DNA of 64,000 nt, taken from Marinifilum caeruleilacunae. GTDB taxonomy: Bacteria > Bacteroidota > Bacteroidia > Bacteroidales > Marinifilaceae. Position numbers and translations under genes: made by a program. The stretch spans positions 63,000-126,999 of the forward strand of contig NZ_RZNH01000008.1 of assembly GCF_013141825.1 (NCBI RefSeq). Direction: 5' to 3'. This document shows, in pieces, positions 1 to 64,000 of this stretch. Numbering within the stretch: position 1 is the first letter of the stretch; each line of letters begins with the position of its first letter. Under the pieces are notes generated by a model, which was not told the origin of the DNA, made no database searches, and worked only from the letters and a program-made list of their open reading frames with translations.

Positions 1-6
1 ACTAGG

Positions 7-1959
7 CTACTGATCTTCTTTAATATTTACGATTCTAAATTCTGTGCGCCTGTTTAAGGCTTTTCCTTCTTTGGTTCGATTATCGGCAATTGCCTTAGAC
101 GAACCATATCCTTTAAAAAGCAATCTATCTTTGTGTATGCCTTTGTCTATTAGGTAATCACATACCGATTTCGCCCGATTTTCCGACAATTTCAAATTGT
201 GCTCTTCCGATCCTGTATGATCGGTATGTCCGGATATTTCCACAACGAAACCCTGATTTTGAATCAACAATTGATACAATACATACAATTCAGATTCCGA
301 CTTTGGTAGAATTTCCCAGGAGTCGGTATCAAAAAATACATTTCGTAGTACAATTTCACTTCCCAATTTCATTTTTTGCAGGCCAATATTCAACTCCTGG
401 GCCTTGTTTTGTTCCTTGTTTTCCATAAGCGAAAAATGATCGGAATAATACAAATATCCTTCACTTTCGGCGCTAAACATATATTCTTTTCCTGCCGGCA
501 AACAAATCAGGTATTCTCCATTTACCTTATCCGAATTGATCTTTGCAACAGTATCGTTCGAATTCAAATCGATCAATTGTAAAGAAGCATATAAGTTATC
601 CTTTGTTTCCACATCGTAAACCTTTCCCTTCAACCACGAAACCATAGGAGGTTGATGTTCCAGGGGTAAATCGAAGGTAAAAATGTCTTTTCCCTTTCCT
701 TCCAACCTATCCGACGAAAAGTATGCTTTATCGCCACTTGCATTAATCACAAGTCCTAATTCATCAGCAAAAGTATTAATCGGATAACCCAAATTCACTG
801 GTTCCGACCATTTCTGATCATCCTTGCGAGTAAGTTTATACAAGTCGTATCCCCCCATTCCTGGCAATCCATCAGAGGCGATTACCAGATACTGATTACT
901 GGCGTGTATAAAGGGTGACATTTCATTATTCGATGTGTTAAAATCCAGGTTTACTGGCTTGGACCATCTTTGCTTTCCTCCTGGCAGTATCTCCAGCAAT
1001 TCCGACTTCCAGATGTCCATTTTTCCCTTGCCTGATTTCCTGTTACTCACGAAGTAGAGAATTCTACCATCAGCCGAAATGCTTGGCTGAGCTTCCCATG
1101 CTGCCGAATTGATCACTGGTCCTAAATTCATTGGCTTCGACCATTGATCACCTTCACGCAGTGAATAGTAAATGTCACATCTCCCTAAACCATCTTTTCT
1201 TCCACAGGCAGTAAAATACATGTAACGACCATCAGCTGTAATGGATTGAGCTCCTTCGTTACTGGCAGTATTTATGCTTTCAGATAAACTTTGTGCTGGT
1301 CGCCAGCTGTCTTCATCCTTCAGGGCAAGCCAAAAATCCTCCTGGGGTTCTAATTTCACTTCTGTATCATTCATTCTTGCACTCAGGCGGGTAAATATCA
1401 ATACTTCCTCATCTGCAGTCAGACTCGGCCAGTATTCATCATTTTCGGTATTGATGGCCTTTCCTATATTAACCGGGTTAAATTCTACCGGATTTGCAAT
1501 CATTCGCAAAGCAACATCACAATTCATAATTTGCTTCATCGCCTTTGCTTTATTGCGCGATGATATTTTAGAAAAGGAAAGAAACTCTTCAAATTTGCCT
1601 TTGGCCATCTCATATTTCCCAAGCTTCAGATAGGCATTCCCCAAATTAAAATGTACCCTGGGAAAATAGTCATTGTCAATTTCTATTGCTTTTAGGTAAG
1701 CATGAATTTCCAATTCGGTATTTTTCATTGAATGATACACATCAGCCTGAAACAGGTATGCCTCAATAAAATTCGATTTAACTTCTAAAGCCTTCGTTAG
1801 CTTGTCTAGTGCTTGCTGATTATCACGATTTCGATAATGCTGGGCAGCCATTTCGTAATAATGAATTGCCTTACGTGATTTTACACTGTATTTTTTCTGG
1901 GCAACAGCACTATATGTTACCGATAACAGGAAGATTAATATGACAGTATATTTCCTCAT
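7..1959 (-). CDS. PorE-like envelope protein: TPR, PD40 propeller and OmpA C-terminal domain
   Basis: Predicted periplasmic protein of 650 aa anchored to peptidoglycan. From the N-terminus it shows a signal peptide ending near SAVAQ, TPR helices (about 30-140), several PD40/WD40-like propeller blades with YFVSNR- and YFSSDR-type motifs (about 170-440), a small beta-sandwich with a carboxypeptidase-regulatory look (about 450-530), and an OmpA-like domain (about 540-650) with SGHTDHTGS and a NRRTEFRI end. This order matches PorE of the type IX secretion system, but paralogues share it, so the PorE role is inferred. PorE is described as a lipoprotein; here no lipobox cysteine is seen. I chose the ATG at 1959 because it begins the signal peptide and avoids overlap with the upstream gene; an in-frame start at 2076 would run into that gene. 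It is last in an operon with the two genes to its right. Confidence 0.75.
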   Translation of the reverse strand: MRKYTVILIFLLSVTYSAVAQKKYSVKSRKAIHYYEMAAQHYRNRDNQQALDKLTKALEVKSNFIEAYLFQADVYHSMKNTELEIHAYLKAIEIDNDYFPRVHFNLGNAYLKLGKYEMAKGKFEEFLSFSKISSRNKAKAMKQIMNCDVALRMIANPVEFNPVNIGKAINTENDEYWPSLTADEEVLIFTRLSARMNDTEVKLEPQEDFWLALKDEDSWRPAQSLSESINTASNEGAQSITADGRYMYFTACGRKDGLGRCDIYYSLREGDQWSKPMNLGPVINSAAWEAQPSISADGRILYFVSNRKSGKGKMDIWKSELLEILPGGKQRWSKPVNLDFNTSNNEMSPFIHASNQYLVIASDGLPGMGGYDLYKLTRKDDQKWSEPVNLGYPINTFADELGLVINASGDKAYFSSDRLEGKGKDIFTFDLPLEHQPPMVSWLKGKVYDVETKDNLYASLQLIDLNSNDTVAKINSDKVNGEYLICLPAGKEYMFSAESEGYLYYSDHFSLMENKEQNKAQELNIGLQKMKLGSEIVLRNVFFDTDSWEILPKSESELYVLYQLLIQNQGFVVEISGHTDHTGSEEHNLKLSENRAKSVCDYLIDKGIHKDRLLFKGYGSSKAIADNRTKEGKALNRRTEFRIVNIKEDQ

Positions 1960-1981
1960 TTTTTGTTTCGAACTTAGCTTA

Positions 1982-4846
1982 TTACCTATGACAAATTTCA
2001 GCATACAAGCAGGTTCTGCAGGCATCCTCGTTTTCGACTTGTTCGAATGGAATTTCCGGGTTGAAAATTTCCTCAAACATTAGGGTTAAAGCGTCTAAAA
2101 ACTCTTTCTTATATACTCGGTAATCGTTTACTGGCTCAGGTTTCGAACGTCCTTCTTTTTTTGCCAGCATACAAGCAAACTTCTTACTAAAAAACTCCTT
2201 TAAGCTGTATACGCCAGGCGAAATTGCTTCGGCCGTTTTCCATTTGTCCTCGTAAAACAAACAGTACAAAAAGGTTTGAAAAGCTGCTTTATTTCGGCTT
2301 TTTCCCTCCTTCTCAAATAAAGATTCTATATCCTTAAAAAACAAGTCAGCTTTCCCTGTCTTGTAATCCAATATCCTAATTGTTCCATTAACCTGATCTA
2401 CACGGTCTATCAATCCACTCACATTTACCATTCTATTTCCTGATATTGGAACCTGAATTTTGTATTTATCCTCAAGTGATAGAATTTTAAAAGGTGCATA
2501 TTCCTGATCCAGAACCAAAATTCGATCGATATACTTTTTCAGGATATCAAAAATCAACAGATTTCTTCCTGATATTTGTACCTCTTTACCTTTTGGCAGC
2601 TGGAAATATGTCTCACGAAAAGCCGTAGTCAACTTTTCTTCAATGAGGGGTTTATTCTTTCGAATGTGTTCCAAATCTTCTTTCTCCAAAACCTTGCCTA
2701 CATATGGCTTATACAAATCTTCGAGCGTGTTGTGGAACAAATTTCCAAAAGTTGGAGGGTCAATTTCTTCCAATACCTGATCGGGCTCTTTTAAGCCGGC
2801 AATGTACTTAAAGTAAAAGCTAAGCGAACAAGTCAGGTAGGTGTTCAGAGCCGATGGAGAAAAGCTTCTGAACTGATCGCCGCAATATTCTGCCAAACGA
2901 TTTAAAATGCGATCATTTTTTTCAATGCTAATGGGCTTTGCCTCTTTCAAGGAGATATCATATCCCGGACTAGATTCAGTAATGCTAAATTCCGATTCAT
3001 ATTTTAATTGATACAGGAAACGACTCATTTCTCCTGTTCTTATCCCATCGCTTTGTGTGCTATACAAAAGTTTAATATCATCGGCACGCTGAATGAGACG
3101 ATAAAAATAGTAGGCAAAAATTGCATCCTGATGATCGATGGTTGGCATTCCAAATCCTTTTCTCAAATGATATGGAATAAATGAATTTGCAGTTCCGGTT
3201 TTTGGCAGCTTTCCTTCGTTCATCGATAACACCACCAGCTTTTTAAAATCCAGCAAACGGGTTTCCAAAATCCCCATCACCTGCAATCCGGCCAACGGCT
3301 CCCCTTCAAATGGGATGCTCAAAGATTGAATCATCTTTTCCAAAATCTTGAAAAAGGTGTCTTGCTTTACTTCAATTTGATGCTGATCGAGCAAAGATTT
3401 CAATCTCTTAATGGCCAAAAACAAATGATAGATGTATTCTTGCTCAATCTTATCTACCAGCGACTTGTCTTCATCTTTTGTCTCCAGACGCTGATATACA
3501 TTTTGCAATAGATTTAACAAATACAGTGCGAACTGATTTACATCTTTAACGGGCGAAAATAGTTTTTCAATCACCTCATCACCAAGCAATAATGATCTTG
3601 GAACTTTTATCTTATTCGTCGTCAGAATATCCTGGGTTAATTCATGGGCCAAATCAGGATTCACCGAATTCAAATACTGGTGATTCAACAAAGCCAGAAC
3701 TTCTTTGTGATGAAACTCAATCTCGTTTCCATTCTTACGAGCACTTTTTTGCAAATCGATAACCAGGCGCAAGAGACTTGCCACAGGAGTGTTCTTGGCC
3801 GGATATCCCATGGTAACATTTACATTATCAATAACTTCCGGAATGGAATGTAAAACTGGAAGCAGAAGTTCCTCGTCGGCCAAAACAATGGCCGTTTCTT
3901 CGGGTGCCACTTCGCTATCCTTACAGAATTCCTGTACTACAGAGTGGGCATATTTTGCCTGTCCTACCTCCGACGACAAGGACACAAACTCCACCTTAGC
4001 ATTATTCTGCTTTATATTAGAGAAACTTACTTCGGTTTTAGGAGTCGGGAATCGCTTGATGTTATCCCTTAAAAACAAACCTGCCTCGTGATACGGATTC
4101 TGCAGGTAAGACTCATCGTAATCCCAATAGAATTCAGCCAAATCCTTTCTCTTCAGGAATTCGAACAGGTCAATTTCACATCGATTCAAGGCATTAAATC
4201 CTACAAATATTACCTTCTTTGCCTGAAGCTGAATCTCTCCCGATTCCAATCCATCCAGCAGGGCACGGGAAGCCATTCCTTCATAAGCCAGATTTTCAGA
4301 TTTCAGTTCCTCTCTTAGATCTGCATAAATCGCGAATAAATTCTCCCATAAATTCACGAACTCTTTTTGATGCTCAGAATATTTTTCAGGTTTAAAAGAA
4401 CTCCAAAAAGCCTGTATGGCTTCCACTTGCTCATCGGTTAAATAATCAAAAAGGTTCTCTATTTCCTTCTCGTCGGCCAGGTTTTTGAATAGATGTTCCG
4501 CATGTACCCTGTACTTGTCTAAATCATCAAAATCGCCAAGCAACATCTCTCCCCAATGATAGAATTCATCGAAACTTTCGCTCACCTTCATTCTTTTCAC
4601 ATAGATTTTATAAAGGCGAAACAACAAGCCCAGGTTGTCTTCGATTTGCAGTTTGGAAAGAGATTTAAAAAACTCGCTAATGGTAAACACTCTTGGTGCC
4701 CAAATTGGTTTTGTGACCAATTCGTTCAGGTATTTCGAAAAGAACAATCCTGCTCTTCGGTTCGGAAAAACAAGGATACAGTCCGATAATTCGTTTTTAT
4801 ATTTTGAGTATAACTCTTTGGTAATTTGTTGTAAGAATGAATTCAT
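1982..4846 (-). CDS. AddB-like PD-(D/E)XK nuclease family protein
   Basis: About 954 aa, the usual length for the AddB/RexB-like protein of Bacteroidota, expected to take part in double-strand end processing for recombination. The N-terminal two thirds resemble a degenerate helicase fold that starts at FPNRRAGLFF and shows no clear Walker A. The C-terminal third is a PD-(D/E)XK nuclease: a YLTC cysteine near residue 669, then GLIDRVD and ILDYKTGKAD (about 805-830), then a C-x2-C-x5-C cluster in the last residues. One upstream cysteine plus three terminal cysteines is the Fe-S staple known from AddB and Cas4 nucleases. No AddA partner lies in this window. The start at 4846 (MNSFLQ) leaves 25 bases to the upstream stop; the longer open frame to 4936 would overlap that gene. 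Confidence 0.8.
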   Translation of the reverse strand: MNSFLQQITKELYSKYKNELSDCILVFPNRRAGLFFSKYLNELVTKPIWAPRVFTISEFFKSLSKLQIEDNLGLLFRLYKIYVKRMKVSESFDEFYHWGEMLLGDFDDLDKYRVHAEHLFKNLADEKEIENLFDYLTDEQVEAIQAFWSSFKPEKYSEHQKEFVNLWENLFAIYADLREELKSENLAYEGMASRALLDGLESGEIQLQAKKVIFVGFNALNRCEIDLFEFLKRKDLAEFYWDYDESYLQNPYHEAGLFLRDNIKRFPTPKTEVSFSNIKQNNAKVEFVSLSSEVGQAKYAHSVVQEFCKDSEVAPEETAIVLADEELLLPVLHSIPEVIDNVNVTMGYPAKNTPVASLLRLVIDLQKSARKNGNEIEFHHKEVLALLNHQYLNSVNPDLAHELTQDILTTNKIKVPRSLLLGDEVIEKLFSPVKDVNQFALYLLNLLQNVYQRLETKDEDKSLVDKIEQEYIYHLFLAIKRLKSLLDQHQIEVKQDTFFKILEKMIQSLSIPFEGEPLAGLQVMGILETRLLDFKKLVVLSMNEGKLPKTGTANSFIPYHLRKGFGMPTIDHQDAIFAYYFYRLIQRADDIKLLYSTQSDGIRTGEMSRFLYQLKYESEFSITESSPGYDISLKEAKPISIEKNDRILNRLAEYCGDQFRSFSPSALNTYLTCSLSFYFKYIAGLKEPDQVLEEIDPPTFGNLFHNTLEDLYKPYVGKVLEKEDLEHIRKNKPLIEEKLTTAFRETYFQLPKGKEVQISGRNLLIFDILKKYIDRILVLDQEYAPFKILSLEDKYKIQVPISGNRMVNVSGLIDRVDQVNGTIRILDYKTGKADLFFKDIESLFEKEGKSRNKAAFQTFLYCLFYEDKWKTAEAISPGVYSLKEFFSKKFACMLAKKEGRSKPEPVNDYRVYKKEFLDALTLMFEEIFNPEIPFEQVENEDACRTCLYAEICHR

Positions 4847-4871
4847 ATATAATGTAGGATATAAGTCTAAT

Positions 4872-5531
4872 TTAATTGCTCTCAAAGTGCCCGTACGAAA
4901 GTACAATTTCAATATTCCCTGACTGAAACATGCCATTGGGGTTCAATCCGGGTTTTCCTTCCGGGATATCGACTCCCAAATTCTTGTAATACTCTATCCA
5001 GAAAGGCAAATATTCACCTGTTTTCGAATCTTTAAATGTCATTGGTTCTAATTGAAACACCGCCGAAGAATCGCCACTATTCACAAACATTTCATAAATC
5101 AGTTCGGAACAGTAATAGCTCGAATCTCCCATTAGATAAATATGGTCGTATGGCAAGTGAAGCAAGCTATTTCCATAAACAAGGGCCGCCTCTATCCTTT
5201 GGGTGTATTTTTCCTTTAGTCTTCCAACAGCAATTTTATTGCTACGCTCCAGAAAGTCTTCCAAATTGGTCTGTATTACACCTTTCGATACTGCTTCGAG
5301 TATAAATATCTTCCCATTGGCATGAATATCGACTATTCCTACGTGCGAAAAATTCAATTCCTGTTCGCCCCCGGTAACCGATTCAATGGCCTCAGAGATG
5401 GAATCGGAATTCAAATCCTGAAAAATTATATCGCCTTTGCGGAATTCAAACTGCGTTTTTTTTTGTAAATTATGACAGCTTGAAAAGTACGAAGCTACCA
5501 GCACAATAATTATGGTACGAAGAAATATCAT
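4872..5531 (-). CDS. YiiX-like permuted NlpC/P60 cysteine hydrolase, lipoprotein
   Basis: About 219 aa. A short hydrophobic leader ends at SYFSSC, a plausible lipobox, so the protein is probably a periplasm-facing lipoprotein. The body fits the YiiX/DUF830 permuted papain-like family: FRKGDIIFQ near the N-terminus, a catalytic-type histidine in SHVGIVD, and the cysteine later in YYCSELIYEMF. The order His before Cys is the mark of the permuted class. Such proteins are thought to cut cell-wall peptides or lipid amide or ester bonds; the substrate is unknown here. The ATG at 5531 is preferred over an upstream in-frame TTG at 5561, which lies inside the predicted -7 promoter box. It is first gene of a three-gene operon. 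Confidence 0.75.
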   Translation of the reverse strand: MIFLRTIIIVLVASYFSSCHNLQKKTQFEFRKGDIIFQDLNSDSISEAIESVTGGEQELNFSHVGIVDIHANGKIFILEAVSKGVIQTNLEDFLERSNKIAVGRLKEKYTQRIEAALVYGNSLLHLPYDHIYLMGDSSYYCSELIYEMFVNSGDSSAVFQLEPMTFKDSKTGEYLPFWIEYYKNLGVDIPEGKPGLNPNGMFQSGNIEIVLSYGHFESN

Positions 5532-5558
5532 GCTTTGAATTATTGATGATTTTGAATG

Positions 5559-5587
5559 CAAATCTAAATTAATTGGAAATTGCTACA
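5559..5587 (-). promoter_or_regulatory. Bacteroidota-type promoter of the yiiX-addB-ompA operon
   Basis: Read on the minus strand, TAGATTTG (5559-5566) fits the -7 consensus TAnnTTTG, and a TTG at 5585-5587 sits 18 bases upstream as a -33 element. Transcription would start near 5553, about 20 bases before the chosen ATG. Confidence 0.55.
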
Positions 5588-5634
5588 ATCGAAAAAATAG
5601 ACAGGTATTTTTTCTGCAAATGTTAAACAATATC

Positions 5635-5713
5635 AGCTTATAGAAAATGTCTATAAGCTCATTAGTAAAAAAAATGACCTTTTGGTCTTTTATTCTGGTT
5701 GATCATGACCAGT
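5635..5713. promoter_or_regulatory. Cluster of hairpins in the yiiX/sucA divergent region
   Basis: A perfect 9-bp stem (AGCTTATAG / CTATAAGCT, 5635-5659, 7-base loop) is followed by a small GACC-TTTT-GGTC hairpin with a T tract (5676-5690) and a 5-bp CTGGT/ACCAG inverted repeat (5695-5713). All lie upstream of the predicted sucA -7 box, so they may be DNA operator sites or the end of an upstream short transcript. Their role is not known. Confidence 0.4.
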
Positions 5714-5729
5714 AAAGTTTCAAAATTAA

Positions 5730-5737
5730 TACATTTG
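5730..5737 (+). promoter_or_regulatory. Predicted -7 promoter element of sucAB
   Basis: TACATTTG matches TAnnTTTG 45 bases before the sucA ATG. No good -33 TTTG is visible at the usual 18-19 base spacing, so an activator may be needed, or the call may be wrong. Confidence 0.4.
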
Positions 5738-5781
5738 TTTAAGCGACAACAAAAAATCAGACAAGTACAACAAACAATTCT

Positions 5782-8634
5782 ATGGATAAATTCAGTTTTT
5801 TGGGTAATAGTGAAATCGAATATATTGATGAGCTTTACCAATCCTATAAGCAAAATCCCGATTCGGTCGAAGAAAAATGGAGAGCTTTTTTCCAGGGATT
5901 CGATTTTGCATCGGCTAATTTTCCAGTAAAACAACAAAGTTCCAATAACGAGCCAGCCAGCGAATCGATGAGCAAAGAATTCAATGTAATGAATTTGATT
6001 CAGGCTTATCGTCAGAGAGGGCATTTGTTTACCAAAACCAATCCGGTAAGAACACGAAGAAAATATTTTCCAACCCTGGACATTGAAAATTTCGATTTGG
6101 CAGAGTCGGATTTGGAAACTCCTTTTCATGCCGGAAAAGAAATTGGCATTGGAGTTGCTAAATTGAAAGACATAGTAGCTCATTTGCAGGAAACTTACTG
6201 TAAATCGGTTGGTGCCGAATATGTTTTTGTTCGACACCCGCAGATGCTAAGATGGCTTCAAAAGAAAATGGAGAGTTCGAAAAACACACCACAATTTTCC
6301 GATGAGCAGCGCAAGCACATCTACTACCATTTAAGAATGGCAGTTGGCTTCGAAAACTACATTCACAAGAAATTTGTTGGGCAGAAAAGATTCTCATTAG
6401 AAGGAGCAGAAACCCTTATCCCAGCTTTGGATGCCATGATTGAACGAGGTGCTGAACTTGGGGTTGAAGAGTTCATTTTTGGAATGGCCCATCGAGGCAG
6501 GTTGAATGTTCTTGCGAATATTCTTGAAAAACCTTACGAAAATATCTTCAAAGAATTTGTTGGAGAAGAATATGAAGAAGATATCGCTTTAGGCGATGTG
6601 AAATATCACCTTGGTTATGGCAACTCGGTTAAAACAGATGATGGCAGCGAAGTAAAATTACATTTGGCACCAAATCCATCTCACCTTGAAACCGTAGGAG
6701 CCGTTGTACAAGGAATTTCTCGATCTAAAATTGATAATGACTATTCGGGCGATCAGGATAAACTGGTTCCTGTTGTAATACATGGCGATGCTGCAATTGC
6801 CGGACAGGGAATTGTGTATGAAACCATTCAAATGTCTCAACTAAAAGGATACAAAACCGGGGGTACAATCCATTTGGTAATTAACAACCAGGTAGGATTT
6901 ACAACCAATTACCTGGATGCAAGATCGAGCACCTATTGTACCGATGTGGCAAAGGTAACACGCTGTCCTGTTTTTCATGTAAATGGTGATGATGTAGAGG
7001 CATTAATTTTTACCATTAAAATGGCAATGGAATACCGCCAGGAGTTTAACACCGATGTGTTCATTGATATTTTATCGTACAGAAAGTATGGACATAACGA
7101 AGGTGATGAGCCTCGTTTTACCCAACCAATTTTGTATAAGGAGATTGCAAAGCACAAAAATCCAAGAGATCTGTATGCAGATTATTTGATTGAAAAAGGC
7201 GTCTATTCTACAAGCGAAATCAAAACTATAAATTCTGATTACAATAAACTCCTGGATGATAAATTTGAGCTATCTAAATCATTTGATAAGGTAATTATTC
7301 AACCATTCCTCGATGATTATTATAAAGGAATTAGATATTCCGTTGAATCGGATTTTGAAGCTTCACCTGAAACTGGAGTGAACAAAAAAACACTCCTTGC
7401 TTTGGCCGATAACTTTACATCGCTTCCTGAAGACCTGAAATTTTTCAAGAAAATTGGCAAGTTGATGACCGATAGGAAGAAAATGGTAGAAAATGATCAG
7501 CTTGACTGGGCAATGGGTGAAATGCTGGCCTATTCGAGTTTGTTGACAGAAGGAAATTCGGTTAGAATTAGTGGCCAGGATTCGGAACGTGGAACTTTCT
7601 CGCACCGACATGCTGCCCTTGTTATCGAGGATACTGATAAAAAATATTTCCCACTTAAAAATCTGTCTGAAGATCAGGCTCCATTCCATGTTTACAACTC
7701 ATCATTAAGTGAATATGGTGTACTTGGCTATGAGTATGGATATGCTCTGGCTCATCCATCAGGTTTAACCATTTGGGAGGCGCAGTTTGGAGATTTCCAT
7801 AATGTAGCACAGGCGGTTATTGACCAATACATTAGTGCGGCCGAAGACAAATGGGGAATTAAAAATGGTTTGGTAATGTATTTGCCACATGGATATGAAG
7901 GACAAGGTGCAGAACATTCGAGTGCAAGAATGGAACGATTCCTGACGCTTTGTGCACACAATAATATGCAAATTACAAATCCGACCACCCCAGCCAACTT
8001 GTTCCACATGCTTCGTCGACAGGTAAAGAGAGATATCAGGGTTCCTTTAATTTGTTTCTCTCCTAAGAGTTTGCTTCGTCACCCAGCTTGTGTTTCAAGT
8101 ATGGATGAAATGGCTAAAGGCAATTTCCAGGAGGTAATTGATGACAAGAACGTAATTTCGGAAGAAGTAAGAAGAGTTGTTTTCTGTACAGGTAAGGTGT
8201 ATTACGATTTACTGGCACAGAAAGAAAAGCTAAATGCTCAGGATATTGCCCTGGTTCGTTTGGAGCAATTGTATCCATTCCCACATGCACAGGTTGATAA
8301 AGTATTGGAAAGATATCCGAATGCGATTCTTCACCTATGGGTACAGGAAGAACCTGAAAATATGGGCGCATGGCAGTTTGTAAATTACAACTTCAAAAAT
8401 AAAGAAGTAAAATTGGTTCCTGTAGCGCGTCAGGCCAGTGGAAGCCCGGCAACCGGATTGGCAAAAATCCATATGCTTGGTCAGAACGAAATTATCAACA
8501 AAGTGTTTAGAAAATGTGACTGCGACAGGAAATTGAAATATTGTGGTCTACAGTGTGTCGAGGGAAGTTCGCATGAGGAAATTCTTCAGACACATGAATA
8601 TTTTGAAGAGAAAAAAAGCAAGCTATTAATGTAA
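5782..8634 (+). CDS. sucA: 2-oxoglutarate dehydrogenase E1 component
   Basis: 950 aa, close to the 930-950 aa of the family. This thiamin-diphosphate enzyme decarboxylates 2-oxoglutarate and passes the succinyl group to the E2 lipoyl arm in the TCA cycle. It shows the N-terminal SucA extension (FLGNSEIEYIDELY), MAHRGRLNVL near residue 235, SHLETVG, the GDAAIAGQG...NNQVGFTT thiamin-binding region near 334-370, and the C-terminal transketolase-like pyrimidine domain with GYEYGYA and PHGYEGQGAEHSSAR. The partner sucB lies 61 bases downstream in the same direction. No lpd (E3) gene is in the window. Its presence beside ferredoxin-dependent KOR genes suggests a switch between respiratory and fermentative use of 2-oxoacids (inference). 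Confidence 0.97.
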   Translation: MDKFSFLGNSEIEYIDELYQSYKQNPDSVEEKWRAFFQGFDFASANFPVKQQSSNNEPASESMSKEFNVMNLIQAYRQRGHLFTKTNPVRTRRKYFPTLDIENFDLAESDLETPFHAGKEIGIGVAKLKDIVAHLQETYCKSVGAEYVFVRHPQMLRWLQKKMESSKNTPQFSDEQRKHIYYHLRMAVGFENYIHKKFVGQKRFSLEGAETLIPALDAMIERGAELGVEEFIFGMAHRGRLNVLANILEKPYENIFKEFVGEEYEEDIALGDVKYHLGYGNSVKTDDGSEVKLHLAPNPSHLETVGAVVQGISRSKIDNDYSGDQDKLVPVVIHGDAAIAGQGIVYETIQMSQLKGYKTGGTIHLVINNQVGFTTNYLDARSSTYCTDVAKVTRCPVFHVNGDDVEALIFTIKMAMEYRQEFNTDVFIDILSYRKYGHNEGDEPRFTQPILYKEIAKHKNPRDLYADYLIEKGVYSTSEIKTINSDYNKLLDDKFELSKSFDKVIIQPFLDDYYKGIRYSVESDFEASPETGVNKKTLLALADNFTSLPEDLKFFKKIGKLMTDRKKMVENDQLDWAMGEMLAYSSLLTEGNSVRISGQDSERGTFSHRHAALVIEDTDKKYFPLKNLSEDQAPFHVYNSSLSEYGVLGYEYGYALAHPSGLTIWEAQFGDFHNVAQAVIDQYISAAEDKWGIKNGLVMYLPHGYEGQGAEHSSARMERFLTLCAHNNMQITNPTTPANLFHMLRRQVKRDIRVPLICFSPKSLLRHPACVSSMDEMAKGNFQEVIDDKNVISEEVRRVVFCTGKVYYDLLAQKEKLNAQDIALVRLEQLYPFPHAQVDKVLERYPNAILHLWVQEEPENMGAWQFVNYNFKNKEVKLVPVARQASGSPATGLAKIHMLGQNEIINKVFRKCDCDRKLKYCGLQCVEGSSHEEILQTHEYFEEKKSKLLM

Positions 8635-8695
8635 TGATGATTGAAGATTTGAAATTCAAACATTCGAGAACAAAATCCATAACGATATAACACAA

Positions 8696-9937
8696 ATGAT
8701 TGAAATAAAAATACCAAGTCCTGGAGAATCCATATCGGAAGTTGAAATTGCCAATTGGTTTGTTGCCGATGGCGATATTGTGGAAAAAGATCAAGACATT
8801 GCCGAAATTGAATCGGACAAAGCAACACTAACACTGGTTGCTGATGAAGGAGGTAAAATTGAAATTCTTGCACAAGAGGGCGATACCGTTGAGGTTGGTT
8901 CGGTAGCTTGTAAAATTGACACCAGTTTTGCTGGCAAAGCCCCAAGTCCTAAGGCAGAACCGGCAAAAGAGGAAATTGTGGAAGCCAAAGAATCCATCGG
9001 TTCTACTCCAGCCAAAAGTGTTGAATCGGAAAATTACAAAGAGGTAAAAATTTCTCCAGTGGCTAAAAAGCTGATGGAAGAAAATCAGCTTTCGGTTGAT
9101 GATGTAATAGCAGGTTTACAAAGGTTATCCAAAAAGGATATTCAAGCCGTTGTGGAAAATCAGAACAACCAACCAGCTGCCGTATCTGCCGAGCCAAAGG
9201 CCATTTCTCGTGAAGAGAAACGCACGAAAATGACAAATCTGCGCAAGAAGTTAAGCGCTCGCCTGGTATCGGTTAAAAACGAAACTGCCATGCTAACAAC
9301 TTTTAACGAGGTTGACATGAGTGCAGTAATGGAATTGAGAAAGAAATATCAGAAGAAATTCATTGATACTCATGATATCAAACTTGGTTTTATGTCTTTC
9401 TTTACCAAAGCGGTTACCGAAGCTTTAAAAGCTCACCCTATGGTAAATTCTATGATTGATGGAGAAGAAATTGTAACTCCTGATTTTGCGGATGTTGCCA
9501 TTGCGGTTCAAACACCTAAAGGATTAATGGTTCCTGTAATTAGAAATGCAGAATCGCTAGGTTTAGCAGAAATTGAAAAGAAATTGATGGAGCTGGCTAA
9601 CAAAGCCCGATCGGGTAAGATTAGCCTTGATGAAATGACGGGAGGTACATTTACAATTACCAATGGTGGTGTATTTGGTTCTTTATTGAGTACGCCGATT
9701 ATCAACCCTCCACAATCGGGAATTTTAGGAATGCACAATATTGTAGAACGCCCTGTTGCCGTAAATGGAAAGGTTGAAATCCGACCAATGATGTACATTG
9801 CCCTATCTTACGATCACCGAGTGATTGATGGTAAGGATTCGGTTGGTTTCCTTGTAAAAATTAAGGAGATGATTGAAAATCCACATAAAATGTTGTTCGA
9901 TGGAAAAGATCCGGATAGCATGTTGCTGGGATTATAG
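8696..9937 (+). CDS. sucB: Dihydrolipoamide succinyltransferase (2-oxoglutarate dehydrogenase E2)
   Basis: 413 aa. The N-terminal lipoyl domain carries the lysine to be lipoylated at about residue 42 ([10 protein letters not shown]). A linker rich in Ala, Pro and Glu follows, then a peripheral-subunit-binding region (about 117-155) and the catalytic acyltransferase core ending with [12 protein letters not shown], the HxxxD active-site motif near residue 374. The subunit-binding region keeps [10 protein letters not shown] but lacks the usual GTG-x-x-GRI stretch, reading [11 protein letters not shown] instead. It forms an operon with sucA and ends at a strong terminator. Confidence 0.95.
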
Positions 9938-9941
9938 AAAT

Positions 9942-9976
9942 AAAAAAAGCGATGAAATTTCATCGCTTTTTTTTTT
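9942..9976. terminator. Bidirectional terminator between sucB and the M23-like gene
   Basis: AAAAAAAGCGATGAAA pairs with TTTCATCGCTTTTTTT almost without a loop. A- and T-tracts on both sides let it end sucAB on the plus strand and the convergent gene on the minus strand, whose stop codon lies inside the T tract. Confidence 0.85.
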
Positions 9977-10925
9977 ATTGGATGCTGCTCGAATACTTCT
10001 TTTTTTCTCTTCGGGTAAACTCCTGGGTAATTAACTCATCATTGCTGTCAGACACATAGAGATTACCTGATAAGAGGTTGACTTTATCACCCTTGTGATA
10101 GAATAAGGGGTCGATATAGGCATAAGCATTTTGTTTGTTTTCTTCATCTTCCAGCTTTTCGAGCATTCTTATTTTTAAATAATAGATAAAAACGTGCAAC
10201 TCACGTTTTTTGGAGGCGCTATACCAGCCTGTTAATCCTAATTTAGTATTAGGATGTACTGTCTGCCCTTCTTTTACACAAATACTTCCTGATTTGAAAC
10301 AGGAATAACGTGCCAGGGTTCCATCTCTATGCTCGATGAGAACTTCATTCACATTATCATTATAATGAAAATCCTTTGTCGTATCGGCAACAAATTGGTC
10401 TTTAACCTCTACAACTACTCCCTTTCTCATGGCTACAACAGGCTCCGATTTTTCTGTGATAAACTGGAAAGCTTTCCAGCTATCGGGAGCACCCTTTCCG
10501 AATCTTTTCCCCAAATAATTCATGTGATTTACTTTTACTTTTGTTCCTTTCGAAAAGGGCAGTAAATACACGAAATTCTCTTTTATTTTTGGAAATGGCT
10601 TACCTCTGTGGTATTGGTACGAAAAAGAAAAACCAATACCCATATTTGGATCCTTGGGTTTTAAGGTTAACACCTTACCCACTCTGCCCCTGATGGTACC
10701 AGAATATGTATACTTCGCAGATGAATAATTTTCGCAATTCGATAATTGATCAAACTCAATGTTTATCAAATAAGTTCCCACCAATTGTTTCTTAAAGTTT
10801 ACATCCACACTATTATCGGTGTTAACCTGGTAGGTAATTTCAACATCGGAAATTTGCGATTTTAGAACCTTAGGGCTAATAAGAAGTAATAAAACAAACA
10901 GGCAAGCCAATTGTATTTTTTTCAT
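9975..10925 (-). CDS. Secreted protein with a degenerate M23/LytM-like domain
   Basis: 316 aa with a clear signal peptide (ending near LKSQ). The N-terminal half is predicted beta-rich and not recognised. The C-terminal half follows the M23 lysostaphin fold: VVAMRKGVVVEVKD, then VLIEHRDGTLARYSCF, then KEGQTVHPNTKLGLTGW, then LHVFIYY. In active M23 enzymes the zinc ligands are HxxxD and HxH; here the first motif is not seen and the second has become HVF, so it is probably a non-catalytic adaptor or binding protein. The pairing of envelope adaptor with active amidase seen for EnvC or NlpD is a model only. It stands alone and convergent to sucB. Confidence 0.65.
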   Translation of the reverse strand: MKKIQLACLFVLLLLISPKVLKSQISDVEITYQVNTDNSVDVNFKKQLVGTYLINIEFDQLSNCENYSSAKYTYSGTIRGRVGKVLTLKPKDPNMGIGFSFSYQYHRGKPFPKIKENFVYLLPFSKGTKVKVNHMNYLGKRFGKGAPDSWKAFQFITEKSEPVVAMRKGVVVEVKDQFVADTTKDFHYNDNVNEVLIEHRDGTLARYSCFKSGSICVKEGQTVHPNTKLGLTGWYSASKKRELHVFIYYLKIRMLEKLEDEENKQNAYAYIDPLFYHKGDKVNLLSGNLYVSDSNDELITQEFTRREKKKYSSSIQ

Positions 10926-11050
10926 TTTACAATAGTTAATATATCGTTTCTAAACTGATTGACAATATAATTATTTATCGCCTAGAACATCTATCAAGTT
11001 TGTTAAATAAAATCAATCTAATTTTGCTCCCACATTTTGAATTGTGTACA

Positions 11051-11085
11051 AAATAAAAAACCTGACAGAAATAAATCCTATCAGG
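11051..11085 (-). terminator. Rho-independent terminator of hutI
   Basis: On the minus strand CCTGATAG pairs with CTGTCAGG (one T-G wobble, 9-base loop), followed by TTTTTTATTT. It starts about 27 bases after the hutI stop codon. Confidence 0.8.
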
Positions 11086-11112
11086 TCTTCAATAAAATAT
11101 TCTATGTTGTTT

Positions 11113-12366
11113 TTACAATCTCTGACCTCTCAAAATTACAGCATCGATTAAATTGCTACCATATGCATATGGCATAAACTCTACCGATGGAATTTCTTTG
11201 GTGATGAAAACATTGGCAATTTTACCACGAGCAATACTTCCCAATTCTTCCTGTACACCCATTGCATATGCAGAGTTTATTGTGGTTGCATTAACAGCTT
11301 CCTGTGGCAACATTTTGTAGTTGATACACGCCAATGACATAATGAACTTCATGTTTCCTGAAGGAGATGAACCCGGGTTAAAATCCGATGCCAAAGCTAC
11401 TGGTAAACCTGCATTCATCATATCGCGAACAGGCGAACAAACCATGTTCAGGAAGAAAGCTGCACCAGGTAATACTGTTGGCATGGTTTCAGAATCTTTC
11501 AAACACTTGATTTCTTCCTCTCCAACAAACTCAAGGTGATCAACCGAAAGTGCATTGTATTTTACACCTACCTGAATTCCTCCGGAGTAATCCAATTCAT
11601 TGGCATGGATTTTAGGACGCATACCATGCTTCATTCCTGCATTTAGGATGCGATCGGTTTCCTCAACGGTAAAGAATCCTTCATCACAGAATACATCGAT
11701 ATAATCTGCTAAATCTTCTGCTGCAACCTGTGGAATCATTTCATTAATCACCAAATCAACATATTCTCCCTGGCGACCTCTGTATTCGGCAGGAACAGCG
11801 TGAGCACCCAAAAAGCTCGACTTAATGGTTAAAGGCGTTGTTTCTTTGATACGCTTAATGACGCGAAGCATTTTTAATTCATCTTCAACTGTCAAACCAT
11901 AGCCACTTTTAATTTCAACAGCTCCGGTTCCCATGCTGATAATTTCATGGATACGTTCCATTGCTGCTTCGTACAATTCATCTTCAGTAGCATCGTGCAT
12001 GCGTTTGGCCGAATTTAGAATTCCACCACCACGTTTTGCAATCTCTTCATACGAAAGGCCTTTAATCTTATCGGTGTATTCGATCTCGCGACTTCCAGCA
12101 TATACCAAATGAGTATGCGAATCGCAGAAAGATGGGAATACCATTCTTCCTGTAGCATCGATTTCTTCTACATGATCGAAGCCATCCATTTCGTCATAAT
12201 TTGGCATATCTTCCATCTTACCAAAATCAGAAATCTTCTCGTCTTCAATCAGCAAATAGGCATCATCAATACAATTCAAGTTTGCCATATCGGTTCCGGC
12301 AACCCATTTCCTAGGCGTTTCTTCAACCTGAACCAGAGTTTTTATATTACTTATTAACAGCTTCAT
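11113..12366 (-). CDS. hutI: Imidazolonepropionase
   Basis: 417 aa, normal length. It hydrolyses 4-imidazolone-5-propanoate to N-formimino-L-glutamate in histidine breakdown in the cytoplasm. Amidohydrolase marks are FPSFCDSHTHLVYAGSRE (metal-binding HxH), KSGYGLTVEDELKML, HANELDYSGG, SVDHLEFVGEEE and LASDFNPGSSPS. The other hut genes (hutH, hutU, and hutG or a formiminotransferase) are not in this window, so the pathway must be completed elsewhere. It is divergent from the transporter at 12686 and ends at its own terminator. Confidence 0.95.
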   Translation of the reverse strand: MKLLISNIKTLVQVEETPRKWVAGTDMANLNCIDDAYLLIEDEKISDFGKMEDMPNYDEMDGFDHVEEIDATGRMVFPSFCDSHTHLVYAGSREIEYTDKIKGLSYEEIAKRGGGILNSAKRMHDATEDELYEAAMERIHEIISMGTGAVEIKSGYGLTVEDELKMLRVIKRIKETTPLTIKSSFLGAHAVPAEYRGRQGEYVDLVINEMIPQVAAEDLADYIDVFCDEGFFTVEETDRILNAGMKHGMRPKIHANELDYSGGIQVGVKYNALSVDHLEFVGEEEIKCLKDSETMPTVLPGAAFFLNMVCSPVRDMMNAGLPVALASDFNPGSSPSGNMKFIMSLACINYKMLPQEAVNATTINSAYAMGVQEELGSIARGKIANVFITKEIPSVEFMPYAYGSNLIDAVILRGQRL

Positions 12367-12685
12367 ATGTATTTCAATTAATAATTAGCAATGATATAAT
12401 GAGCAATTAGGTAGCAAAAAGTTAAGAATGATTATAATATACAGATAAAAAAAGGATTAAAACTTTAGTTTACCTCCTTGAAATCAGCACATTTACTCAT
12501 TCATTAATTCACACACATACTCTTTCACTTTACGATGCAAATATTAGGTAAAAATGATCAATTTGCAAACCTTTTCGGACTGCTCTTTAAAATTATTTTA
12601 GAACGCCATTTGTGTACATATTTTCCTATTTTTACGCATTCAATTTTAAGGGGTAAAAACCAAAACACAAACTAAATCAACCTAT
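12367..12685. other. Divergent intergenic region hutI / yfcC-like
   Basis: 319 bases, AT-rich, without a credible ORF. It holds the candidate hutI promoter at 12538-12569. For the plus-strand gene only weak matches are seen (TTTG at 12609 and TATTTTTA at 12627, with only 14 bases between them). Confidence 0.6.
12538..12569 (-). promoter_or_regulatory. Candidate hutI promoter
   Basis: On the minus strand TTTG (12566-12569), a 19-base spacer and TAATATTTG (12538-12546). The -7 box has one base more than TAnnTTTG. The implied leader is about 170 bases, longer than is usual here. Confidence 0.35.
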
Positions 12686-14281
12686 ATGTTTAAAAAGATA
12701 CCACACACCTATGTAATTGTTTTTGCAATAGTTGTATTATCTGCAATATTAACCTGGATTATTCCGGGAGGTGAATTCGAGCGAACAACCGTTAATGTAA
12801 ATGGAACCGACCGTGAGGTTATTGTTCAGGGGTCCTATCAACAAATTGAAAGCCAGGGCCAAAGTTGGGAAATTTTCTCATCTTTCTTTAAGGGATTTGT
12901 TGACAAAGCTGATATTATCATGTTTATCCTGGTAATTGGAGGTGCATTCTGGATTATGAACGCAAGTAAATCCATTGATGTTGGAATTTACTCTTTCTTA
13001 AAATTTACCCAAAAGCTGGAAAAGAATAAAACCATTCGGAAAATTGGGGTCAACAATATCATTCTAACGCTAATTATGCTGGTGTTTAGTGCCTTTGGTG
13101 CCACATTTGGAATGAGTGAAGAAACCATCGCTTTTGTTATCATCTTTGTTCCGATGTCCATTAAAATGGGATATGATTCTATCGTTGGTGTGTGCATCTG
13201 TTTTGTAGCTGCCGGCCTGGGGTTTGCGGGAGCATTGCTAAACCCGTTCACCATTGGTATTGCACAAGGATTATCGAACCTGCCATTGTTCTCGGGGATT
13301 GAATACCGACTATTTTGCTGGGTAGTTATTAATGTAATAGGTTTTGCATTTATTCTTAGATATGCCGCTAAAATCAGAAAAAACCCACAGGCTTCATTGG
13401 TATATACCGATGATGAATACTGGAGAAAGCATAACGATACGGATATGGAAGAATTGGAGTTTTACACACCTAAGTCGGCGTGGGTAACTTATTTTATTCT
13501 GCTGATTACAATGGTGGTATTCTCTTACCATTACCCACAAAGTACTCTTAAGGTGGGTAACTCTGAAATGACAACTTACGTTCTGCCATTTGTGACCATC
13601 CTCTTTGCTTTGCTAGGCTTGCTTTCTCTTCTGAAATCGGTACACTTCTATATCCTGAATTTATTGCTTTTCACCATAATTTACCTGATTGTTGGTGTTA
13701 TGGGATATGGCTGGTACATCATGGAAATTGCTACTTTATTCTTTGCAATGGGTATTTTCTCGGGAATTGCCTTTAACAATACTGCCAATGAAATTACCAA
13801 GTTGTTTCTTGAAGGATCGAGAGATATCCTTTCGGCTGCTATGATCGTTGGTTTGGCAGGTGGTATTTTAATTGTTCTTGAAGAAGGAAACATTATTGAT
13901 TCCATCCTTTACTACATCTCACAATCGATGAATGATTTTGGTAAGATGGCATCTGTTTCCATCATGTATCTGATTCAAAATATCATCAATGTGATTATCC
14001 CATCGGGATCAGCGAAAGCTGCATTAACAATGCCAATGATGTCGCAATTCTCCGATTTAATTGGAGTATCGCGCCAGGCAACGGTTATGGCTTTCCAGTT
14101 TGGTGATGGTTTTACCAATATGATTACCCCAACTTCAGGTGTATTGATTGGAGTGTTAGGTGTTGCAAAAATCCCTTACGATAAGTGGGTAAAATGGATT
14201 GGTGGTTTTATGGTAATCCTCTTGCTTTTAGGATTATTACTGCTAATTCCAACAGTAACCATGGAACTGAATGGATTCTAA
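12686..14281 (+). CDS. YfcC-family (C4-dicarboxylate/arginine carrier-like) membrane transporter
   Basis: 531 aa with about a dozen hydrophobic segments. The start MFKKIPHTYVIVFAIVVL and the WIIPGGEFER motif at the end of helix 1 are typical of the YfcC/DcuC-like family, as are the FGMSEETIAF segment, GAGFAGALLNPFTIGIAQG-like region, FNNTANEIT, and the second-half helix with IIPSGSAKAALTMP. Such carriers sit in the inner membrane; members are annotated as dicarboxylate or basic amino-acid exchangers, and the substrate cannot be told from sequence. Next to hutI, a histidine- or glutamate-related substrate is possible but only by neighbourhood. It is monocistronic and ends at a strong terminator. 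Confidence 0.8.
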   Translation: MFKKIPHTYVIVFAIVVLSAILTWIIPGGEFERTTVNVNGTDREVIVQGSYQQIESQGQSWEIFSSFFKGFVDKADIIMFILVIGGAFWIMNASKSIDVGIYSFLKFTQKLEKNKTIRKIGVNNIILTLIMLVFSAFGATFGMSEETIAFVIIFVPMSIKMGYDSIVGVCICFVAAGLGFAGALLNPFTIGIAQGLSNLPLFSGIEYRLFCWVVINVIGFAFILRYAAKIRKNPQASLVYTDDEYWRKHNDTDMEELEFYTPKSAWVTYFILLITMVVFSYHYPQSTLKVGNSEMTTYVLPFVTILFALLGLLSLLKSVHFYILNLLLFTIIYLIVGVMGYGWYIMEIATLFFAMGIFSGIAFNNTANEITKLFLEGSRDILSAAMIVGLAGGILIVLEEGNIIDSILYYISQSMNDFGKMASVSIMYLIQNIINVIIPSGSAKAALTMPMMSQFSDLIGVSRQATVMAFQFGDGFTNMITPTSGVLIGVLGVAKIPYDKWVKWIGGFMVILLLLGLLLLIPTVTMELNGF

Positions 14282-14287
14282 AATATA

Positions 14288-14315
14288 AAAAAGGGACTCT
14301 AACGAGTCCCTTTTT
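14288..14315. terminator. Bidirectional terminator, yfcC-like / susD
   Basis: A perfect 12-bp stem AAAAAGGGACTC / GAGTCCCTTTTT with loop TAAC, between two convergent genes. Confidence 0.9.
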
Positions 14316-14322
14316 ATTTTGA

Positions 14323-15726
14323 TTAATATCCTGGATTTTGAGTGAAAAGAGGATTTAAATCTCTTTCCCTGGTAGGAATTGGCCATATGGTTTTATTGGC
14401 TCCAAATGCTGCGTCTGCAAAATTCGGATCACCAGATGGTCTTAATCCTAACTCATTTCTTAATAAATCCATTCTTCGATGACCTTCGAAACAAAGTTCT
14501 TTTCTTCTTTCATCGAGTATGTCATCGAGAGATAAGGCAGACAAATCGGCCAAACCAGCTCGTGACCGTAGCAAATTGATATCATCCAGAGGAGCAGCTC
14601 CAGTAGATGATCCAGCTCTAAAGTTCGCCTCTGCTCTTGTCAGGTACATTTCGGTAATTCGAATCACAGGAGCATTATCGGCATTTGTAATTCCATCAAC
14701 ATACTTTGTAGTAAAGAACGAATTGGTATTCTGTGCATCGGGTCCTTGCTCGGTAAGTGTCGTAAAACGCAAATCATTATCCGTATCAAATGCATTGATC
14801 AGATAATCAGAAAATGGTGCATCTCCACGTCCTTCAGGAGAAGGATTGAACAAACCAGAAAAACCTTCTCCACTATTTTGACCATCGGCAGCAGTATTTA
14901 CCAAAGTAAAAATATGCTCCTTAGAGCCTTCGTTTTGGAAGAAGGAATAGTCTCCTGCCAATTCAAAATTAGAATCTCCAATTACTGTATTTGCCAGTGT
15001 AGCAGCATCAGACCACTCTCCCCTGTACAGGTGTAATCGTGCTTTAAGAGCCTGGGCCGCCCCCCTGGTAGCCATGGTTCTATCGGTTCCGCTCAAATTA
15101 GCGATCGCAAAATCCAAATCTGCTGCAATAAAGGCGTGAACCTCGCTCAAACTAGACCTTGGAATTTCGAATTCTGTTGTACTTCCCGTAAAAATGAAGT
15201 CTACAATTGGAAGACAATCATTTGATCCGTTATCTTGCTGAATTGGAGCCGAAAACCAGTTGGCCATATTAAAGTAGATCAGTGCCCGCATGAATCGAGC
15301 TTCAGCAATCAGAGAGTTTTTATCAGCCTCTTCGAATCCTGCCTCTTCGAGTGCGGGAACACCATCGATTACAAAGTTTGCTGCCATAACAACTTCAAAG
15401 CAGTCTCGCCACACTTCCTGAATGGAAGTATTGTTAGCAAGTATTGTGTAATCTCTAACCTGTAAGAAGGTTGGAAAGGATCCTACAAATCTTACATTGT
15501 CTGCATGCCACTCTCCCATTGATTGCGGTGTGCCGTTTAAAACGTCATCGTCCTGACATTTGCTGTACAATCCCAATACAGCCAATTGAGCCCCCTGACT
15601 TGTGGTGAAAATAACATTCTGAGAAACATCATCTTCCGGAACCAAATCCAATTCATTGTCGCAAGCAGGGAATACAAAAATAACTGCAAGGAGTATTGGT
15701 AATATATATTTTACATTTTTCATCAT
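14323..15726 (-). CDS. SusD/RagB-family outer-membrane nutrient-binding lipoprotein (pair 1)
   Basis: About 467 aa. The lipoprotein signal ends at VIFVFPAC, followed by DNELDLVPEDD, a typical SusD N-terminus. TPR-like helices appear around EARFMRALIYFNMANWF, and the C-terminal RagB/SusD region carries RITEMYLTRAEANFR, LDDILDERRKELCFEGHRRMDLLR and a final FTQNPGY. It would cover the pore of the neighbouring SusC on the cell surface and bind the ligand. The start at 15726 (or the adjacent ATG at 15723) is chosen because it opens the signal peptide and lies just after the susC stop; the open frame to 15750 adds only MLNLILCK. No glycoside hydrolase or peptidase follows, so the substrate is unknown. 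Confidence 0.93.
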   Translation of the reverse strand: MMKNVKYILPILLAVIFVFPACDNELDLVPEDDVSQNVIFTTSQGAQLAVLGLYSKCQDDDVLNGTPQSMGEWHADNVRFVGSFPTFLQVRDYTILANNTSIQEVWRDCFEVVMAANFVIDGVPALEEAGFEEADKNSLIAEARFMRALIYFNMANWFSAPIQQDNGSNDCLPIVDFIFTGSTTEFEIPRSSLSEVHAFIAADLDFAIANLSGTDRTMATRGAAQALKARLHLYRGEWSDAATLANTVIGDSNFELAGDYSFFQNEGSKEHIFTLVNTAADGQNSGEGFSGLFNPSPEGRGDAPFSDYLINAFDTDNDLRFTTLTEQGPDAQNTNSFFTTKYVDGITNADNAPVIRITEMYLTRAEANFRAGSSTGAAPLDDINLLRSRAGLADLSALSLDDILDERRKELCFEGHRRMDLLRNELGLRPSGDPNFADAAFGANKTIWPIPTRERDLNPLFTQNPGY

Positions 15727-15750
15727 TTTACAAAGAATTAGGTTCAACAT

Positions 15751-18735
15751 TTAAAAACTTACTCTTAATCCAAAAATATAGGACTTCGATTGAGGAGGAG
15801 TAAAGAATGTTTCTCCTTGTGCCAGAGGATTGGTATCGTCTGTAACTTCAGGATCGATACCTTCCAGATCATCACTCTTAATTGTAAACACATTGTTCAT
15901 GGTTACATAGAAACGGGCAGATTTAATAAAGCCTCCCAAAGAATTAAGAGTAGACTCAGGAATGGTATAACCTAATGTCAAATTCTTCATTCTTAGATAG
16001 GATGCGTTGAATAAGAACAGATCCGATCTTTGTGCAAATATTCCGGCTGTAGAACTAGAAGGAGACGGAGCATATGCATTATCGCCAGGCTGCTGCCAAT
16101 AGTTCAAGACTTTCTTTCGAACATTAAATGTAGCTGTGGCGCGATCTGTAAATCTAAATCCATCAACCATAATCTTGTTCCCCGAGCTGTAATTGAAAAA
16201 TCCACTTAAATCAAAACCTTTGTATTTTAATGTTGTGCTAAATCCACCAAAGAAATCTGGTTGGGCACTACCAACATATACACGGTCGTCACTTGTTGGA
16301 TTGGTTGTAATCTGACCATCGGCAGTTAACCATTCAGCATCACCTGTTTGTGGGTTGATGCCTGCATACCTGATTAGGTAAAACTCGTTGGCCGATCTTC
16401 CAACTACAGCACGCTGTGCGCTTGTTCCGGCAATAAAATTATCATCGTTCACATCGGTACCCGTATTCGGAAGAGCTGTAATTTCATTATTAACGGTTGT
16501 CATGTTAAAATTGGCGTTCCATTCCAAATCAGGAGTTTTAATTATGGTTGCATTGATATCGATCTCGATACCACTATTCTCCATCTCTCCTACATTTTTA
16601 GCAACGGCATCGTAACCGGTAATGTATGTCAATGGTTGATTGATTAAGAGATCTGAAATGTCCTTTCGGTAATAGGTTAAATCAAATTGAATCTTACCAT
16701 TCAACCATCGAGAACGCAATCCGATATCCAAAGATTTGTTTTCCTCCCATTTTAAGCCGGCATTACCTGCCTGACTGGGAACCAATCCTGGTGTACCATT
16801 ATAATTTCCATCGTTACCACCTGTATAAAGGAAAAATGATGGATAGTATCCAATTTTATCATTACCAGATACCCCATAACTGGCGGTCAGTTTCAGGAAA
16901 TCCAATCCCGGTACCAGGTCTTGCATAAACTCTTCCTCTGTAATGGTGTATCCTCCGGCCACCGACCAAAAGGTACCATATTTGTTGTCAGGTCCGAAAC
17001 GTGAAGAACCATCGCGTCTTAACGAACCTTCGAATGTATATTTACCCGCATAACTGTATCCTACTCTAGAGAACAATGAGAAAAGCGACCACTTGTTTCG
17101 AATATGAGAAGTGGTTGTTTTCTCTGCAGCCGACTCAACATTTCTTAGGTCATCAGAAGGAAAATTCGTTCCTTCTACCCATGTTCTACCCAGGGTCGAT
17201 TCTTCATAAGAAATCCCACCCAAAGCTGTAATTCGATGTGTACCATCGAACAGTTTATCAAAACTGGCTGTTGTAGTTGTCAACCATTTTGAATCTTCCA
17301 CTATTCGGTTCGACCCGTAACCACCTGATGAGTTAATGTCATAGGAACGTTCTGTTTCCTCAACCGAGAGCTGATCAAATCCAAAATCGGTCTTCAATTT
17401 TAGACCATCAATCACATCCAACTCTGCATAGAAGTTACCATAGCTTCTTTTCGAGGTTACATCATCGAGGTCCAAATCTTCAATGGCAATTACATTTGCA
17501 ATAAATCCTGTATTCACATAATTACCATTTTCATCGTATGGCTCAACCCAAGGATATTGAAGATAGGCCGATGTCATTGGTGCAAAGGTTGAATTTTCAA
17601 GCCCTACACGGTCGATTTTATTCTGACTTATATTCAAATTCGCCCCAACATTTAAATACTCCTTGGCTTTCACTTCAAAATTTAAACGTCCACCGATTCG
17701 TTGCATTTCATTGCCAACCACAAATCCTTCCTGATCGGAATAGGTTACACCCAAATAATATTTAATGCGTTCGGATCCACCTCGAACCGAAACATCAGCA
17801 TTATAAGAAAAACCTGTTTGTGTAACTGCCGAAGGCCAATCGAAAGATCCCTGTGGTAGTTCATCTACGCTAGCTGCATCTCCAATATCAACCAAATATT
17901 GTCTATATTCATCGGCATTGGCCATGCTAATTTCGTCGGTCGATTCGGTCCATTGTGTATAAAAATCTACGGTAACGGTAGCATCTTTGTTGTACGATCC
18001 ACTTTTGGTTTTAATGATAATTACACCATTGGCACCTCTCGATCCGTAAATTGCAGTTGCAGATGCATCCTTTAAGACATTCATCGACTCAATATCATTC
18101 GGATTGATATCAATTAGGGTATTCAAACCAGTGTTACCACCTTGTGTATTGGTGTAGTTAAAATCGGCTCCATCGTTCATTGGAACTCCATCTACAACAA
18201 TCAGAGGTGATGATCCGGCTGTTAAGGAACCCACACCACGAACACGAACCACCGAAAAGGCTCCAAGTACTCCCGAAGACTGCGTCATTTGCACTCCCGA
18301 GGCCCTACCCTGCAGTAACTCCTGGGAAGAAGTTGCTGTTAAATTTTCCAGAGTTTCCTCATCGATTACCGCAACATTCTGAACCAGTCGTTTCTCATCT
18401 ACTGTTCCGTAACCAACAACAACTACCTCATCCATGCCAATGGATTCTGTTTCCAGGGATACATTGATTACAGTTTGCTCACCAACCAGGATTTCCTGGC
18501 TAATCATACCGACAAAACTAAAAACCAATACATCCGTCGACTGAGCTTCCAGTGCATATTTTCCATCAATATCAGTACTGGTTCCCGAAGTTGTTCCCTT
18601 TATTACTACCGATACACCTGGCATTCCCATGCCGTCGTCGGCACTTGTAACAGTACCTGAAATCTGCTTTGTTTGCGCATTTATCAATTGAATTGATATC
18701 AGAACAGCACAAACAATAAATATCAGTCTTTTCAT
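15751..18735 (-). CDS. SusC/RagA-family TonB-dependent transporter (pair 1)
   Basis: 994 aa. Signal peptide (to LINAQ), then a carboxypeptidase-regulatory-like domain (ISGTVTSADDGMGMPGVSV, about 24-105), then the SusC signature MDEVVVVGYG, a plug domain with VRVRGVGSL and NVLKDASATAIYGSRGANGVI, and a large 22-strand-type beta-barrel ending in YIFGLRVSF. It imports oligomers bound by the SusD partner across the outer membrane using TonB energy. The first about 110 residues are very close to those of the second SusC at 20886-23900, while the barrels differ strongly. It forms an operon with susD, whose signal-peptide ATG lies 24 bases after the susC stop. Confidence 0.95.
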   Translation of the reverse strand: MKRLIFIVCAVLISIQLINAQTKQISGTVTSADDGMGMPGVSVVIKGTTSGTSTDIDGKYALEAQSTDVLVFSFVGMISQEILVGEQTVINVSLETESIGMDEVVVVGYGTVDEKRLVQNVAVIDEETLENLTATSSQELLQGRASGVQMTQSSGVLGAFSVVRVRGVGSLTAGSSPLIVVDGVPMNDGADFNYTNTQGGNTGLNTLIDINPNDIESMNVLKDASATAIYGSRGANGVIIIKTKSGSYNKDATVTVDFYTQWTESTDEISMANADEYRQYLVDIGDAASVDELPQGSFDWPSAVTQTGFSYNADVSVRGGSERIKYYLGVTYSDQEGFVVGNEMQRIGGRLNFEVKAKEYLNVGANLNISQNKIDRVGLENSTFAPMTSAYLQYPWVEPYDENGNYVNTGFIANVIAIEDLDLDDVTSKRSYGNFYAELDVIDGLKLKTDFGFDQLSVEETERSYDINSSGGYGSNRIVEDSKWLTTTTASFDKLFDGTHRITALGGISYEESTLGRTWVEGTNFPSDDLRNVESAAEKTTTSHIRNKWSLFSLFSRVGYSYAGKYTFEGSLRRDGSSRFGPDNKYGTFWSVAGGYTITEEEFMQDLVPGLDFLKLTASYGVSGNDKIGYYPSFFLYTGGNDGNYNGTPGLVPSQAGNAGLKWEENKSLDIGLRSRWLNGKIQFDLTYYRKDISDLLINQPLTYITGYDAVAKNVGEMENSGIEIDINATIIKTPDLEWNANFNMTTVNNEITALPNTGTDVNDDNFIAGTSAQRAVVGRSANEFYLIRYAGINPQTGDAEWLTADGQITTNPTSDDRVYVGSAQPDFFGGFSTTLKYKGFDLSGFFNYSSGNKIMVDGFRFTDRATATFNVRKKVLNYWQQPGDNAYAPSPSSSTAGIFAQRSDLFLFNASYLRMKNLTLGYTIPESTLNSLGGFIKSARFYVTMNNVFTIKSDDLEGIDPEVTDDTNPLAQGETFFTPPQSKSYIFGLRVSF

Positions 18736-19330
18736 AAATTTTACTTTTTGTAGAATTACATTAGTAACAATCAGGCATTGCCTGAATAGAAGTAATCCTT
18801 AAACACCAACCATTACAGCAGGTCTAAGCAAGGTATCGGATAGCAGAAAAACTATCGTCAACATGCTTGTATCTGATCTATGCACATGGTTCTCGATATC
18901 AATGAAAATATCGATGCATATTAAAAATGGTGGTGGATTAATGCCTAAGGCGTTAAAGAGAATAGAACCCGGGCACAATAATTTAAAATCTGTAATGTCG
19001 AAAACACAGAAATTAAATTACCTAAGGGCAATTTACCAAGGCCAATATAGTTTTGTGGATTTTAAAGATTTAGGAACTTTAGTAATGGTTAGCACTAATT
19101 TAAAATTGAACGCTTTGTCAATTTTTGATTCAATCTTTTCTCTTTTAAGTAAAGCCCCTATTGGAAATCAGCTTATAAAAATCGATTTCCAAACTCAATT
19201 TAATGCTTTTTTATTATTTAGACAAAATAAAAAATAAATTACACTTTTAGAAAGCTCATATTATTATATTTCAGCGCTTTAATTCGATCTTCAATTCATC
19301 ACACTTCATTTTTTCATGAACTTTTTTGAG
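18736..19330. other. Long intergenic region ahead of susC (pair 1)
   Basis: About 600 bases without a credible gene. A plus-strand frame of 124 codons (18863-19237) is open, but its product matches nothing I know and starts antisense to the susC leader. The region holds a palindrome close to susC (18771-18785) and a weak TACCTTG on the minus strand near 18830. No sigma/anti-sigma pair or other regulator is encoded beside either Sus pair. Confidence 0.6.
18771..18785. promoter_or_regulatory. Palindrome in the susC leader (pair 1)
   Basis: TCAGGCA-T-TGCCTGA, 7-bp arms around one base, 36-50 bases upstream of the susC ATG. It could be a dimeric operator; as RNA it would form a 5-bp hairpin. Confidence 0.45.
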
Positions 19331-19368
19331 AAAATAAAAAAAAAGGCTGTCCCAATCATGAGACAGCC
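19331..19368 (-). terminator. Terminator of the second susC-susD operon
   Basis: On the minus strand GGCTGTC / GACAGCC with a 10-base loop, then a long T tract, 22 bases after the susD stop codon. Confidence 0.85.
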
Positions 19369-19389
19369 AATTCATTTTATAGATGTATA

Positions 19390-20850
19390 TTAATAACCAG
19401 AGTTCTGCACAAGGTTGTCGTTAACCTCTAACTCTCTTTCTGGTACAGGTAAAACCAAACGATCTGCATCGTAAGCAATTGATTCAGTATCATCATCTGG
19501 ATTGTAAATATTAACATTCCAACGTCTTAAATCGTGTAAACGGAATCCTTCCCAACACAATTCAAAATATCTTTCCTGTCTAATATTATCTTGATTAACA
19601 GTGGTATAAGCAGATGCATTGGAACGTGCTCTTACTCTGTTAATATCGTTTAGTGGTGTATCACCCAGAGAAGTTCCTTCTTCGAAGTTACCTTCTGCTC
19701 TAATTAGGTACATTTCTGCGAAACGGATCAATGGAGTATTCTTTTTACCATCGCCATATTTGGCAGTGTTAATACCACCATTGTTTGAAGATTGACCAAC
19801 ACCAATATAATACATGGTACTTACATCAGTAATTAAGGCTGAAGAAGCAAGGTCAGTTGTTATCTCTCCTCTTAAGTCACCAATCTCAAATAAATCAAGA
19901 AAATCAGATGTCATTTCCATATCACCACGACCGTTACCAGATAAACTAGCATAGTGAGTAGTTAAACCAGCATTTGATTCACCTGCATTACTCAAAGCAG
20001 TTTGCTGCAATGCAAAAATGTCTTCAGGAGTATAACTTGAATTATTGAAAGCTTTTAATGGTGCATCAACCAAGTTATACATACCACTTTCGATAACATC
20101 GTTCGCCTTGATGGTAGCATTTGCATAGTCGCCCATTTGAAGATAAACTCTCGCCAATACTGCTTTTACAACATTTACATTTAAGAAAGTCATGCGATTG
20201 TCACCAGTAGCAGTATGGTAAGAAGCAAATAATGCTTCGGCACCAGTTAAGTCAGACAATACCCTGGTATAAACTTCACCAACAGTATTTCTGGCAGGAT
20301 AGGTAACATCATCCTCACCCTCTACAGGCTCTAACAGGATTGGCACAGCTAATTGTGAATTACTTCCGGATGTATCGTATTGTTTTCCCCAGAATCTGGT
20401 CAATTCGAAATAGATCCATCCACGAGTTGCCAACATTTCTGCTTCCACCCTGTTTCGATCGTCTGCATCTTCGATGATATCTAATTTGCTTAAAACAATA
20501 TTACAGATATTGATGGTATAGTAAGCTTCGCTCCAAACATCACGAACATCAGCATTGTTAATTAGAAGAAGCTTACGCCCCATTTCTCTTTTGGTATTAA
20601 AGGTACCTACCCAACTTACGTCTGATGATCTTCCTAAAAGCTCACTGAAGTAATTCATGTTTGCACCAAAAAGGTCGGCATTCTGCATACGTTCATAAAC
20701 AGAATTTGCAGTTAACAGTACTTTCTCCGATGTATTTGTTTCTTCTGCATCTATGCTTTGATATGGATCTAATTCTAATTTATCCTCACATGCGGATAAG
20801 CCTAGAAAAGTCATAAATGCAATTACATATATCAATTTATATTTTCTCAT
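19390..20850 (-). CDS. SusD/RagB-family outer-membrane nutrient-binding lipoprotein (pair 2)
   Basis: 486 aa. Lipoprotein signal ending at FLGLSAC, then EDKLELDPYQSI. Family marks are ATRGWIYFELTRFWG, IRFAEMYLIRAEGNF, LNDINRVRARSNA, RQERYFELCWEGFRLHDLRRW and the terminal VQNSGY. It partners with the SusC just upstream (35 bases between stop and start). It is only distantly similar to the SusD at 14323, so the two pairs probably take different substrates. No linked hydrolase was found. Confidence 0.93.
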   Translation of the reverse strand: MRKYKLIYVIAFMTFLGLSACEDKLELDPYQSIDAEETNTSEKVLLTANSVYERMQNADLFGANMNYFSELLGRSSDVSWVGTFNTKREMGRKLLLINNADVRDVWSEAYYTINICNIVLSKLDIIEDADDRNRVEAEMLATRGWIYFELTRFWGKQYDTSGSNSQLAVPILLEPVEGEDDVTYPARNTVGEVYTRVLSDLTGAEALFASYHTATGDNRMTFLNVNVVKAVLARVYLQMGDYANATIKANDVIESGMYNLVDAPLKAFNNSSYTPEDIFALQQTALSNAGESNAGLTTHYASLSGNGRGDMEMTSDFLDLFEIGDLRGEITTDLASSALITDVSTMYYIGVGQSSNNGGINTAKYGDGKKNTPLIRFAEMYLIRAEGNFEEGTSLGDTPLNDINRVRARSNASAYTTVNQDNIRQERYFELCWEGFRLHDLRRWNVNIYNPDDDTESIAYDADRLVLPVPERELEVNDNLVQNSGY

Positions 20851-20885
20851 AATTTTTCTATTTATATAAACTTAACTTCAGCTAA

Positions 20886-23800
20886 TTATAATCCTATATT
20901 TACACCAAAACTGATTGTTCTGGCCTGTGGTGCTGTATAGAAATCTCTACCTTGAATTACGTTCGTGTTGGTTTGATCTAATCCAACACCAGCAAAGTTC
21001 ACCTCAGGGTCCCAACCTTTGTAATCAGTAAATGTATGAAGGTTAACAGCTGTTACATAAACTCGAAGATTAGAAAGTTTTAAAGTATTTAGAACGCTTT
21101 GTGGGAAATTGTATCCTAAAGTTACATTCTTAATACGTAGGTAAGAAGCATCAGACAAGTATCTTGATGATGGGTCGGTACCTGAATACTGATTTCCACC
21201 TAACCAAGCTTGTGGTACGTCTGTAATATCACCTGGTTTTTGCCATCTGTTCAACTGGTCTCTGGTTTGGTTATCTTTCCAACTAGAAGCCTGGTTCGAC
21301 TGGTATTGACCACCACCATTGTATACATCATTGCCATAAACAAATGCCATAACGATATCTAAATCGAAACCTTTGTATGAGAAGCTATTTGTAATACCTC
21401 CAACGAAGTCAGGATTTGGATCACCTACCACCATATTGGCTGCAGCATTATAGTCATCAGTTGTTTCGTTGCTTCCTTCTTCCAGGTAATACAGTGCACG
21501 ACCATTATCAGGGTTTACACCTGCATACTTACGAGTATAGAAAACACCAATTGACTCACCTTGCATTACTCGGTTTACACCAGCTACGATATCACCACCA
21601 GGTAATTTGGTAATTTCATTCTTGTTGAAAGAAATATTGAATGAAGTATTCCACTTGAATGCACCAATTAGGTTATTGGTATTGATCGAGAATTCAATCC
21701 CTTTGTTCTCAAGCTCTCCAACATTCTTTGTAATAGATGTAAAACCTGAAGTTGCTGGCAATCGCTGATTCAATAATAAATCTTTGGTTTTTTTGTAATA
21801 AACATCAAATTCACCATTGATTCTATTATTAAACAAACCGAAATCCAATCCAATATCTAATTGTGAAGTGGTTTCCCATTTCAAATCTGGATTTGGCAAC
21901 TGGGTTGGTCTGATACCTGTATAAGTTGTATAGTAAGAACCTTGATACAAACCACGAGAAGCGAAGTTTGAAATACCTGCATTACCAACAACACCATAAC
22001 TACCTCTTAGTTTTAAGAAGCTTAACCAATCTTGATTGGCAAGGAATTCTTCTCTGGAAATAATCCAACCTAATGAACCTGCATAGAAATTACCAAAGCG
22101 CTTGTCTTCACCAAATCGAGAAGAACCATCGCGACGGAAACTACCATTAGCCAGGTACTTATCTTTGAATTTATAATTTGCTCTTACAAAGTATGAAAGG
22201 AAACTAAACTCTGTCTTAACACCACCAAATGAACTAGTCTCAGCTCCACTATTTAAAGTTTGGAAATCATCAGAAGGGAAACCAATAGCCGTAACTGTAC
22301 TGTTGTCATCTTTGGTTTCTTCATAAGTCATACCTAAAGTTGTTTCAATGGTATGATCTTGATTTAACTCCTTACTAAATGTAAAATAGTTATTGAACAC
22401 CTGGTTTACAGATCTAACATTTCTTACACTTGCATTTCCTGAAGGAGCACCATCGTTGGTTTCTCTACCCTGGAAACTTGTTTCTAACTGACTGTAGTTA
22501 TCCAAACCATATTCTGTTCTGAAATTCAATTCAGGTAGAATTTGATACTGGGCATACATGTTTCCAATTGTTCTTGTAACCTCTTGTTTCACAAAATTAT
22601 CTCTTGCCGAAATCAAGCCATTGTAATAAATGGTACGTGTGTTCAACTCTCCTGTTTCAGGATCGTGAGTAGGGTTCACTGGAGCCAAAGCTACCATCTG
22701 CATTGGTGTTGAGAAAGCGTTATCATTTGCTACACGATCCAACTCGGTTTTAACAAGACTACCGCTAACACCAATTTTCAATTTCTCATTTACAGTATGA
22801 TCTAAATTCAATCTACCACCAGTACGGGTAAAATCATTCTCGATAATAATCCCTTTGTTGTAGTTTCTTGAGAAGGAAGCATAGAACTGAGTATTCTTGC
22901 TACCACCTGAAGCTGATAAATCAATATTTTCAACACTACCTGTTCTGAAAACCTCATCTTGCCAGTCAACATCAACACCTTCGCCTCCGTCACGTAACCA
23001 TCCTGGGAACCATGATCCATCAGCAAAAGCATCTTCGATTGAAGCAAAATAACCAGCATTTACAGCTGCTTCACCATATAACTCGCGATATTCTGCTGCA
23101 TTCAAAAAGTCAACTTTGTTAGCTGCTTCGCTAAAACCTTTTGAGTAATTAAGGTTAATTTTTGTTTTTCCTTCTTTCCCTTTTTTACTTGTTAAGATTA
23201 CAACCCCATTTGCCGCTCTGGAACCATAAATTGCCGCTGCAGATGCATCCTTCAAGATTTGAATCGATTCAATCTCGTTAAAGTTGATCGTATTCAATGG
23301 GTTTGTTGGTGAGTTATTTCCGATCCCCTGATCCTGTGAGATAATTGGAATTCCGTCAAGTACATATAATGGTTGGTTATCAGCTGAAATAGATGATGAC
23401 CCACGAACTCTCATTTTAATGGCTTCTCCAAGCTTACCACTGGCCTTCTCGATAAAAACACCTGCTGTTTTACCATGAAGTGCAGATTCGAAACTTGGTA
23501 CTGGTACATCTTGCATTTTTTCTGCACTTACCTTTGTAACTGCACCTGTCATTTCTGACTTAATTTGCTTACCATATCCAACAACCACGACTTCGTCCAT
23601 CCCTATGCTTTCTGGGTTTAATGTTACATCTATAACAGTTTGGTCGCCAACAAGAATCTCTTGTGTAACCATTCCCACAAAACTAAATACGATATAATCT
23701 GTTGGTTCTGCGGAAATTGTGTACTCTCCATCTATAGTGGTACTTGTACCTGAAGTAGTGCCTTTAATCACTACAGATACTCCTGGCATTCCCATGCCAT

Positions 23801-23900
23801 CGTCTGAACTTTTTACAGTACCTGAAATTTGTTTTGTTTGTGCATTTATCAGTTGCAACGACATAATAAATAGACAAACAGTGAATATCAGTCTTTTCAT
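20886..23900 (-). CDS. SusC/RagA-family TonB-dependent transporter (pair 2)
   Basis: 1004 aa. Signal peptide, carboxypeptidase-regulatory-like domain (about 24-105), SusC signature MDEVVVVGYG, plug domain with MRVRGSSSIS, PLYVLDGIPI and QILKDASAAAIYGSRAANGV, then a beta-barrel ending ARTISFGVNIGL. It is first gene of a susC-susD operon. The N-terminal about 110 residues nearly repeat those of the other SusC (same GMGMPGVSVVIKGTTSGTS run), whereas the rest is well diverged; that suggests duplication with a conserved or recombining front end. Confidence 0.95.
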   Translation of the reverse strand: MKRLIFTVCLFIMSLQLINAQTKQISGTVKSSDDGMGMPGVSVVIKGTTSGTSTTIDGEYTISAEPTDYIVFSFVGMVTQEILVGDQTVIDVTLNPESIGMDEVVVVGYGKQIKSEMTGAVTKVSAEKMQDVPVPSFESALHGKTAGVFIEKASGKLGEAIKMRVRGSSSISADNQPLYVLDGIPIISQDQGIGNNSPTNPLNTINFNEIESIQILKDASAAAIYGSRAANGVVILTSKKGKEGKTKINLNYSKGFSEAANKVDFLNAAEYRELYGEAAVNAGYFASIEDAFADGSWFPGWLRDGGEGVDVDWQDEVFRTGSVENIDLSASGGSKNTQFYASFSRNYNKGIIIENDFTRTGGRLNLDHTVNEKLKIGVSGSLVKTELDRVANDNAFSTPMQMVALAPVNPTHDPETGELNTRTIYYNGLISARDNFVKQEVTRTIGNMYAQYQILPELNFRTEYGLDNYSQLETSFQGRETNDGAPSGNASVRNVRSVNQVFNNYFTFSKELNQDHTIETTLGMTYEETKDDNSTVTAIGFPSDDFQTLNSGAETSSFGGVKTEFSFLSYFVRANYKFKDKYLANGSFRRDGSSRFGEDKRFGNFYAGSLGWIISREEFLANQDWLSFLKLRGSYGVVGNAGISNFASRGLYQGSYYTTYTGIRPTQLPNPDLKWETTSQLDIGLDFGLFNNRINGEFDVYYKKTKDLLLNQRLPATSGFTSITKNVGELENKGIEFSINTNNLIGAFKWNTSFNISFNKNEITKLPGGDIVAGVNRVMQGESIGVFYTRKYAGVNPDNGRALYYLEEGSNETTDDYNAAANMVVGDPNPDFVGGITNSFSYKGFDLDIVMAFVYGNDVYNGGGQYQSNQASSWKDNQTRDQLNRWQKPGDITDVPQAWLGGNQYSGTDPSSRYLSDASYLRIKNVTLGYNFPQSVLNTLKLSNLRVYVTAVNLHTFTDYKGWDPEVNFAGVGLDQTNTNVIQGRDFYTAPQARTISFGVNIGL

Positions 23901-23936
23901 GAAATTGTTTTTTTAGTTAGTATTTCATTATAAACT

Positions 23937-23957
23937 CTTGAGATTCTGCCTCTCAAG
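23937..23957. promoter_or_regulatory. Hairpin in the susC leader (pair 2)
   Basis: CTTGAGA / TCTCAAG, perfect 7-bp arms, 7-base loop, starting 37 bases upstream of the ATG, nearly the same place as the unrelated palindrome ahead of the other susC. Confidence 0.5.
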
Positions 23958-23977
23958 ACAACATAATAAAGCTTTAA

Positions 23978-24014
23978 TACCTGATTTTAAGGCATACAAC
24001 TATCCTTATAGGTA
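23978..24014. promoter_or_regulatory. Nested inverted repeat in the susC leader (pair 2)
   Basis: Outer arms TACCT/AGGTA and inner arms TAAGG/CCTTA form one interrupted stem with an 11-base apical loop. It lies 20 bases upstream of the first hairpin. Confidence 0.35.
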
Positions 24015-24454
24015 TGTTCTAACATTCCTACATATAAATAGTAAGTTTCTGATTTAATGGGTACTTGATATTAATGCATTCTTGCATTCAACATCAGAAG
24101 TACGTGTTTAAAATTTTTCGAACTTTTTTTTGGTGATTTTGGGTTTAAAGCTTGAAGAGATTAGGTAACAATCGTTATGATTCACATCTGTCGACCGGAA
24201 ATGAATGGTATAACGAGGCAAAGACTACATTAAAAATGTAATCACGATGTTTCGATAGTAAGTTTTTGCTAAACGGAATTGTGTAGTAACTGCATAATAA
24301 AAGTTTATAGGTTAGTAGAATTGTTTATGGCACTCCAGATGTCCCCTACAGATTCTGGCTAGATTTAACATTAAAAAATAGTGCCTTATAATTATTAGAT
24401 TATTAACTTTTAATTTACCCTACCTAAATTTATCATTTTTTTTTCATAAAATGC

Positions 24455-24486
24455 AAAAAAAAAGAGAAACCTTTTTAGATTCCTCT
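24455..24486 (-). terminator. Terminator of the small ferredoxin gene
   Basis: On the minus strand AGAGGAA pairs with TTTCTCT (one G-T wobble), followed by a run of T residues. It begins 24 bases after the stop codon. Confidence 0.65.
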
Positions 24487-24510
24487 CAAATATTCAGTCA
24501 ATTAGATCAA

Positions 24511-24681
24511 TTACTCCCCTTCCGAGATTGCCTCAACAGGGCATACTTCGGCGCAAGCAGCACAATCAATACATGTATCTGGATCGATAACATAAATATC
24601 ACCTTCCGAGATTGCATCCACCGGACATTCATTGATACAAGAGCCACAAGCCGTACAATCGTCTGAAATTACATAAGCCAT
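24511..24681 (-). CDS. Small 2[4Fe-4S] ferredoxin
   Basis: 56 aa, a typical clostridial-type ferredoxin that carries low-potential electrons in the cytoplasm. Two complete cluster motifs are visible: CTACGSCINECP (C-x2-C-x2-C-x3-CP) and CIDCAACAEVCP, each followed by the usual V(D/E)AISEG. The protein is acidic and symmetrical, as in this family. The ATG at 24681 (MAYVISDD) has an AGG about 7 bases upstream. It is a single-gene unit with its own terminator, divergent from the ZIP transporter. It is a natural electron carrier between the KOR complex and the HydABC hydrogenase encoded further right (inference from chemistry, not from linkage). Confidence 0.93.
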   Translation of the reverse strand: MAYVISDDCTACGSCINECPVDAISEGDIYVIDPDTCIDCAACAEVCPVEAISEGE

Positions 24682-24758
24682 AATTAACCTTTTTTTAAAA
24701 ATTTATAAAACACTAATAATGAACTAGATTAAATTTACAATTTGCTTTCAATCAAATC

Positions 24759-24774
24759 AAGATGTTAACATCTT
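24759..24774. promoter_or_regulatory. Perfect 16-bp palindrome ahead of the ZIP transporter gene
   Basis: AAGATGTTAACATCTT, perfectly self-complementary, midway between the divergent ferredoxin and ZIP transporter genes. A second inverted repeat follows directly. A metal-responsive repressor site is plausible (inference). Confidence 0.5.
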
Positions 24775-24775
24775 A

Positions 24776-24792
24776 AATTCTTATTTAGAATT
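24776..24792. promoter_or_regulatory. Second inverted repeat ahead of the ZIP transporter gene
   Basis: AATTCT-TATTT-AGAATT, perfect 6-bp arms, one base after the 16-bp palindrome. Confidence 0.4.
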
Positions 24793-24855
24793 ATTCCATT
24801 TAATTATTATATTTACTCAATCAAAAAAACAATTAAACAGACTTAAATCAATTAT

Positions 24856-25680
24856 ATGGAATTTGAATATTCTACTTCAACTGTTGCCATTGCCTTTGGA
24901 ATGACTTTATTTGCTGGTCTGGCAACAGGTATTGGTAGTGCTATTGCATTCTTTGCGAAACGCACAAACACCAAATTTTTATCCTTATCGTTAGGCTTTT
25001 CTGCTGGTGTAATGATTTATGTATCTCTTGTAGAGATTTTTCAAAAAGCCAAAGATGCCCTGATTACCGATTATGGAGAAGTAGCAGGAACCTGGTACAC
25101 GGTAATTTCTTTTTTTGGAGGGATACTATTTATTGCCATCATCGATAAGTTGATTCCTTCTTTTGAAAACCCACATGAGGTAAAAAAGATTGAAGATCTG
25201 GACGAGGCAAAAATCAAAAACAAAAAGCTGATGCGAATGGGAGTATTCTCCGCCTTAGCAATTGCCATACACAATTTTCCGGAAGGTTTAGCAACTTTTG
25301 CTGCTGCCCTATCAGATCCTACCATTGCGATTCCAATTGCTGTTGCCATTGCGATTCACAATGTACCAGAAGGAATTGCAGTCTCCGTTCCAATTTATTA
25401 TGCTACTGGTAGTAAAAAGAAAGCCTTCTTTTACTCATTTCTATCTGGCTTAGCCGAACCAATTGGTGCTTTAATTGGATTTATCCTGATTTATACAGTT
25501 CTTGGACTAAACAACACCATATTTGGTGTCTTGTTTGGAGGTGTAGCCGGTATTATGGTATTTATATCGCTTGATGAACTCTTGCCTACGGCTGAGGAGT
25601 ATGGCGAACACCACAATGCTATTTACGGTTTAATAGCTGGAATGGCAGTAATGGCAGTTAGTCTTCTAATGTTCTTATAA
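24856..25680 (+). CDS. zupT: ZIP-family metal transporter, ZupT-like
   Basis: 274 aa with about eight membrane segments, the ZupT length. The family imports Zn2+ and other divalent metals across the inner membrane. Metal-binding helix motifs are [12 protein letters not shown] (about 140) and [21 protein letters not shown] (about 170), and helix 2-3 region [15 protein letters not shown]. The cytoplasmic loop before helix 4 is charged ([17 protein letters not shown]) but lacks the histidine-rich stretch often seen. The upstream tandem palindromes fit metal-dependent control. Transcribed alone; convergent with nth. Confidence 0.9.
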
Positions 25681-25696
25681 TCGAACTCAGATTTAT

Positions 25697-25728
25697 AAAA
25701 AAAAAGCCTCAAACGAGGCTTTTTTTTT
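25697..25728. terminator. Bidirectional terminator zupT / nth
   Basis: AAAAAAAAAGCCTC-AAAC-GAGGCTTTTTTTT; its T tract runs into the nth stop codon, so both convergent genes can use it. Confidence 0.9.
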
Positions 25729-26383
25729 ATTTCTTTTCTTTCTTCTTTTCTTCTCTTTGGAAGTATCGACAGTAATCTTTTAATCCGCATGGCTTGCACT
25801 TGGGTTTTCGGGCCAGGCAAACATATCTGCCATGCAGAATTAACCAATGATGAGCTGTTGCAATTAACTCTTCGGGAAAATAACTTACCAAAACCTTTTC
25901 GGTTTCTAAGGGAGATTTTGATTTGGTAGTTAAACCCAGTCTTTCCGATACTCTAAAAACATGAGTATCTACGGCCATAGCAGGCTTATCGTACACAACC
26001 GATGCAATTACATTTGCTGTTTTTCTTCCGACACCAGGTAGTTTTTGTAGCTCCTTTACATCATCGGGAACCACTTCTTTAAAATCTTCTACCAACATTT
26101 TTGCCATTCCCAATAGGTGTTTTGCCTTATTGTTGGGATAAGAGCAGGATCGAATCAGGTCGAAAATCTGATCCTGACTTGCATGAGACAAGTCGAAGGC
26201 TGTTGGATATTTCTCGAACAATGGAGGTGTAATCTGATTGACTCTTTTATCGGTACATTGTGCTGATAAAATGACAGCCACCAACAGCTCGTACGGATTT
26301 GTATAATGCAATTCGGTTTCGGCAATAGGCATATTTTCCTGAAACCATGCAATCACCTTTTCGAACCTTTCTTTTTTGCGCAT
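25727..26383 (-). CDS. nth: Endonuclease III (DNA glycosylase/AP lyase)
   Basis: 218 aa. Removes oxidised pyrimidines and nicks the abasic site. It shows the helix-hairpin-helix LPGVGRKTANVIAS with the catalytic lysine, the catalytic aspartate in AVDTHVFRV, and the [4Fe-4S] cluster motif C-x6-C-x2-C-x5-C (CLARKPKCKPCGLKDYC). The tail is unusually lysine- and glutamate-rich (REEKKKEKK). The start at 26383 (MRKKERFEK) is preferred to an in-frame start 30 bases upstream, as it matches the family N-terminus. Confidence 0.95.
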   Translation of the reverse strand: MRKKERFEKVIAWFQENMPIAETELHYTNPYELLVAVILSAQCTDKRVNQITPPLFEKYPTAFDLSHASQDQIFDLIRSCSYPNNKAKHLLGMAKMLVEDFKEVVPDDVKELQKLPGVGRKTANVIASVVYDKPAMAVDTHVFRVSERLGLTTKSKSPLETEKVLVSYFPEELIATAHHWLILHGRYVCLARKPKCKPCGLKDYCRYFQREEKKKEKK

Positions 26384-26549
26384 ATTATTTCTGTTTTTAC
26401 AATTGCGAACCAACGAAATTAATAAACTATCATGAATAATCTTATTTACATCGAGAAAAGTAAGTTTTTGAGATCGGATGATAATTGAACATTAATTAAA
26501 ACATAAATTTTTCTAACAATTCACAATAAGGATAAAATCCAAAAATTAA

Positions 26550-26569
26550 TTAACCACGAATTCACGAAT
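26550..26569. repeat. Left inverted repeat of the GxxExxY unit
   Basis: Twenty bases beginning TTAACCACGAATTC; inverted match of 19/20 to 27055-27074. Confidence 0.75.
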
Positions 26570-26594
26570 CGTTTGCAAAGCAAACAATTTGTGT

Positions 26595-26969
26595 TCATTT
26601 AATTACTCGTTGATATTTAAGCTGTGATTCGCCAAAATTGACTACCAAAGCCAGTCTTTCTTTAGATACAGCAAGATAGTTAAGAGCTTGAGCCAGGTAA
26701 TTCTCATGAATTGCGGATACAGCTTTGATTTCAAGTATTATTCTGTCATACACTACAAAATCTGCAATATATTTACGAGGAAGTAATTTGCCTTTATATT
26801 GTACAGTGTATTCTTTTTCGCGTTCATAAGGTATTTTCCGCTTCGCAAACTCCACCTCTAATGCATCCTTATAAACTATTTCCAAGAAGCCAGATCCTAA
26901 ATAATTGTGAACTTCCATACAAGCTCCTATTATTTTATAGCTCTCATTTTTAAAGAATATTGATGACAT
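26595..26969 (-). CDS. GxxExxY protein (PD-(D/E)XK superfamily, PF13366-type)
   Basis: 124 aa, complete. It carries the naming motif GSGFLEIVYKDALEVEF (about 27-43) and a nuclease-like core ADFVVYDRIILEIKAV, giving the D...E-x-K arrangement of PD-(D/E)XK enzymes, then ALNYLAVSKERLALVVNFG. The function of the family is not established. The gene lies between terminal-like inverted repeats and is unrelated to its neighbours nth and the ABC-F gene, which suggests it arrived as a unit. Start ATG at 26969; a second ATG is not far inside. Confidence 0.88.
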   Translation of the reverse strand: MSSIFFKNESYKIIGACMEVHNYLGSGFLEIVYKDALEVEFAKRKIPYEREKEYTVQYKGKLLPRKYIADFVVYDRIILEIKAVSAIHENYLAQALNYLAVSKERLALVVNFGESQLKYQRVIK

Positions 26970-27054
26970 ATTTAGAAGAGAATAATGTTTTCATTTAGAG
27001 AATATAATAACACTCTTAAAATAAACATAAATATAATAAGAAAGCAAACCTAAC

Positions 27055-27074
27055 ATTAGTGAATTCGTGGTTAA
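27055..27074. repeat. Right inverted repeat of the GxxExxY unit
   Basis: Twenty bases ending GAATTCGTGGTTAA; inverted match to the left end with a single difference. Confidence 0.75.
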
Positions 27075-27120
27075 AATTCCATGTGTTATTTTTAATAGAT
27101 GAATTATTAAGCTGAATTCT

Positions 27121-27128
27121 TAAATTTG
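27121..27128 (+). promoter_or_regulatory. Predicted -7 element of the ABC-F gene
   Basis: TAAATTTG fits TAnnTTTG 34 bases before the ATG. No -33 TTTG is visible. Confidence 0.45.
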
Positions 27129-27154
27129 CATTCACAATTTTAGCAAAGAAGAAA

Positions 27155-29020
27155 ATGATATCATATTTACAGGTTGAGAACCTTAGCAAAAGTTACGGAG
27201 ATTTAACTTTATTTGAAGGCATAGGCTTTGGTGTTGGACAGGGGCAAAAAATTGCACTAATTGCAAAAAATGGTACTGGTAAAACTTCCCTTCTAAACAT
27301 TATTGCCGGAACCGACTCGCAGGATACCGGAGATGTAATTTTTCGCAATGATATCAAATTGGCTTACCTGCAACAAAACCCGGATCTGGACAATAGCAAC
27401 ACTGTACTGAATGAAGTTTTCAATTCGGATGATCCTATTCTTTCCGTAATTCGTGAATACGAAAAGGCGATTAGCGAAGACGATCAGGAAAAGATGACAG
27501 AGATTCTTGAAAAAATGGATCAGTACAAAGCCTGGGATTACGAAAACAAGGTAAAGCAAATTCTGTCGAAGCTAAAAATTACGAATTTCGACCAGGTTGT
27601 TGGTCAGCTTTCGGGTGGTCAGAAAAAGAGAGTTGGGTTGGCTAAGGTCCTGATTACTGATCCTGATTTTTTGATTCTTGATGAGCCTACCAACCATTTG
27701 GACCTTGAAATGATTGAGTGGTTGGAAGAATATTTGAACAAGTCGAAGGGAACTTTGCTGATGGTGACTCACGACCGTTACTTTCTCGATCGTGTTTGCA
27801 ATGAAATTATTGAAATGGATGCCAATTCCATTTATACCTATAAAGGAAACTATTCGTACTACCTGGATAAAAGAGCCGAGAGAATTGAAAACCTGAATGC
27901 TGAAGTTGGTAAAGCACAAAAACTGCTAAAAACTGAACAGGAGTGGATGCGTAGAATGCCCCAGGCAAGAGGAACGAAGGCAAAGTACCGTATCGATGCT
28001 TTTTATGAACTGAAGAAAAAGGCAGCTTCCGGTTTTAAGGAAGATAGCATGGATCTGGATATTAAATCAGCTCGACTGGGAAAGAAAATTTTAGAACTGG
28101 AGGGTTTGTACAAAAGCTTTGGTGACTTAAAAATTCTTGAAGATTTTAGTTACAAATTCCAGCGAGGTGAAAAAATCGGTATTGTAGGTAAGAATGGTAC
28201 GGGAAAATCAACCTTCCTAAACATTATTACCCGAAACATGGAGCCAGACGCCGGAAGCATAGAAATTGGTGAAACTGTAGTTTATGGGTATTACAAACAA
28301 GATGGAATAACCATTAACGAAAACGAAAGGATTATTGATGTTATCAAAGATATTGCAGAATCTATTGATTTGGGCAATGGTAAGGTAATGTCGGCCTCAC
28401 AATTCCTGGAATACTTCCTGTTTCCACCTAAAACGCAGTACAACTATGTATCCAAATTAAGTGGTGGCGAAAAGCGTCGTTTGTATCTAATGACGGTTTT
28501 AATGAAAAATCCGAATTTCCTGATTTTAGATGAGCCTACCAACGATTTGGATATCATGACCTTAAATGTACTGGAAGAGTATCTGATGAATTTTAAAGGT
28601 TGTTTGATTATTGTATCGCACGACCGTTACTTTATGGATAAGGTTGTAGACCAAATGTTTGCATTCGAAGGAATGGGTAAAATCAGGAATTTCCCCGGTA
28701 ACTATACCATATACAGGGATACAATTGCCGAAGAAGAGAAGGAACTGAAAAAAATTGAAAAGCCTGCCAAGGTCAAAAAAGAAAAACCAAAATCGAACAA
28801 TACTGCCAAGAAACTATCCTTTAACGAAAAGAGAGAATTTGAGCAATTGGAGGTAGATTTAGAAACATTAAACGCTGAGAAAGAAGAATTGGAAACGGCC
28901 ATGAGTTCAGGATCTTTATCGAACGAAGATTTGATGCAGAAAGCAAGTCGCATTGAGGAGGTTATCAATCTGATTGATGAAAAAGAATTAAGATGGCTTG
29001 AATTGAGCGAGCGTGCTTAA
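27155..29020 (+). CDS. ABC-F family ATPase (Uup/Ttc-like)
   Basis: 621 aa. Two ABC domains without membrane segments: first Walker A AKNGTGKTSLLN, signature LSGGQKKRV, Walker B FLILDEPTNHLD; second GKNGTGKSTFLN, LSGGEKRRL, FLILDEPTNDLD. A linker (about 240-310) joins them, and a C-terminal coiled coil (about 530-621, Lys/Glu-rich) matches the Uup arm. ABC-F proteins act on ribosomes, or for Uup on DNA intermediates; this architecture is closest to Uup. The first Walker A has K where G is usual (AKNGTGKT against GxNGxGKS), within the range seen. Followed at 82 bases by a MATE gene in the same direction. Confidence 0.93.
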   Translation: MISYLQVENLSKSYGDLTLFEGIGFGVGQGQKIALIAKNGTGKTSLLNIIAGTDSQDTGDVIFRNDIKLAYLQQNPDLDNSNTVLNEVFNSDDPILSVIREYEKAISEDDQEKMTEILEKMDQYKAWDYENKVKQILSKLKITNFDQVVGQLSGGQKKRVGLAKVLITDPDFLILDEPTNHLDLEMIEWLEEYLNKSKGTLLMVTHDRYFLDRVCNEIIEMDANSIYTYKGNYSYYLDKRAERIENLNAEVGKAQKLLKTEQEWMRRMPQARGTKAKYRIDAFYELKKKAASGFKEDSMDLDIKSARLGKKILELEGLYKSFGDLKILEDFSYKFQRGEKIGIVGKNGTGKSTFLNIITRNMEPDAGSIEIGETVVYGYYKQDGITINENERIIDVIKDIAESIDLGNGKVMSASQFLEYFLFPPKTQYNYVSKLSGGEKRRLYLMTVLMKNPNFLILDEPTNDLDIMTLNVLEEYLMNFKGCLIIVSHDRYFMDKVVDQMFAFEGMGKIRNFPGNYTIYRDTIAEEEKELKKIEKPAKVKKEKPKSNNTAKKLSFNEKREFEQLEVDLETLNAEKEELETAMSSGSLSNEDLMQKASRIEEVINLIDEKELRWLELSERA

Positions 29021-29075
29021 TGGTAAACTTCTGTTAAACATTCGCGTTTTTTTTGAGAATGCAGATAAAATTGAG

Positions 29076-29100
29076 AGCTTTGTAGTTCTACAAAAAAGCT
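29076..29100 (+). promoter_or_regulatory. Hairpin directly before the MATE start codon
   Basis: AGC-TTTGTAG-TT-CTACAAA-(AAA bulge)-GCT ends two bases before the ATG at 29103, where it would cover the initiation region in the mRNA. Confidence 0.4.
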
Positions 29101-29102
29101 GA

Positions 29103-30443
29103 ATGAAAGATTTTACAAGCGGAAACGTAAGCAAACTTATTTTCAATTTTACCTTGCCAATGCTTTTGGGTAATGTGTTTCAACAACTTTACAATGTTGT
29201 TGATAGCATTATTGTTGGAAAAGTTTTGGGCAAAGAGGCACTGGCATCTGTTGGCGCATCCTTTCCCATTATTTTTACTTTAATTGCTTTGCTAATTGGT
29301 ATTGGCTCGGGATTTTCGATTGTCATCTCACAATTTTATGGTGCAAAAGATATTGGGAGCGTAAAGCGGTCCATCGACACCATGTACATTTTCCTTTTTG
29401 TAGCAGGAATCTTCGCTTCTATTTTTGGAATTTACTATAGCGAAGAACTTTTCATGTTGTTACAGCTACCAGTAGAACTGATTCCACAAGCCACTACCTA
29501 CCTTAATGTTTATATGGCAGGTATGATTCTGTTTTTTGGTTTTAATGGAACAAGTTCTGTACTGCGAGGCCTTGGCGATTCAAAAACACCACTCTACTTT
29601 TTAATCATCGCTTCTTTGTTTAATATCCTGTTCGACGTTCTTTTTGTAATGGTATTTAAATGGGGAATTGCTGGTGCAGCCTGGGCTACGGTTATCGCCC
29701 AGGGAGGAGCATTTGTAAGTGGTATTATTTATTTGAATCGCACCCACAAAATCATGAAGTTTTCATTGTTTAAACTGGGTTTCGATAAAGATTTGTTTCT
29801 CAAAAGCTTAAAAATTGGATTGCCATCGGGAGTTCAACACACCTTTGTTGCCCTTGGAATGATGGCTTTGCTGGGAATTGTGAACACTTTTGGAACAGAT
29901 GTGATTGCTGCATATACAGCTGCAGGAAGAATTGATTCTTTGGCCATGATGCCTGCCATGAATTTTTCGCAGGCCGTTGCAGCTTTTGTGGGACAAAATT
30001 TGGGTGCAAATAAAATCGAGCGGGTAAGGAAAGGATTCAAGGCAACATTTCTCATGTCGAACCTGTTCTGCATTTTAATGACCATTATTATTGTGGTATT
30101 TGGTAGTCAGCTCATGAAAATGTTTACCACCGATCCGAATGTAATAGTCATTGGTGAAAAATACCTCATTATTGTAAGTTCATTTTATTTACTTTTCTCT
30201 ACCCTATTTACCACCAACGGTGTATTACGAGGTGCTGGCGATACTTTAATTCCCATGTTCATCACTTTGTTTTCTTTGTGGATAATTAGAATTCCGGGAG
30301 CTTATTTTCTTTCTGCAGAAATAGGAGAAACCGGTATTTGGTGGTCTATTCCTATTGGTTGGTCTATGGGAGCACTTCTCTCCTATTTGTATTATTTAAC
30401 CGGAAAATGGAAAACTAAATCGGTTGTTGCCAACAAAGCTTGA
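29103..30443 (+). CDS. MATE-family multidrug/cation efflux transporter
   Basis: 446 aa, 12 hydrophobic segments in two related halves, the usual size for NorM/DinF-type pumps in the inner membrane. Family marks are LPMLLGNVFQQLYNVVDSIIVGKVLG near the N-terminus, GASFPI, FNGTSSVLRGLGDSKTPLYF in the first half, and GLPSGVQHTF, AVAAFVGQNLGANK and TTNGVLRGAGDTLIPM in the second. The coupling ion and substrates cannot be read off. No terminator is visible between the ABC-F gene and this one, so they may be partly cotranscribed. Confidence 0.93.
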   Translation: MKDFTSGNVSKLIFNFTLPMLLGNVFQQLYNVVDSIIVGKVLGKEALASVGASFPIIFTLIALLIGIGSGFSIVISQFYGAKDIGSVKRSIDTMYIFLFVAGIFASIFGIYYSEELFMLLQLPVELIPQATTYLNVYMAGMILFFGFNGTSSVLRGLGDSKTPLYFLIIASLFNILFDVLFVMVFKWGIAGAAWATVIAQGGAFVSGIIYLNRTHKIMKFSLFKLGFDKDLFLKSLKIGLPSGVQHTFVALGMMALLGIVNTFGTDVIAAYTAAGRIDSLAMMPAMNFSQAVAAFVGQNLGANKIERVRKGFKATFLMSNLFCILMTIIIVVFGSQLMKMFTTDPNVIVIGEKYLIIVSSFYLLFSTLFTTNGVLRGAGDTLIPMFITLFSLWIIRIPGAYFLSAEIGETGIWWSIPIGWSMGALLSYLYYLTGKWKTKSVVANKA

Positions 30444-30461
30444 TTCCTACTATCCAATTAG

Positions 30462-30492
30462 TTTGTAAATCCACTGCAATCTTTTACCTTTG
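30462..30492 (+). promoter_or_regulatory. Promoter of the yicC-gmk-nadD operon
   Basis: TTTG (30462-30465), exactly 19 bases, then TACCTTTG (30485-30492): a full match to the Bacteroidota -33/-7 consensus. Transcription would start near 30498, 15 bases before the yicC ATG. Confidence 0.8.
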
Positions 30493-30512
30493 CGGAAATA
30501 AATATTTCGAAT

Positions 30513-31391
30513 ATGTTAATATCGATGACCGGCTTTGGTAAAGCCACTCTAGAATTGGAAAACAAAAAGGTTTCCATCGAAATTAAGTCTCTAAACAGCA
30601 AGCAGCTGGATATAAATACCAGAATCCCTAACCTTTACAAGGAAAAAGATTTGGTTCTTAGGAACGAAATCAAAAATCAACTGGAACGTGGTAAGGTTGA
30701 GCTTTCTATTTTTATTGAAAGTGTTGGAACCGATAAGGAAACCAAAATCAACAAGCCAATTGTTGAAGCCTACTACCAGCAATTATCTGAACTTTCTGCA
30801 GATCTTGGCATTCCAATGGACAAGGAACCTATTCTTCAAACCATTGTAAAACTGCCTGATGCTCTAAAAACTGAACATCAGGAATTGGATGAAGAAGAAT
30901 GGAACCAGATTTTTGCAGGATTCAAATCTGCCGTTGCCGATCTGAATTCATTCAGAAAACAAGAAGGAGATGCGCTTCAGGAAGATATTTTTGAGCGAAT
31001 TGCCAATATTGAAAAACTATTGGAAGAGGTGCCTCAATACGAAACAAATCGAATTGAGACGGTAAAGACAAGAATCAACGACAACTTAAAAGATTTTGTT
31101 GAAAAGCAAAATGTAGATAAGAATCGATTCGAACAGGAAATTATCTATTACCTTGAAAAATTAGACATTACCGAGGAAAAGGTTCGTTTGGCAAATCATT
31201 GTAAATACTTTATCGAAACGGCTCAGAACGGCAATTCTATCGGTAAAAAACTTGGTTTTATCGCCCAGGAAATTGGTCGGGAAATCAATACTCTGGGTTC
31301 AAAGGCCAACGATTCTGACATCCAGAAAATCGTGATACAAATGAAAGACGAGTTGGAAAAAATCAAAGAACAACTTCTGAACGTCTTATAA
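30513..31391 (+). CDS. yicC: YicC-family endoribonuclease
   Basis: 292 aa, full length. It opens with the family motif MLISMTGFGKATLE and SIEIKSLNSKQLDI, has the central acidic coiled segment, and ends with LGFIAQEIGREINTLGSKAND, the conserved C-terminal motif of the DUF1732 part. YicC is known in other bacteria as an endoribonuclease acting on small RNAs. It leads a gmk-nadD operon here, the common yicC-gmk pairing. Confidence 0.93.
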   Translation: MLISMTGFGKATLELENKKVSIEIKSLNSKQLDINTRIPNLYKEKDLVLRNEIKNQLERGKVELSIFIESVGTDKETKINKPIVEAYYQQLSELSADLGIPMDKEPILQTIVKLPDALKTEHQELDEEEWNQIFAGFKSAVADLNSFRKQEGDALQEDIFERIANIEKLLEEVPQYETNRIETVKTRINDNLKDFVEKQNVDKNRFEQEIIYYLEKLDITEEKVRLANHCKYFIETAQNGNSIGKKLGFIAQEIGREINTLGSKANDSDIQKIVIQMKDELEKIKEQLLNVL

Positions 31392-31474
31392 GAAATATAC
31401 GAAAATCAACAGAAGCGTAGGGTAATAAACTCTGCGCTTTTTTATAAATTTAAAAAAACAACACACAGCTAAAT

Positions 31475-32041
31475 ATGTCGGGTAAATTATTCATTTTTTC
31501 GGCCCCTAGTGGTTCTGGTAAAACCACAATTGTTCGCCATTTATTAGAACAGGATTTTAATCTTGAGTTTTCTGTTTCGGCAACAAGTCGTGCCAGCAGA
31601 GGATCGGAAGTACATGGCAAAGATTACTACTTTTTAAGTACCGAGGAGTTTCAGCAAAAAATAGCAAATGATGAGTTCCTGGAGTGGGAAGAAGTATATG
31701 AAGGATGCTATTATGGAACGCTAAAAAGTGAAATTGACCGCATCAGAAATCAAGGCAATAATGTTGTGTTTGATGTTGATGTTGTTGGTGGTGTAAACAT
31801 CAAGAAATATTATAAGGATGATGCTTTAGCAGTATTTATTCAGCCACCTTCGATAGAGGAACTTGAGAAACGATTAAGAGGACGAAATACAGACACAGAA
31901 GAGGTAATTGCCGAAAGAATCAAAAAGTTTAAATTTGAATTGAGCTTTGCCGATCAGTTTGATAAGGTAATTATAAACGATAAGCTTGAGGATGCCTTAC
32001 AAGAGGCTGAGAATACTTTAAGTGATTTCATTAACAAATAG
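31475..32041 (+). CDS. gmk: Guanylate kinase
   Basis: 188 aa. Phosphorylates GMP to GDP with ATP. P-loop SAPSGSGKTTIVRHLL at the N-terminus, GMP-binding region SATSRASRGSEVHGKDYYFLS and EWEEVYEGCYYGT, then DVDVVGGVNIKK and the lid-region RLRGRNTDTEEVIAERIKK. The family usually has TTR-x-R-GE in the GMP site; here TSRASRGSE, a mild variation common in this phylum. The stop is separated from nadD by one base. Confidence 0.96.
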   Translation: MSGKLFIFSAPSGSGKTTIVRHLLEQDFNLEFSVSATSRASRGSEVHGKDYYFLSTEEFQQKIANDEFLEWEEVYEGCYYGTLKSEIDRIRNQGNNVVFDVDVVGGVNIKKYYKDDALAVFIQPPSIEELEKRLRGRNTDTEEVIAERIKKFKFELSFADQFDKVIINDKLEDALQEAENTLSDFINK

Positions 32042-32042
32042 T

Positions 32043-32624
32043 ATGAAGTTAAAAATCGGATTATATTTCGGATCATTCAATCCCATTCACATTGGACATT
32101 TGGCCATTGCTAACTATATGGCCGAATACTCCGATTTAGATCAGATCTGGTTTGTGGTAAGTCCTCAGAACCCTTTCAAGCAGAAAGGGAGTTTGCTTAG
32201 CGATTACCACCGCTTGGAGTTGGTGAATCGTTCAATCGAGAAATACCCTAAACTTAAAGCTTCGAATATTGAGTTTGGATTACCCAAACCATCCTACACC
32301 ATTGACACTTTAACTTATTTAAAAGAAAAGCATCAGGAATACGATTTTTCTTTGATTATGGGTTCGGACAACCTAAAAAGCTTCGAAAAGTGGAAAAACT
32401 ATGAATTGATTCTAAAAGAACACGATTTATATGTGTATCCCCGACCAGGATTCAAGGATGAAGAAGTGGCTTTAAATGGGACAATTCATTTGATTAAAGC
32501 TCCTTTAATGGAGATATCATCAAGCTTTATTCGTGAGGCAATAAAAGAGAAGAAGGAGATCCCATTTTTCATGCCTGAATCAGCCTATAACTATCTAAAA
32601 GAGATGCATTTTTACGAAAAGTAA
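32043..32624 (+). CDS. nadD: Nicotinate-nucleotide adenylyltransferase
   Basis: 193 aa. Adenylates nicotinate mononucleotide in NAD synthesis. It carries the nucleotidyltransferase motif YFGSFNPIHIGHLAIA, IWFVVSPQNPFK, MGSDNLKSFEKWKNYE and the C-terminal ISSSFIREAIKEKKEIPFFMP. The ATG at 32043, one base after the gmk stop, is chosen; an in-frame ATG at 32022 lies inside gmk. Last gene of the yicC operon. Confidence 0.95.
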   Translation: MKLKIGLYFGSFNPIHIGHLAIANYMAEYSDLDQIWFVVSPQNPFKQKGSLLSDYHRLELVNRSIEKYPKLKASNIEFGLPKPSYTIDTLTYLKEKHQEYDFSLIMGSDNLKSFEKWKNYELILKEHDLYVYPRPGFKDEEVALNGTIHLIKAPLMEISSSFIREAIKEKKEIPFFMPESAYNYLKEMHFYEK

Positions 32625-32632
32625 TAAAAACA

Positions 32633-32659
32633 AAAAGGCAGGTCCCCACCTGCCTTTTT
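32633..32659. terminator. Terminator shared by nadD (plus) and the predicted small RNA (minus)
   Basis: AAAGGCAGGT-CCCC-ACCTGCCTTT. On the minus strand the stem is followed by TTTTTGTTTTTATTA, the better T tract, and on the plus strand by TTTTTC. Confidence 0.88.
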
Positions 32660-32769
32660 CTAACCCAAAATGATTTCCAATACGAAACTTTTTTAACCCT
32701 AAAACCTTATACAATTCATATTGAAATTTCGATTCGTTCAACGTGCCTAACCACTACACTCCCGAATCG
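32633..32769 (-). ncRNA. Predicted small RNA of about 137 nt
   Basis: Between nadD and the M16 operon a minus-strand unit has a good promoter (32775-32804) and a strong terminator (32633-32659) but no ORF: the only ATG opens a six-codon frame. The predicted RNA begins with CGATTCG (32763-32769), which can pair perfectly with CGAATCG (read from 32730-32736) to form a 5' stem-loop. An overlapping CACTCC/GGAGTG pairing (32757-32774) would compete with it if transcription began a few bases earlier. I cannot say whether it belongs to a known family such as 6S RNA. It could also be the leader of nothing, since no gene follows. Confidence 0.6.
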
Positions 32770-32774
32770 GAGTG

Positions 32775-32804
32775 CAAAGGTAGACATTATTTTTAATCCG
32801 CAAA
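32775..32804 (-). promoter_or_regulatory. Promoter of the predicted small RNA
   Basis: On the minus strand TTTG (32801-32804), 18 bases, TACCTTTG (32775-32782) followed by CAC. The same -7 sequence is used ahead of yicC. It points into a region with no protein gene. Confidence 0.7.
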
Positions 32805-32886
32805 GAAATAATGGGTAATTTTAAGAATATTTGATTCTAAATAAGCAAGAAAATCTTTAAATCCCTCAACAACAACCACATCACAT

Positions 32887-32914
32887 ATAAAAAAAGGCTG
32901 CCTAAGCAGCCTTT
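32887..32914 (-). terminator. Terminator of the M16 protease operon
   Basis: AAAGGCTGC-CTAA-GCAGCCTTT, perfect 9-bp stem, with a run of T on the minus strand, 23 bases past the stop codon. Confidence 0.88.
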
Positions 32915-32936
32915 CCTGATTATGAGCTAATGCATT

Positions 32937-35006
32937 CTAGTTAAAGATCGCATCATCGATACCTTTGTTTACCTGTAATTCGGTAATGGTTAAAGGCATT
33001 TCCTGAGGTCCCATTTTAGTAATGGTTTGGAATGGATATTTGATTCCATCTACCTCTTTGTAGTCTTTGTATAACATGATCATGCTCATTCCTTGCTGCT
33101 GTGCTACAGTTTTTACTTTTAAACCTGTATTTGCATTAAAGAAGTCATATCTCGTATTTCCTTCATCATCTTTAACCTCAAGCTTGTATGCTTTTTCTCC
33201 GTCAACTTTTTCTGCTCCAACAATTTTCATCTCATATCCTTGTTCTGCCATTGTAAGTTCAGGGCACACTATAGCTTGCTTTTTAAAGGCTTTTAACTGT
33301 GTTTCATTGGCAGGCATTTGCTGACCTTGAGCTTCAACTCTACCGGTAGTTCCGTTGAAATACATTGCTTGCATTACTTGTCCGTTCATGGTCATTTTCA
33401 TACAGAACTTCTCATTGTTCTTCTGTGCTGTTTCAACATCGATACTCATTGGGCCCATTTTCATCTGACCTTTGATGCTAATTTCTTTTACAGCTTCCCA
33501 CTTTTCTTTTCCACCAATGGCAGCAACGTAGCTATCGATTACCGATTCACAAGTTAAACCTTCTGGAATTGCGTTAGGATCTTCCTTAACTACATCACCT
33601 TTGTAGTCGAACTCTTCAACAACACCATCAGAGTCAAGCTTTGCCAATTGAGTTTTGTATTTCTTATCACCCACAACAAGGTATACTGCATTGTTAGGAT
33701 CGATGTATTTCTGCGCCATTGCCTGTACATCTTCCAAGGTTACCTTATCTAGTTTTTCAAGATAAGTTGCATAGTAATCTGCAGGCAAATTGTAACGCTC
33801 AATCGACATAGCAAATTGTGCAATTGTTCCTGGATCTTCAAGTGATCTTGCAAAATCACCAGCCATTGTAGCTTTTGTCATGTTTAGGTGATCCTGAGTC
33901 AATTTTGTATCTCTGATACGATCCAACTCAACAACCATTTCCATCAAGGCGCTATCAGTTACTTCAGCTTTTACTTCCGAACTTGTGTAGAAACCACCTA
34001 CAAGTCTGTCTGCGTAAATTCTGGAACCAGCTCCATAAGTATAAGCTTTGTCTTCTCTTAAGTTTTTCATTAACAAACCAGAAAAACCACGGCCTAACAT
34101 CGAGTTCATTACCTTGGCAGGAATCTCATCAGGATTACCTTTTTTCAACTCGAATGAGTTATAAATGCGAACCAATGATTGAGGAGCAGCATCTTTGTTT
34201 GCTAAAACAACACGCTTACCTTCCATTTTCGCAGGCAATTCATATTTGTGAGATGGAACCTCTGCAGCTTCCCACTCTCCAAAATACTTTTTAACTAGTT
34301 TTTTTGCCTCTTTTGTAGTGATATCACCTACGATTGCCATTAAGGCTTTATTTGGCTTAAAATAGGTCTCATAATGCTTCTTACAATCAGCAACAGTAAT
34401 ACTCTTTACTGTCTCTTCTGTTAGCACATCACCATATGGGTGATCAGCTGGGTAAAGAACTCTGCTTCTCATATTACCAGCCATAGACTTAGGATCAGTC
34501 TTGTTCGCCTCCAGGCCTGATAAAGTTTGCTTTACAATTTTATCAAACTCTTCCTGTGGAAAAGTTGGGTTCAATAAAACATCAGCCATAAGTTCAAGAA
34601 TCTTTTCCTTATATCTTGACAAACCACCTGCATTAATTCCTGAAGAAGATGCTCCTAATTCTGCACCAATAAAATCAATTTCCTCAGCAATTTCATTTGA
34701 AGTTCTGTTTGTGGTACCGCGGTCAAGCAATTGTCCCATTATCGATAGATAGCCCGCTTTATCGCCTTCTGCAATTGGGTCGTTCAATAAAGAAATCGCA
34801 AAACCTACTTGTGGTAGTTTATGATTTTCTACAACCAATACTTTCATTCCATTTTTTAGGGTAAAACTATCATAGTCTCCCAATTGTACTTTTGGAGCCG
34901 GACCTGCTGCTGGAGCTTTGGTACGATCAACTTGTGCACTGGCAGTAAATACAAAACATACCGCTACTACAAGTGCAAATAATCTATATAAATTTTTCAT
35001 TTTCAT
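32937..35006 (-). CDS. M16 peptidase family protein, non-catalytic partner, with extra C-terminal domain
   Basis: 689 aa, secreted (signal peptide ending FTASAQ). Residues about 35-470 form two M16 halves, but the HxxEH zinc motif expected near the N-terminus is missing (the region reads SLLNDPIAEGDKAGYLSIMGQLLDRGT broken by family standards), while the R/Y-type second-half motif YGAGSRIYADRLVGGFY is present. This is the pattern of the non-catalytic subunit of paired M16 enzymes. Residues about 480-689 form a separate beta-rich domain (VAAIGGKEKWEAVKEISIKG... YKLEVKDDEGNTRYDFF) that resembles LolA/outer-membrane lipoprotein-sorting folds. It follows the catalytic-type gene by 40 bases. Confidence 0.85.
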   Translation of the reverse strand: MKMKNLYRLFALVVAVCFVFTASAQVDRTKAPAAGPAPKVQLGDYDSFTLKNGMKVLVVENHKLPQVGFAISLLNDPIAEGDKAGYLSIMGQLLDRGTTNRTSNEIAEEIDFIGAELGASSSGINAGGLSRYKEKILELMADVLLNPTFPQEEFDKIVKQTLSGLEANKTDPKSMAGNMRSRVLYPADHPYGDVLTEETVKSITVADCKKHYETYFKPNKALMAIVGDITTKEAKKLVKKYFGEWEAAEVPSHKYELPAKMEGKRVVLANKDAAPQSLVRIYNSFELKKGNPDEIPAKVMNSMLGRGFSGLLMKNLREDKAYTYGAGSRIYADRLVGGFYTSSEVKAEVTDSALMEMVVELDRIRDTKLTQDHLNMTKATMAGDFARSLEDPGTIAQFAMSIERYNLPADYYATYLEKLDKVTLEDVQAMAQKYIDPNNAVYLVVGDKKYKTQLAKLDSDGVVEEFDYKGDVVKEDPNAIPEGLTCESVIDSYVAAIGGKEKWEAVKEISIKGQMKMGPMSIDVETAQKNNEKFCMKMTMNGQVMQAMYFNGTTGRVEAQGQQMPANETQLKAFKKQAIVCPELTMAEQGYEMKIVGAEKVDGEKAYKLEVKDDEGNTRYDFFNANTGLKVKTVAQQQGMSMIMLYKDYKEVDGIKYPFQTITKMGPQEMPLTITELQVNKGIDDAIFN

Positions 35007-35046
35007 CTGTTTTCAATTCTGAATCGATTAATAAAGCAAGTCAAAA

Positions 35047-36372
35047 TTATTTTTGCTTAGGCAAATAGTAAAGAACTACCCTGTTTTCTGGAACAAAATA
35101 TTTCTTCGCTACACTTCGGATATCTTCTTTTGTTACTGCGAAGTACTTGTCCAATTCCTTATTTACTCTCTCGGTATCTTTAAAGTAGGTATAAGCTGTA
35201 GCAAGGTTCTCTGCTCTATCGGCAATGGTTGCGTTAGATCCAACAAGTTCATTCTCGATCTTGTTTCTTAACTTTTGAAATTCTCTATCAGAAATCAATT
35301 CGTCCCTAACCACTGCAAATTGCTTATCCATTTCGTCCTCTAAAGCTTTAGGATCTACACCCATGTTTGGAATACCAAAAGCCAAAGTCAAACCTGGATC
35401 TTCGTAAGGCATTGGGAAAGCCATTAGCTGAATTGCTTTTTGCTGCTTGTCAACCAATTCTTTGTACAAACGAGAACTTTTACCGTCGGTCATCAATTTC
35501 GATAGCATATCTACTGCATAAAAATCTTTTGTTCCAACTGCTGGGATATGGTAAGCCTGAATCACAGCAGGAAGCTGGATATTATCGAATACTGTATCTC
35601 TTACCTCAGCAGTTTTCTTTGGCTCAACAATATTTGGTCTGTAAATCTCCTTAGTTCCTTTAGGAATTTCAGCAAAATAATCGTTTACCAATTTTTTAGC
35701 TTCTGCTTTATCAAAATCACCACAAATGGTTAAAACAGCATTGTTTGGTACATAGAATTCTTTATAAAAGTTGATAAAGTCTTCGTTTTTCGCATTACGG
35801 ATATGGTTCTCATCTCCAATAGGAGTCCAACGGTATGGGTGCTTTTCGTAAGCATGTGCCATAGTTTGTGGAAGGATTGTACCATAAGGAGGATTGTCGT
35901 AACGTTGTTTTTTCTCTTGAATTACAACGCCTTTTTGAGTCTTGATACCAATTTCTTCAACTTTTGCATGAAGCATTCTTTCCGACTCTAACCATAAACC
36001 TAAGGCCAACTGGTTGGATGGTAACATTTCAAAATAATACGTTCTGTCCGTCGAAGTATTTGCATTCAATTCACCACCAGCTCTCGATACATATTTGTCG
36101 TACTGGTGACGAGGAATATTTTTGGTTCCTTCGAACATTAAGTGCTCGAAAAAATGAGCAAATCCGGTAAGTTCTGGATTCTCATTTTTCGATCCTACGT
36201 GATACATTACCGAAACTACGATATTTGGAGTGGTGTGGTCCTGCTGCAAGATCACATGCAGACCATTGTCCAAATCGTACTCTTCGAACTCAATTTTTCC
36301 GCTTTGGGAAAAGCCACTTGCCAGTACCGTAACTACCAGCAATGAAAGCAGTAGAAGCTTTTTCATCATCAT
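35047..36372 (-). CDS. M16 family zinc metallopeptidase, catalytic partner
   Basis: 441 aa, secreted (signal ending SGFSQS). The inverted zinc motif HxxEH is intact in FAHFFEHLMFEGT near residue 70, with the third ligand glutamate expected in the ELNANTSTDRTYYFE segment. The C-terminal half contains the usual QAYHIPAVGTKDFYAVDML. Paired 440-aa and 690-aa M16 proteins in the periplasm degrade peptides as a heterodimer, as in other Bacteroidota; this is inferred from the arrangement. First gene of the operon. Confidence 0.92.
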   Translation of the reverse strand: MMMKKLLLLSLLVVTVLASGFSQSGKIEFEEYDLDNGLHVILQQDHTTPNIVVSVMYHVGSKNENPELTGFAHFFEHLMFEGTKNIPRHQYDKYVSRAGGELNANTSTDRTYYFEMLPSNQLALGLWLESERMLHAKVEEIGIKTQKGVVIQEKKQRYDNPPYGTILPQTMAHAYEKHPYRWTPIGDENHIRNAKNEDFINFYKEFYVPNNAVLTICGDFDKAEAKKLVNDYFAEIPKGTKEIYRPNIVEPKKTAEVRDTVFDNIQLPAVIQAYHIPAVGTKDFYAVDMLSKLMTDGKSSRLYKELVDKQQKAIQLMAFPMPYEDPGLTLAFGIPNMGVDPKALEDEMDKQFAVVRDELISDREFQKLRNKIENELVGSNATIADRAENLATAYTYFKDTERVNKELDKYFAVTKEDIRSVAKKYFVPENRVVLYYLPKQK

Positions 36373-36553
36373 TTGATATTATTTACATTAAAAAATTGAT
36401 TATTCTAATCTTAAAACAGTAAACAATATTAGATGATTCTGTATTGAATGTCAATTTTTTTGGATGAACCCTGATTTAACTCGATAAAAGTGGCTTTGTT
36501 ACAGTTAAATCATTTCTACTAAACAAAAGGGTTAATATTTGTTAATTACAAAC

Positions 36554-36585
36554 AAAAAAAAGAGGAGCTCCTTAGAACTCCTCTT
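36554..36585 (-). terminator. Terminator of the kor operon
   Basis: AGAGGAG / CTCCTCT with an 11-base loop and a T tract on the minus strand, about 32 bases after the korC stop codon. Confidence 0.85.
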
Positions 36586-36617
36586 CGCTATTGAAATATA
36601 TGTTAGGTCTGTTGTGA

Positions 36618-37169
36618 TTACAGAGCTACAACTGTCTCAACACTATCAATTCCTTTTTGAATTGCTTCAATATTTAATGGAATTAATTTGTGGTGACGTT
36701 CAGGTAATGATTTTTCCAAACCTTTCTTAACATTTTCGATCTTAACAATAGGCTTCACATTTAAGAATCCACCCAAAATAATCATGTTAAAAGTCTTAGG
36801 ATTTCCCATTTCTGCAGCTAATGCAGCACCAGGAATCTTATAAATGTTAATGTCATCTCTTTCCGGATGACGAGTGATACCGTTTGGATCATATAGCAAT
36901 GTTCCACCTGGCTTAATATCGCTTTCGAATTTATCCATTGACTGCTGATTTAGAATGATAGCTGTATCAAACTTCTTCAAAACAGGTGAACTAATTCTGT
37001 CATCACTTAAGATTACTGTTACGTTAGCAGTACCTCCACGCATCTCAGGACCATATGATGGCATCCATGATACTTCCTGATCTTGCATAATACCTGAGTA
37101 AGCTAAAATTTTACCCATTGAAAGTACACCTTGACCACCAAATCCTGCAATGATAATTTCTTCTGTCAT
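36618..37169 (-). CDS. korC: 2-oxoacid:ferredoxin oxidoreductase, gamma subunit
   Basis: 183 aa. Gamma-type subunit of the ferredoxin-linked 2-oxoacid oxidoreductases: GFGGQGVLSMGKILAYSG at the N-terminus, PSYGPEMRGGTANVTVILSD, and GALAAEMGNPKTFNMIILG. It completes the alpha-beta-gamma-delta set. Last of four genes transcribed korD-korA-korB-korC, 34 bases after korB. The symbols kor and vor are both used for this set; the substrate (2-oxoglutarate, branched-chain or pyruvate) is not decided by sequence. Confidence 0.93.
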   Translation of the reverse strand: MTEEIIIAGFGGQGVLSMGKILAYSGIMQDQEVSWMPSYGPEMRGGTANVTVILSDDRISSPVLKKFDTAIILNQQSMDKFESDIKPGGTLLYDPNGITRHPERDDINIYKIPGAALAAEMGNPKTFNMIILGGFLNVKPIVKIENVKKGLEKSLPERHHKLIPLNIEAIQKGIDSVETVVAL

Positions 37170-37203
37170 TTTTTTACAGTTTTTATTGATTTAAAATGGA
37201 GTT

Positions 37204-37977
37204 CTATTCATCTTTTAATGTACCCAATGGATAGTAAGGGAACATATTTTCTTTCATCCACTCGTTAGATTGAGTTGGAGACAATTTCCAACCAGAACTA
37301 CAAGTACCTACAATTTCGATGAAAGAAAGACCTTTTTTCTCTCTTGTATTTTCAAATCCTTTACGGATTGCTTTTTTCAATTTTCTAACTGCTCCTGCTG
37401 TTTCTGCAGACTGACGAGTTACAAAACGTGTACCTGGTAGCAAGCTTACCATCTCGCTAATTTTCATTGGAGCACCTGTAGAACCACAGTCACGTCCGTA
37501 AGGAGATGTTGCAGTCACCTGACCATCCAAAGTAGTTGGAGCCATCTGACCACCAGTCATACCGTAAATTGCGTTGTTCACAAAAACAACAACAATGTTT
37601 TCACCACGGTTACAAGCGTGAATAATTTCTGCACATCCGATAGATGCCAAGTCACCATCACCCTGGTAAGTAAATACATATTTATCCGGCATTAAACGAG
37701 CGGTAGCAGTAGCCAATGCAGGAGCACGACCGTGAGCTGCTTGTTGCCAGTCAATATCCAAATAGTTATAGGCTAATACAGAACAACCTACTGGCGAAAC
37801 ACCAATTGTCTTATCCTGAATATCCATTTCTTCGATAACTTCAGCAATTACCTTGTGAATTACACCATGTGTACAACCTGGGCAATAGTGCATTTCGTTA
37901 TCTAAAAGAACACTGGTTTTTTTGTAAACCAAGTTCTCTTCGCTAATAATATTATTGATCTCAGTTGTTGCTGTCAT
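37204..37977 (-). CDS. korB: 2-oxoacid:ferredoxin oxidoreductase, beta (thiamin diphosphate) subunit
   Basis: 257 aa. Binds thiamin diphosphate: YCPGCTHGVIHKVIAE, SPVGCSVLAY, HGRAPALATATARLMPD, then the cofactor motif GDGDLASIG...NNAIYGMTGGQMAPTT. It decarboxylates the 2-oxoacid and passes electrons to Fe-S clusters. The chain includes a CGSTGAP segment typical of VorA/KorB-type beta subunits. Spacing to korA is three bases, so translation is likely coupled. Confidence 0.94.
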   Translation of the reverse strand: MTATTEINNIISEENLVYKKTSVLLDNEMHYCPGCTHGVIHKVIAEVIEEMDIQDKTIGVSPVGCSVLAYNYLDIDWQQAAHGRAPALATATARLMPDKYVFTYQGDGDLASIGCAEIIHACNRGENIVVVFVNNAIYGMTGGQMAPTTLDGQVTATSPYGRDCGSTGAPMKISEMVSLLPGTRFVTRQSAETAGAVRKLKKAIRKGFENTREKKGLSFIEIVGTCSSGWKLSPTQSNEWMKENMFPYYPLGTLKDE

Positions 37978-37980
37978 AAC

Positions 37981-39066
37981 TTATTTTCCTAAAATTTTTT
38001 CTTCCAATGCTTCCACAACTTCTTCTGGAGTAGGAATGATTCCACCATAGCGTCCGAAGTGTTCTACAGGAACTTTACCATTTACTGCCAATCTTACGTC
38101 TTCTACCATCTGACCAGCACTCATTTCTACAGATAGGATACCCTTAACTTGTCCCAACATTTCCTGAATTTGTTTTGTTGGATAAGGGAATAGAGTTATC
38201 GGACGAAGCAATCCAACTTTAATGCCTTTTTCTCTTGCAAGCTCTACTGATTTCTGGCAAATTCTTGCACTTGAACCATAAGCAACAAATAAATATTCAG
38301 CATCGTCACACTCAAACTTCTCGTAACGAACATCGTTCTCTTCCATAGCGCGATATTTCGCTTGAAGTTTGTGGTTAAACACCTCTTGTTTAGCAGAATC
38401 CAAATCAAGAGAAGTAGAAATATTACGTTCGCTTCCAGCTTTTTTACCATTGGTTGCCCATGATCCAGAAATCTTTTCAATTTCTTCATCGGTCCAACGA
38501 GGCTTATAATCAGCCAATTCAACTTTTTCCATCATCTGACCAATTACACCATCAGATAGAATCATAGCTGGATTTAAGTATTTAAATGAAAGTTCGAACC
38601 CTAGGTCAACAAAATCATTCATTTCCTGAACAGAAGCTGGTGCTAAAACGATCAATTTGTAATCGCCGTGACCACCACCTTTAACTGCCTGAAAATAATC
38701 TGACTGAGCTGGCTGGATTGTACCCAATCCTGGGCCTCCTCGTACAATATTTACAATTAATGCAGGAAGCTCAGCACCTGCCAAATAAGTAATCCCTTCA
38801 GCTTTCAAACTAATACCAGGACTTGATGAAGAAGTCATTACTTTTTTACCGCAAGAAGCTCCACCATAAACCATGTTAATAGCAGCAACTTCACTCTCAG
38901 CTTGCAGAACCACCATACCAGTTTCTTCTTCTGGTCTGCGGATCATTAGGGTCTCCATAATTTCGGATTGAGGAGTAATTGGATAACCGAAATATCCATC
39001 GCAACCACAGCGAATAGCTGCTTCTGCAATTACCTCATTTCCTTTCATTAAACGAACGTCTCCCAT
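37981..39066 (-). CDS. korA: 2-oxoacid:ferredoxin oxidoreductase, alpha subunit (VorB/KorA type)
   Basis: 361 aa. Alpha subunit with RLMKGNEVIAEAAIRCGCDGYFGYPITPQSEIME broken across the pyrimidine-binding domain, AESEVAAINMVYGGASCGKKVMTSSSSPG (substrate and cofactor contact region), and a C-terminal domain with YGSSARICQKSVELAREKG and GLLRPITLFPYP. The length and sequence style match subunits often named VorB (3-methyl-2-oxobutanoate-type), so branched-chain 2-oxoacids are a likely substrate; that is inference from family naming. Confidence 0.93.
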   Translation of the reverse strand: MGDVRLMKGNEVIAEAAIRCGCDGYFGYPITPQSEIMETLMIRRPEEETGMVVLQAESEVAAINMVYGGASCGKKVMTSSSSPGISLKAEGITYLAGAELPALIVNIVRGGPGLGTIQPAQSDYFQAVKGGGHGDYKLIVLAPASVQEMNDFVDLGFELSFKYLNPAMILSDGVIGQMMEKVELADYKPRWTDEEIEKISGSWATNGKKAGSERNISTSLDLDSAKQEVFNHKLQAKYRAMEENDVRYEKFECDDAEYLFVAYGSSARICQKSVELAREKGIKVGLLRPITLFPYPTKQIQEMLGQVKGILSVEMSAGQMVEDVRLAVNGKVPVEHFGRYGGIIPTPEEVVEALEEKILGK

Positions 39067-39117
39067 TACGAATATTTTTATAAATTTTTCAGATTTGAGT
39101 AATAAGTACTTATTGTA

Positions 39118-39345
39118 CTAGCTAGCCTTGGCTCTGTAAACTGTGATTACAGTATCAGGACAAACCAAGCCACAGCTTGAACAACCAATACAAGCATCTG
39201 GATTGGCCATATGAGCGTAATGATAACCTTTACCATTTACTCCTCTTGCCAGTTCGATAACCGCTGTCGGACAAGACACTACACAAAGGCCACATCCTTT
39301 ACATTTTTCGGTATCAACTACAATAGCACCTTTAAATTTTGCCAT
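39118..39345 (-). CDS. korD: 2-oxoacid:ferredoxin oxidoreductase, delta (2[4Fe-4S] ferredoxin) subunit
   Basis: 75 aa. Two cluster motifs, CKGCGLCVVSCP and CIGCSSCGLVCP, with the insertion between them (ELARGVNGKGYHYA) typical of the delta subunit rather than of a free ferredoxin. It hands electrons from the TPP site to soluble ferredoxin. First gene of the operon. An imperfect -7 (TACCTTTA at 39382-39389, minus strand) lies 37 bases upstream. Confidence 0.94.
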   Translation of the reverse strand: MAKFKGAIVVDTEKCKGCGLCVVSCPTAVIELARGVNGKGYHYAHMANPDACIGCSSCGLVCPDTVITVYRAKAS

Positions 39346-39536
39346 AGCATTTATAATTAAAAATTAAATGTTTTTACTCTCTAAAGGTAACAAATTAAAA
39401 GCGATTTTAACGATTCTGCTTTCAATTTATCATCCTCTTAAATTAACTGAATTTCAACTCCTTACACCTAAACACTGGAATTTACATCCAATCTAAATAA
39501 TATAATCCATTAAGGATTAAAACATTATATCTTTTT

Positions 39537-40868
39537 TTAGCTTAATTTACTTTCCAATTGATGGTGTTTTTCAAACTCTTTCAATCTGAATTCAAGGTCT
39601 TTGAATTGATCGCGAGAAATTTGAGAAACACAAGCTCTTAGTCCTTCTTTTAAGCTACCTGTTTCATTCAAACAAATTGCTGAAATGCCGTAGTACAACA
39701 ATTCTTTATTTAATTCGGCTCCCGTAAGTCCTGGATATGAAACTGTAAAGTAAAATCCATCTGCTAAAGGAACATTTACATCGGTATCGTAAACCAGTTC
39801 GAAACCATTTTCAAGGAACATCTTCTTCATGATTTGGGCTCTTTCCCCATATTCTTTCACATCATTAATAAAATCGAAGCTTCCTTCGTTGGCAGCTTTC
39901 AACATTGCACAAAGTGCGTACTGTGCCGAATGAGCTGTTCCTGATGAAAGTGTGTAAATGATTCTATAAATAATGGTGTATCCAAACTCGCCTGTACCAC
40001 CAAATCTTTTGGCCAGATTATCGAATTTTCTGCTGTACAATTTGTCCGACATACAAAGCAAACCAATTCTTTGTCCTGCATAACTAAATGCTTTTGAGCT
40101 TGAAATCATCAACACATAGTTGTCGGTATAATTGGCAACACTTGGCTGATAAGGAGCAACTCCTGGCTTACCAAGATCAGAACGGAAATCCATTGCAAAG
40201 TATGCAAGGTCTTCCATTACAATGGTATCGTATTTATTGGCTAACTCACCAATAATTCTCAATTCTTCTTCGTTGAAACAAATCCATGCCGGGTTGTTAG
40301 GATTTGAGTAAATCATTCCCGCAATATTTCCTTTGGCTAAGAATTCTTCTAATTTTTCTCTCAGTTTTTCTCCCCTGTAATTGTACACATCAAACGATTC
40401 GTACTTCTGTCCCATTACTTCCAACTGAGTTTTCTGAACCGGGAAACCTGGATCTATAAAAAGAATTGTATCTTTTTTAGGATCGCATGATCCGATTGCC
40501 ATAAAAGCAGCATACCCACCTTGCATCGAACCAACGGTTGGAACAATGCCTTCAGGTTTAATATCGATATTCATGAAATTCTTCACGAAACGAGATCCTT
40601 CTTCTTTAAGCGCCTTTACACCTTCCAACATAGGATAAGCAGAAGCAGCTCCTTCTTCCAAAGCTTTCTTTTCTGCTTCAATACCCACTTTAGCAGGTCT
40701 TAATCCAGGAACGCCCATTTCCATTCTAATGAACTTCTCTCCGCTTTCCTCCTGAATTAAATTTACAACACGCACGATGTCGCGAATTGTTGCATCCGCC
40801 ATATTCTTGATTCCACAATATTCTAATTGCTTATCAACAATCTGTTTATTTATAGGGGTATTTTCCAT
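39537..40868 (-). CDS. Class I/II PLP-dependent aminotransferase
   Basis: 443 aa, somewhat longer than the 390-400 aa norm because of an N-terminal stretch (NKQIVDKQLEYCGIKNMADATIRD). Fold-type I features are MGVPGLRPAKVG, the PNNPAWICF turn, MEDLAYFAMDF, and SSSKAFSYAGQRIGL with the PLP-binding lysine. It converts amino acids to 2-oxoacids; the amino acid preference is unknown. It lies 191 bases upstream of korD in the same direction with no strong terminator between, so it may feed 2-oxoacids to KOR. Confidence 0.9.
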   Translation of the reverse strand: MENTPINKQIVDKQLEYCGIKNMADATIRDIVRVVNLIQEESGEKFIRMEMGVPGLRPAKVGIEAEKKALEEGAASAYPMLEGVKALKEEGSRFVKNFMNIDIKPEGIVPTVGSMQGGYAAFMAIGSCDPKKDTILFIDPGFPVQKTQLEVMGQKYESFDVYNYRGEKLREKLEEFLAKGNIAGMIYSNPNNPAWICFNEEELRIIGELANKYDTIVMEDLAYFAMDFRSDLGKPGVAPYQPSVANYTDNYVLMISSSKAFSYAGQRIGLLCMSDKLYSRKFDNLAKRFGGTGEFGYTIIYRIIYTLSSGTAHSAQYALCAMLKAANEGSFDFINDVKEYGERAQIMKKMFLENGFELVYDTDVNVPLADGFYFTVSYPGLTGAELNKELLYYGISAICLNETGSLKEGLRACVSQISRDQFKDLEFRLKEFEKHHQLESKLS

Positions 40869-41101
40869 TTCTCTTTATTTTTCTGTGGTTAAGGTTAATA
40901 GTTTGTGAGTTTTCTGCCATTAAATATCCGATCTCCTTTCAGATTTTAAGCATCTCCTATTACTCACCTTACTAATTTTATGCAATTTTACGAAATTTAA
41001 TAACAAATTAAAACATCAAACCCTTATTTGATTGCAATCTAAACAAAGTAATCGTTTTAAATGTTTCAATTCATTACAACAACGAGTGAAATACTTACAA
41101 A

Positions 41102-41135
41102 TTGAAAAAGGCTGATCGGTACCCCGTCAGCCTTT
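41102..41135 (-). terminator. Terminator of the flavodoxin gene
   Basis: AAAGGCTGA / TCAGCCTTT with an 11-base loop, followed on the minus strand by TTTTTC. It begins 24 bases after the stop codon. Confidence 0.8.
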
Positions 41136-41159
41136 TATATTTTCAATTCTTACAGTTCA

Positions 41160-41681
41160 TTATTCGAACTCAGGAAGAATAGCTTCCAACCATTTCTCTA
41201 CCCTTTCTTCGGTAAGATCCGATTCAAAGTCTTCATCCAATGGCAGACCAACAAATTTACCATCTACAAAAGCCCTTGATTCATTGAATTCATATCCTTC
41301 ATCGCTAACCTGGCCAATCATTTCGGCTCCGGTTGGTTGAATTGCTTCAGCCAAATCTCCCATCGAATCAACAAAGAAATCAGCGTAAGCGATATGATCA
41401 CCTAAGCCAAAAAGAGCAACTTTTTTACCTTTTAGATCTAAAGTATTTAGCTTTGGTAAAAAGTTATCCCAATCATTTCCAGAATTATCTGATGACCAGG
41501 TATGCTTTCCAAGCGTTGAAATTCCAAAAATGATATTTGAATACTCATTTAACTTTTCAGCTTCTGTTTCCTTAACCAAATGCAATTCAACTTCTTTCGT
41601 TGTGATCTTTTCAGCTACAATCTTAGCGACCTTATCCACATTTCCGCCTTCAGGTCCGTAAAACAATCCAATCTTACTCAT
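41160..41681 (-). CDS. fld: Flavodoxin (long-chain type)
   Basis: 173 aa. FMN-binding electron carrier that can stand in for ferredoxin. N-terminal IGLFYGPEGGNVDKVAKIV replaces the more usual YGSTTGNTE phosphate loop, keeping the glycines and Asn. GISTLGKHTWSSDNSGNDWDNF and LFGLGDHIAYADFFVDSMG give the FMN ring contacts, and the long-chain insertion lies around 125-150. It has its own promoter inside the end of the upstream gene and its own terminator. Its place beside KOR and acyl-CoA synthetase genes fits a role as their electron carrier when iron is low (inference). Confidence 0.93.
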   Translation of the reverse strand: MSKIGLFYGPEGGNVDKVAKIVAEKITTKEVELHLVKETEAEKLNEYSNIIFGISTLGKHTWSSDNSGNDWDNFLPKLNTLDLKGKKVALFGLGDHIAYADFFVDSMGDLAEAIQPTGAEMIGQVSDEGYEFNESRAFVDGKFVGLPLDEDFESDLTEERVEKWLEAILPEFE

Positions 41682-41723
41682 AGGACAATATTTTTATGTT
41701 AGTGTGTTTCTTGTTTCTACTTA

Positions 41724-41753
41724 CAAAGTTAAAACTATTTGGCACTTTTCAAA
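41724..41753 (-). promoter_or_regulatory. Promoter of the flavodoxin gene
   Basis: On the minus strand TTTG (41750-41753), 18 bases, TAACTTTG (41724-41731). It overlaps the last codons of the upstream membrane-protein gene and lets flavodoxin be expressed apart from it. Confidence 0.7.
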
Positions 41754-42427
41754 CTAGCAATCGCAAGCAATACGCCCAATACAATACCCAGTACGGCTGC
41801 AAATAAAACCTGGAAATCAGGAGGAAGCAAGAAGGTAATTGTGTGAGCAGGAATCCAGAAAAATGGAATTGTTTTTTTGAAGACAAAATTCCATTGAACA
41901 TCCCAGTTCAGGTTCACAAAAATGTTTGAAAATTTTATCGGACGTAGCAATCCCACAACTGTTCCACCATTATCCACAATATGTGTATCGGTGATCTTGT
42001 GCAGGGTCATCATTACTGGGGCATAAATCAGGTTCATAAATGCACTAATGCAGAAAGCTACCAATAGTTTTGTTCCCGTAAAAGGTTGTTTCATTGCCTC
42101 TACAGCTCCCTCAACTCCCAAATACGATAAGAAAATTGGTGTTCCGGTTGCAAAAATAACAAAGGCCAGCTTAATGGTAAGCCCTAAAAATCCCCATACA
42201 ATTGCACGAGGAATTACTCCAAAACCTTTCTGATAATAATTCCCTGTTCTGATTCGTAATCCGATTACTTCACCAATGGTTGCCAGTATGGCAAACTTGA
42301 TAAAGCTGGTGATCATGCCATGTTCTTTATTAAAATCGATATAAAAATCGAATACAGTTTGAGACACAAAAAATGGCAGGAACAATAAGATGAATCCCAG
42401 CCAAAAAATGACATCTTGTTTTTTCAT
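41735..42427 (-). CDS. Inner-membrane protein, possibly Mpv17/PMP22-like
   Basis: 230 aa with about five hydrophobic segments. I do not recognise it firmly. The last 60 residues (NWDVQWNFVFKKTIPFFWIP, then a final helix after FLLPPDFQVL) resemble the C-terminal pattern of the Mpv17/PMP22 family, where a tryptophan-rich loop precedes the last helices. A central loop (LLRPIKFSNIFVNLNWDV) joins the two halves. It sits between flavodoxin and a tiny membrane-protein gene; its role in the block is unknown. Confidence 0.6.
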   Translation of the reverse strand: MKKQDVIFWLGFILLFLPFFVSQTVFDFYIDFNKEHGMITSFIKFAILATIGEVIGLRIRTGNYYQKGFGVIPRAIVWGFLGLTIKLAFVIFATGTPIFLSYLGVEGAVEAMKQPFTGTKLLVAFCISAFMNLIYAPVMMTLHKITDTHIVDNGGTVVGLLRPIKFSNIFVNLNWDVQWNFVFKKTIPFFWIPAHTITFLLPPDFQVLFAAVLGIVLGVLLAIASLKSAK

Positions 42428-42457
42428 TGTTTTATAGTTAGATGTGTTTTGAACACA

Positions 42458-42486
42458 AATAGCATGAGAATTAATCCCATGCTATT
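42458..42486 (-). terminator. Hairpin between the 49-aa gene and the membrane-protein gene
   Basis: AATAGCATG / CATGCTATT, perfect 9-bp stem with an 11-base loop. On the minus strand it is followed only by TGTGTTC, so it may be a partial terminator or an mRNA processing or stability element. Confidence 0.45.
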
Positions 42487-42490
42487 GTTT

Positions 42491-42640
42491 TTATTTTTCC
42501 GATTGCTCTGTGTAGTTTTCGAGACCTTTGAAGAAACCTGTTTTGACATCTTTCCATTTTATGGCGATCCCAATTAACAGAATGATCACAAAACTGATCA
42601 TCATTTTTTCATTCTTCGTCAGATCCTTCCACTTTCTCAT
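42491..42640 (-). CDS. Small single-pass membrane protein, 49 aa
   Basis: A short frame with protein-like composition: a basic start (MRKWKDLTKNEK), one hydrophobic helix (MMISFVIILLIGIAI, about 13-27), then a polar tail (KWKDVKTGFFKGLENYTEQ). I know no family for it. It lies in the same direction between the acyl-CoA synthetase and the membrane-protein gene, bounded by a hairpin on each side. The start codon is ATG at 42640; no strong Shine-Dalgarno is seen, which is common in this phylum. Confidence 0.55.
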   Translation of the reverse strand: MRKWKDLTKNEKMMISFVIILLIGIAIKWKDVKTGFFKGLENYTEQSEK

Positions 42641-42660
42641 AGCAAATATTTTTAAAATCA

Positions 42661-42694
42661 GCTGTCAGCATTTGGCAATCCTATTGCTAACAGC
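42661..42694 (-). terminator. Hairpin after the acyl-CoA synthetase gene
   Basis: GCTGTCAGCA pairs with TGCTAACAGC (9 of 10 bp, 14-base loop). On the minus strand it is followed by TGATTTTAAAAATATTT, a weak T tract, so termination may be partial. Confidence 0.5.
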
Positions 42695-42710
42695 TTTTAC
42701 ATTCAATCAA

Positions 42711-44771
42711 TTATTCTTTTTCGATTCTGATACGCGCATCAACAGCTGTTACAGCATCTTTGTTACCCAACAATGGGTTCAAATCCATTTCGAAGATTTC
42801 CGGAGCAATTTTCATTAAAGCAGCTACACGAGTTACTGCTTCGGCAAATCGATCTTCGTTTACTGGTTCCTGACCTCTTACACCTTTAATAATTCCGTAA
42901 GAATTTAATCCTTGAATCATTTCGTGTGCCTCTTCGGTAGAAATTGGTGCCAGGGAAGCTTTCACATCTTTTAGTACCTCGATAAAGATTCCTCCAAGAC
43001 CACACAATACCATGTGACCGAATTTTTCTTCACGTTTCGATCCGATAAATACCTCTGTACCGCTTAACATCTGAGCCAGCATTACTGCGTAGGTATCCTT
43101 GATCTGCATCATTCTTTTGAATTCAGAACGAACTGTTTCCTCATCTTTCACATTCAAGGTTACACCTCCCACATCCGATTTGTGAACTGGTCCAACAACT
43201 TTCATTACCAATGGGAAACCAATTTCTTTAGCCAAAGCTACAACCTCTTCTTCGGTATCAGCAACTCCTTCTTTAGCACGAGCAATTCCTGCTGCATCCA
43301 ATAAAGCGTGAATTTGTTCCGGACTTAAATATCCATTTTCAGCCTCATCAACAATCTTGCGAATTCCAGCTACATCAACATCAGGCATTTCAATTTCTTC
43401 CGGCTGTGGCTTTGGAGTATTGAATACTTTAGCCAATGCATTACCAAACACAACCTCATCTGGGAAATTGATTCTTCCCTTAGCAAGGAAGTGTTCAATC
43501 TCGTCCTTCACATTAATTACCGAAGGAAGAATCGGGTAAATTGGCTTCTTGCACTCCTTCATTTTTTCGTGAAGCAGATCGTAAACATCGTAAACCGGGA
43601 ACAGACCAGGGCTACCAAAAATTACAGCCATGGCATCGATATTGTCAAAATCTTTATCACAAGCATCGATAATATCACCCAGTTGCTGAGCAGTACCTGT
43701 TGCCAAAAAGTCGATAGGATTCGATACCGATGAACCTGGGTAAAGCTTCTCAAGCAATGCATCTGCTTTTGGGCCTTCGATATGAGGAACATCCAAACCA
43801 TTGTTTGACAAAGCATCGGTTAACATTACCGCCGGACCACCAGCATGAGTGATTACTGCAATGTTTTTGCCTTCTAATTCAGGGTGCATAAAAATGGAAG
43901 CAACTGTTGCCAACTCTTCACGACCGCTACAACGAACGATACCAGCTTTTTTAAATAGAGCATCAACAGCTACATCTGAACTGGCCAAAGCACCTGTGTG
44001 CGACGATGCCGCGCGGCTACCAGCTTCCGAGCTACCCGATTTTACAGCTGCAATCTTACATCCTTTACGGATTAAAGATGATGCATGCTTCAATAGCATT
44101 TCAGGCTTATCGATATTTTCAACATATAAAAGTTTCACCTTCGAGCTTGTTTCAGGATCGAAACTTTCATCTAAATATTTTAAAATTTCCTCAACACCCA
44201 TTTGTGCTGAATTCCCAACAGAGTATACGCTAGAGAACGATAATCCTTTAGGTACACCCGACTCCATAATAAATACAGCTGTAGCACCAGATCCAGAAAT
44301 GAAATCACATCCTTTTGGATCAAGACTTGGAATTGGAGTCGTGAAAACACCATTATAGTTTGAATTCAATACACCAACACAGTTAGGACCAATTAATGAT
44401 CCACCTACCGAGTTTACTGTATCAACAATTTCTTGCTCCAGTTTTGCGCCTTCTTCGTTTTCTTCACTAAATCCAGCTGACAAAATGATGAAGGCACGAG
44501 TATTTCTTTCTTCCGCTAAAAATTTAATAGTTGATGGACAAAATTTAGCTGCAATGGCCAAAATTGCCAGGTCAACATTAGGCAGATCTTTAGGATCTTT
44601 AAATGACTTAATTCCTTGCACTTCATCCAATTTTGGATTTGCCACAAAAAGCTCGCCTTTAAAATCTCCATCAATCAGGTTCTTTAAAACCTTTCCGCCA
44701 GGCTTTTGTACATCATCGGAACCTCCAACTACGACTATACTTTGGGGGTTAAGTAATTGTTCGTTTATCAT
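42711..44771 (-). CDS. ADP-forming acyl-CoA (acetyl-CoA) synthetase, fused alpha-beta
   Basis: 686 aa, the fused form. Converts acyl-CoA, ADP and phosphate to the acid, CoA and ATP. The N-terminal CoA-binding domain (PQSIVVVGGSDDVQKPGG) is followed by a succinyl-CoA-ligase-like domain with the phosphorylated histidine in ASSHTGALAS (about 265). The C-terminal ATP-grasp half starts at about 465 with LLDAAGIARA and includes GFPLVMKVVGPVHKSDVGGV and FEMDLNPLLG. In peptide fermenters it works directly after 2-oxoacid:ferredoxin oxidoreductases, and this gene lies 5.4 kb from one in the same direction. Confidence 0.93.
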   Translation of the reverse strand: MINEQLLNPQSIVVVGGSDDVQKPGGKVLKNLIDGDFKGELFVANPKLDEVQGIKSFKDPKDLPNVDLAILAIAAKFCPSTIKFLAEERNTRAFIILSAGFSEENEEGAKLEQEIVDTVNSVGGSLIGPNCVGVLNSNYNGVFTTPIPSLDPKGCDFISGSGATAVFIMESGVPKGLSFSSVYSVGNSAQMGVEEILKYLDESFDPETSSKVKLLYVENIDKPEMLLKHASSLIRKGCKIAAVKSGSSEAGSRAASSHTGALASSDVAVDALFKKAGIVRCSGREELATVASIFMHPELEGKNIAVITHAGGPAVMLTDALSNNGLDVPHIEGPKADALLEKLYPGSSVSNPIDFLATGTAQQLGDIIDACDKDFDNIDAMAVIFGSPGLFPVYDVYDLLHEKMKECKKPIYPILPSVINVKDEIEHFLAKGRINFPDEVVFGNALAKVFNTPKPQPEEIEMPDVDVAGIRKIVDEAENGYLSPEQIHALLDAAGIARAKEGVADTEEEVVALAKEIGFPLVMKVVGPVHKSDVGGVTLNVKDEETVRSEFKRMMQIKDTYAVMLAQMLSGTEVFIGSKREEKFGHMVLCGLGGIFIEVLKDVKASLAPISTEEAHEMIQGLNSYGIIKGVRGQEPVNEDRFAEAVTRVAALMKIAPEIFEMDLNPLLGNKDAVTAVDARIRIEKE

Positions 44772-44803
44772 TTTTCGTTGTTTATAATTTTGCGATTTTG
44801 CGA

Positions 44804-44811
44804 CAAATATA
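44804..44811 (-). promoter_or_regulatory. Predicted -7 element of the acyl-CoA synthetase gene
   Basis: On the minus strand TATATTTG fits TAnnTTTG, 33 bases upstream of the ATG; no -33 TTTG at normal spacing. Confidence 0.5.
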
Positions 44812-44858
44812 GTAATAATCTGCTGCTATTATGCTGATTTACCAAACAATCCGTAAGT

Positions 44859-44872
44859 AAAATTTAAATTTT
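44859..44872. promoter_or_regulatory. Palindrome between acyl-CoA synthetase and hydE
   Basis: AAAATTTAAATTTT, with further arms AAGT/ACTT one base out of register, in the divergent region of two fermentation-related genes. A shared operator is possible but the sequence is very AT-rich. Confidence 0.35.
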
Positions 44873-45008
44873 AACTTATTAATAATGCTATTTAGAAACT
44901 GAGCTATCTTCTTTTATCTCAAACGATTTCGAAAAATATTATATTCAGATTAAAGAGTGCTTTATTCCAAAATGTATCGAATGGTACAAAAAGCTAGAAT
45001 TTTATGAG

Positions 45009-45016
45009 TATTTTTG
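45009..45016 (+). promoter_or_regulatory. Predicted -7 element of hydE
   Basis: TATTTTTG fits TAnnTTTG, 35 bases before the ATG. No clear -33 element, which could mean activation is required. Confidence 0.45.
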
Positions 45017-45043
45017 TCGGTGAAACAACAGATATAAAATCCA

Positions 45044-46132
45044 ATGTCAAAAAGTATTCAACAAATTCTTGAGCAAGATTCTTTAACAAAAGAAAACATA
45101 ATTCAACTCTTACAATCCAGTGGTGACGATGAAAAGGCCTTATTTGCTAAATCATCGGAAATCAAGCTAAAATATATCGGAAAGAATGTATACTTCCGTG
45201 GATTGGTTGAATTCTCAAACATCTGCAAAAAAGATTGTTTATACTGCGGTATCAGGGCAGGCAACAAAAACGTAGACCGTTACGACATTGCAGATGAAGA
45301 AATACTAAAAGCGGCAAAATTTGCTTACGACAACAATTATGGATCTGTTGTTCTTCAATCGGGAGAAAGATCTGATAAGCAATTTGTTGATCGGATTGAG
45401 AATCTTTTAAAAGAAATTAAGAAGCTTAGCAATAACGAATTGGGAATCACCATTTCTCTGGGCGAGCAAACAAAAGAAACCTATCAGCGTTGGTACGATG
45501 CTGGAGCTCACCGTTACCTGTTGCGCATTGAATCGAGCAATCGTGAATTGTATGAGAAAATTCACCCACAGAATGAAAACCATGCTCACGATACAAGGCT
45601 TGCATGCCTAAAAAGCTTGCAGGATATAGGCTACCAAACCGGCACTGGTGTTATGGTTGGGATTCCATTTCAAACCTATGAAGATTTGGCCAACGACCTG
45701 TTGTTTATGAAAGAATTCGATATCGACATGGTGGGTATGGGCCCCTTTATTGAACATGATGAAACGCCGCTATATGAGCATCGCGACAAATTAATGAGTT
45801 TGAATGATCGCTTTAGGCTGACTCTAAGAATGATTGCAGTATTGCGAATTTTAATGAAAGATATCAATATTGCTTCGGCAACAGCTTTACAGGCAATTGA
45901 CCCATTAGGAAGAGAGAAGGCCTTAAGAATTGGTGCCAACATTATCATGCCAAACATTACTCCAACACAGGAGCGTGCCAATTACCTGTTGTATCAAAAC
46001 AAGCCTTGTATCGACGAAGGAGCGGATGACTGCACAAATTGCATGGAGGCAAGAATCAATATGGCTGATGGCGAAATTGGATACGGACAATGGGGAGATT
46101 CTAAACATTACGCCAACAGAACCAAAAAATAA
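45044..46132 (+). CDS. hydE: [FeFe]-hydrogenase maturase HydE (radical SAM)
   Basis: 362 aa. Radical SAM enzyme that helps to build the 2Fe subcluster of [FeFe] hydrogenase. The SAM-cluster motif C-x3-C-x2-C is in SNICKKDCLYCGIRAGN near residue 60, followed by VVLQSGERSD, the GTGVMVGIPFQTYEDLANDLLF segment and MVGMGPFIEHDETP, all diagnostic of HydE. The C-terminal cysteines (CIDEGADDCTNCMEA) could hold the optional second cluster. It is single, 129 bases ahead of a sensor kinase in the same direction. Confidence 0.95.
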   Translation: MSKSIQQILEQDSLTKENIIQLLQSSGDDEKALFAKSSEIKLKYIGKNVYFRGLVEFSNICKKDCLYCGIRAGNKNVDRYDIADEEILKAAKFAYDNNYGSVVLQSGERSDKQFVDRIENLLKEIKKLSNNELGITISLGEQTKETYQRWYDAGAHRYLLRIESSNRELYEKIHPQNENHAHDTRLACLKSLQDIGYQTGTGVMVGIPFQTYEDLANDLLFMKEFDIDMVGMGPFIEHDETPLYEHRDKLMSLNDRFRLTLRMIAVLRILMKDINIASATALQAIDPLGREKALRIGANIIMPNITPTQERANYLLYQNKPCIDEGADDCTNCMEARINMADGEIGYGQWGDSKHYANRTKK

Positions 46133-46261
46133 GTTCCTGATAATATTAACAAGTCGATAACAAAAAACAGCTTATAAAGCTAGCACAAAGACTTTCAATT
46201 CCTTCAAAAAAATTGTACCTTAAAATGCATTAGCAGATTCAGTTACAATTAAAGGAGTATT

Positions 46262-49200
46262 ATGAGATATTTTGTGGTGTTTTTAATGGTTCTTTGTTTG
46301 ATTTTACTCCCCAATCATCATTCCAAAGCACAACAATACAGCTTCCAAAACTATTCTTTAGAAGAAGGTTTACCGCAATCGGAAGTTTTTAGTTTAATTC
46401 AAGACAAAAAAGGAAATTTATGGCTTGGCACCAATGGTGGTGGTATTTCTCGTTTTAATGGCAAAGAATTTATTTCTTATGACAGGCGCCATGGTTTAGC
46501 CGATAATAACATCAGGGCTTTGCACCAGGATTCTAAAGAAAATCTCTGGATAGGAACAAGTGTTGGAATCAGCAGTTTTAATGGCGTTTCCTTTAAAAAT
46601 TACGATGATACCGATAATGTTCCGAACGCAGTATATTTTAATATCCTGGAAGATAAAAAAGGCAGAATATGGGCTATGGGTGTAGACCAGGCCAACAGGC
46701 AAATCCTATATCGTGAAAAAGGTCAATTCAAGGATTTTATCGAAGAACACAAAGATGTCCTGAACAGAACCCAGGTTAGAAATATTCTCATGGACAATTT
46801 GGGTACGATCTATATCGCTACCCTTGATGGCTTATTTGAATATAAAGACGACAGCTTATACAGGTCGCCCCTTAACGACCTACCCGAATTCCAGGGGCAA
46901 ATTATTTTTCCGGCTTTGGTTGATGATCAAAATCAAATGTGGTTTTCGAATTTCATTATGAATTATGGCCTTGTGTTCTACAAAATGCAAGACGGTCAAC
47001 CAGTAAAAATTGATCTTCCTGTTGACACACCTCCACAGAATTTTGGCTCTATGGCACTTGATTCCGATAAACGTTTGTGGATTAGTATTTTTGGTACAGG
47101 AATTTATTTAATCGATGATAAACATGCCAAAATAATTGATGCCAACAAAGGTTTAATCAATCCATTTATAAACAATATTTTGGAAGATCGGGAAGGTAAC
47201 ATTTGGATGACTACCAGTGGAAATGGATTGATAAAATATGGCAACAATAAGTTTCTTTCGCTTGACTTCTCGAATGATGTTGGCGGAAATATTGTACGTG
47301 CCATTATGCAGGATTCAAAAAACAATTATTGGTTTAGCATATCGGGCAAAGGAATTGTTCAATACAAAAAAAATGAAAGAAAAGCATACACTCCTCAGGA
47401 TCACCCAGGCTTACTAAACATACGAGATTTTTACGAACTGCCCAATGGAAACATACTTATGGCAGGCTTTAATGGTTTGATTGAATTCAATGGCTACACT
47501 TTCCGAGATGTTACTTTAAGATATGGCTTACCTCAAGGAACAGGGGTTATTGATATTTTGGAAAAAGATGGTGAATTGTGGATGACCACTCAAGGTTTTG
47601 GCGTGATTCATTACGATAAAAACAACCAACGAACTCAAATTTCAACCCAAAGTCATGGGCTAAAGACAAACCTGATTACAAATGTTTATGTCGACTCAAA
47701 AAATCGTGCATGGTTTTCACACTTTCAGGGTTTGAGCATGTTCGAAAAAGATAGCGTAATTAATTTCGATGAAACCAATGGCCTGAATTACAAATGGGTA
47801 ATGCAGGTTAGCGAGGACACCAACGGAAATATTTGGGCCGCAACCTTCAGTGGTGGAATTAACATTTGGGATGGCAACGAATGGAGGTATCTAACCACCA
47901 TGGAAGGCCTAAGTTCGGATATCGCCTATTCTATCCTGACAGATGCAAATGGAACAATTTGGGTTGGAGCACAAAATGGTGTGGATAGAATCAATTATAA
48001 CGAAAAAAGTGAGATTGAAACCATTAGAAATTACAATAAATATGATGGATTTGTTGGCGTAGAAAACAATGGATCATGTAATTATATCGACAAAAAGGGA
48101 AACCTATGGTTTGGCACCATTAATGGTGCAATGATGTTTAGCCCAACCAAGGACATTGTGAATGAAAAACCTCCTATTATCCAGCTAACTGATATCAAAT
48201 TGTTTTTCCAAAATGTAAATTGGAGAGATGAAAAATACAGCAAATGCATGTGTGGAGTAAATCCATGGTTTCCGTTGCCACAAGATTTGAACCTGACCCA
48301 TGATATGCACCACCTCACCTTTAAATTCGAGGCTTTAAGCTACAAGGCTCCTGAGAAGGTGAAATACAAATGGAAACTTGAAGGCCTGGATCAGGATTGG
48401 TCGCCGGTAAGCGACAAAAGCGAAGCCATTTATTCCAGGATACCTCCAGGTGAATATACTTTTAAAATAAAAGCTTCGAACAGCGATGGCTTCTGGACCC
48501 CCAATCCTTATGAATATCATTTTAAAATAAGACCACCATGGTTTAAAACATGGTGGGCTATGAGTTTGGCAGCACTGATATTGGCTCTTGTTATATATCT
48601 TATCATGCGAGCACGAATTCGAAGTATTCAGCAAAAAAGAATTGAACTGGAAAAACTGGTAGACGAGAAAACAAAAGAGGTTCGTGAGCAAAAATTTGAA
48701 ATTGAAGCTCAAAATAAAGTTTTGGCAAGTCAGAAAGATGAAATTACAGAACAGGCTCAAAATCTTCAAAAGTCCTATATCAACCTGATACATTTGAACG
48801 ATATTGGGAAAGTAATTACTGCCAATTTATCTGTCGAGAATATTATCGATGCAGTTTACGAATCGGTAAACGAATTGATGGATGCTTCTATTTTTGGAAT
48901 TGGGATTCATCAGAGAGAAAGCAATAGCCTTGTTTTTCCGAGAATAAAAGAAGATGGGAGCAATTTGGATGCAGTTGAGTTTGCCCTGGAAGATGATAGC
49001 AGGTTGGCAGTTTATTGTTTTAAAGAGAAGAAAGATGTATTTATTGCCGACCTACAGAAGGAATACCACAAGTACATCACAAAAATTATTCCTGTTGAAA
49101 AGTCGGGCACACCTCAATCTGTTATTTACCTGCCATTAAAAATCAAAAATAAGGTTACCGGTGTAATTACGGTTCAAAGTTTTGCGAAAAATGCGTATCA

Positions 49201-50059
49201 AAACTACCATTTGTCTTTATTGCAAAATATTGCCGTATATGCAAGTATTGCTGTTGAAAATGCACAATCGTACCGACAAATAGAACGGCAAAGTAAGCGA
49301 TTGCAACAAGCCAATAGCGATATCAAAAAGCAAAAGGAAGAAATTCAAGTCAAGAATACTGAGTTGACCGATTTAAATCACGAAAAGAACCATTTGATAG
49401 GAATTATTGCTCATGATTTGAAAAATCCTTTAACATCTACCATATCGATTACTGAATATTTACAAGACAAGTTAAAGCAGGAAGACAAAGAAGAAGATTT
49501 GGAGAATGTATCATTTATGCTGCGAGCTTTGCAAAGAATGAATGAAATGATCTCAAAGATTCTGGATATTGGTGTCATCGAATCCAAATCGATTAATCTT
49601 CACCTGGAAAAAACCAACCTAAAAAAGTTAATCGAGATTGTAAATATTCATTTTAAATATCATTTGGAACAAAAGCAATTACAATTAAAACTTGATGCTA
49701 ACGACACTTATGCCCTTGTTGATCCGAATTACATGACCCAGGTATATGAAAATCTGGTATCCAATGCCATTAAGTTCTCGCCTAAAAATAAGAACATTCA
49801 CATCAGGATTTGGGAGGAAGGTAATACAGTACGATCGCTGGTGAGCGATGAAGGGCCAGGAATATCGAAAGAAGATCAGGGCAAATTGTTTGGGAAATTC
49901 CAAAGACTTAGCACAAAACCAACCGGAGGCGAAAAATCGACAGGCCTTGGTCTCTCGATTGTGAAAAAGTATGTGGAAGCAATGAAAGGAAAAGTTTGGT
50001 GCGAAAGTGAACCTGGAAAAGGGGCAAACTTCTACATTGAACTGGAAAAAGCAATCTAA
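46262..50059 (+). CDS. Sensor histidine kinase with two-component regulator propeller, Y_Y_Y and GAF domains
   Basis: 1265 aa. Signal peptide (1-23), a periplasmic Reg_prop propeller (about 30-640) with repeated LWLGTNGGGISRFNG-like blades, a Y_Y_Y beta-domain (about 695-755, YKWKLEGLDQDWSPV), one membrane helix (about 764-784), a coiled coil, a GAF domain (about 838-1005), a HisKA domain with the phosphorylated His at about 1051 in IIAHDLKNPLTS, and an HATPase domain with NLVSNAIKFS, DEGPGI and TGLGLSIVKKY. Unlike hybrid SusR-type sensors it has no receiver or AraC domain, and no response regulator is encoded nearby. The ligand is unknown. It lies between hydE and hydG, which may or may not reflect function. 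Confidence 0.92.
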   Translation: MRYFVVFLMVLCLILLPNHHSKAQQYSFQNYSLEEGLPQSEVFSLIQDKKGNLWLGTNGGGISRFNGKEFISYDRRHGLADNNIRALHQDSKENLWIGTSVGISSFNGVSFKNYDDTDNVPNAVYFNILEDKKGRIWAMGVDQANRQILYREKGQFKDFIEEHKDVLNRTQVRNILMDNLGTIYIATLDGLFEYKDDSLYRSPLNDLPEFQGQIIFPALVDDQNQMWFSNFIMNYGLVFYKMQDGQPVKIDLPVDTPPQNFGSMALDSDKRLWISIFGTGIYLIDDKHAKIIDANKGLINPFINNILEDREGNIWMTTSGNGLIKYGNNKFLSLDFSNDVGGNIVRAIMQDSKNNYWFSISGKGIVQYKKNERKAYTPQDHPGLLNIRDFYELPNGNILMAGFNGLIEFNGYTFRDVTLRYGLPQGTGVIDILEKDGELWMTTQGFGVIHYDKNNQRTQISTQSHGLKTNLITNVYVDSKNRAWFSHFQGLSMFEKDSVINFDETNGLNYKWVMQVSEDTNGNIWAATFSGGINIWDGNEWRYLTTMEGLSSDIAYSILTDANGTIWVGAQNGVDRINYNEKSEIETIRNYNKYDGFVGVENNGSCNYIDKKGNLWFGTINGAMMFSPTKDIVNEKPPIIQLTDIKLFFQNVNWRDEKYSKCMCGVNPWFPLPQDLNLTHDMHHLTFKFEALSYKAPEKVKYKWKLEGLDQDWSPVSDKSEAIYSRIPPGEYTFKIKASNSDGFWTPNPYEYHFKIRPPWFKTWWAMSLAALILALVIYLIMRARIRSIQQKRIELEKLVDEKTKEVREQKFEIEAQNKVLASQKDEITEQAQNLQKSYINLIHLNDIGKVITANLSVENIIDAVYESVNELMDASIFGIGIHQRESNSLVFPRIKEDGSNLDAVEFALEDDSRLAVYCFKEKKDVFIADLQKEYHKYITKIIPVEKSGTPQSVIYLPLKIKNKVTGVITVQSFAKNAYQNYHLSLLQNIAVYASIAVENAQSYRQIERQSKRLQQANSDIKKQKEEIQVKNTELTDLNHEKNHLIGIIAHDLKNPLTSTISITEYLQDKLKQEDKEEDLENVSFMLRALQRMNEMISKILDIGVIESKSINLHLEKTNLKKLIEIVNIHFKYHLEQKQLQLKLDANDTYALVDPNYMTQVYENLVSNAIKFSPKNKNIHIRIWEEGNTVRSLVSDEGPGISKEDQGKLFGKFQRLSTKPTGGEKSTGLGLSIVKKYVEAMKGKVWCESEPGKGANFYIELEKAI

Positions 50060-50060
50060 A

Positions 50061-50090
50061 AAATGTCCGGCAAAACCGGACATTTTCTTT
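50061..50090. terminator. Bidirectional terminator, sensor kinase / TM1266-type gene
   Basis: AAATGTCCGG-CAAAA-CCGGACATTT, perfect 10-bp stem between convergent genes. Confidence 0.9.
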
Positions 50091-50094
50091 TCAT

Positions 50095-50358
50095 CTATGG
50101 TTCGAAAAACATGTGTTGAATTTCAACGCCTTCAATGGCATAGATCTCTTTTTCGAACCGATCCATATCTTCTGCCGAGCCAATTACCTGAATTAGCATC
50201 AGACCATAAGGGTGACTTTCTGCATGCTCTACCTCATAAATCCCTAACCTGGTTTTTATTGAGTTTACATATCGAGCCAGAATCTCTTGAACACAACCAT
50301 TTTCTTTCTCCTTGTCACGGATAAGAATCCCAAAAATTCGAATAGCTGATTTTATCAT
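50095..50358 (-). CDS. TM1266-type iron-only hydrogenase system regulator (putative)
   Basis: 87 aa, an ACT/NikR-C-like small ferredoxin-fold protein: RIFGILIRDKEKENGCVQEIL, then HAESHPYGLMLIQVIGSAEDMDRFEKEI and a C-terminal VEIQHMFF. Proteins of this type are found only in genomes with [FeFe] hydrogenase and are thought to regulate or assist the system, with no DNA-binding domain. Placed 87 bases downstream of hydG, which supports the assignment. Confidence 0.88.
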   Translation of the reverse strand: MIKSAIRIFGILIRDKEKENGCVQEILARYVNSIKTRLGIYEVEHAESHPYGLMLIQVIGSAEDMDRFEKEIYAIEGVEIQHMFFEP

Positions 50359-50445
50359 CGTTACAGAATTTTGAATTAGCGAATAGGGCTTTTATAAGTT
50401 ACGAAAAAAGCACTATTTTATGAACTCAAAATCCCATCGAATTCT

Positions 50446-51900
50446 TTAGAAATATAGGTCGCGCTCCCCTTTTTTTACAAGTTCAAGGCGTTCTTCAAGC
50501 TGTTCTACTTTCTGAACATCCTTTAATTCTTTCTTTTTAATCTCGATTAATTTATAGCCCTTCTCTTTCATTTCAGGCGTACCATAATCCTCAAGATATT
50601 CAGCCAGTGTTAAAATAGCATTCTGCGTACAATATCTTTTAATGAAGCCCGGAACCGAAAATTCCATAAAATGCTCTCCAGTTCTTCCCTTACGGTAACA
50701 AGCCGTACAGAACGATGGTAAGTATTCTTTGTCCAACAACTCGTCAATGACTTCGCCAAGACTTCTTGTATCGCCAATTTCGAATTGCTCGTGATCCAAT
50801 TTCTGTTCTTCGCGAGATTTTTCGGTATATCCACCCAATTGAATATTTGTTCCTGCATCGATTTGGGAAACACCTAAGCGAATCACCTCTTCTCTAATTT
50901 CCTGAGATTCGCGAGCGGTTAAAATCATACCGGTATACGGAACTGCCAATCTTAAAATGGCAACCAATCGGATAAATTCTTCATCGTTCACCTCATATTT
51001 AGGATCGATAGTAGAATCGGAAGCAGCCTTAATTCTTGGGAAAGAAATGGTATGCGGTCCAACATTATAACACGCTTCGAAATGGTTTACGTGACGCACA
51101 AGACCCATTACATCAAATTTCCAGTCATACAATCCGAATAAGGCACCAATTCCAACATCATCGATTAAGGCTTCCTGTGCCCTGTCTAATCCGGTTAAGC
51201 GCCAATCGAAATCCGATTTTTTACCACTAATGTGATATTTGGCGTAAGCTTCGCGATTGTAGGTTTCCTGAAAGATTTGATAGGTACCAATTCCGGCATC
51301 CTTTACTTTTTTATATCCTTCGATATCCAGTGGAGCGGCATTAATGTTTACGCGACGAATTTCTCCATGGCCTGATTTCACTTCATATACGGTTCGAACA
51401 GAATCAGCAATAAAATCGGCATCGTACATTGGGTGTTCACCATACACCAAAATCAATCTCTTCTGCCCATTATCTTCCAGTGCCTTAACATCACTAATAA
51501 TTTGTTTATGTGTAAGGGTGGTACGAATTTGTTTCTTATTCGATGCTCTAAATCCACAATAAGTACAATTATTGGTACACTTGTTTCCAATGTATAGAGG
51601 TGCAAAAATTACAATTCTGTCACCATACACTTTCTCCTTTAGAGTACGAGCACCTTCTTTAATTTCCTCAATCAGTTCAGGATCTTCTGTCTTCAACAAT
51701 ACAGCCGTTTCCTGTAAACTCAGTCTATTCTTATCTAACGACTTTTGAATAATTCGACGAACATTTTCCTTTGATGCATCTGCTTCGTTCAGCATCTCCC
51801 AAATTTCATCTTCATCGATAAAAGGTTTCATCCTCTCATCCTTAATCCGATACTCTTGAGGTTTGTAAATCATTTTCATGTTGTACGCTGTATATCTCAA
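50446..51900 (-). CDS. hydG: [FeFe]-hydrogenase maturase HydG (tyrosine lyase, radical SAM)
   Basis: 484 aa. Splits tyrosine to supply CO and cyanide for the H-cluster. The SAM-cluster motif C-x3-C-x2-C lies in NKCTNNCTYCGFRASNK near residue 100, and the second, C-terminal cluster motif C-x2-C-x22-C begins at SFCTACYRKGRTGEHF near residue 412, exactly the HydG spacing that separates it from ThiH. The first ATG (51900) is used; ATGs at 51879 or 51873 are also possible. It is cotranscribed with the TM1266-type gene. hydF is not present in the window. Confidence 0.96.
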   Translation of the reverse strand: MRYTAYNMKMIYKPQEYRIKDERMKPFIDEDEIWEMLNEADASKENVRRIIQKSLDKNRLSLQETAVLLKTEDPELIEEIKEGARTLKEKVYGDRIVIFAPLYIGNKCTNNCTYCGFRASNKKQIRTTLTHKQIISDVKALEDNGQKRLILVYGEHPMYDADFIADSVRTVYEVKSGHGEIRRVNINAAPLDIEGYKKVKDAGIGTYQIFQETYNREAYAKYHISGKKSDFDWRLTGLDRAQEALIDDVGIGALFGLYDWKFDVMGLVRHVNHFEACYNVGPHTISFPRIKAASDSTIDPKYEVNDEEFIRLVAILRLAVPYTGMILTARESQEIREEVIRLGVSQIDAGTNIQLGGYTEKSREEQKLDHEQFEIGDTRSLGEVIDELLDKEYLPSFCTACYRKGRTGEHFMEFSVPGFIKRYCTQNAILTLAEYLEDYGTPEMKEKGYKLIEIKKKELKDVQKVEQLEERLELVKKGERDLYF

Positions 51901-51904
51901 GTTA

Positions 51905-51925
51905 TATTGTGTTTGCTATACAATA
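51905..51925. promoter_or_regulatory. Inverted repeat just upstream of hydG
   Basis: TATTGT-GTTTGCTAT-ACAATA, 6-bp arms, between the predicted -7 box and the hydG start. The TTGTG...ACAA outline recalls Rex- or CRP/FNR-type operators but matches neither fully. Confidence 0.4.
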
Positions 51926-51956
51926 CAACTTAATAGTATTTTGTTAGTTTTCAGTA

Positions 51957-51964
51957 CAAAATTA
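51957..51964 (-). promoter_or_regulatory. Predicted -7 element of hydG
   Basis: On the minus strand TAATTTTG fits TAnnTTTG; the leader would be about 50 bases and would contain the inverted repeat at 51905-51925. Confidence 0.45.
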
Positions 51965-52058
51965 ATCATTATTTGCTTGTAAATACCATCAATTGGAGTT
52001 TAAGGTCTATTTTTTCTTTATTCTATTTTAATTCAAAGTCCAAGGATAAAAATGGCAC

Positions 52059-52087
52059 AAAAAAAACCCTTAGTTTATCACTAAGGG
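52059..52087 (-). terminator. Terminator of the DUF4270/outer-membrane protein operon
   Basis: CCCTTAG / CTAAGGG, 7-base loop, then a T tract on the minus strand. Confidence 0.82.
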
Positions 52088-52110
52088 CTTCAGTATAACA
52101 CCGTATATTT

Positions 52111-53370
52111 TTATTGGTATTTTCTCTTGAAGAACCAGTTTTCGAAAAGATTCATTTCAATGTTAATTCTTCCAAAATCTTCTCGAACAAGATTATTTTT
52201 AGTCGATCCCATTTGACCAAATTCAAAAGACAAATTGATCATACCGTTTCCTCGAGCCAATGGCATACCAATACCAAAGCTTAATCCTGCTGTTTTAATT
52301 CTCTCGTTGCGAACTTCTATATAACCTGTATCATAAAAAGCTCCAAATCGATAGGTCATTTTCTTGAAAAATTTGGTTGCATAACCATCATTGGCATTGT
52401 AAATGGTTGCCAGGGAGAATTTATTTCTATCCAAAAGCAAATTATCTTTTTCGAACTTTTGTGTTTCACTCCATTTTTCCAACAAGTAGTCGGCACCAAT
52501 CCATAACTGTTTTCCTTTGTTCAATCCTAAAGAAACACCATAAGATTCAGGAACATCATAACGACCTCTATCGGTATCTTCATATTTTACAGAACCTATA
52601 TTTGTTACTTCAACTACACGTTTGGCACTTACTCCAATTTTAGGTTGATATTTTAATCCCAGCATTAAAGAGTTGTCAGCAAAGTCCATTTTATATTGTG
52701 CTCCCACATTAAAATGCAGACCTTGAGAAATCAATTTTGATCGGTTTTGATAGGTAAAACCAGAACCTCCTTCAGGAACAATAATTTCATCTCTCGAGTT
52801 ATTTCCAAAAATATAAATCCCATTCACACCCAATGATAGATCATCTGTAATCTGAAATCCATTAGAGAAAACTACTTGATTTAATCCACCAGAACCAAGA
52901 AGAGAACGAATGATATAGTCGGTCGAACCTTCTACCAATTCCCTACTTGTAATATCATATCCTAAACTTGTATATGGTGATAAGGAAACAGCCACACCAT
53001 AACGCGGCGATGCTTTAAATCCGAATGCCAGTTTCGATAAGTTTAAATCATTAAAGGTATCGCTATCATTCCCTTGTGTTAGGTTACTAAATTTTGCAAC
53101 CATTCCCAACTGGAAAATAAATGTCATACTATCGAGTTGAGTAAGCGCTGCAGGGTTATTGATATTTAAAACCCTACCATCTCGGTACGACAAACTTGCC
53201 ATTCCTGTTGGATTAATAATATCTTGAGTCATCAATTCTCCTAGTCCATAATATGAATATGGAGAACTGGTATTATTCTGTGCTATCGAACTTGAAGAAA
53301 TTGCAATTGATCCAATGATTACCAATAGGAATATTCTGACAATTGATTTTACTGACTTTAGGCTCTTCAT
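52111..53370 (-). CDS. Outer-membrane beta-barrel protein (PorV/FadL-like fold)
   Basis: About 419 aa. A signal peptide ends at SSSIAQ. The N-terminal YSYYGLGELMTQDIINPTGMASLSYRD broken pattern and NNPAALTQL are typical of the FadL/TodX-like and PorV/PorQ-like barrel families of Bacteroidota, where an N-terminal plug names asparagine-proline turns. The remainder is alternating beta-strands that end in an aromatic strand. The function is unknown. The ATG at 53370 opens the signal peptide; the open frame to 53412 would put 14 unlikely residues ahead of it. Cotranscribed with the DUF4270 lipoprotein. Confidence 0.75.
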   Translation of the reverse strand: MKSLKSVKSIVRIFLLVIIGSIAISSSSIAQNNTSSPYSYYGLGELMTQDIINPTGMASLSYRDGRVLNINNPAALTQLDSMTFIFQLGMVAKFSNLTQGNDSDTFNDLNLSKLAFGFKASPRYGVAVSLSPYTSLGYDITSRELVEGSTDYIIRSLLGSGGLNQVVFSNGFQITDDLSLGVNGIYIFGNNSRDEIIVPEGGSGFTYQNRSKLISQGLHFNVGAQYKMDFADNSLMLGLKYQPKIGVSAKRVVEVTNIGSVKYEDTDRGRYDVPESYGVSLGLNKGKQLWIGADYLLEKWSETQKFEKDNLLLDRNKFSLATIYNANDGYATKFFKKMTYRFGAFYDTGYIEVRNERIKTAGLSFGIGMPLARGNGMINLSFEFGQMGSTKNNLVREDFGRINIEMNLFENWFFKRKYQ

Positions 53371-53417
53371 TAATCTGATAATATATAGTGTAACTAATTT
53401 TTTTTCACTCATCCTTA

Positions 53418-54917
53418 TTAACGCTGTATCACGTAAGTAACTCTTAATCTAATTCTAAAATCAGATTCCAAATCATTCTCAACAATCAAACGTTCGAAGT
53501 TATTACCGATAGTTTCCACAGGAAGCCCTATTAATAAAGCATCATCATATTCCTGACCATTGATTAAAACATCATTTACAAAAGAAGTAACATCTGCAGA
53601 ATAATACGACTCATCTTCGTTAGCCTGATTCTCTACATAAGTCATTGTTAAATTACTATTCGCAGAGCTTGAAATTAAAGCTGAGTTGAATTTATTATTC
53701 TCGTTCGTATTATAAAGACTGATATTGGTTGTGTATAAGATATGTCCTCCTCGAAGTGTACCATTGCCCTCCTTAGGAAGAAAAAACATTTCATCGTCGA
53801 AACTGTTGTCTTTCGGATACATGACCAATTCCGCACCCAATATACCTCCAGTTAAACCTAGTGTATTTAGATTCTCAATATGGGGAATGCGAAGTTTTGT
53901 AAACATTCCAATACCACCTTGAATAAAGGCCAGGTCGTCTGTTTCTTCTGAAGCAAGTTCTACATCCTGTGCAACCAATCTGTCAAGTTGTTGAGGTGTT
54001 CCCGATCGATCAGAAGAGTAGTTCATAAAGCTTAAACTTTCGTTATTACCACTACTTGAAATTGGAAAATCGTGAAATTTTTGCTTTCCTGCATCTGTAT
54101 AATCAGTATCGCTATAATAAAGTCTTAATTTTAATCTATTATCGGCCAAAGGAACTCGGAACATTACACTGTTATTGTCTCCCGGACGAATCACAATACC
54201 CTTCATGTACTTTTGCCACTGAATACTTTCAGTTACCGAATCACTTTGCTCATTTACCTTCTCAACAATATCTTCCCCTAAAGCAATTGCTTCAGCGCTC
54301 TCCATTTTAATAAAGATACCTTCTCCAAAATATTCCCCATAATAATCCTCTTTATGCGCATCGATATCTGCATTGTATTCCGATTGCTTTATAGGGTTTA
54401 ATTCAAACTCAGCATCTAAAAGAGGCTCGCTGTCATAAGTAAAGCTAGAATGACCGAAAAAAGAAAATTCATTATCGGGCAATTCTATATCCTCATTAAT
54501 ACGATTAATAATCACTCTTTGTGTTTGCAATGTGTCTCCGTAGTACTCACCGCTAGGATAAGCAATAAATACCAATGAATCGAAACGAATCGGCACATCT
54601 TCAACCGAACCATCAATCGAACTTCTATTAAAAGCTCCATTTAAACTTAGTACCCCATAGTACTCAGACTTTACATCTCCTAAATATTCATCATCATACC
54701 TTCCTAGAGTAGCCGAAGTATAGCCAGAAGTAATCACAGAATCCATAATAACAGTGGAACTCTCAATCGAGAAAGTATCTACCAGGGAAACATCCGTTGT
54801 TTGATCAATCAGATTATCTCCGATTTCATGTTCCTCATAGCTATCAGAGTTACAGCTAATAAAAAAAGTTAGTATAGAAATAAATAAAAGTACATTGATT
54901 GTTCTCATTCTCATCAT
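53418..54917 (-). CDS. DUF4270-family lipoprotein
   Basis: 499 aa. Lipoprotein signal (LTFFISCNSD). The mature N-terminus EIGDNLIDQTTDVSLVDTF and TLGRYDDEYLGDVKSEYYG are characteristic of DUF4270, beta-rich surface or periplasmic proteins of Bacteroidota without a known function. The last third (VTSFVNDVLINGQEYDDALLIGLP) is also family-like. A divergent kelch lipoprotein lies beyond the promoter region; such pairings recur in the phylum. Confidence 0.85.
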   Translation of the reverse strand: MMRMRTINVLLFISILTFFISCNSDSYEEHEIGDNLIDQTTDVSLVDTFSIESSTVIMDSVITSGYTSATLGRYDDEYLGDVKSEYYGVLSLNGAFNRSSIDGSVEDVPIRFDSLVFIAYPSGEYYGDTLQTQRVIINRINEDIELPDNEFSFFGHSSFTYDSEPLLDAEFELNPIKQSEYNADIDAHKEDYYGEYFGEGIFIKMESAEAIALGEDIVEKVNEQSDSVTESIQWQKYMKGIVIRPGDNNSVMFRVPLADNRLKLRLYYSDTDYTDAGKQKFHDFPISSSGNNESLSFMNYSSDRSGTPQQLDRLVAQDVELASEETDDLAFIQGGIGMFTKLRIPHIENLNTLGLTGGILGAELVMYPKDNSFDDEMFFLPKEGNGTLRGGHILYTTNISLYNTNENNKFNSALISSSANSNLTMTYVENQANEDESYYSADVTSFVNDVLINGQEYDDALLIGLPVETIGNNFERLIVENDLESDFRIRLRVTYVIQR

Positions 54918-54946
54918 TTAAGGTACTAATCATATTAATATAAGAG

Positions 54947-54954
54947 CAAAGATA
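54947..54954 (-). promoter_or_regulatory. Predicted -7 element of the DUF4270 operon
   Basis: On the minus strand TATCTTTG, the commonest form of TAnnTTTG, 30 bases upstream of the ATG. A -33 element at normal spacing is not obvious. Confidence 0.55.
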
Positions 54955-55108
54955 TAATTATGATTACAATATAGCCCTTCTCAAAAATTTGGATAACGCA
55001 CAAATATAAATAAAATATCTAGACTATCTAATTAATTCTGTAATTGGTAAAAATTGTTAAATGGCGCTTATTTTTACTGTCTAAAAATGATCTTATGGAT
55101 TTTTATTT

Positions 55109-55116
55109 TATATTTG
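55109..55116 (+). promoter_or_regulatory. Predicted -7 element of the kelch gene
   Basis: TATATTTG fits TAnnTTTG; the leader would be about 66 bases. Confidence 0.5.
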
Positions 55117-55187
55117 TCGTCTACATAAAATAGGATCACTTAAACAGTTCTAGAAAAATTTAAATTTAATTGATAAAATCATAACAA

Positions 55188-56201
55188 ATGAAACAACGAT
55201 TATTAATAGTATTATTTGCATTATCTCTCTTTTTTACCAGCTGTGGTAGCGATAATGATTTAGTAGGTAACTGGATTAAAAGCTCTTCTTTCGAAGGACG
55301 TGCTAGAAGCGGTGCTGTAAGCTTTGTTATTGGTGATTACGCTTACGTTGGTACAGGTTATGATGGAAAGGATGCCTTAAAAACTTTTTACAAATACAGC
55401 CTTCAGGATGGTTGGAGTAGAATTGCAAGCGAATTCCCTGGTGTTCCAAGAAGAGAAGCTGTAGCTTTTGAAGCTAACGGTAAAGTTTATGTTGGACTTG
55501 GTGTTGATGATGACGATGAGAGACTTGATGATTTCTACGAATTCGATCCAGCTACAGACACATGGAATCCTACTGCGATTGACATGACTAATGGTCCTTC
55601 AGCAAGACAAGGTGCAGTTGCATTTACAATTCAAGGCATTGGTTACGTTGGAACAGGATACGGTTTCCAGGAAGGTGAAGACAGAAACAACCTTAAGGAC
55701 TTTTACAAATTTGATGGTTCTTGGACTAAGATTGCCTTCGACGGTGAAAAATCAAAGAACTCTACTGTATTTGTAATTAGCGACAAAGCATACATTGTTT
55801 CTGGTGAAAATAGCTTAAAGTATGTTTGGGAGTACGACCCAACTAAAGTAAGTGAAAATTCAAACGGATGGACAAGAAAAGAAGATCTTGACGATGATAA
55901 CAATTGGGAAGACGTTCAGCGTTCTCAAGCTATTTCTTTTGTAATTAACGGTAAAGGTTACATTGCTACAGGTAGAAACTCTGGATTATCAAGAGAAGTT
56001 TGGGAGTACGATCCAACAAGAGATGATTGGGATGAGAAAACTTCTTTGGAAGATGAAGTTGCGTCAAGAGAAGATGCTGTTGCATTTAGCTTGAACAATA
56101 GAGGTTTTGTTACTACTGGTACTGTTGTTGGTTCAGGTGCATATTTTGATGATACCTGGGAATTCAACCCAACAATGGATGAAGATGATAATGACAACTA
56201 G
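55188..56201 (+). CDS. Kelch-repeat beta-propeller lipoprotein
   Basis: 337 aa. Lipoprotein signal (LFFTSCGSDND). About six kelch blades follow with the pattern AxxFxIxGxxYVGTG: GAVSFVIGDYAYVGTGYDG, EAVAFEANGKVYVGLG, GAVAFTIQGIGYVGTGYG, then a blade ending AYIVSGEN, QAISFVINGKGYIATGR and DAVAFSLNNRGFVTTG. It ends with an acidic MDEDDNDN tail. Probably a surface or periplasmic binding propeller; no catalytic residues are evident. Divergent from the DUF4270 gene. Confidence 0.9.
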   Translation: MKQRLLIVLFALSLFFTSCGSDNDLVGNWIKSSSFEGRARSGAVSFVIGDYAYVGTGYDGKDALKTFYKYSLQDGWSRIASEFPGVPRREAVAFEANGKVYVGLGVDDDDERLDDFYEFDPATDTWNPTAIDMTNGPSARQGAVAFTIQGIGYVGTGYGFQEGEDRNNLKDFYKFDGSWTKIAFDGEKSKNSTVFVISDKAYIVSGENSLKYVWEYDPTKVSENSNGWTRKEDLDDDNNWEDVQRSQAISFVINGKGYIATGRNSGLSREVWEYDPTRDDWDEKTSLEDEVASREDAVAFSLNNRGFVTTGTVVGSGAYFDDTWEFNPTMDEDDNDN

Positions 56202-56221
56202 AAAATAATCTATAAGATCAG

Positions 56222-56254
56222 AAAAGCCGTTTCTTTACGAAACGGCTTTTTTTT
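56222..56254 (+). terminator. Terminator of the kelch gene
   Basis: AAAAGCCGTTTC-TTTAC-GAAACGGCTTTT, perfect 12-bp stem followed by more T residues. Confidence 0.92.
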
Positions 56255-56495
56255 ATGCCCACATGGAAATGAAGTGCACATCAGATCTGCTTCAATTCAT
56301 TATTCCTTATTCCTTATTCCCAATGGCAGAAAACTGCTTACAACACCAATTTAACCTCTTTTACATCATGTATAGGGATACATATTTTGTGCACTATTTA
56401 AGCCTAAAAGCAGCCAAAAAAGTAGTGTATTTGCCTTGTATTATCCGACATATTTAACAAGTTTTAACTTTTACTTGTTAATAAACGTTAACAAA
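56251..56495. other. Intergenic region between two terminators
   Basis: About 245 bases with no credible gene. It includes a threefold 7-base tandem repeat (56300-56320) and a small perfect hairpin ATGTAT-AGGG-ATACAT (56368-56383). No promoter consensus was found on either strand. Confidence 0.6.
56300..56320. repeat. Short tandem repeat, three copies of TTATTCC
   Basis: Three perfect 7-base units in a non-coding stretch. Confidence 0.85.
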
Positions 56496-56524
56496 AAAAC
56501 CTCCGACACAATGCCGGAGGTTTT
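56492..56524 (-). terminator. Terminator of the hydrogenase operon
   Basis: AAAACCTCCG / CGGAGGTTTT with a 9-base loop and a T tract on the minus strand, 21 bases after the hydC stop. Confidence 0.88.
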
Positions 56525-56545
56525 AGGATATATCAATTCAGTAAT

Positions 56546-57025
56546 TTACGATTGATACTCTTTGATGATATCTGCTACATCACCAGCAGCAACACGTCCA
56601 TAAACGCGCTCTCCAATGGTAACAACAGGTGCTAAACCACAAGCTCCAACACAACGAAGACAGCTAATAGAGAATTTTCCATCCTCTGTAGTTTCACCCA
56701 CAGGAACATCTAATAAACGCTTAAACTCTTCTAAAACTTTCTCAGCACCTCTTACATAACAAGCGGTTCCCATACAGATAGAAATTGGGAACTCCCCTTT
56801 TGGTACCATAGAGAAGAATGAGTAAAATGTTACTACACCATAAACATGAGCAACAGAAACGTTCAATTCACGAGCAATGATTTCCTGAACCTCTGCAGGC
56901 AGGTAACCAAATGTCTCTTGAGCCTTGTGAAGTACATTAATCAACTCGGCTCCATCATTATCAAATGATTTGCAAATCTCCACAAGTGTATCAACTTTGG
57001 ATTTTGCTAATTTAATTTTTGCCAT
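56546..57025 (-). CDS. hydC: [FeFe] hydrogenase subunit HydC (NuoE-like, 2Fe-2S)
   Basis: 159 aa. Thioredoxin-fold 2Fe-2S subunit like NuoE of complex I: helical N-terminus with LINVLHKAQETFGYLPAEV, then the cluster motif CMGTACYVRG...CLRCVGACGLAP. It links the NADH-handling HydB to the catalytic HydA. An AAGGAG ribosome-binding site lies 8 bases before the ATG. Last gene of the operon. The order hydB-hydA-hydC is that of trimeric, electron-bifurcating-type hydrogenases. Confidence 0.94.
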   Translation of the reverse strand: MAKIKLAKSKVDTLVEICKSFDNDGAELINVLHKAQETFGYLPAEVQEIIARELNVSVAHVYGVVTFYSFFSMVPKGEFPISICMGTACYVRGAEKVLEEFKRLLDVPVGETTEDGKFSISCLRCVGACGLAPVVTIGERVYGRVAAGDVADIIKEYQS

Positions 57026-57079
57026 AATATAAACTCCTTATATTAATTGGATTTTAAAATCCCGATGGTTCAAAATAAT

Positions 57080-58852
57080 TTATTCAATCTCGATTTCGTT
57101 ACTCTTATCGAAATAATGAGTATGTAACAGTTTATGAGATAATTCACTACATGGCTTACCCAAGAACTCTTCATACAGTTTAATGATGTATGGGTTCTCG
57201 TGCGATTTACGGATTGCCTTACCTTCATCTTCACGATAAAGAGCAGCTGCACGTTTCTTCAGAATTGAAGAATCGCCATGGTGCAATGGCTGACCACCAC
57301 CACCAATACAACCACCAGGACAAGCCATAATTTCGATTGCATGATATTCTGATTTACCATCACGGATATCTTCAAGAAGTTTACGAGCGTTTCCAAGACC
57401 GTGAGCAATACCAATATTAATTGGAAGACCATCGAAATCTACAGTTGCGCTACGGATACCATCCATGCCACGTAAAGCTTCAAAATCAACTTTTTCAAGA
57501 GTTTTACCAGTGTAAACTTCGTATGCAGTACGAGCTGCAGCTTCGATTACACCACCTGTAGCACCAAAAATAACACCAGCACCTGTTGACTCTCCTAAAG
57601 GATTATCAAAATCTTCATCAGCCATAGTGCTTAGGTCCATGTTTGCTTGCTTAATCAAGTTGGCTAACTCACGAGTTGAGATCGAGTAGTTTACATCTGG
57701 ATCTCCATCAACCTTGAACTCATCGCGCTGACACTCGTATTTCTTAGCCAAACAAGGCATGATAGAAACAACGATCATATCTTCACGTTTGATACCCATT
57801 TGCTTCGCCAAATAGTTCTTAGCAATAGGACCAAACATCTGCTGTGGAGAACGAGCTGTAGAAGGGATATCCTTCATATCTGGGAAATGGTGCTCGAAGA
57901 AGTTCACCCAACCCGGACAACATGAAGTTAAGATAGGAAGTTTTACGTCCTTATCTCCATCAAGATGCTTCTGTAAACGCTCTAGCAACTCAGTTCCTTC
58001 CTCCATAATTGTAAGGTCGGCAGCAAAATCAGTATCGAATACTTTATCGAAACCTAAACTGCGTAGTGCGGAAACCATTTTACCAGTTACCAAAGTACCA
58101 GCATCCATTCCGAATTCTTCACCTAAAGCAGCACGAACAGCAGGAGCAGTTTGAACTACAACAGTTTTCTTAGGATCAGCAAGGTCTCTAATCAACTGGT
58201 TTGTGTGATCTTTCTCTGTTAATGCACCAGTTGGACATACTGCCACACACTGACCACAGTACGTACAAGTTGATTTCTCCAAATCCATTTCGAAAGCCGG
58301 AGCTACTACAGATTCAAAACCTCTGTTTACAGCAGAAAGTGCACCTACAGTTTGTACATCGTTACACATGGTTTCACAACGACGACACATGATACACTTA
58401 TCCATATCACGGATAATAGATGGAGAGTAATCTACCTTGTAAGTTGATTGCTCACCTTTGTAGTGTAATTCGCGAACGCCAAACTGGTGTGCCATAGTCT
58501 GTAAATCACAGTTACCTGATTTAGCACAAACCAAACAATCGAATGGGTGATCAGAAAGCATCAACTCCATTACAGTTTTACGTGCATTTAATACTCTCAT
58601 GTTGTGAGTATTAATCACCATTCCTTCTTCACATTTTGAGTTACAAGAAGGCGCTAAGTTACGACGTCCTTCAACCTCAACAACACAAATTCGACATCCG
58701 CCAGGCTTGTGTTCAATGCCCATATCACCCAAGTGCATATAACAAAGCGTTGGGATTTCGATTCCTAACTGCTTTGCAGCTTCATAAATAGTAGTTCCCT
58801 GAGGTACTTCTATTTGTTTATTATCAATGGTTAATTTGATCATTTTTTCCAT
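57080..58852 (-). CDS. hydA: [FeFe] hydrogenase catalytic subunit HydA
   Basis: 590 aa. N-terminal 2Fe-2S domain (CRICVVEVEGRRNLAPSC), a His-Cys 4Fe-4S motif (HPFDCLVCAKSGNCDLQ), two 4Fe-4S sites (CIMCRRCETMCN and CTYCGQCVAVCP), then the H-cluster domain with all three signatures: TSCCPGW (about 310), MPCLAKKYE (about 366) and MACPGGCIGGGGQP (about 508). It ends shortly after the H domain without the extra C-terminal 2Fe-2S seen in Thermotoga HydA. The start at 58852 is fixed by AGGAGG at 58861-58866, 8 bases upstream; the open frame runs further up inside hydB. Confidence 0.97.
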   Translation of the reverse strand: MEKMIKLTIDNKQIEVPQGTTIYEAAKQLGIEIPTLCYMHLGDMGIEHKPGGCRICVVEVEGRRNLAPSCNSKCEEGMVINTHNMRVLNARKTVMELMLSDHPFDCLVCAKSGNCDLQTMAHQFGVRELHYKGEQSTYKVDYSPSIIRDMDKCIMCRRCETMCNDVQTVGALSAVNRGFESVVAPAFEMDLEKSTCTYCGQCVAVCPTGALTEKDHTNQLIRDLADPKKTVVVQTAPAVRAALGEEFGMDAGTLVTGKMVSALRSLGFDKVFDTDFAADLTIMEEGTELLERLQKHLDGDKDVKLPILTSCCPGWVNFFEHHFPDMKDIPSTARSPQQMFGPIAKNYLAKQMGIKREDMIVVSIMPCLAKKYECQRDEFKVDGDPDVNYSISTRELANLIKQANMDLSTMADEDFDNPLGESTGAGVIFGATGGVIEAAARTAYEVYTGKTLEKVDFEALRGMDGIRSATVDFDGLPINIGIAHGLGNARKLLEDIRDGKSEYHAIEIMACPGGCIGGGGQPLHHGDSSILKKRAAALYREDEGKAIRKSHENPYIIKLYEEFLGKPCSELSHKLLHTHYFDKSNEIEIE

Positions 58853-58860
58853 TTTAAGAT

Positions 58861-58866
58861 CCTCCT
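58861..58866 (-). promoter_or_regulatory. Strong ribosome-binding site deciding the hydA start
   Basis: AGGAGG on the minus strand, 8 bases ahead of the ATG at 58852, overlapping the end of hydB. Full Shine-Dalgarno sites are rare in this phylum and in this window. Confidence 0.75.
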
Positions 58867-60659
58867 TACTGAATGCTAATCGCATTAAACTTACATTTCT
58901 CCATACAAGCACCACACTTGATACACTTAGCGGTATCGATAATGTGAGCTTCCTTACGATCTCCGGCAATACAATCAACCGGACAGTTGCGAGCACAAAG
59001 AGTACATCCAACACAAAGCTCAGGATCAATTACATACTGCATTAATGCCTTACACTGACCAGATGGACATTTGTGTTCCTCAACGTGAGCGATATACTCA
59101 TCATAGAAGTTTTCGATTGTAGAAAGAACAGGGTTTGGTGAAGTCTGTCCTAAACCACAAAGAGAAGTATCTTTAATTACAGTACTTAAGTTTCTTAACA
59201 AGTCAAGATCTTCTTTCGTACCTTTTCCTTCGGTAATTTTATCCAACAATTCGTACAAACGCTTGTTACCTACACGACATGGAGTACACTTACCACATGA
59301 TTCTTCTACAGTAAAGTCAAGGTAGAATTTCGCAACAGAAACCATACAGTCATCTTCATCCATTACGATCATACCACCCGATCCCATCATAGAACCTACA
59401 GCAAGAAGGTTATCAAAATCGATTGGAGTATCAAGGTGTGCTTCAGTTAAACAACCACCTGATGGACCACCGGTTTGAACCGCCTTAAATTTCTTTCCAT
59501 CTTTGATACCACCACCAATTTCGTAAATTACTTCGCGAAGAGTAGTACCCATTGGAACCTCGATCAAACCAACGTTATTGATTTTACCTGCAAGAGCAAA
59601 TACTTTTGTTCCTGTAGATTTTTCAGTACCAATTTTGTTGAACCAGTTTGCACCTTTGTTAATGATAACCGGAATGTTCGCAAATGTTTCAACATTGTTC
59701 ACGTTTGTAGGTTTTCCGTTGTAACCAGACTCAGCTGGGAATGGAGGCTTTACAGTTGGCTCACCACGAAGACCTTCCATAGAGTGGATCAAAGCAGTTT
59801 CCTCACCACATACGAAAGCACCAGCTCCATAACGCATTTCAACATCGAAGTTGAAACCTGAACCCATAATGTCGTTACCTAACAAACCGTATTCTCTGGC
59901 TTGTTTAATAGCTACTTTCAAACGATCAATCGCAAGAGGATACTCAGCACGGATATAGATTAAACCTTTATCTGCACCCATTGTGTAACCACAAATTGCC
60001 ATAGCTTCCAACACAGAGTGTGGATCTCCCTCAAGGATAGAACGGTCCATAAATGCTCCTGGGTCACCCTCATCGGCATTACAAACCACGTATTTCTGAT
60101 CGGCGTCATTTTTAGATGCAAATTCCCACTTCAAACCAGTTGGGAAACCTCCACCTCCTCGTCCACGAAGACCAGATTCTTTAATTTCATTAATTACTGA
60201 CTGAGGAGTCATTTCTGACAAACATTTACCAAGGGCTGCATAACCTTCAGTAGCAATGTATTCGTCAATATTTTCAGGGTTAATAAAACCACAGTTACGC
60301 AACGCGATACGAATCTGCTTCTTATAGAAACCCATGTTTTTAGAATCACTAATCACTTCCTTTTTATCAGGATCGGTGTAAAGCAAACGCATTACCTTAC
60401 GACCTTTAACGATGTGTTCTTCTACAAGTTCTTCTGCATCTTCAGGCTTCACCTCAATGTAGAAGGTATTATCAGGAAGAATTTTTACGATAGGTCCTTT
60501 CTCACAAAATCCAAAGCAACCTGTCATTACTACCTGAACTTCTTCTTCAAGCCCTTTCGCTTTTAGAGCGTCCTGTAGATTATTTTGAATAGCCTCACTT
60601 GCAGATGCACGACATCCTGTACCGCCACAAATAAGAATATGCATTTTATACTTTTCCAT
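58866..60659 (-). CDS. hydB: [FeFe] hydrogenase subunit HydB (NuoF-like, NADH/FMN)
   Basis: 597 aa. N-terminal thioredoxin-like 2Fe-2S domain (CGGTGCRASAS...GCFGFCEKGP, about 10-95), NuoF core with GLRGRGGGGFPTGLKWEF for NADH/FMN binding and ESCGKCTPCRVG for a 4Fe-4S cluster (about 455), and a C-terminal pair of 4Fe-4S motifs (CVGCTLCARNCP and CIKCGACMEKCK). This is the complete HydB layout of NAD-linked bifurcating hydrogenases, where it exchanges electrons with NADH and ferredoxin. The hydA ATG begins 13 bases after its stop. Confidence 0.96.
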   Translation of the reverse strand: MEKYKMHILICGGTGCRASASEAIQNNLQDALKAKGLEEEVQVVMTGCFGFCEKGPIVKILPDNTFYIEVKPEDAEELVEEHIVKGRKVMRLLYTDPDKKEVISDSKNMGFYKKQIRIALRNCGFINPENIDEYIATEGYAALGKCLSEMTPQSVINEIKESGLRGRGGGGFPTGLKWEFASKNDADQKYVVCNADEGDPGAFMDRSILEGDPHSVLEAMAICGYTMGADKGLIYIRAEYPLAIDRLKVAIKQAREYGLLGNDIMGSGFNFDVEMRYGAGAFVCGEETALIHSMEGLRGEPTVKPPFPAESGYNGKPTNVNNVETFANIPVIINKGANWFNKIGTEKSTGTKVFALAGKINNVGLIEVPMGTTLREVIYEIGGGIKDGKKFKAVQTGGPSGGCLTEAHLDTPIDFDNLLAVGSMMGSGGMIVMDEDDCMVSVAKFYLDFTVEESCGKCTPCRVGNKRLYELLDKITEGKGTKEDLDLLRNLSTVIKDTSLCGLGQTSPNPVLSTIENFYDEYIAHVEEHKCPSGQCKALMQYVIDPELCVGCTLCARNCPVDCIAGDRKEAHIIDTAKCIKCGACMEKCKFNAISIQ

Positions 60660-60676
60660 AATTGCGTTTTCTTTTG

Positions 60677-61072
60677 TTAGTTGTCAATAGTTTTGTAGTT
60701 AACAGGAATAATGCCGTCTACCAATTCGCCTTGTTTGATGTATTTTTCAATCACTTCATCAGCTTTTTTAAGATCAACATCTCCAAAAACAACAGGCTCT
60801 TTACCTGGAATTGTAACTTCGATAGTAGGTTCTGCATAACAGTATCCCATACAACCTGTTTGAGTTACAATTGTACTAATACCTCTTTTGGCTGTAGCTT
60901 CAATTAGAAACTCCATTACCTCTTTTGCTCCCGATGCGATACCACAAGTTGCCATACCAACTTTAATCTGCACCTGAGCTTCCGGATCGTTGCTCTTCTC
61001 CCTAAGATCCATCTTTGCATGCAGCTCTTCTTTTATCTTCTTCAGATCTGCAAGGGATTTAACTTTTGCCAT
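60677..61072 (-). CDS. Thioredoxin-like 2Fe-2S ferredoxin protein (HydD-like)
   Basis: 131 aa. A lone 2Fe-2S thioredoxin-fold protein: VKVGMATCGIASGAKEV-like first half-motif (IKVGMATCGIAS) and TGCMGYCYAEP second half-motif. It is like the front domain of HydB, and likely an extra electron carrier or subunit of the hydrogenase. Related small proteins are encoded in other bifurcating-hydrogenase operons and some are called HydD; the name is used here by position. 17 bases before hydB. Confidence 0.85.
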   Translation of the reverse strand: MAKVKSLADLKKIKEELHAKMDLREKSNDPEAQVQIKVGMATCGIASGAKEVMEFLIEATAKRGISTIVTQTGCMGYCYAEPTIEVTIPGKEPVVFGDVDLKKADEVIEKYIKQGELVDGIIPVNYKTIDN

Positions 61073-61111
61073 AATCTCAAATTATTAAAGGTTAGAATTT
61101 AATTATCTATA

Positions 61112-61648
61112 TTATAATGTGTTTAGGTTCTCTTTAATCATTTCCTTCAAGTATTGCATGATATTCGGATCTGAAACCGGCATACCATCCAAAACTTCTT
61201 TTACTTCTTTTGTATCAAAAACATACTCTCCTTCGTCGGTGATATGCTGATAAAAAAAGTCCATCTCGGGATTTGCACCCACCAACAAAACCATGGTTCC
61301 TGCAATGTCTCCTAAGCTAGGTCGATCAAGGTGTTTGTGAGAAAAAATTGCTTCCAACTCAGTCCCAACTCCTTCTTTCGAACTAATCTCCATTTTCCCT
61401 CCTGTCATTTCTGCATTTTGCTTTAGCAATGACAAGCCCAAACCAACCTTTCGGGTTGTTCTGGTAGTAAAAAATGGATCAATGGCTTTTGCCAATACCT
61501 CTTCGGACATTCCAAAGCCATTATCTTTTATTGCAATTGAAAACAGGTCGTCTTTTACACTTTCCTTAATTTTCAATTCAACCAAAGATGCTTCGGCTCT
61601 TACCGAATTCTGGATAATATCCATAATATGCATCGACAAATCTTTCAT
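61112..61648 (-). CDS. HATPase-domain protein linked to hydrogenase genes
   Basis: 178 aa. GHKL ATPase fold as in histidine or anti-sigma kinases: N box DIIQNSVRAEAS, G1 DNGFGMSEE, F-box-like FFTTRTTRKVG and G2 GLGLSLLKQNAEMTGG. There is no HisKA phospho-acceptor domain and no sensor domain; the last 60 residues form an unassigned tail (VFDTKEVKEVLDGMPVSDPN). Its ATG overlaps the stop of the PHP gene (ATGA), so the two are translationally coupled. It probably acts as part of a signalling unit with the neighbouring PHP, DRTGG and H-cluster proteins (inference). Confidence 0.88.
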   Translation of the reverse strand: MKDLSMHIMDIIQNSVRAEASLVELKIKESVKDDLFSIAIKDNGFGMSEEVLAKAIDPFFTTRTTRKVGLGLSLLKQNAEMTGGKMEISSKEGVGTELEAIFSHKHLDRPSLGDIAGTMVLLVGANPEMDFFYQHITDEGEYVFDTKEVKEVLDGMPVSDPNIMQYLKEMIKENLNTL

Positions 61649-62388
61649 TCTTCTATTTCAATTTTTCGGCCCTCTTCCGACCTTAATGCCTTTCTCACTT
61701 CCTCGAAACTTAAATCTTCCATAAAGAAGTTTGTCCAGGCATTTCCTATATTTTCTACATAATGAGCATCCGAACTTTTAATAAAGCTGTATTTGCTCAA
61801 ATACTTATTCTTTTTTAGGAACTCCTCTTTTGTTACATGATGCGAAAGTTCCAAGGCATCAACATTCAAATCGGGCGGCAAAAAGCCTAACTGACTAATG
61901 ATGCTGTTCATCATTTTATTAATATGAGCCGGAATGAACAGTCCATTTAATTCATGAACTTTACTTTCTATTTTCTCAATACTCTGATTCAATCCTGATA
62001 TTAAGAGACATTCTATTTCATCTACAATCTCTTCTTTCTCATTTACCACTACCTGATATCCGAATTTATTTTCATCATTAGGTATTTTGGGCAAATGCTG
62101 ATTGAGGTATTCCTGAAATTCCGAAAGTTTATCCTCATCCTCGAAAAAGCACAAGCAATGCGCTTCCTCTTTGGTGGTTACCTCGGCTCCCATCAGAACC
62201 ATAATTCCTTCCTTTGCAGCCAATTCCTTAATAAGCGGTGCATGTAAGGTTGAATTGTGGTCCGTTATTCCCAATATGTCAATTCCACGTTCTTTGGCTT
62301 TTTGAACAATATTTACCGGGCTCATCTCCAGGTCACCACAGGGAGATAAAACAGTGTGCGTATGCAAATCTGCCCGATATTTCTTCAT
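61645..62388 (-). CDS. PHP-domain phosphoesterase-like protein
   Basis: 247 aa. PHP metal-binding motifs are complete: DLHTHTVLSPCGD (about 7-19), GITDHNSTLHA, MGAEVTTKEEAHCLCFF, PAHINK, LELSHH and SSDAHYVENIG. Such domains bind three metals and hydrolyse phosphoesters; the substrate of this subfamily is unknown. One base separates it from the DRTGG gene and it overlaps the HATPase gene by four bases. Homologous arrangements with hydrogenase genes occur in clostridia. Confidence 0.9.
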   Translation of the reverse strand: MKKYRADLHTHTVLSPCGDLEMSPVNIVQKAKERGIDILGITDHNSTLHAPLIKELAAKEGIMVLMGAEVTTKEEAHCLCFFEDEDKLSEFQEYLNQHLPKIPNDENKFGYQVVVNEKEEIVDEIECLLISGLNQSIEKIESKVHELNGLFIPAHINKMMNSIISQLGFLPPDLNVDALELSHHVTKEEFLKKNKYLSKYSFIKSSDAHYVENIGNAWTNFFMEDLSFEEVRKALRSEEGRKIEIEE

Positions 62389-62389
62389 T

Positions 62390-62731
62390 CTACTTTGCCT
62401 GATTTATAATTTCAAATAACTTTCCAGTTAGTTCAAATGCTTCTTCTTCCGAAGATAAGATTGGAATTCCTTCCTCATTGCTTTGCTCAGCTGCATCTTC
62501 TTCAGGTTCATATCCTTTCACCAAAACAATAGCAGCCAGTTCTTTTAATGAAGCAATGGCCATAATGTTCTTATGCGTTTGCAATGTCACCCAAATGTGG
62601 TTTTCATCAGCATTTCCCATTACATCGCTTAATAAATCCGAAGTATAACCTCCTTCAATTTCACGATTCAATCCATTTGCTCCCGAACAAACTTTCAATC
62701 CTAATTTTTCAACTATATCTTGTACTGTCAT
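62390..62731 (-). CDS. DRTGG-domain protein
   Basis: 113 aa. Matches the DRTGG domain (MTVQDIVEKLGLKVCSGANGL, then GGYTSDLLSDVMGNADENHIWVTLQTHKNIMAI), a small ligand- or partner-binding domain otherwise found in phosphotransacetylase-like and CBS-containing regulators. It is followed by an acidic linker (EPEEDAAEQSNEE). It sits three bases after the H-cluster-domain gene and one base before the PHP gene. Confidence 0.85.
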   Translation of the reverse strand: MTVQDIVEKLGLKVCSGANGLNREIEGGYTSDLLSDVMGNADENHIWVTLQTHKNIMAIASLKELAAIVLVKGYEPEEDAAEQSNEEGIPILSSEEEAFELTGKLFEIINQAK

Positions 62732-62734
62732 GAT

Positions 62735-64000
62735 CTATCCGTTTAGTTTCTTTTTCTCAAACCTGCTTTTTCCCCATGTGTCTTCCGAAATATCAAAAGA
62801 TTCATTTGGTGAAATCAGACCTTCTTTGGTCAACATTTTTTGAAGAAAAACACATTGAGTCATTTTAGCATTTCCCTGAACCACATCTTCGGCCAAAGCC
62901 TGACATCGTGGTGCTCCACAGGCTCCACAATCGATTCCGGGTAAAACTTTCATAATGCGATTTATTTTCTTCATCTTCTTCATGGCCACCATCATATCCT
63001 CATCTAAACTAAGTATCGATCGTGGTTCCACTTTATTAATTGAAATATTTTCCTGTAAATATGATTTGTACAGGTCAATCTCTCTTTCTGGCAAAATCAT
63101 TGGCTTATTCCTATGATACCAGGCGGCTCGTTTTCTCAATCTTTCAATGGCCAAAAAACGATTCTCCGTTGCCAAAACACCTCCTGCACATGAATGGTCA
63201 CAAGCGCGAAGTTCAAGGAAATCTACATCAGTGATCTCCTCGTTCTCTAATTTTTCCAACACTTCAATTACGTTATGGATCTCATCGATTGCCAAACAAC
63301 GTCCCGAATATCTCGCTGCTTCACCATTAGTTAATGTCCAGCCAATGCTTCTGCGCGACATGTGTATGTTCTCAGGATATTTCTTTGTCTCCTTTTTGTT
63401 GTTTTTGATACTCAACAACACCTTATTGTAAATGAAATCCATATTGATTACACCATCAATCAGTGAAACCTCTTCTCCAACAGGACTCTTTACAGCAGCA
63501 ATTTTAGCAGCACAAGGAGTTACATAAAATATCCCTATTTCTTCTTGTTTATAACCTTTATCTTCTAACTTCTTACGATAAAACTGGGCTGATATATCAA
63601 TTACAGGTTTTAACTGAATGATATGATCAACCAAAGCGGGGAATTTAACCTGTATTAACCTTACGATAGCAGGGCAAAAGCTTGAAATAAATGGCCTTTC
63701 CTGGTAGTGCTTGTGCATGTATTTCTTTGTCGAATCAATCAGTACATCCACAGCTCCGTCTACTTCGAATACATGGGTAAATCCCAGATCTTTAATCTCG
63801 TTGTAAATTTGCACTTCCGAAACATCATCAGGAAACTGTCCTAATAAAACCGTTGGCAATAGTGCAACTCTTTGTTTGTAATTAAAGATTTGAGTAAAAT
63901 CATCCTGCTCAACAATGATTGCATTTACCGGACAGGCTTTAAGGCACTCTCCGCAATCAACACAGGCATTTTTATTGATATCTGCAGTACCATTTTTAAC
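62735..64000 (-). CDS. HydS-like H-cluster-domain iron-sulfur protein (5' end beyond the window)
   Basis: At least 421 aa; the frame stays open to the right edge, so the N-terminus is missing and an in-frame TTG at 63859 is not the start. The visible part begins with a 4Fe-4S motif CVDCGECLKACP, then an [FeFe]-hydrogenase large-subunit-type domain, then an Fe-S domain GIDCGACGAPRC near the C-terminus. H-cluster motifs are altered: SSFCPAI for TSCCPGW, TPCAAK for MPCxxK, and ACDHSCAGG for ACxxGCxxGG. The four ligand cysteines are kept, but the proton-relay cysteine is Phe. This is the pattern of sensory (group C-like) hydrogenases, not of a main H2 enzyme. No PAS domain is fused. First visible gene of the operon. 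Confidence 0.88.
   Translation of the reverse strand, partial: VKNGTADINKNACVDCGECLKACPVNAIIVEQDDFTQIFNYKQRVALLPTVLLGQFPDDVSEVQIYNEIKDLGFTHVFEVDGAVDVLIDSTKKYMHKHYQERPFISSFCPAIVRLIQVKFPALVDHIIQLKPVIDISAQFYRKKLEDKGYKQEEIGIFYVTPCAAKIAAVKSPVGEEVSLIDGVINMDFIYNKVLLSIKNNKKETKKYPENIHMSRRSIGWTLTNGEAARYSGRCLAIDEIHNVIEVLEKLENEEITDVDFLELRACDHSCAGGVLATENRFLAIERLRKRAAWYHRNKPMILPEREIDLYKSYLQENISINKVEPRSILSLDEDMMVAMKKMKKINRIMKVLPGIDCGACGAPRCQALAEDVVQGNAKMTQCVFLQKMLTKEGLISPNESFDISEDTWGKSRFEKKKLNG

What the first reader, a model, noticed from the sequence alone, without database searches (positions are those of the whole stretch)
61112..64000. Four-gene putative H2/redox signalling unit ahead of the hydrogenase genes
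A degenerate H-cluster protein, a DRTGG protein, a PHP phosphoesterase and an orphan GHKL ATPase are packed with gaps of 3 and 1 bases and one ATGA overlap, directly before hydDBAC. The genes show sensing, binding, hydrolysing and kinase-like parts but no classical receiver or DNA-binding domain. A working model is that the H-cluster protein senses H2 or redox state and signals through the ATPase and PHP pair. The biochemical role of this set is, to my knowledge, not established.
Basis: partly seen in the sequence, partly recalled or inferred. Interest (0 to 1): 0.75.

Follow-up and report, generated by a model that had tools for sequence, protein, structure and literature searches.

The report
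Putative six-gene hydrogenase sensor module
A hydrogenase-like sensor protein travels with the same five partner genes, beside or together with a hydrogen-making enzyme, in several bacterial phyla, which gives this poorly understood group of proposed hydrogen sensors a concrete set of partners to test.

Summary
The four genes are real (61112-64000, minus strand, gaps 3 and 1, ATGA overlap), but are a cut-off view of six. Past the window edge the operon begins DRTGG1 - SpoIIAB-like ATPase. The 'degenerate H-cluster protein' is a group D (M2e) putative sensory [FeFe]-hydrogenase (HydS): it groups with Clostridia group D at 100/100, keeps the cubane cysteines and Lys358, and lacks proton-relay Cys299. 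The six genes form two modules, A (DRTGG1-HATPase1-HydS) and B (DRTGG2-PHP-HATPase2), found in Bacteroidota, Clostridia, Coriobacteria and a spirochaete, mostly with hydABCD. Where B is not beside HydS, the PHP gene was found elsewhere in 7 of 7 genomes. In 196 Clostridia genomes PHP occurs in 95 of 98 with HydS and 0 of 98 without. Group D and a neighbouring ATPase are in print; I found no paper on the DRTGG/PHP partners. Best reading: HydS signals through a kinase/DRTGG/phosphoesterase switch onto HydABC. The genomic unit is well supported; the biochemistry is inferred. A 2026 paper calls finding HydS's partners critical.

The parts
62735..64000 (-). HydS: group D (M2e) putative sensory [FeFe]-hydrogenase, 3' part; full gene is L003 12735-14099 (454 aa; two N-terminal [4Fe-4S], H domain, C-terminal Cx2Cx4Cx16C cluster). 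Upstream of it, outside the window, lie HATPase1 (L003 14104-14517) and DRTGG1 (L003 14528-14875); L003 position + 50000 = window numbering
62390..62731 (-). DRTGG2, 113 aa, single DRTGG domain; invariant D32, S35, N55
61645..62388 (-). PHP phosphoesterase, 247 aa; nine presumed metal-ligand positions invariant
   Evidence: Pfam PHP 43.7 bits; H9 H11 D43 H44 E69 H77 H155 D207 H209 at 1.00 in 112 rows
61112..61648 (-). HATPase2, 178 aa, GHKL ATPase without HisKA/DHp; position matches A. woodii 'HydE' (hydC-E-D-B-A)
60677..61072 (-). hydD-like protein, 131 aa, weak similarity to thioredoxin-like [2Fe-2S] ferredoxin (19.0 bits, below the 24.8 cut-off)
58866..60659 (-). hydB (NuoF-like), 597 aa
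57080..58840 (-). hydA, [FeFe]-hydrogenase catalytic subunit (NCBIfam group A6 model, 904 bits, cut-off 765)
56546..57025 (-). hydC (NuoE-like), 159 aa

Best explanation
The finding is most of a six-gene signalling system built on a group D sensory [FeFe]-hydrogenase (HydS). Module A (DRTGG1, SpoIIAB-like ATPase, HydS) is the sensing arm; module B (DRTGG2, PHP phosphoesterase, a second GHKL ATPase) is the reset and output arm; both serve the electron-bifurcating hydrogenase HydABC(D). Proposed mechanism (inferred): H2 or reduced ferredoxin changes the H-cluster or N-terminal cluster state and so the shape of HydS; HydS thereby sets the activity of HATPase1, which acts as a serine kinase on the small DRTGG proteins (candidate site: the invariant serine of the SDxxSD-type motif, Ser36 in DRTGG1, Ser35 in DRTGG2); the PHP enzyme removes the phosphate, or destroys a DRTGG-bound nucleotide; the DRTGG state is read by HATPase2, whose gene sits with hydD-B-A, and which gates the amount, assembly or activity of HydABC. 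Shown here: the gene set, its two modules, conservation, co-occurrence, group D placement, kept active-site residues. Inferred: every signalling step.
For: Neighbourhood: in 80 named loci, within set distances on the same strand, HATPase1 77 of 79, DRTGG1 76 of 78, DRTGG2 74 of 78, PHP 73 of 77, HATPase2 52 of 72, hydB 46 of 62 assessable; in 17 long Bacteroidota loci 17, 17, 14, 14, 14, 12 of 17. Modules: B precedes A in L072. In seven genomes whose HydS locus was read and lacks PHP beside HydS (G198, G315, G377, G343, G412, G489, G490) the PHP is elsewhere in 7 of 7; DRTGG2 adjoins it in 6 of 7 and HATPase2 in 5 of 7 (the seventh, G412, ends at a contig edge). Co-occurrence in 196 Clostridia: PHP in 95 of 98 HydS+ and 0 of 98 HydS-; HATPase2 96 of 98 and 10 of 98. 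HydA in 84 of 85 HydS+ and 99 of 210 HydS- genomes of the window's order. DRTGG1 and HATPase1 are one fused gene in L080 and L081, which points to direct partnership. HATPase1's nearest solved relatives are SpoIIAB structures, weakly (E about 1e-4); its E45/N49 N-box and glycine boxes are invariant or nearly so, the PHP ligands and DRTGG Ser36/Ser35 invariant. HydS is group D.
Against: No biochemistry. No STAS, sigma-factor or PP2C gene was seen to recur beside the unit: no extra family in more than 12 of 100 loci, judged from sequence starts. The invariant DRTGG serine may bind a ligand instead: the same fold in MurE and LpxD is a nucleotide-binding domain (fold matches; the binding role is recalled). 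HATPase2 also occurs without HydS. L080/L081 keep HydS with DRTGG proteins but their genomes have no PHP and the genes sit by a NuoEFG/molybdopterin-type complex, not a hydrogenase. In the window's class the strong HydS matches are confined to its order (2 of 198 genomes). Co-occurrence counts are not corrected for shared ancestry.
Confidence: 0.42

Rival explanations
1. The unit is an assembly or post-translational gate for HydABC rather than a signalling chain to transcription: HATPase2 is an ATP-driven switch that acts on HydABC/HydD, and HydS with the DRTGG/PHP proteins licenses it according to redox state.
Against: The six genes stand without hydDBAC beside them in P. distasonis L085 and in L074 and L077. 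A kinase-like ATPase, DRTGG proteins and a phosphoesterase are more than assembly would seem to need. By sequence HATPase2 is nearest to histidine-kinase domains. HydABC from other hosts works without them (recalled).
Confidence: 0.27
2. The sensor reads ferredoxin/NADH redox state and not H2; in Bacteroidota the [2Fe] half of the H-cluster may be inactive or absent.
For: In 41 Bacteroidota HydS rows, CpI Cys299 is Phe in 39 and Met497 is Arg in 41, where 81 Clostridia-type group D rows have Ala (80) and mostly Asn or Leu (58). Lys358 is lost in L081, and L080/L081 sit by a non-hydrogenase complex. Nine HydS-bearing genomes, eight of them at least 93% complete, show no HydE, HydF or HydG over cut-off.
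Against: All four cubane cysteines are present in 41 of 41 Bacteroidota rows and Lys358 in 40 of 41. HydS is nearly confined to genomes with HydA, 84 of 85. HydA keeps its L1 and L2 motifs in the maturase-less genomes, so their lack says nothing special about HydS. Group D TamHydS turns over H2 (PMC13104023 passages).
Confidence: 0.2
3. A small-molecule relay: the PHP enzyme hydrolyses a nucleotide that binds the DRTGG proteins, and no protein phosphorylation occurs.
For: PHP relatives with solved structures include nucleic-acid or nucleotide enzymes such as Endonuclease Q and a 5'-3' exoribonuclease. The DRTGG2 fold also matches MurE, LpxD and the DRTGG part of a regulated pyrophosphatase. 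The ATPases could make or sense the nucleotide.
Against: No further family recurs beside the unit in more than 12 of 100 loci, so no synthase is in view. DRTGG1 is fused to the SpoIIAB-like ATPase in two genomes, which fits kinase and substrate better.
Confidence: 0.11

Closest known systems
Group D (M2e) putative sensory [FeFe]-hydrogenase TamHydS (Thermoanaerobacter mathranii)
   Same: Same clade as a Thermoanaerobacterium relative (L155); C-terminal Cx2Cx4Cx16C cluster; no PAS; Cys299 absent; upstream of a bifurcating hydrogenase next to a histidine-kinase-like ATPase (PMC8163306 passages).
   Different: Bacteroidota branch has Phe299 and Arg497. The paper names an AraC regulator as the other flank; in L155 that place is a DRTGG protein with no AraC domain. 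The DRTGG/PHP/second ATPase set is not described in the passages read.
Group C (M2f) sensory hydrogenase with PAS: HfsB, R. albus HydS, TmHydS
   Same: H-cluster-like sensor tied to hydrogenase genes; a serine phosphatase (HfsC) or Ser/Thr kinase nearby (PMC11837493, PMC5707799, PMC6776011 passages); hfsB deletion raises ethanol yield.
   Different: Group C carries a PAS domain and forms a separate clade; its partners as described there are not DRTGG/PHP.
SpoIIAB/RsbW anti-sigma kinases with SpoIIAA/SpoIIE partner switch
   Same: HATPase1 is nearest to SpoIIAB among solved structures; kinase, small partner protein and phosphatase would be analogous.
   Different: No STAS partner or sigma factor seen to recur; DRTGG and PHP would replace STAS and PP2C. 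Score 57 against a cut-off of 135 in the SpoIIAB model.
Acetobacterium woodii HydE; hisK beside A. mobile HydABCSL; Cthe_0339
   Same: HK-like ATPase gene among the hyd genes, not a subunit (PMC3315566, PMC9304861 passages); Cthe_0339 annotated histidine kinase within Cthe_0338-0342 (PMC3990059 passages).
   Different: Their link to HydS, DRTGG and PHP genes is not drawn in the passages read.

Membership tests
Group D (M2e) putative sensory [FeFe]-hydrogenase | Falls with group D, apart from groups A, B and C, in a tree | tested here: met
   37-row IQ-TREE: group D rows, Bacteroidota and L080/L081 on one side of a branch at 100/100; A, B, C apart. My group labels rest on domain content and on L155; TamHydS itself was not fetched. 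L084 (group C) is a long branch.
Group D (M2e) putative sensory [FeFe]-hydrogenase | C-terminal Cx2Cx4Cx16C cluster and no PAS domain | tested here: met
   Sequence CGACGAPRC..C with 16 residues between; Pfam FeS PF04060 at 386-418, no PAS among the 17 families listed
Group D (M2e) putative sensory [FeFe]-hydrogenase | Proton-relay Cys299 and framing Met353/Met497 replaced; cubane cysteines kept | tested here: met
   Window protein: F, T, R at these places; C300, C355, C499, C503 and K358 kept
Group D (M2e) putative sensory [FeFe]-hydrogenase | TamHydS residues named in PMC13104023 (R30, R32, K35, K58, D378, C379, S384, E392, D393, D403, C404) | tested here: inconclusive
   Thermoanaerobacterium L155 fits them by hand after a shift (the script's exact numbering check found no frame; R42 is Lys). 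The window protein keeps R30, E392, D393 and D378 but has Lys at 32, and K35, K58, S384 and D403 differ (hand comparison)
Group D (M2e) putative sensory [FeFe]-hydrogenase | Binds an H-cluster and reacts with H2 | not testable with these tools
   needs expression and [2Fe]adt maturation
SpoIIAB/RsbW anti-sigma kinase (HATPase1) | HATPase_c_2 fold with N-box Glu/Asn and glycine boxes | tested here: met
   PF13581 41.4 bits; E45, N49, D74, G76, G78, G101-G107 at 1.00 over 120 rows; that these are the catalytic positions is recalled
SpoIIAB/RsbW anti-sigma kinase (HATPase1) | Curated SpoIIAB or RsbW family cut-off reached | tested here: not met
   57.3 of 135 and 22.7 of 145 bits; so it is called SpoIIAB-like, not a member
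SpoIIAB/RsbW anti-sigma kinase (HATPase1) | STAS partner and sigma factor beside it | tested here: not met
   Beyond the ten families no neighbour family recurs in more than 12 of 100 loci; the 28 printed, judged from their sequence starts, show none of this kind
Two-component histidine kinase (HATPase2) | HisKA/DHp domain with phospho-His | tested here: not met
   Only HATPase_c models hit; 178 aa starts at the ATPase core. Its ATPase core is nearest to HK domains by sequence
PHP phosphoesterase | Full set of His/Asp/Glu metal ligands | tested here: met
   Nine positions invariant in 112 rows; which residues are ligands is recalled
DRTGG domain | Pfam DRTGG cut-off 25.2 bits and fold | tested here: met
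A. woodii HydE (HATPase2) | Sequence homology to Awo_c27000 | not tested
   Only gene order and description compared

The most novel reading that the evidence does not exclude
A new kind of signalling circuit: a hydrogenase-fold gas/redox sensor drives a partner switch made of a SpoIIAB-like serine kinase, DRTGG domain proteins as phospho-acceptors (in place of STAS proteins) and a PHP phosphoesterase as the resetting phosphatase (in place of PP2C), with a second GHKL ATPase as the output onto an electron-bifurcating complex. It would be the missing downstream pathway of group D sensory hydrogenases in several phyla, and in two genomes a part of it has been moved onto a non-hydrogenase, bifurcating-type complex.
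Probability: 0.22. Interest if true: 0.87.

Novelty: new variant of a known kind. Interest (0 to 1): 0.7.

Why it matters
Group D [FeFe]-hydrogenases are studied as models of H2 sensing, yet how they pass on a signal is unknown; the latest paper argues against redox change of the C-terminal cluster as the signal and says that finding the interaction partners is critical (PMC13104023, conclusion read). This work names a co-inherited partner set across phyla, so the question becomes testable by co-purification, phosphorylation assays and clean deletions in tractable hosts. If right, it would show how many anaerobes tune H2 production to H2 or redox level, which bears on methane formation and fuel fermentation, and would add a new use for DRTGG and PHP domains.

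Tried and rejected
Ordinary operon hitch-hiking: rejected because PHP is retained at a distance when unlinked (7 of 7 genomes whose HydS locus was read) and PHP is absent from all 98 HydS-less Clostridia genomes.

AraC regulator as the output (PMC8163306): no genome of T. mathranii was fetched; in Thermoanaerobacterium L155 the gene after HydS is DRTGG2, with no AraC domain in Pfam. That the paper's AraC gene is this protein is inference.

Further partner genes: clustering of 818 neighbour ORFs from 100 loci gave nothing above 12 loci. A CheW gene by HATPase1-HydS was seen in L142.

Maturases as a test of whether HydS needs the [2Fe] site: not decisive, since HydA is also kept there.

Bacteroidetes-type promoter consensus (recalled) in L003: 0 matches against 1.26 expected; led nowhere.

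C-terminal part of HATPase2 as a new domain: not claimed; it was not folded alone, and matches to MutL-type chains run to residue 166-170. Histidine kinases rank high in Foldseek but are not among the 50 rows shown, which is no exclusion.

Complex prediction of the partners: not possible with single-chain folding. Coevolution analysis: not tried, too few rows.

Counts and rows dropped. HydF in HydS+ genomes (75 of 85) was read by eye; the HydA overlap was checked by script. In one search I removed 4 of 102 genomes (G533, G559, G607, G631) whose only match was a weak hit in a frame of about 570 aa, taken as group C by length and E-value. G550's PHP match is weak and partial and was kept. In one search a gene counts only within a set distance: L094 and L151 count as lacking HATPase1 though one search shows one. 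Of nine genomes first taken as having PHP away from HydS, two (G488/L102, G491/L153) have HydS at a contig end and prove nothing; I do not count them. G371 (HydS fragment), G265 and G340 gave no PHP. Pocket residues were first counted on rows that included 12 other Fe-S proteins under 450 bits; one search leaves them out and is what I quote. In one search my pattern for the third HydA motif failed in 3 of 7 maturase-less genomes and also in a genome with maturases, so it tests nothing. In one search the script's exact TamHydS numbering check printed no frame for L155; the match after a shift is my hand count.
Full report
WHAT IS THERE. The window ends inside the first gene. In the assembly (L003) the operon goes on upstream: the H-cluster protein is 454 aa long and is preceded, 4 and 10 bases apart, by a 137 aa SpoIIAB-like ATPase (HATPase1) and a 115 aa DRTGG protein (DRTGG1). 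So the unit is DRTGG1 - HATPase1 - HydS - DRTGG2 - PHP - HATPase2 - hydD - hydB - hydA - hydC. Pfam supports the names; hydD is only weakly matched.

WHAT THE SENSOR IS. The protein carries two N-terminal [4Fe-4S] motifs, an H domain and a C-terminal Cx2Cx4Cx16C cluster, and no PAS domain. In a 37-row tree it lies with Clostridia group D proteins (100/100), apart from groups A, B and C. The Thermoanaerobacterium protein in that clade (L155) fits the residues named for TamHydS by hand alignment with a shift (sequence; residues from PMC13104023 passages). In 41 Bacteroidota and 81 Clostridia-type group D rows the four cubane cysteines are kept in all; Lys358 in 40 of 41 and 80 of 81; Cys299 is Phe in 39 of 41 and Ala in 80 of 81; Met497 is Arg in 41 of 41 Bacteroidota. 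It is therefore group D, in a Bacteroidota branch with an altered pocket.

CONSERVATION OF THE UNIT. HydS at E <= 1e-30 occurs in 85 of 295 genomes of the window's order. Over the class, 42 of 198 genomes had any match at E <= 0.001, but only two, the window's own genome and G107 of the same order, had a strong one. Same-strand neighbours within set distances: HATPase1 77 of 79, DRTGG1 76 of 78, DRTGG2 74 of 78, PHP 73 of 77, HATPase2 52 of 72, hydB 46 of 62 assessable. The scan favours conserved proteins, so these are not unbiased rates. The place of hydC varies: ahead of HydS in 33 of the 80 loci, after it in 17, neither seen in 30. In Subdoligranulum (L083) the genes lie in two divergent operons, with HATPase2 in a hydC-[ATPase]-D-B-A block.

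TWO MODULES. L072 has DRTGG2-PHP-HATPase2 ahead of DRTGG1-HATPase1-HydS. In seven genomes whose HydS locus was read and has no PHP beside it (G198, G315, G377, G343, G412, G489, G490) the PHP lies elsewhere in 7 of 7. DRTGG2 adjoins it in 6 of 7 and HATPase2 in 5 of 7; in G412 the PHP is at a contig edge. In G489 and in the spirochaete G490, whose HydS loci show no DRTGG1, a DRTGG1-type gene is found at the PHP locus. P. distasonis has all six genes in a row with no hydDBAC in the 19 kb shown. DRTGG1 and HATPase1 are a single fused gene in L080 and L081.

CO-OCCURRENCE. In 196 Clostridia genomes, HydS group D is in 98 (after removing 4 group C-like rows), PHP in 95, HATPase2 in 106. PHP is in 95 of 98 HydS+ and 0 of 98 HydS- genomes (Fisher p about 6e-53, not corrected for shared ancestry). 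HATPase2 is in 96 of 98 and 10 of 98, and 30 of 30 fetched HATPase2 loci lie by hydD/hydB. In the window's order HydA (NCBIfam A6 model, E <= 1e-100) is in 84 of 85 HydS+ and 99 of 210 HydS- genomes (p about 1e-20). Thus HydS is nearly always found with the hydrogenase, and this PHP, in Clostridia, only with HydS.

MECHANISM. Best reading: HydS senses H2/redox; its state controls HATPase1, which phosphorylates DRTGG proteins; PHP resets them; HATPase2 passes the state to HydABC. The genomic unit and its tie to HydABC I hold at about 0.9; the kinase/DRTGG/PHP chemistry at about 0.2; the statement as a whole is set at 0.42. Rivals are an assembly gate, a redox-only sensor and a small-molecule relay. 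Results against my reading: no sigma/STAS partner seen; the L080/L081 genomes lack PHP and the genes sit by a NuoEFG/molybdopterin-type complex with an Nfn-like pair, with Lys358 lost in L081; HATPase2 occurs without HydS; the DRTGG serine may be a ligand site; whether HATPase2 is kinase-like or a switch is open.

WHAT IS KNOWN. Group D upstream of a bifurcating hydrogenase, near a kinase-like gene, is in print: PMC8163306 (passages: flanked by an HK-like ATPase and an 'AraC' gene) and PMC3561251 (passages: group D M2e; sensory enzymes often separated from the bifurcating one by a histidine/serine kinase). The ATPase inside hydC-E-D-B-A is HydE of A. [quoted passage not shown] I found no paper on the DRTGG or PHP partners: 'DRTGG' with 'hydrogenase' gave one unrelated paper; 'PHP domain' occurred in none of the 8 listed; others (15 of 16 listed; 20 of 90 listed; 3; 15 of 35 listed) showed none in their listings. 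Papers outside the held library, such as Zheng 2014 and Calusinska 2010, were not read. PMC13104023 (conclusion read) calls identification of the interaction partners critical.

AN UNEXPLAINED SIDE RESULT. Nine HydS-bearing genomes, eight at least 93% complete, have no HydE, HydF or HydG over cut-off; in the seven whose HydA was read, it keeps TSCCPxW and MPCxxKxxE. G268 has a sister of the same genus (G461) with all three. This needs its own study.

VERDICT. Observation confirmed and enlarged; interpretation partly supported; a new variant of a known kind, of high interest because it makes an open question testable.

Noticed in passing
G107, G399, G482 (family f3), G268, G200, G240, G247, G292, G349; loci L170-L172, L174, L175, L177, L179: HydS-bearing genomes with no HydE, HydF or HydG over cut-off (G292 has a weaker HydG-like hit, 189.6 bits against 312); in the seven whose HydA was read, its L1 and L2 motifs are intact (G247 and G349 not readable). 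Family-level pattern in f3; by HydF alone also f89 (G219, G331, G427). Apo enzyme, divergent maturases or assembly gaps are open.
   Followed up: partly
window 45044-46132 (+) and 50446-51900 (-): The maturase genes hydE and hydG of this genome lie in the same window, left of the operon; hydF is on another contig (C35).
   Followed up: no
L080 2779-12631, L081 1-11429: DRTGG2, a DRTGG1-HATPase1 fusion and a divergent HydS stand before NuoE, NuoF, a NuoG/molybdopterin-type protein and an Nfn-like pair: the sensor seems moved onto a non-hydrogenase electron-transfer complex; no PHP in either genome.
   Followed up: partly
L142 8065-10314: A CheW-like gene directly precedes HATPase1-HydS, a possible link to chemotaxis-type signalling in this genome; its DRTGG1-type gene is at the PHP locus (L226).
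   Followed up: partly
L092-L098, upstream of DRTGG1: A second, longer gene (290-312 aa, 148-161 bits to the PHP profile, half the usual score) lies upstream of the triad in all seven of these Clostridia loci, besides the usual PHP.
   Followed up: no
L085 (Parabacteroides distasonis, NZ_OY725779.1): The six genes stand in a row near gyrA and a TPR gene on a 375 kb record labelled plasmid; that gyrA suggests a mislabelled chromosome piece.
   Followed up: no
L227 3910-6234 (spirochaete genome G490): The PHP locus carries DRTGG1, a second, longer HATPase1-type protein (308 aa) and DRTGG2: a second kinase-like copy apart from the one beside HydS.
   Followed up: no
L003 15196-16002 (+): A 268 aa gene of universal-stress-protein look (by eye) is divergent to DRTGG1, sharing a 320-base AT-rich gap.
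   Followed up: no
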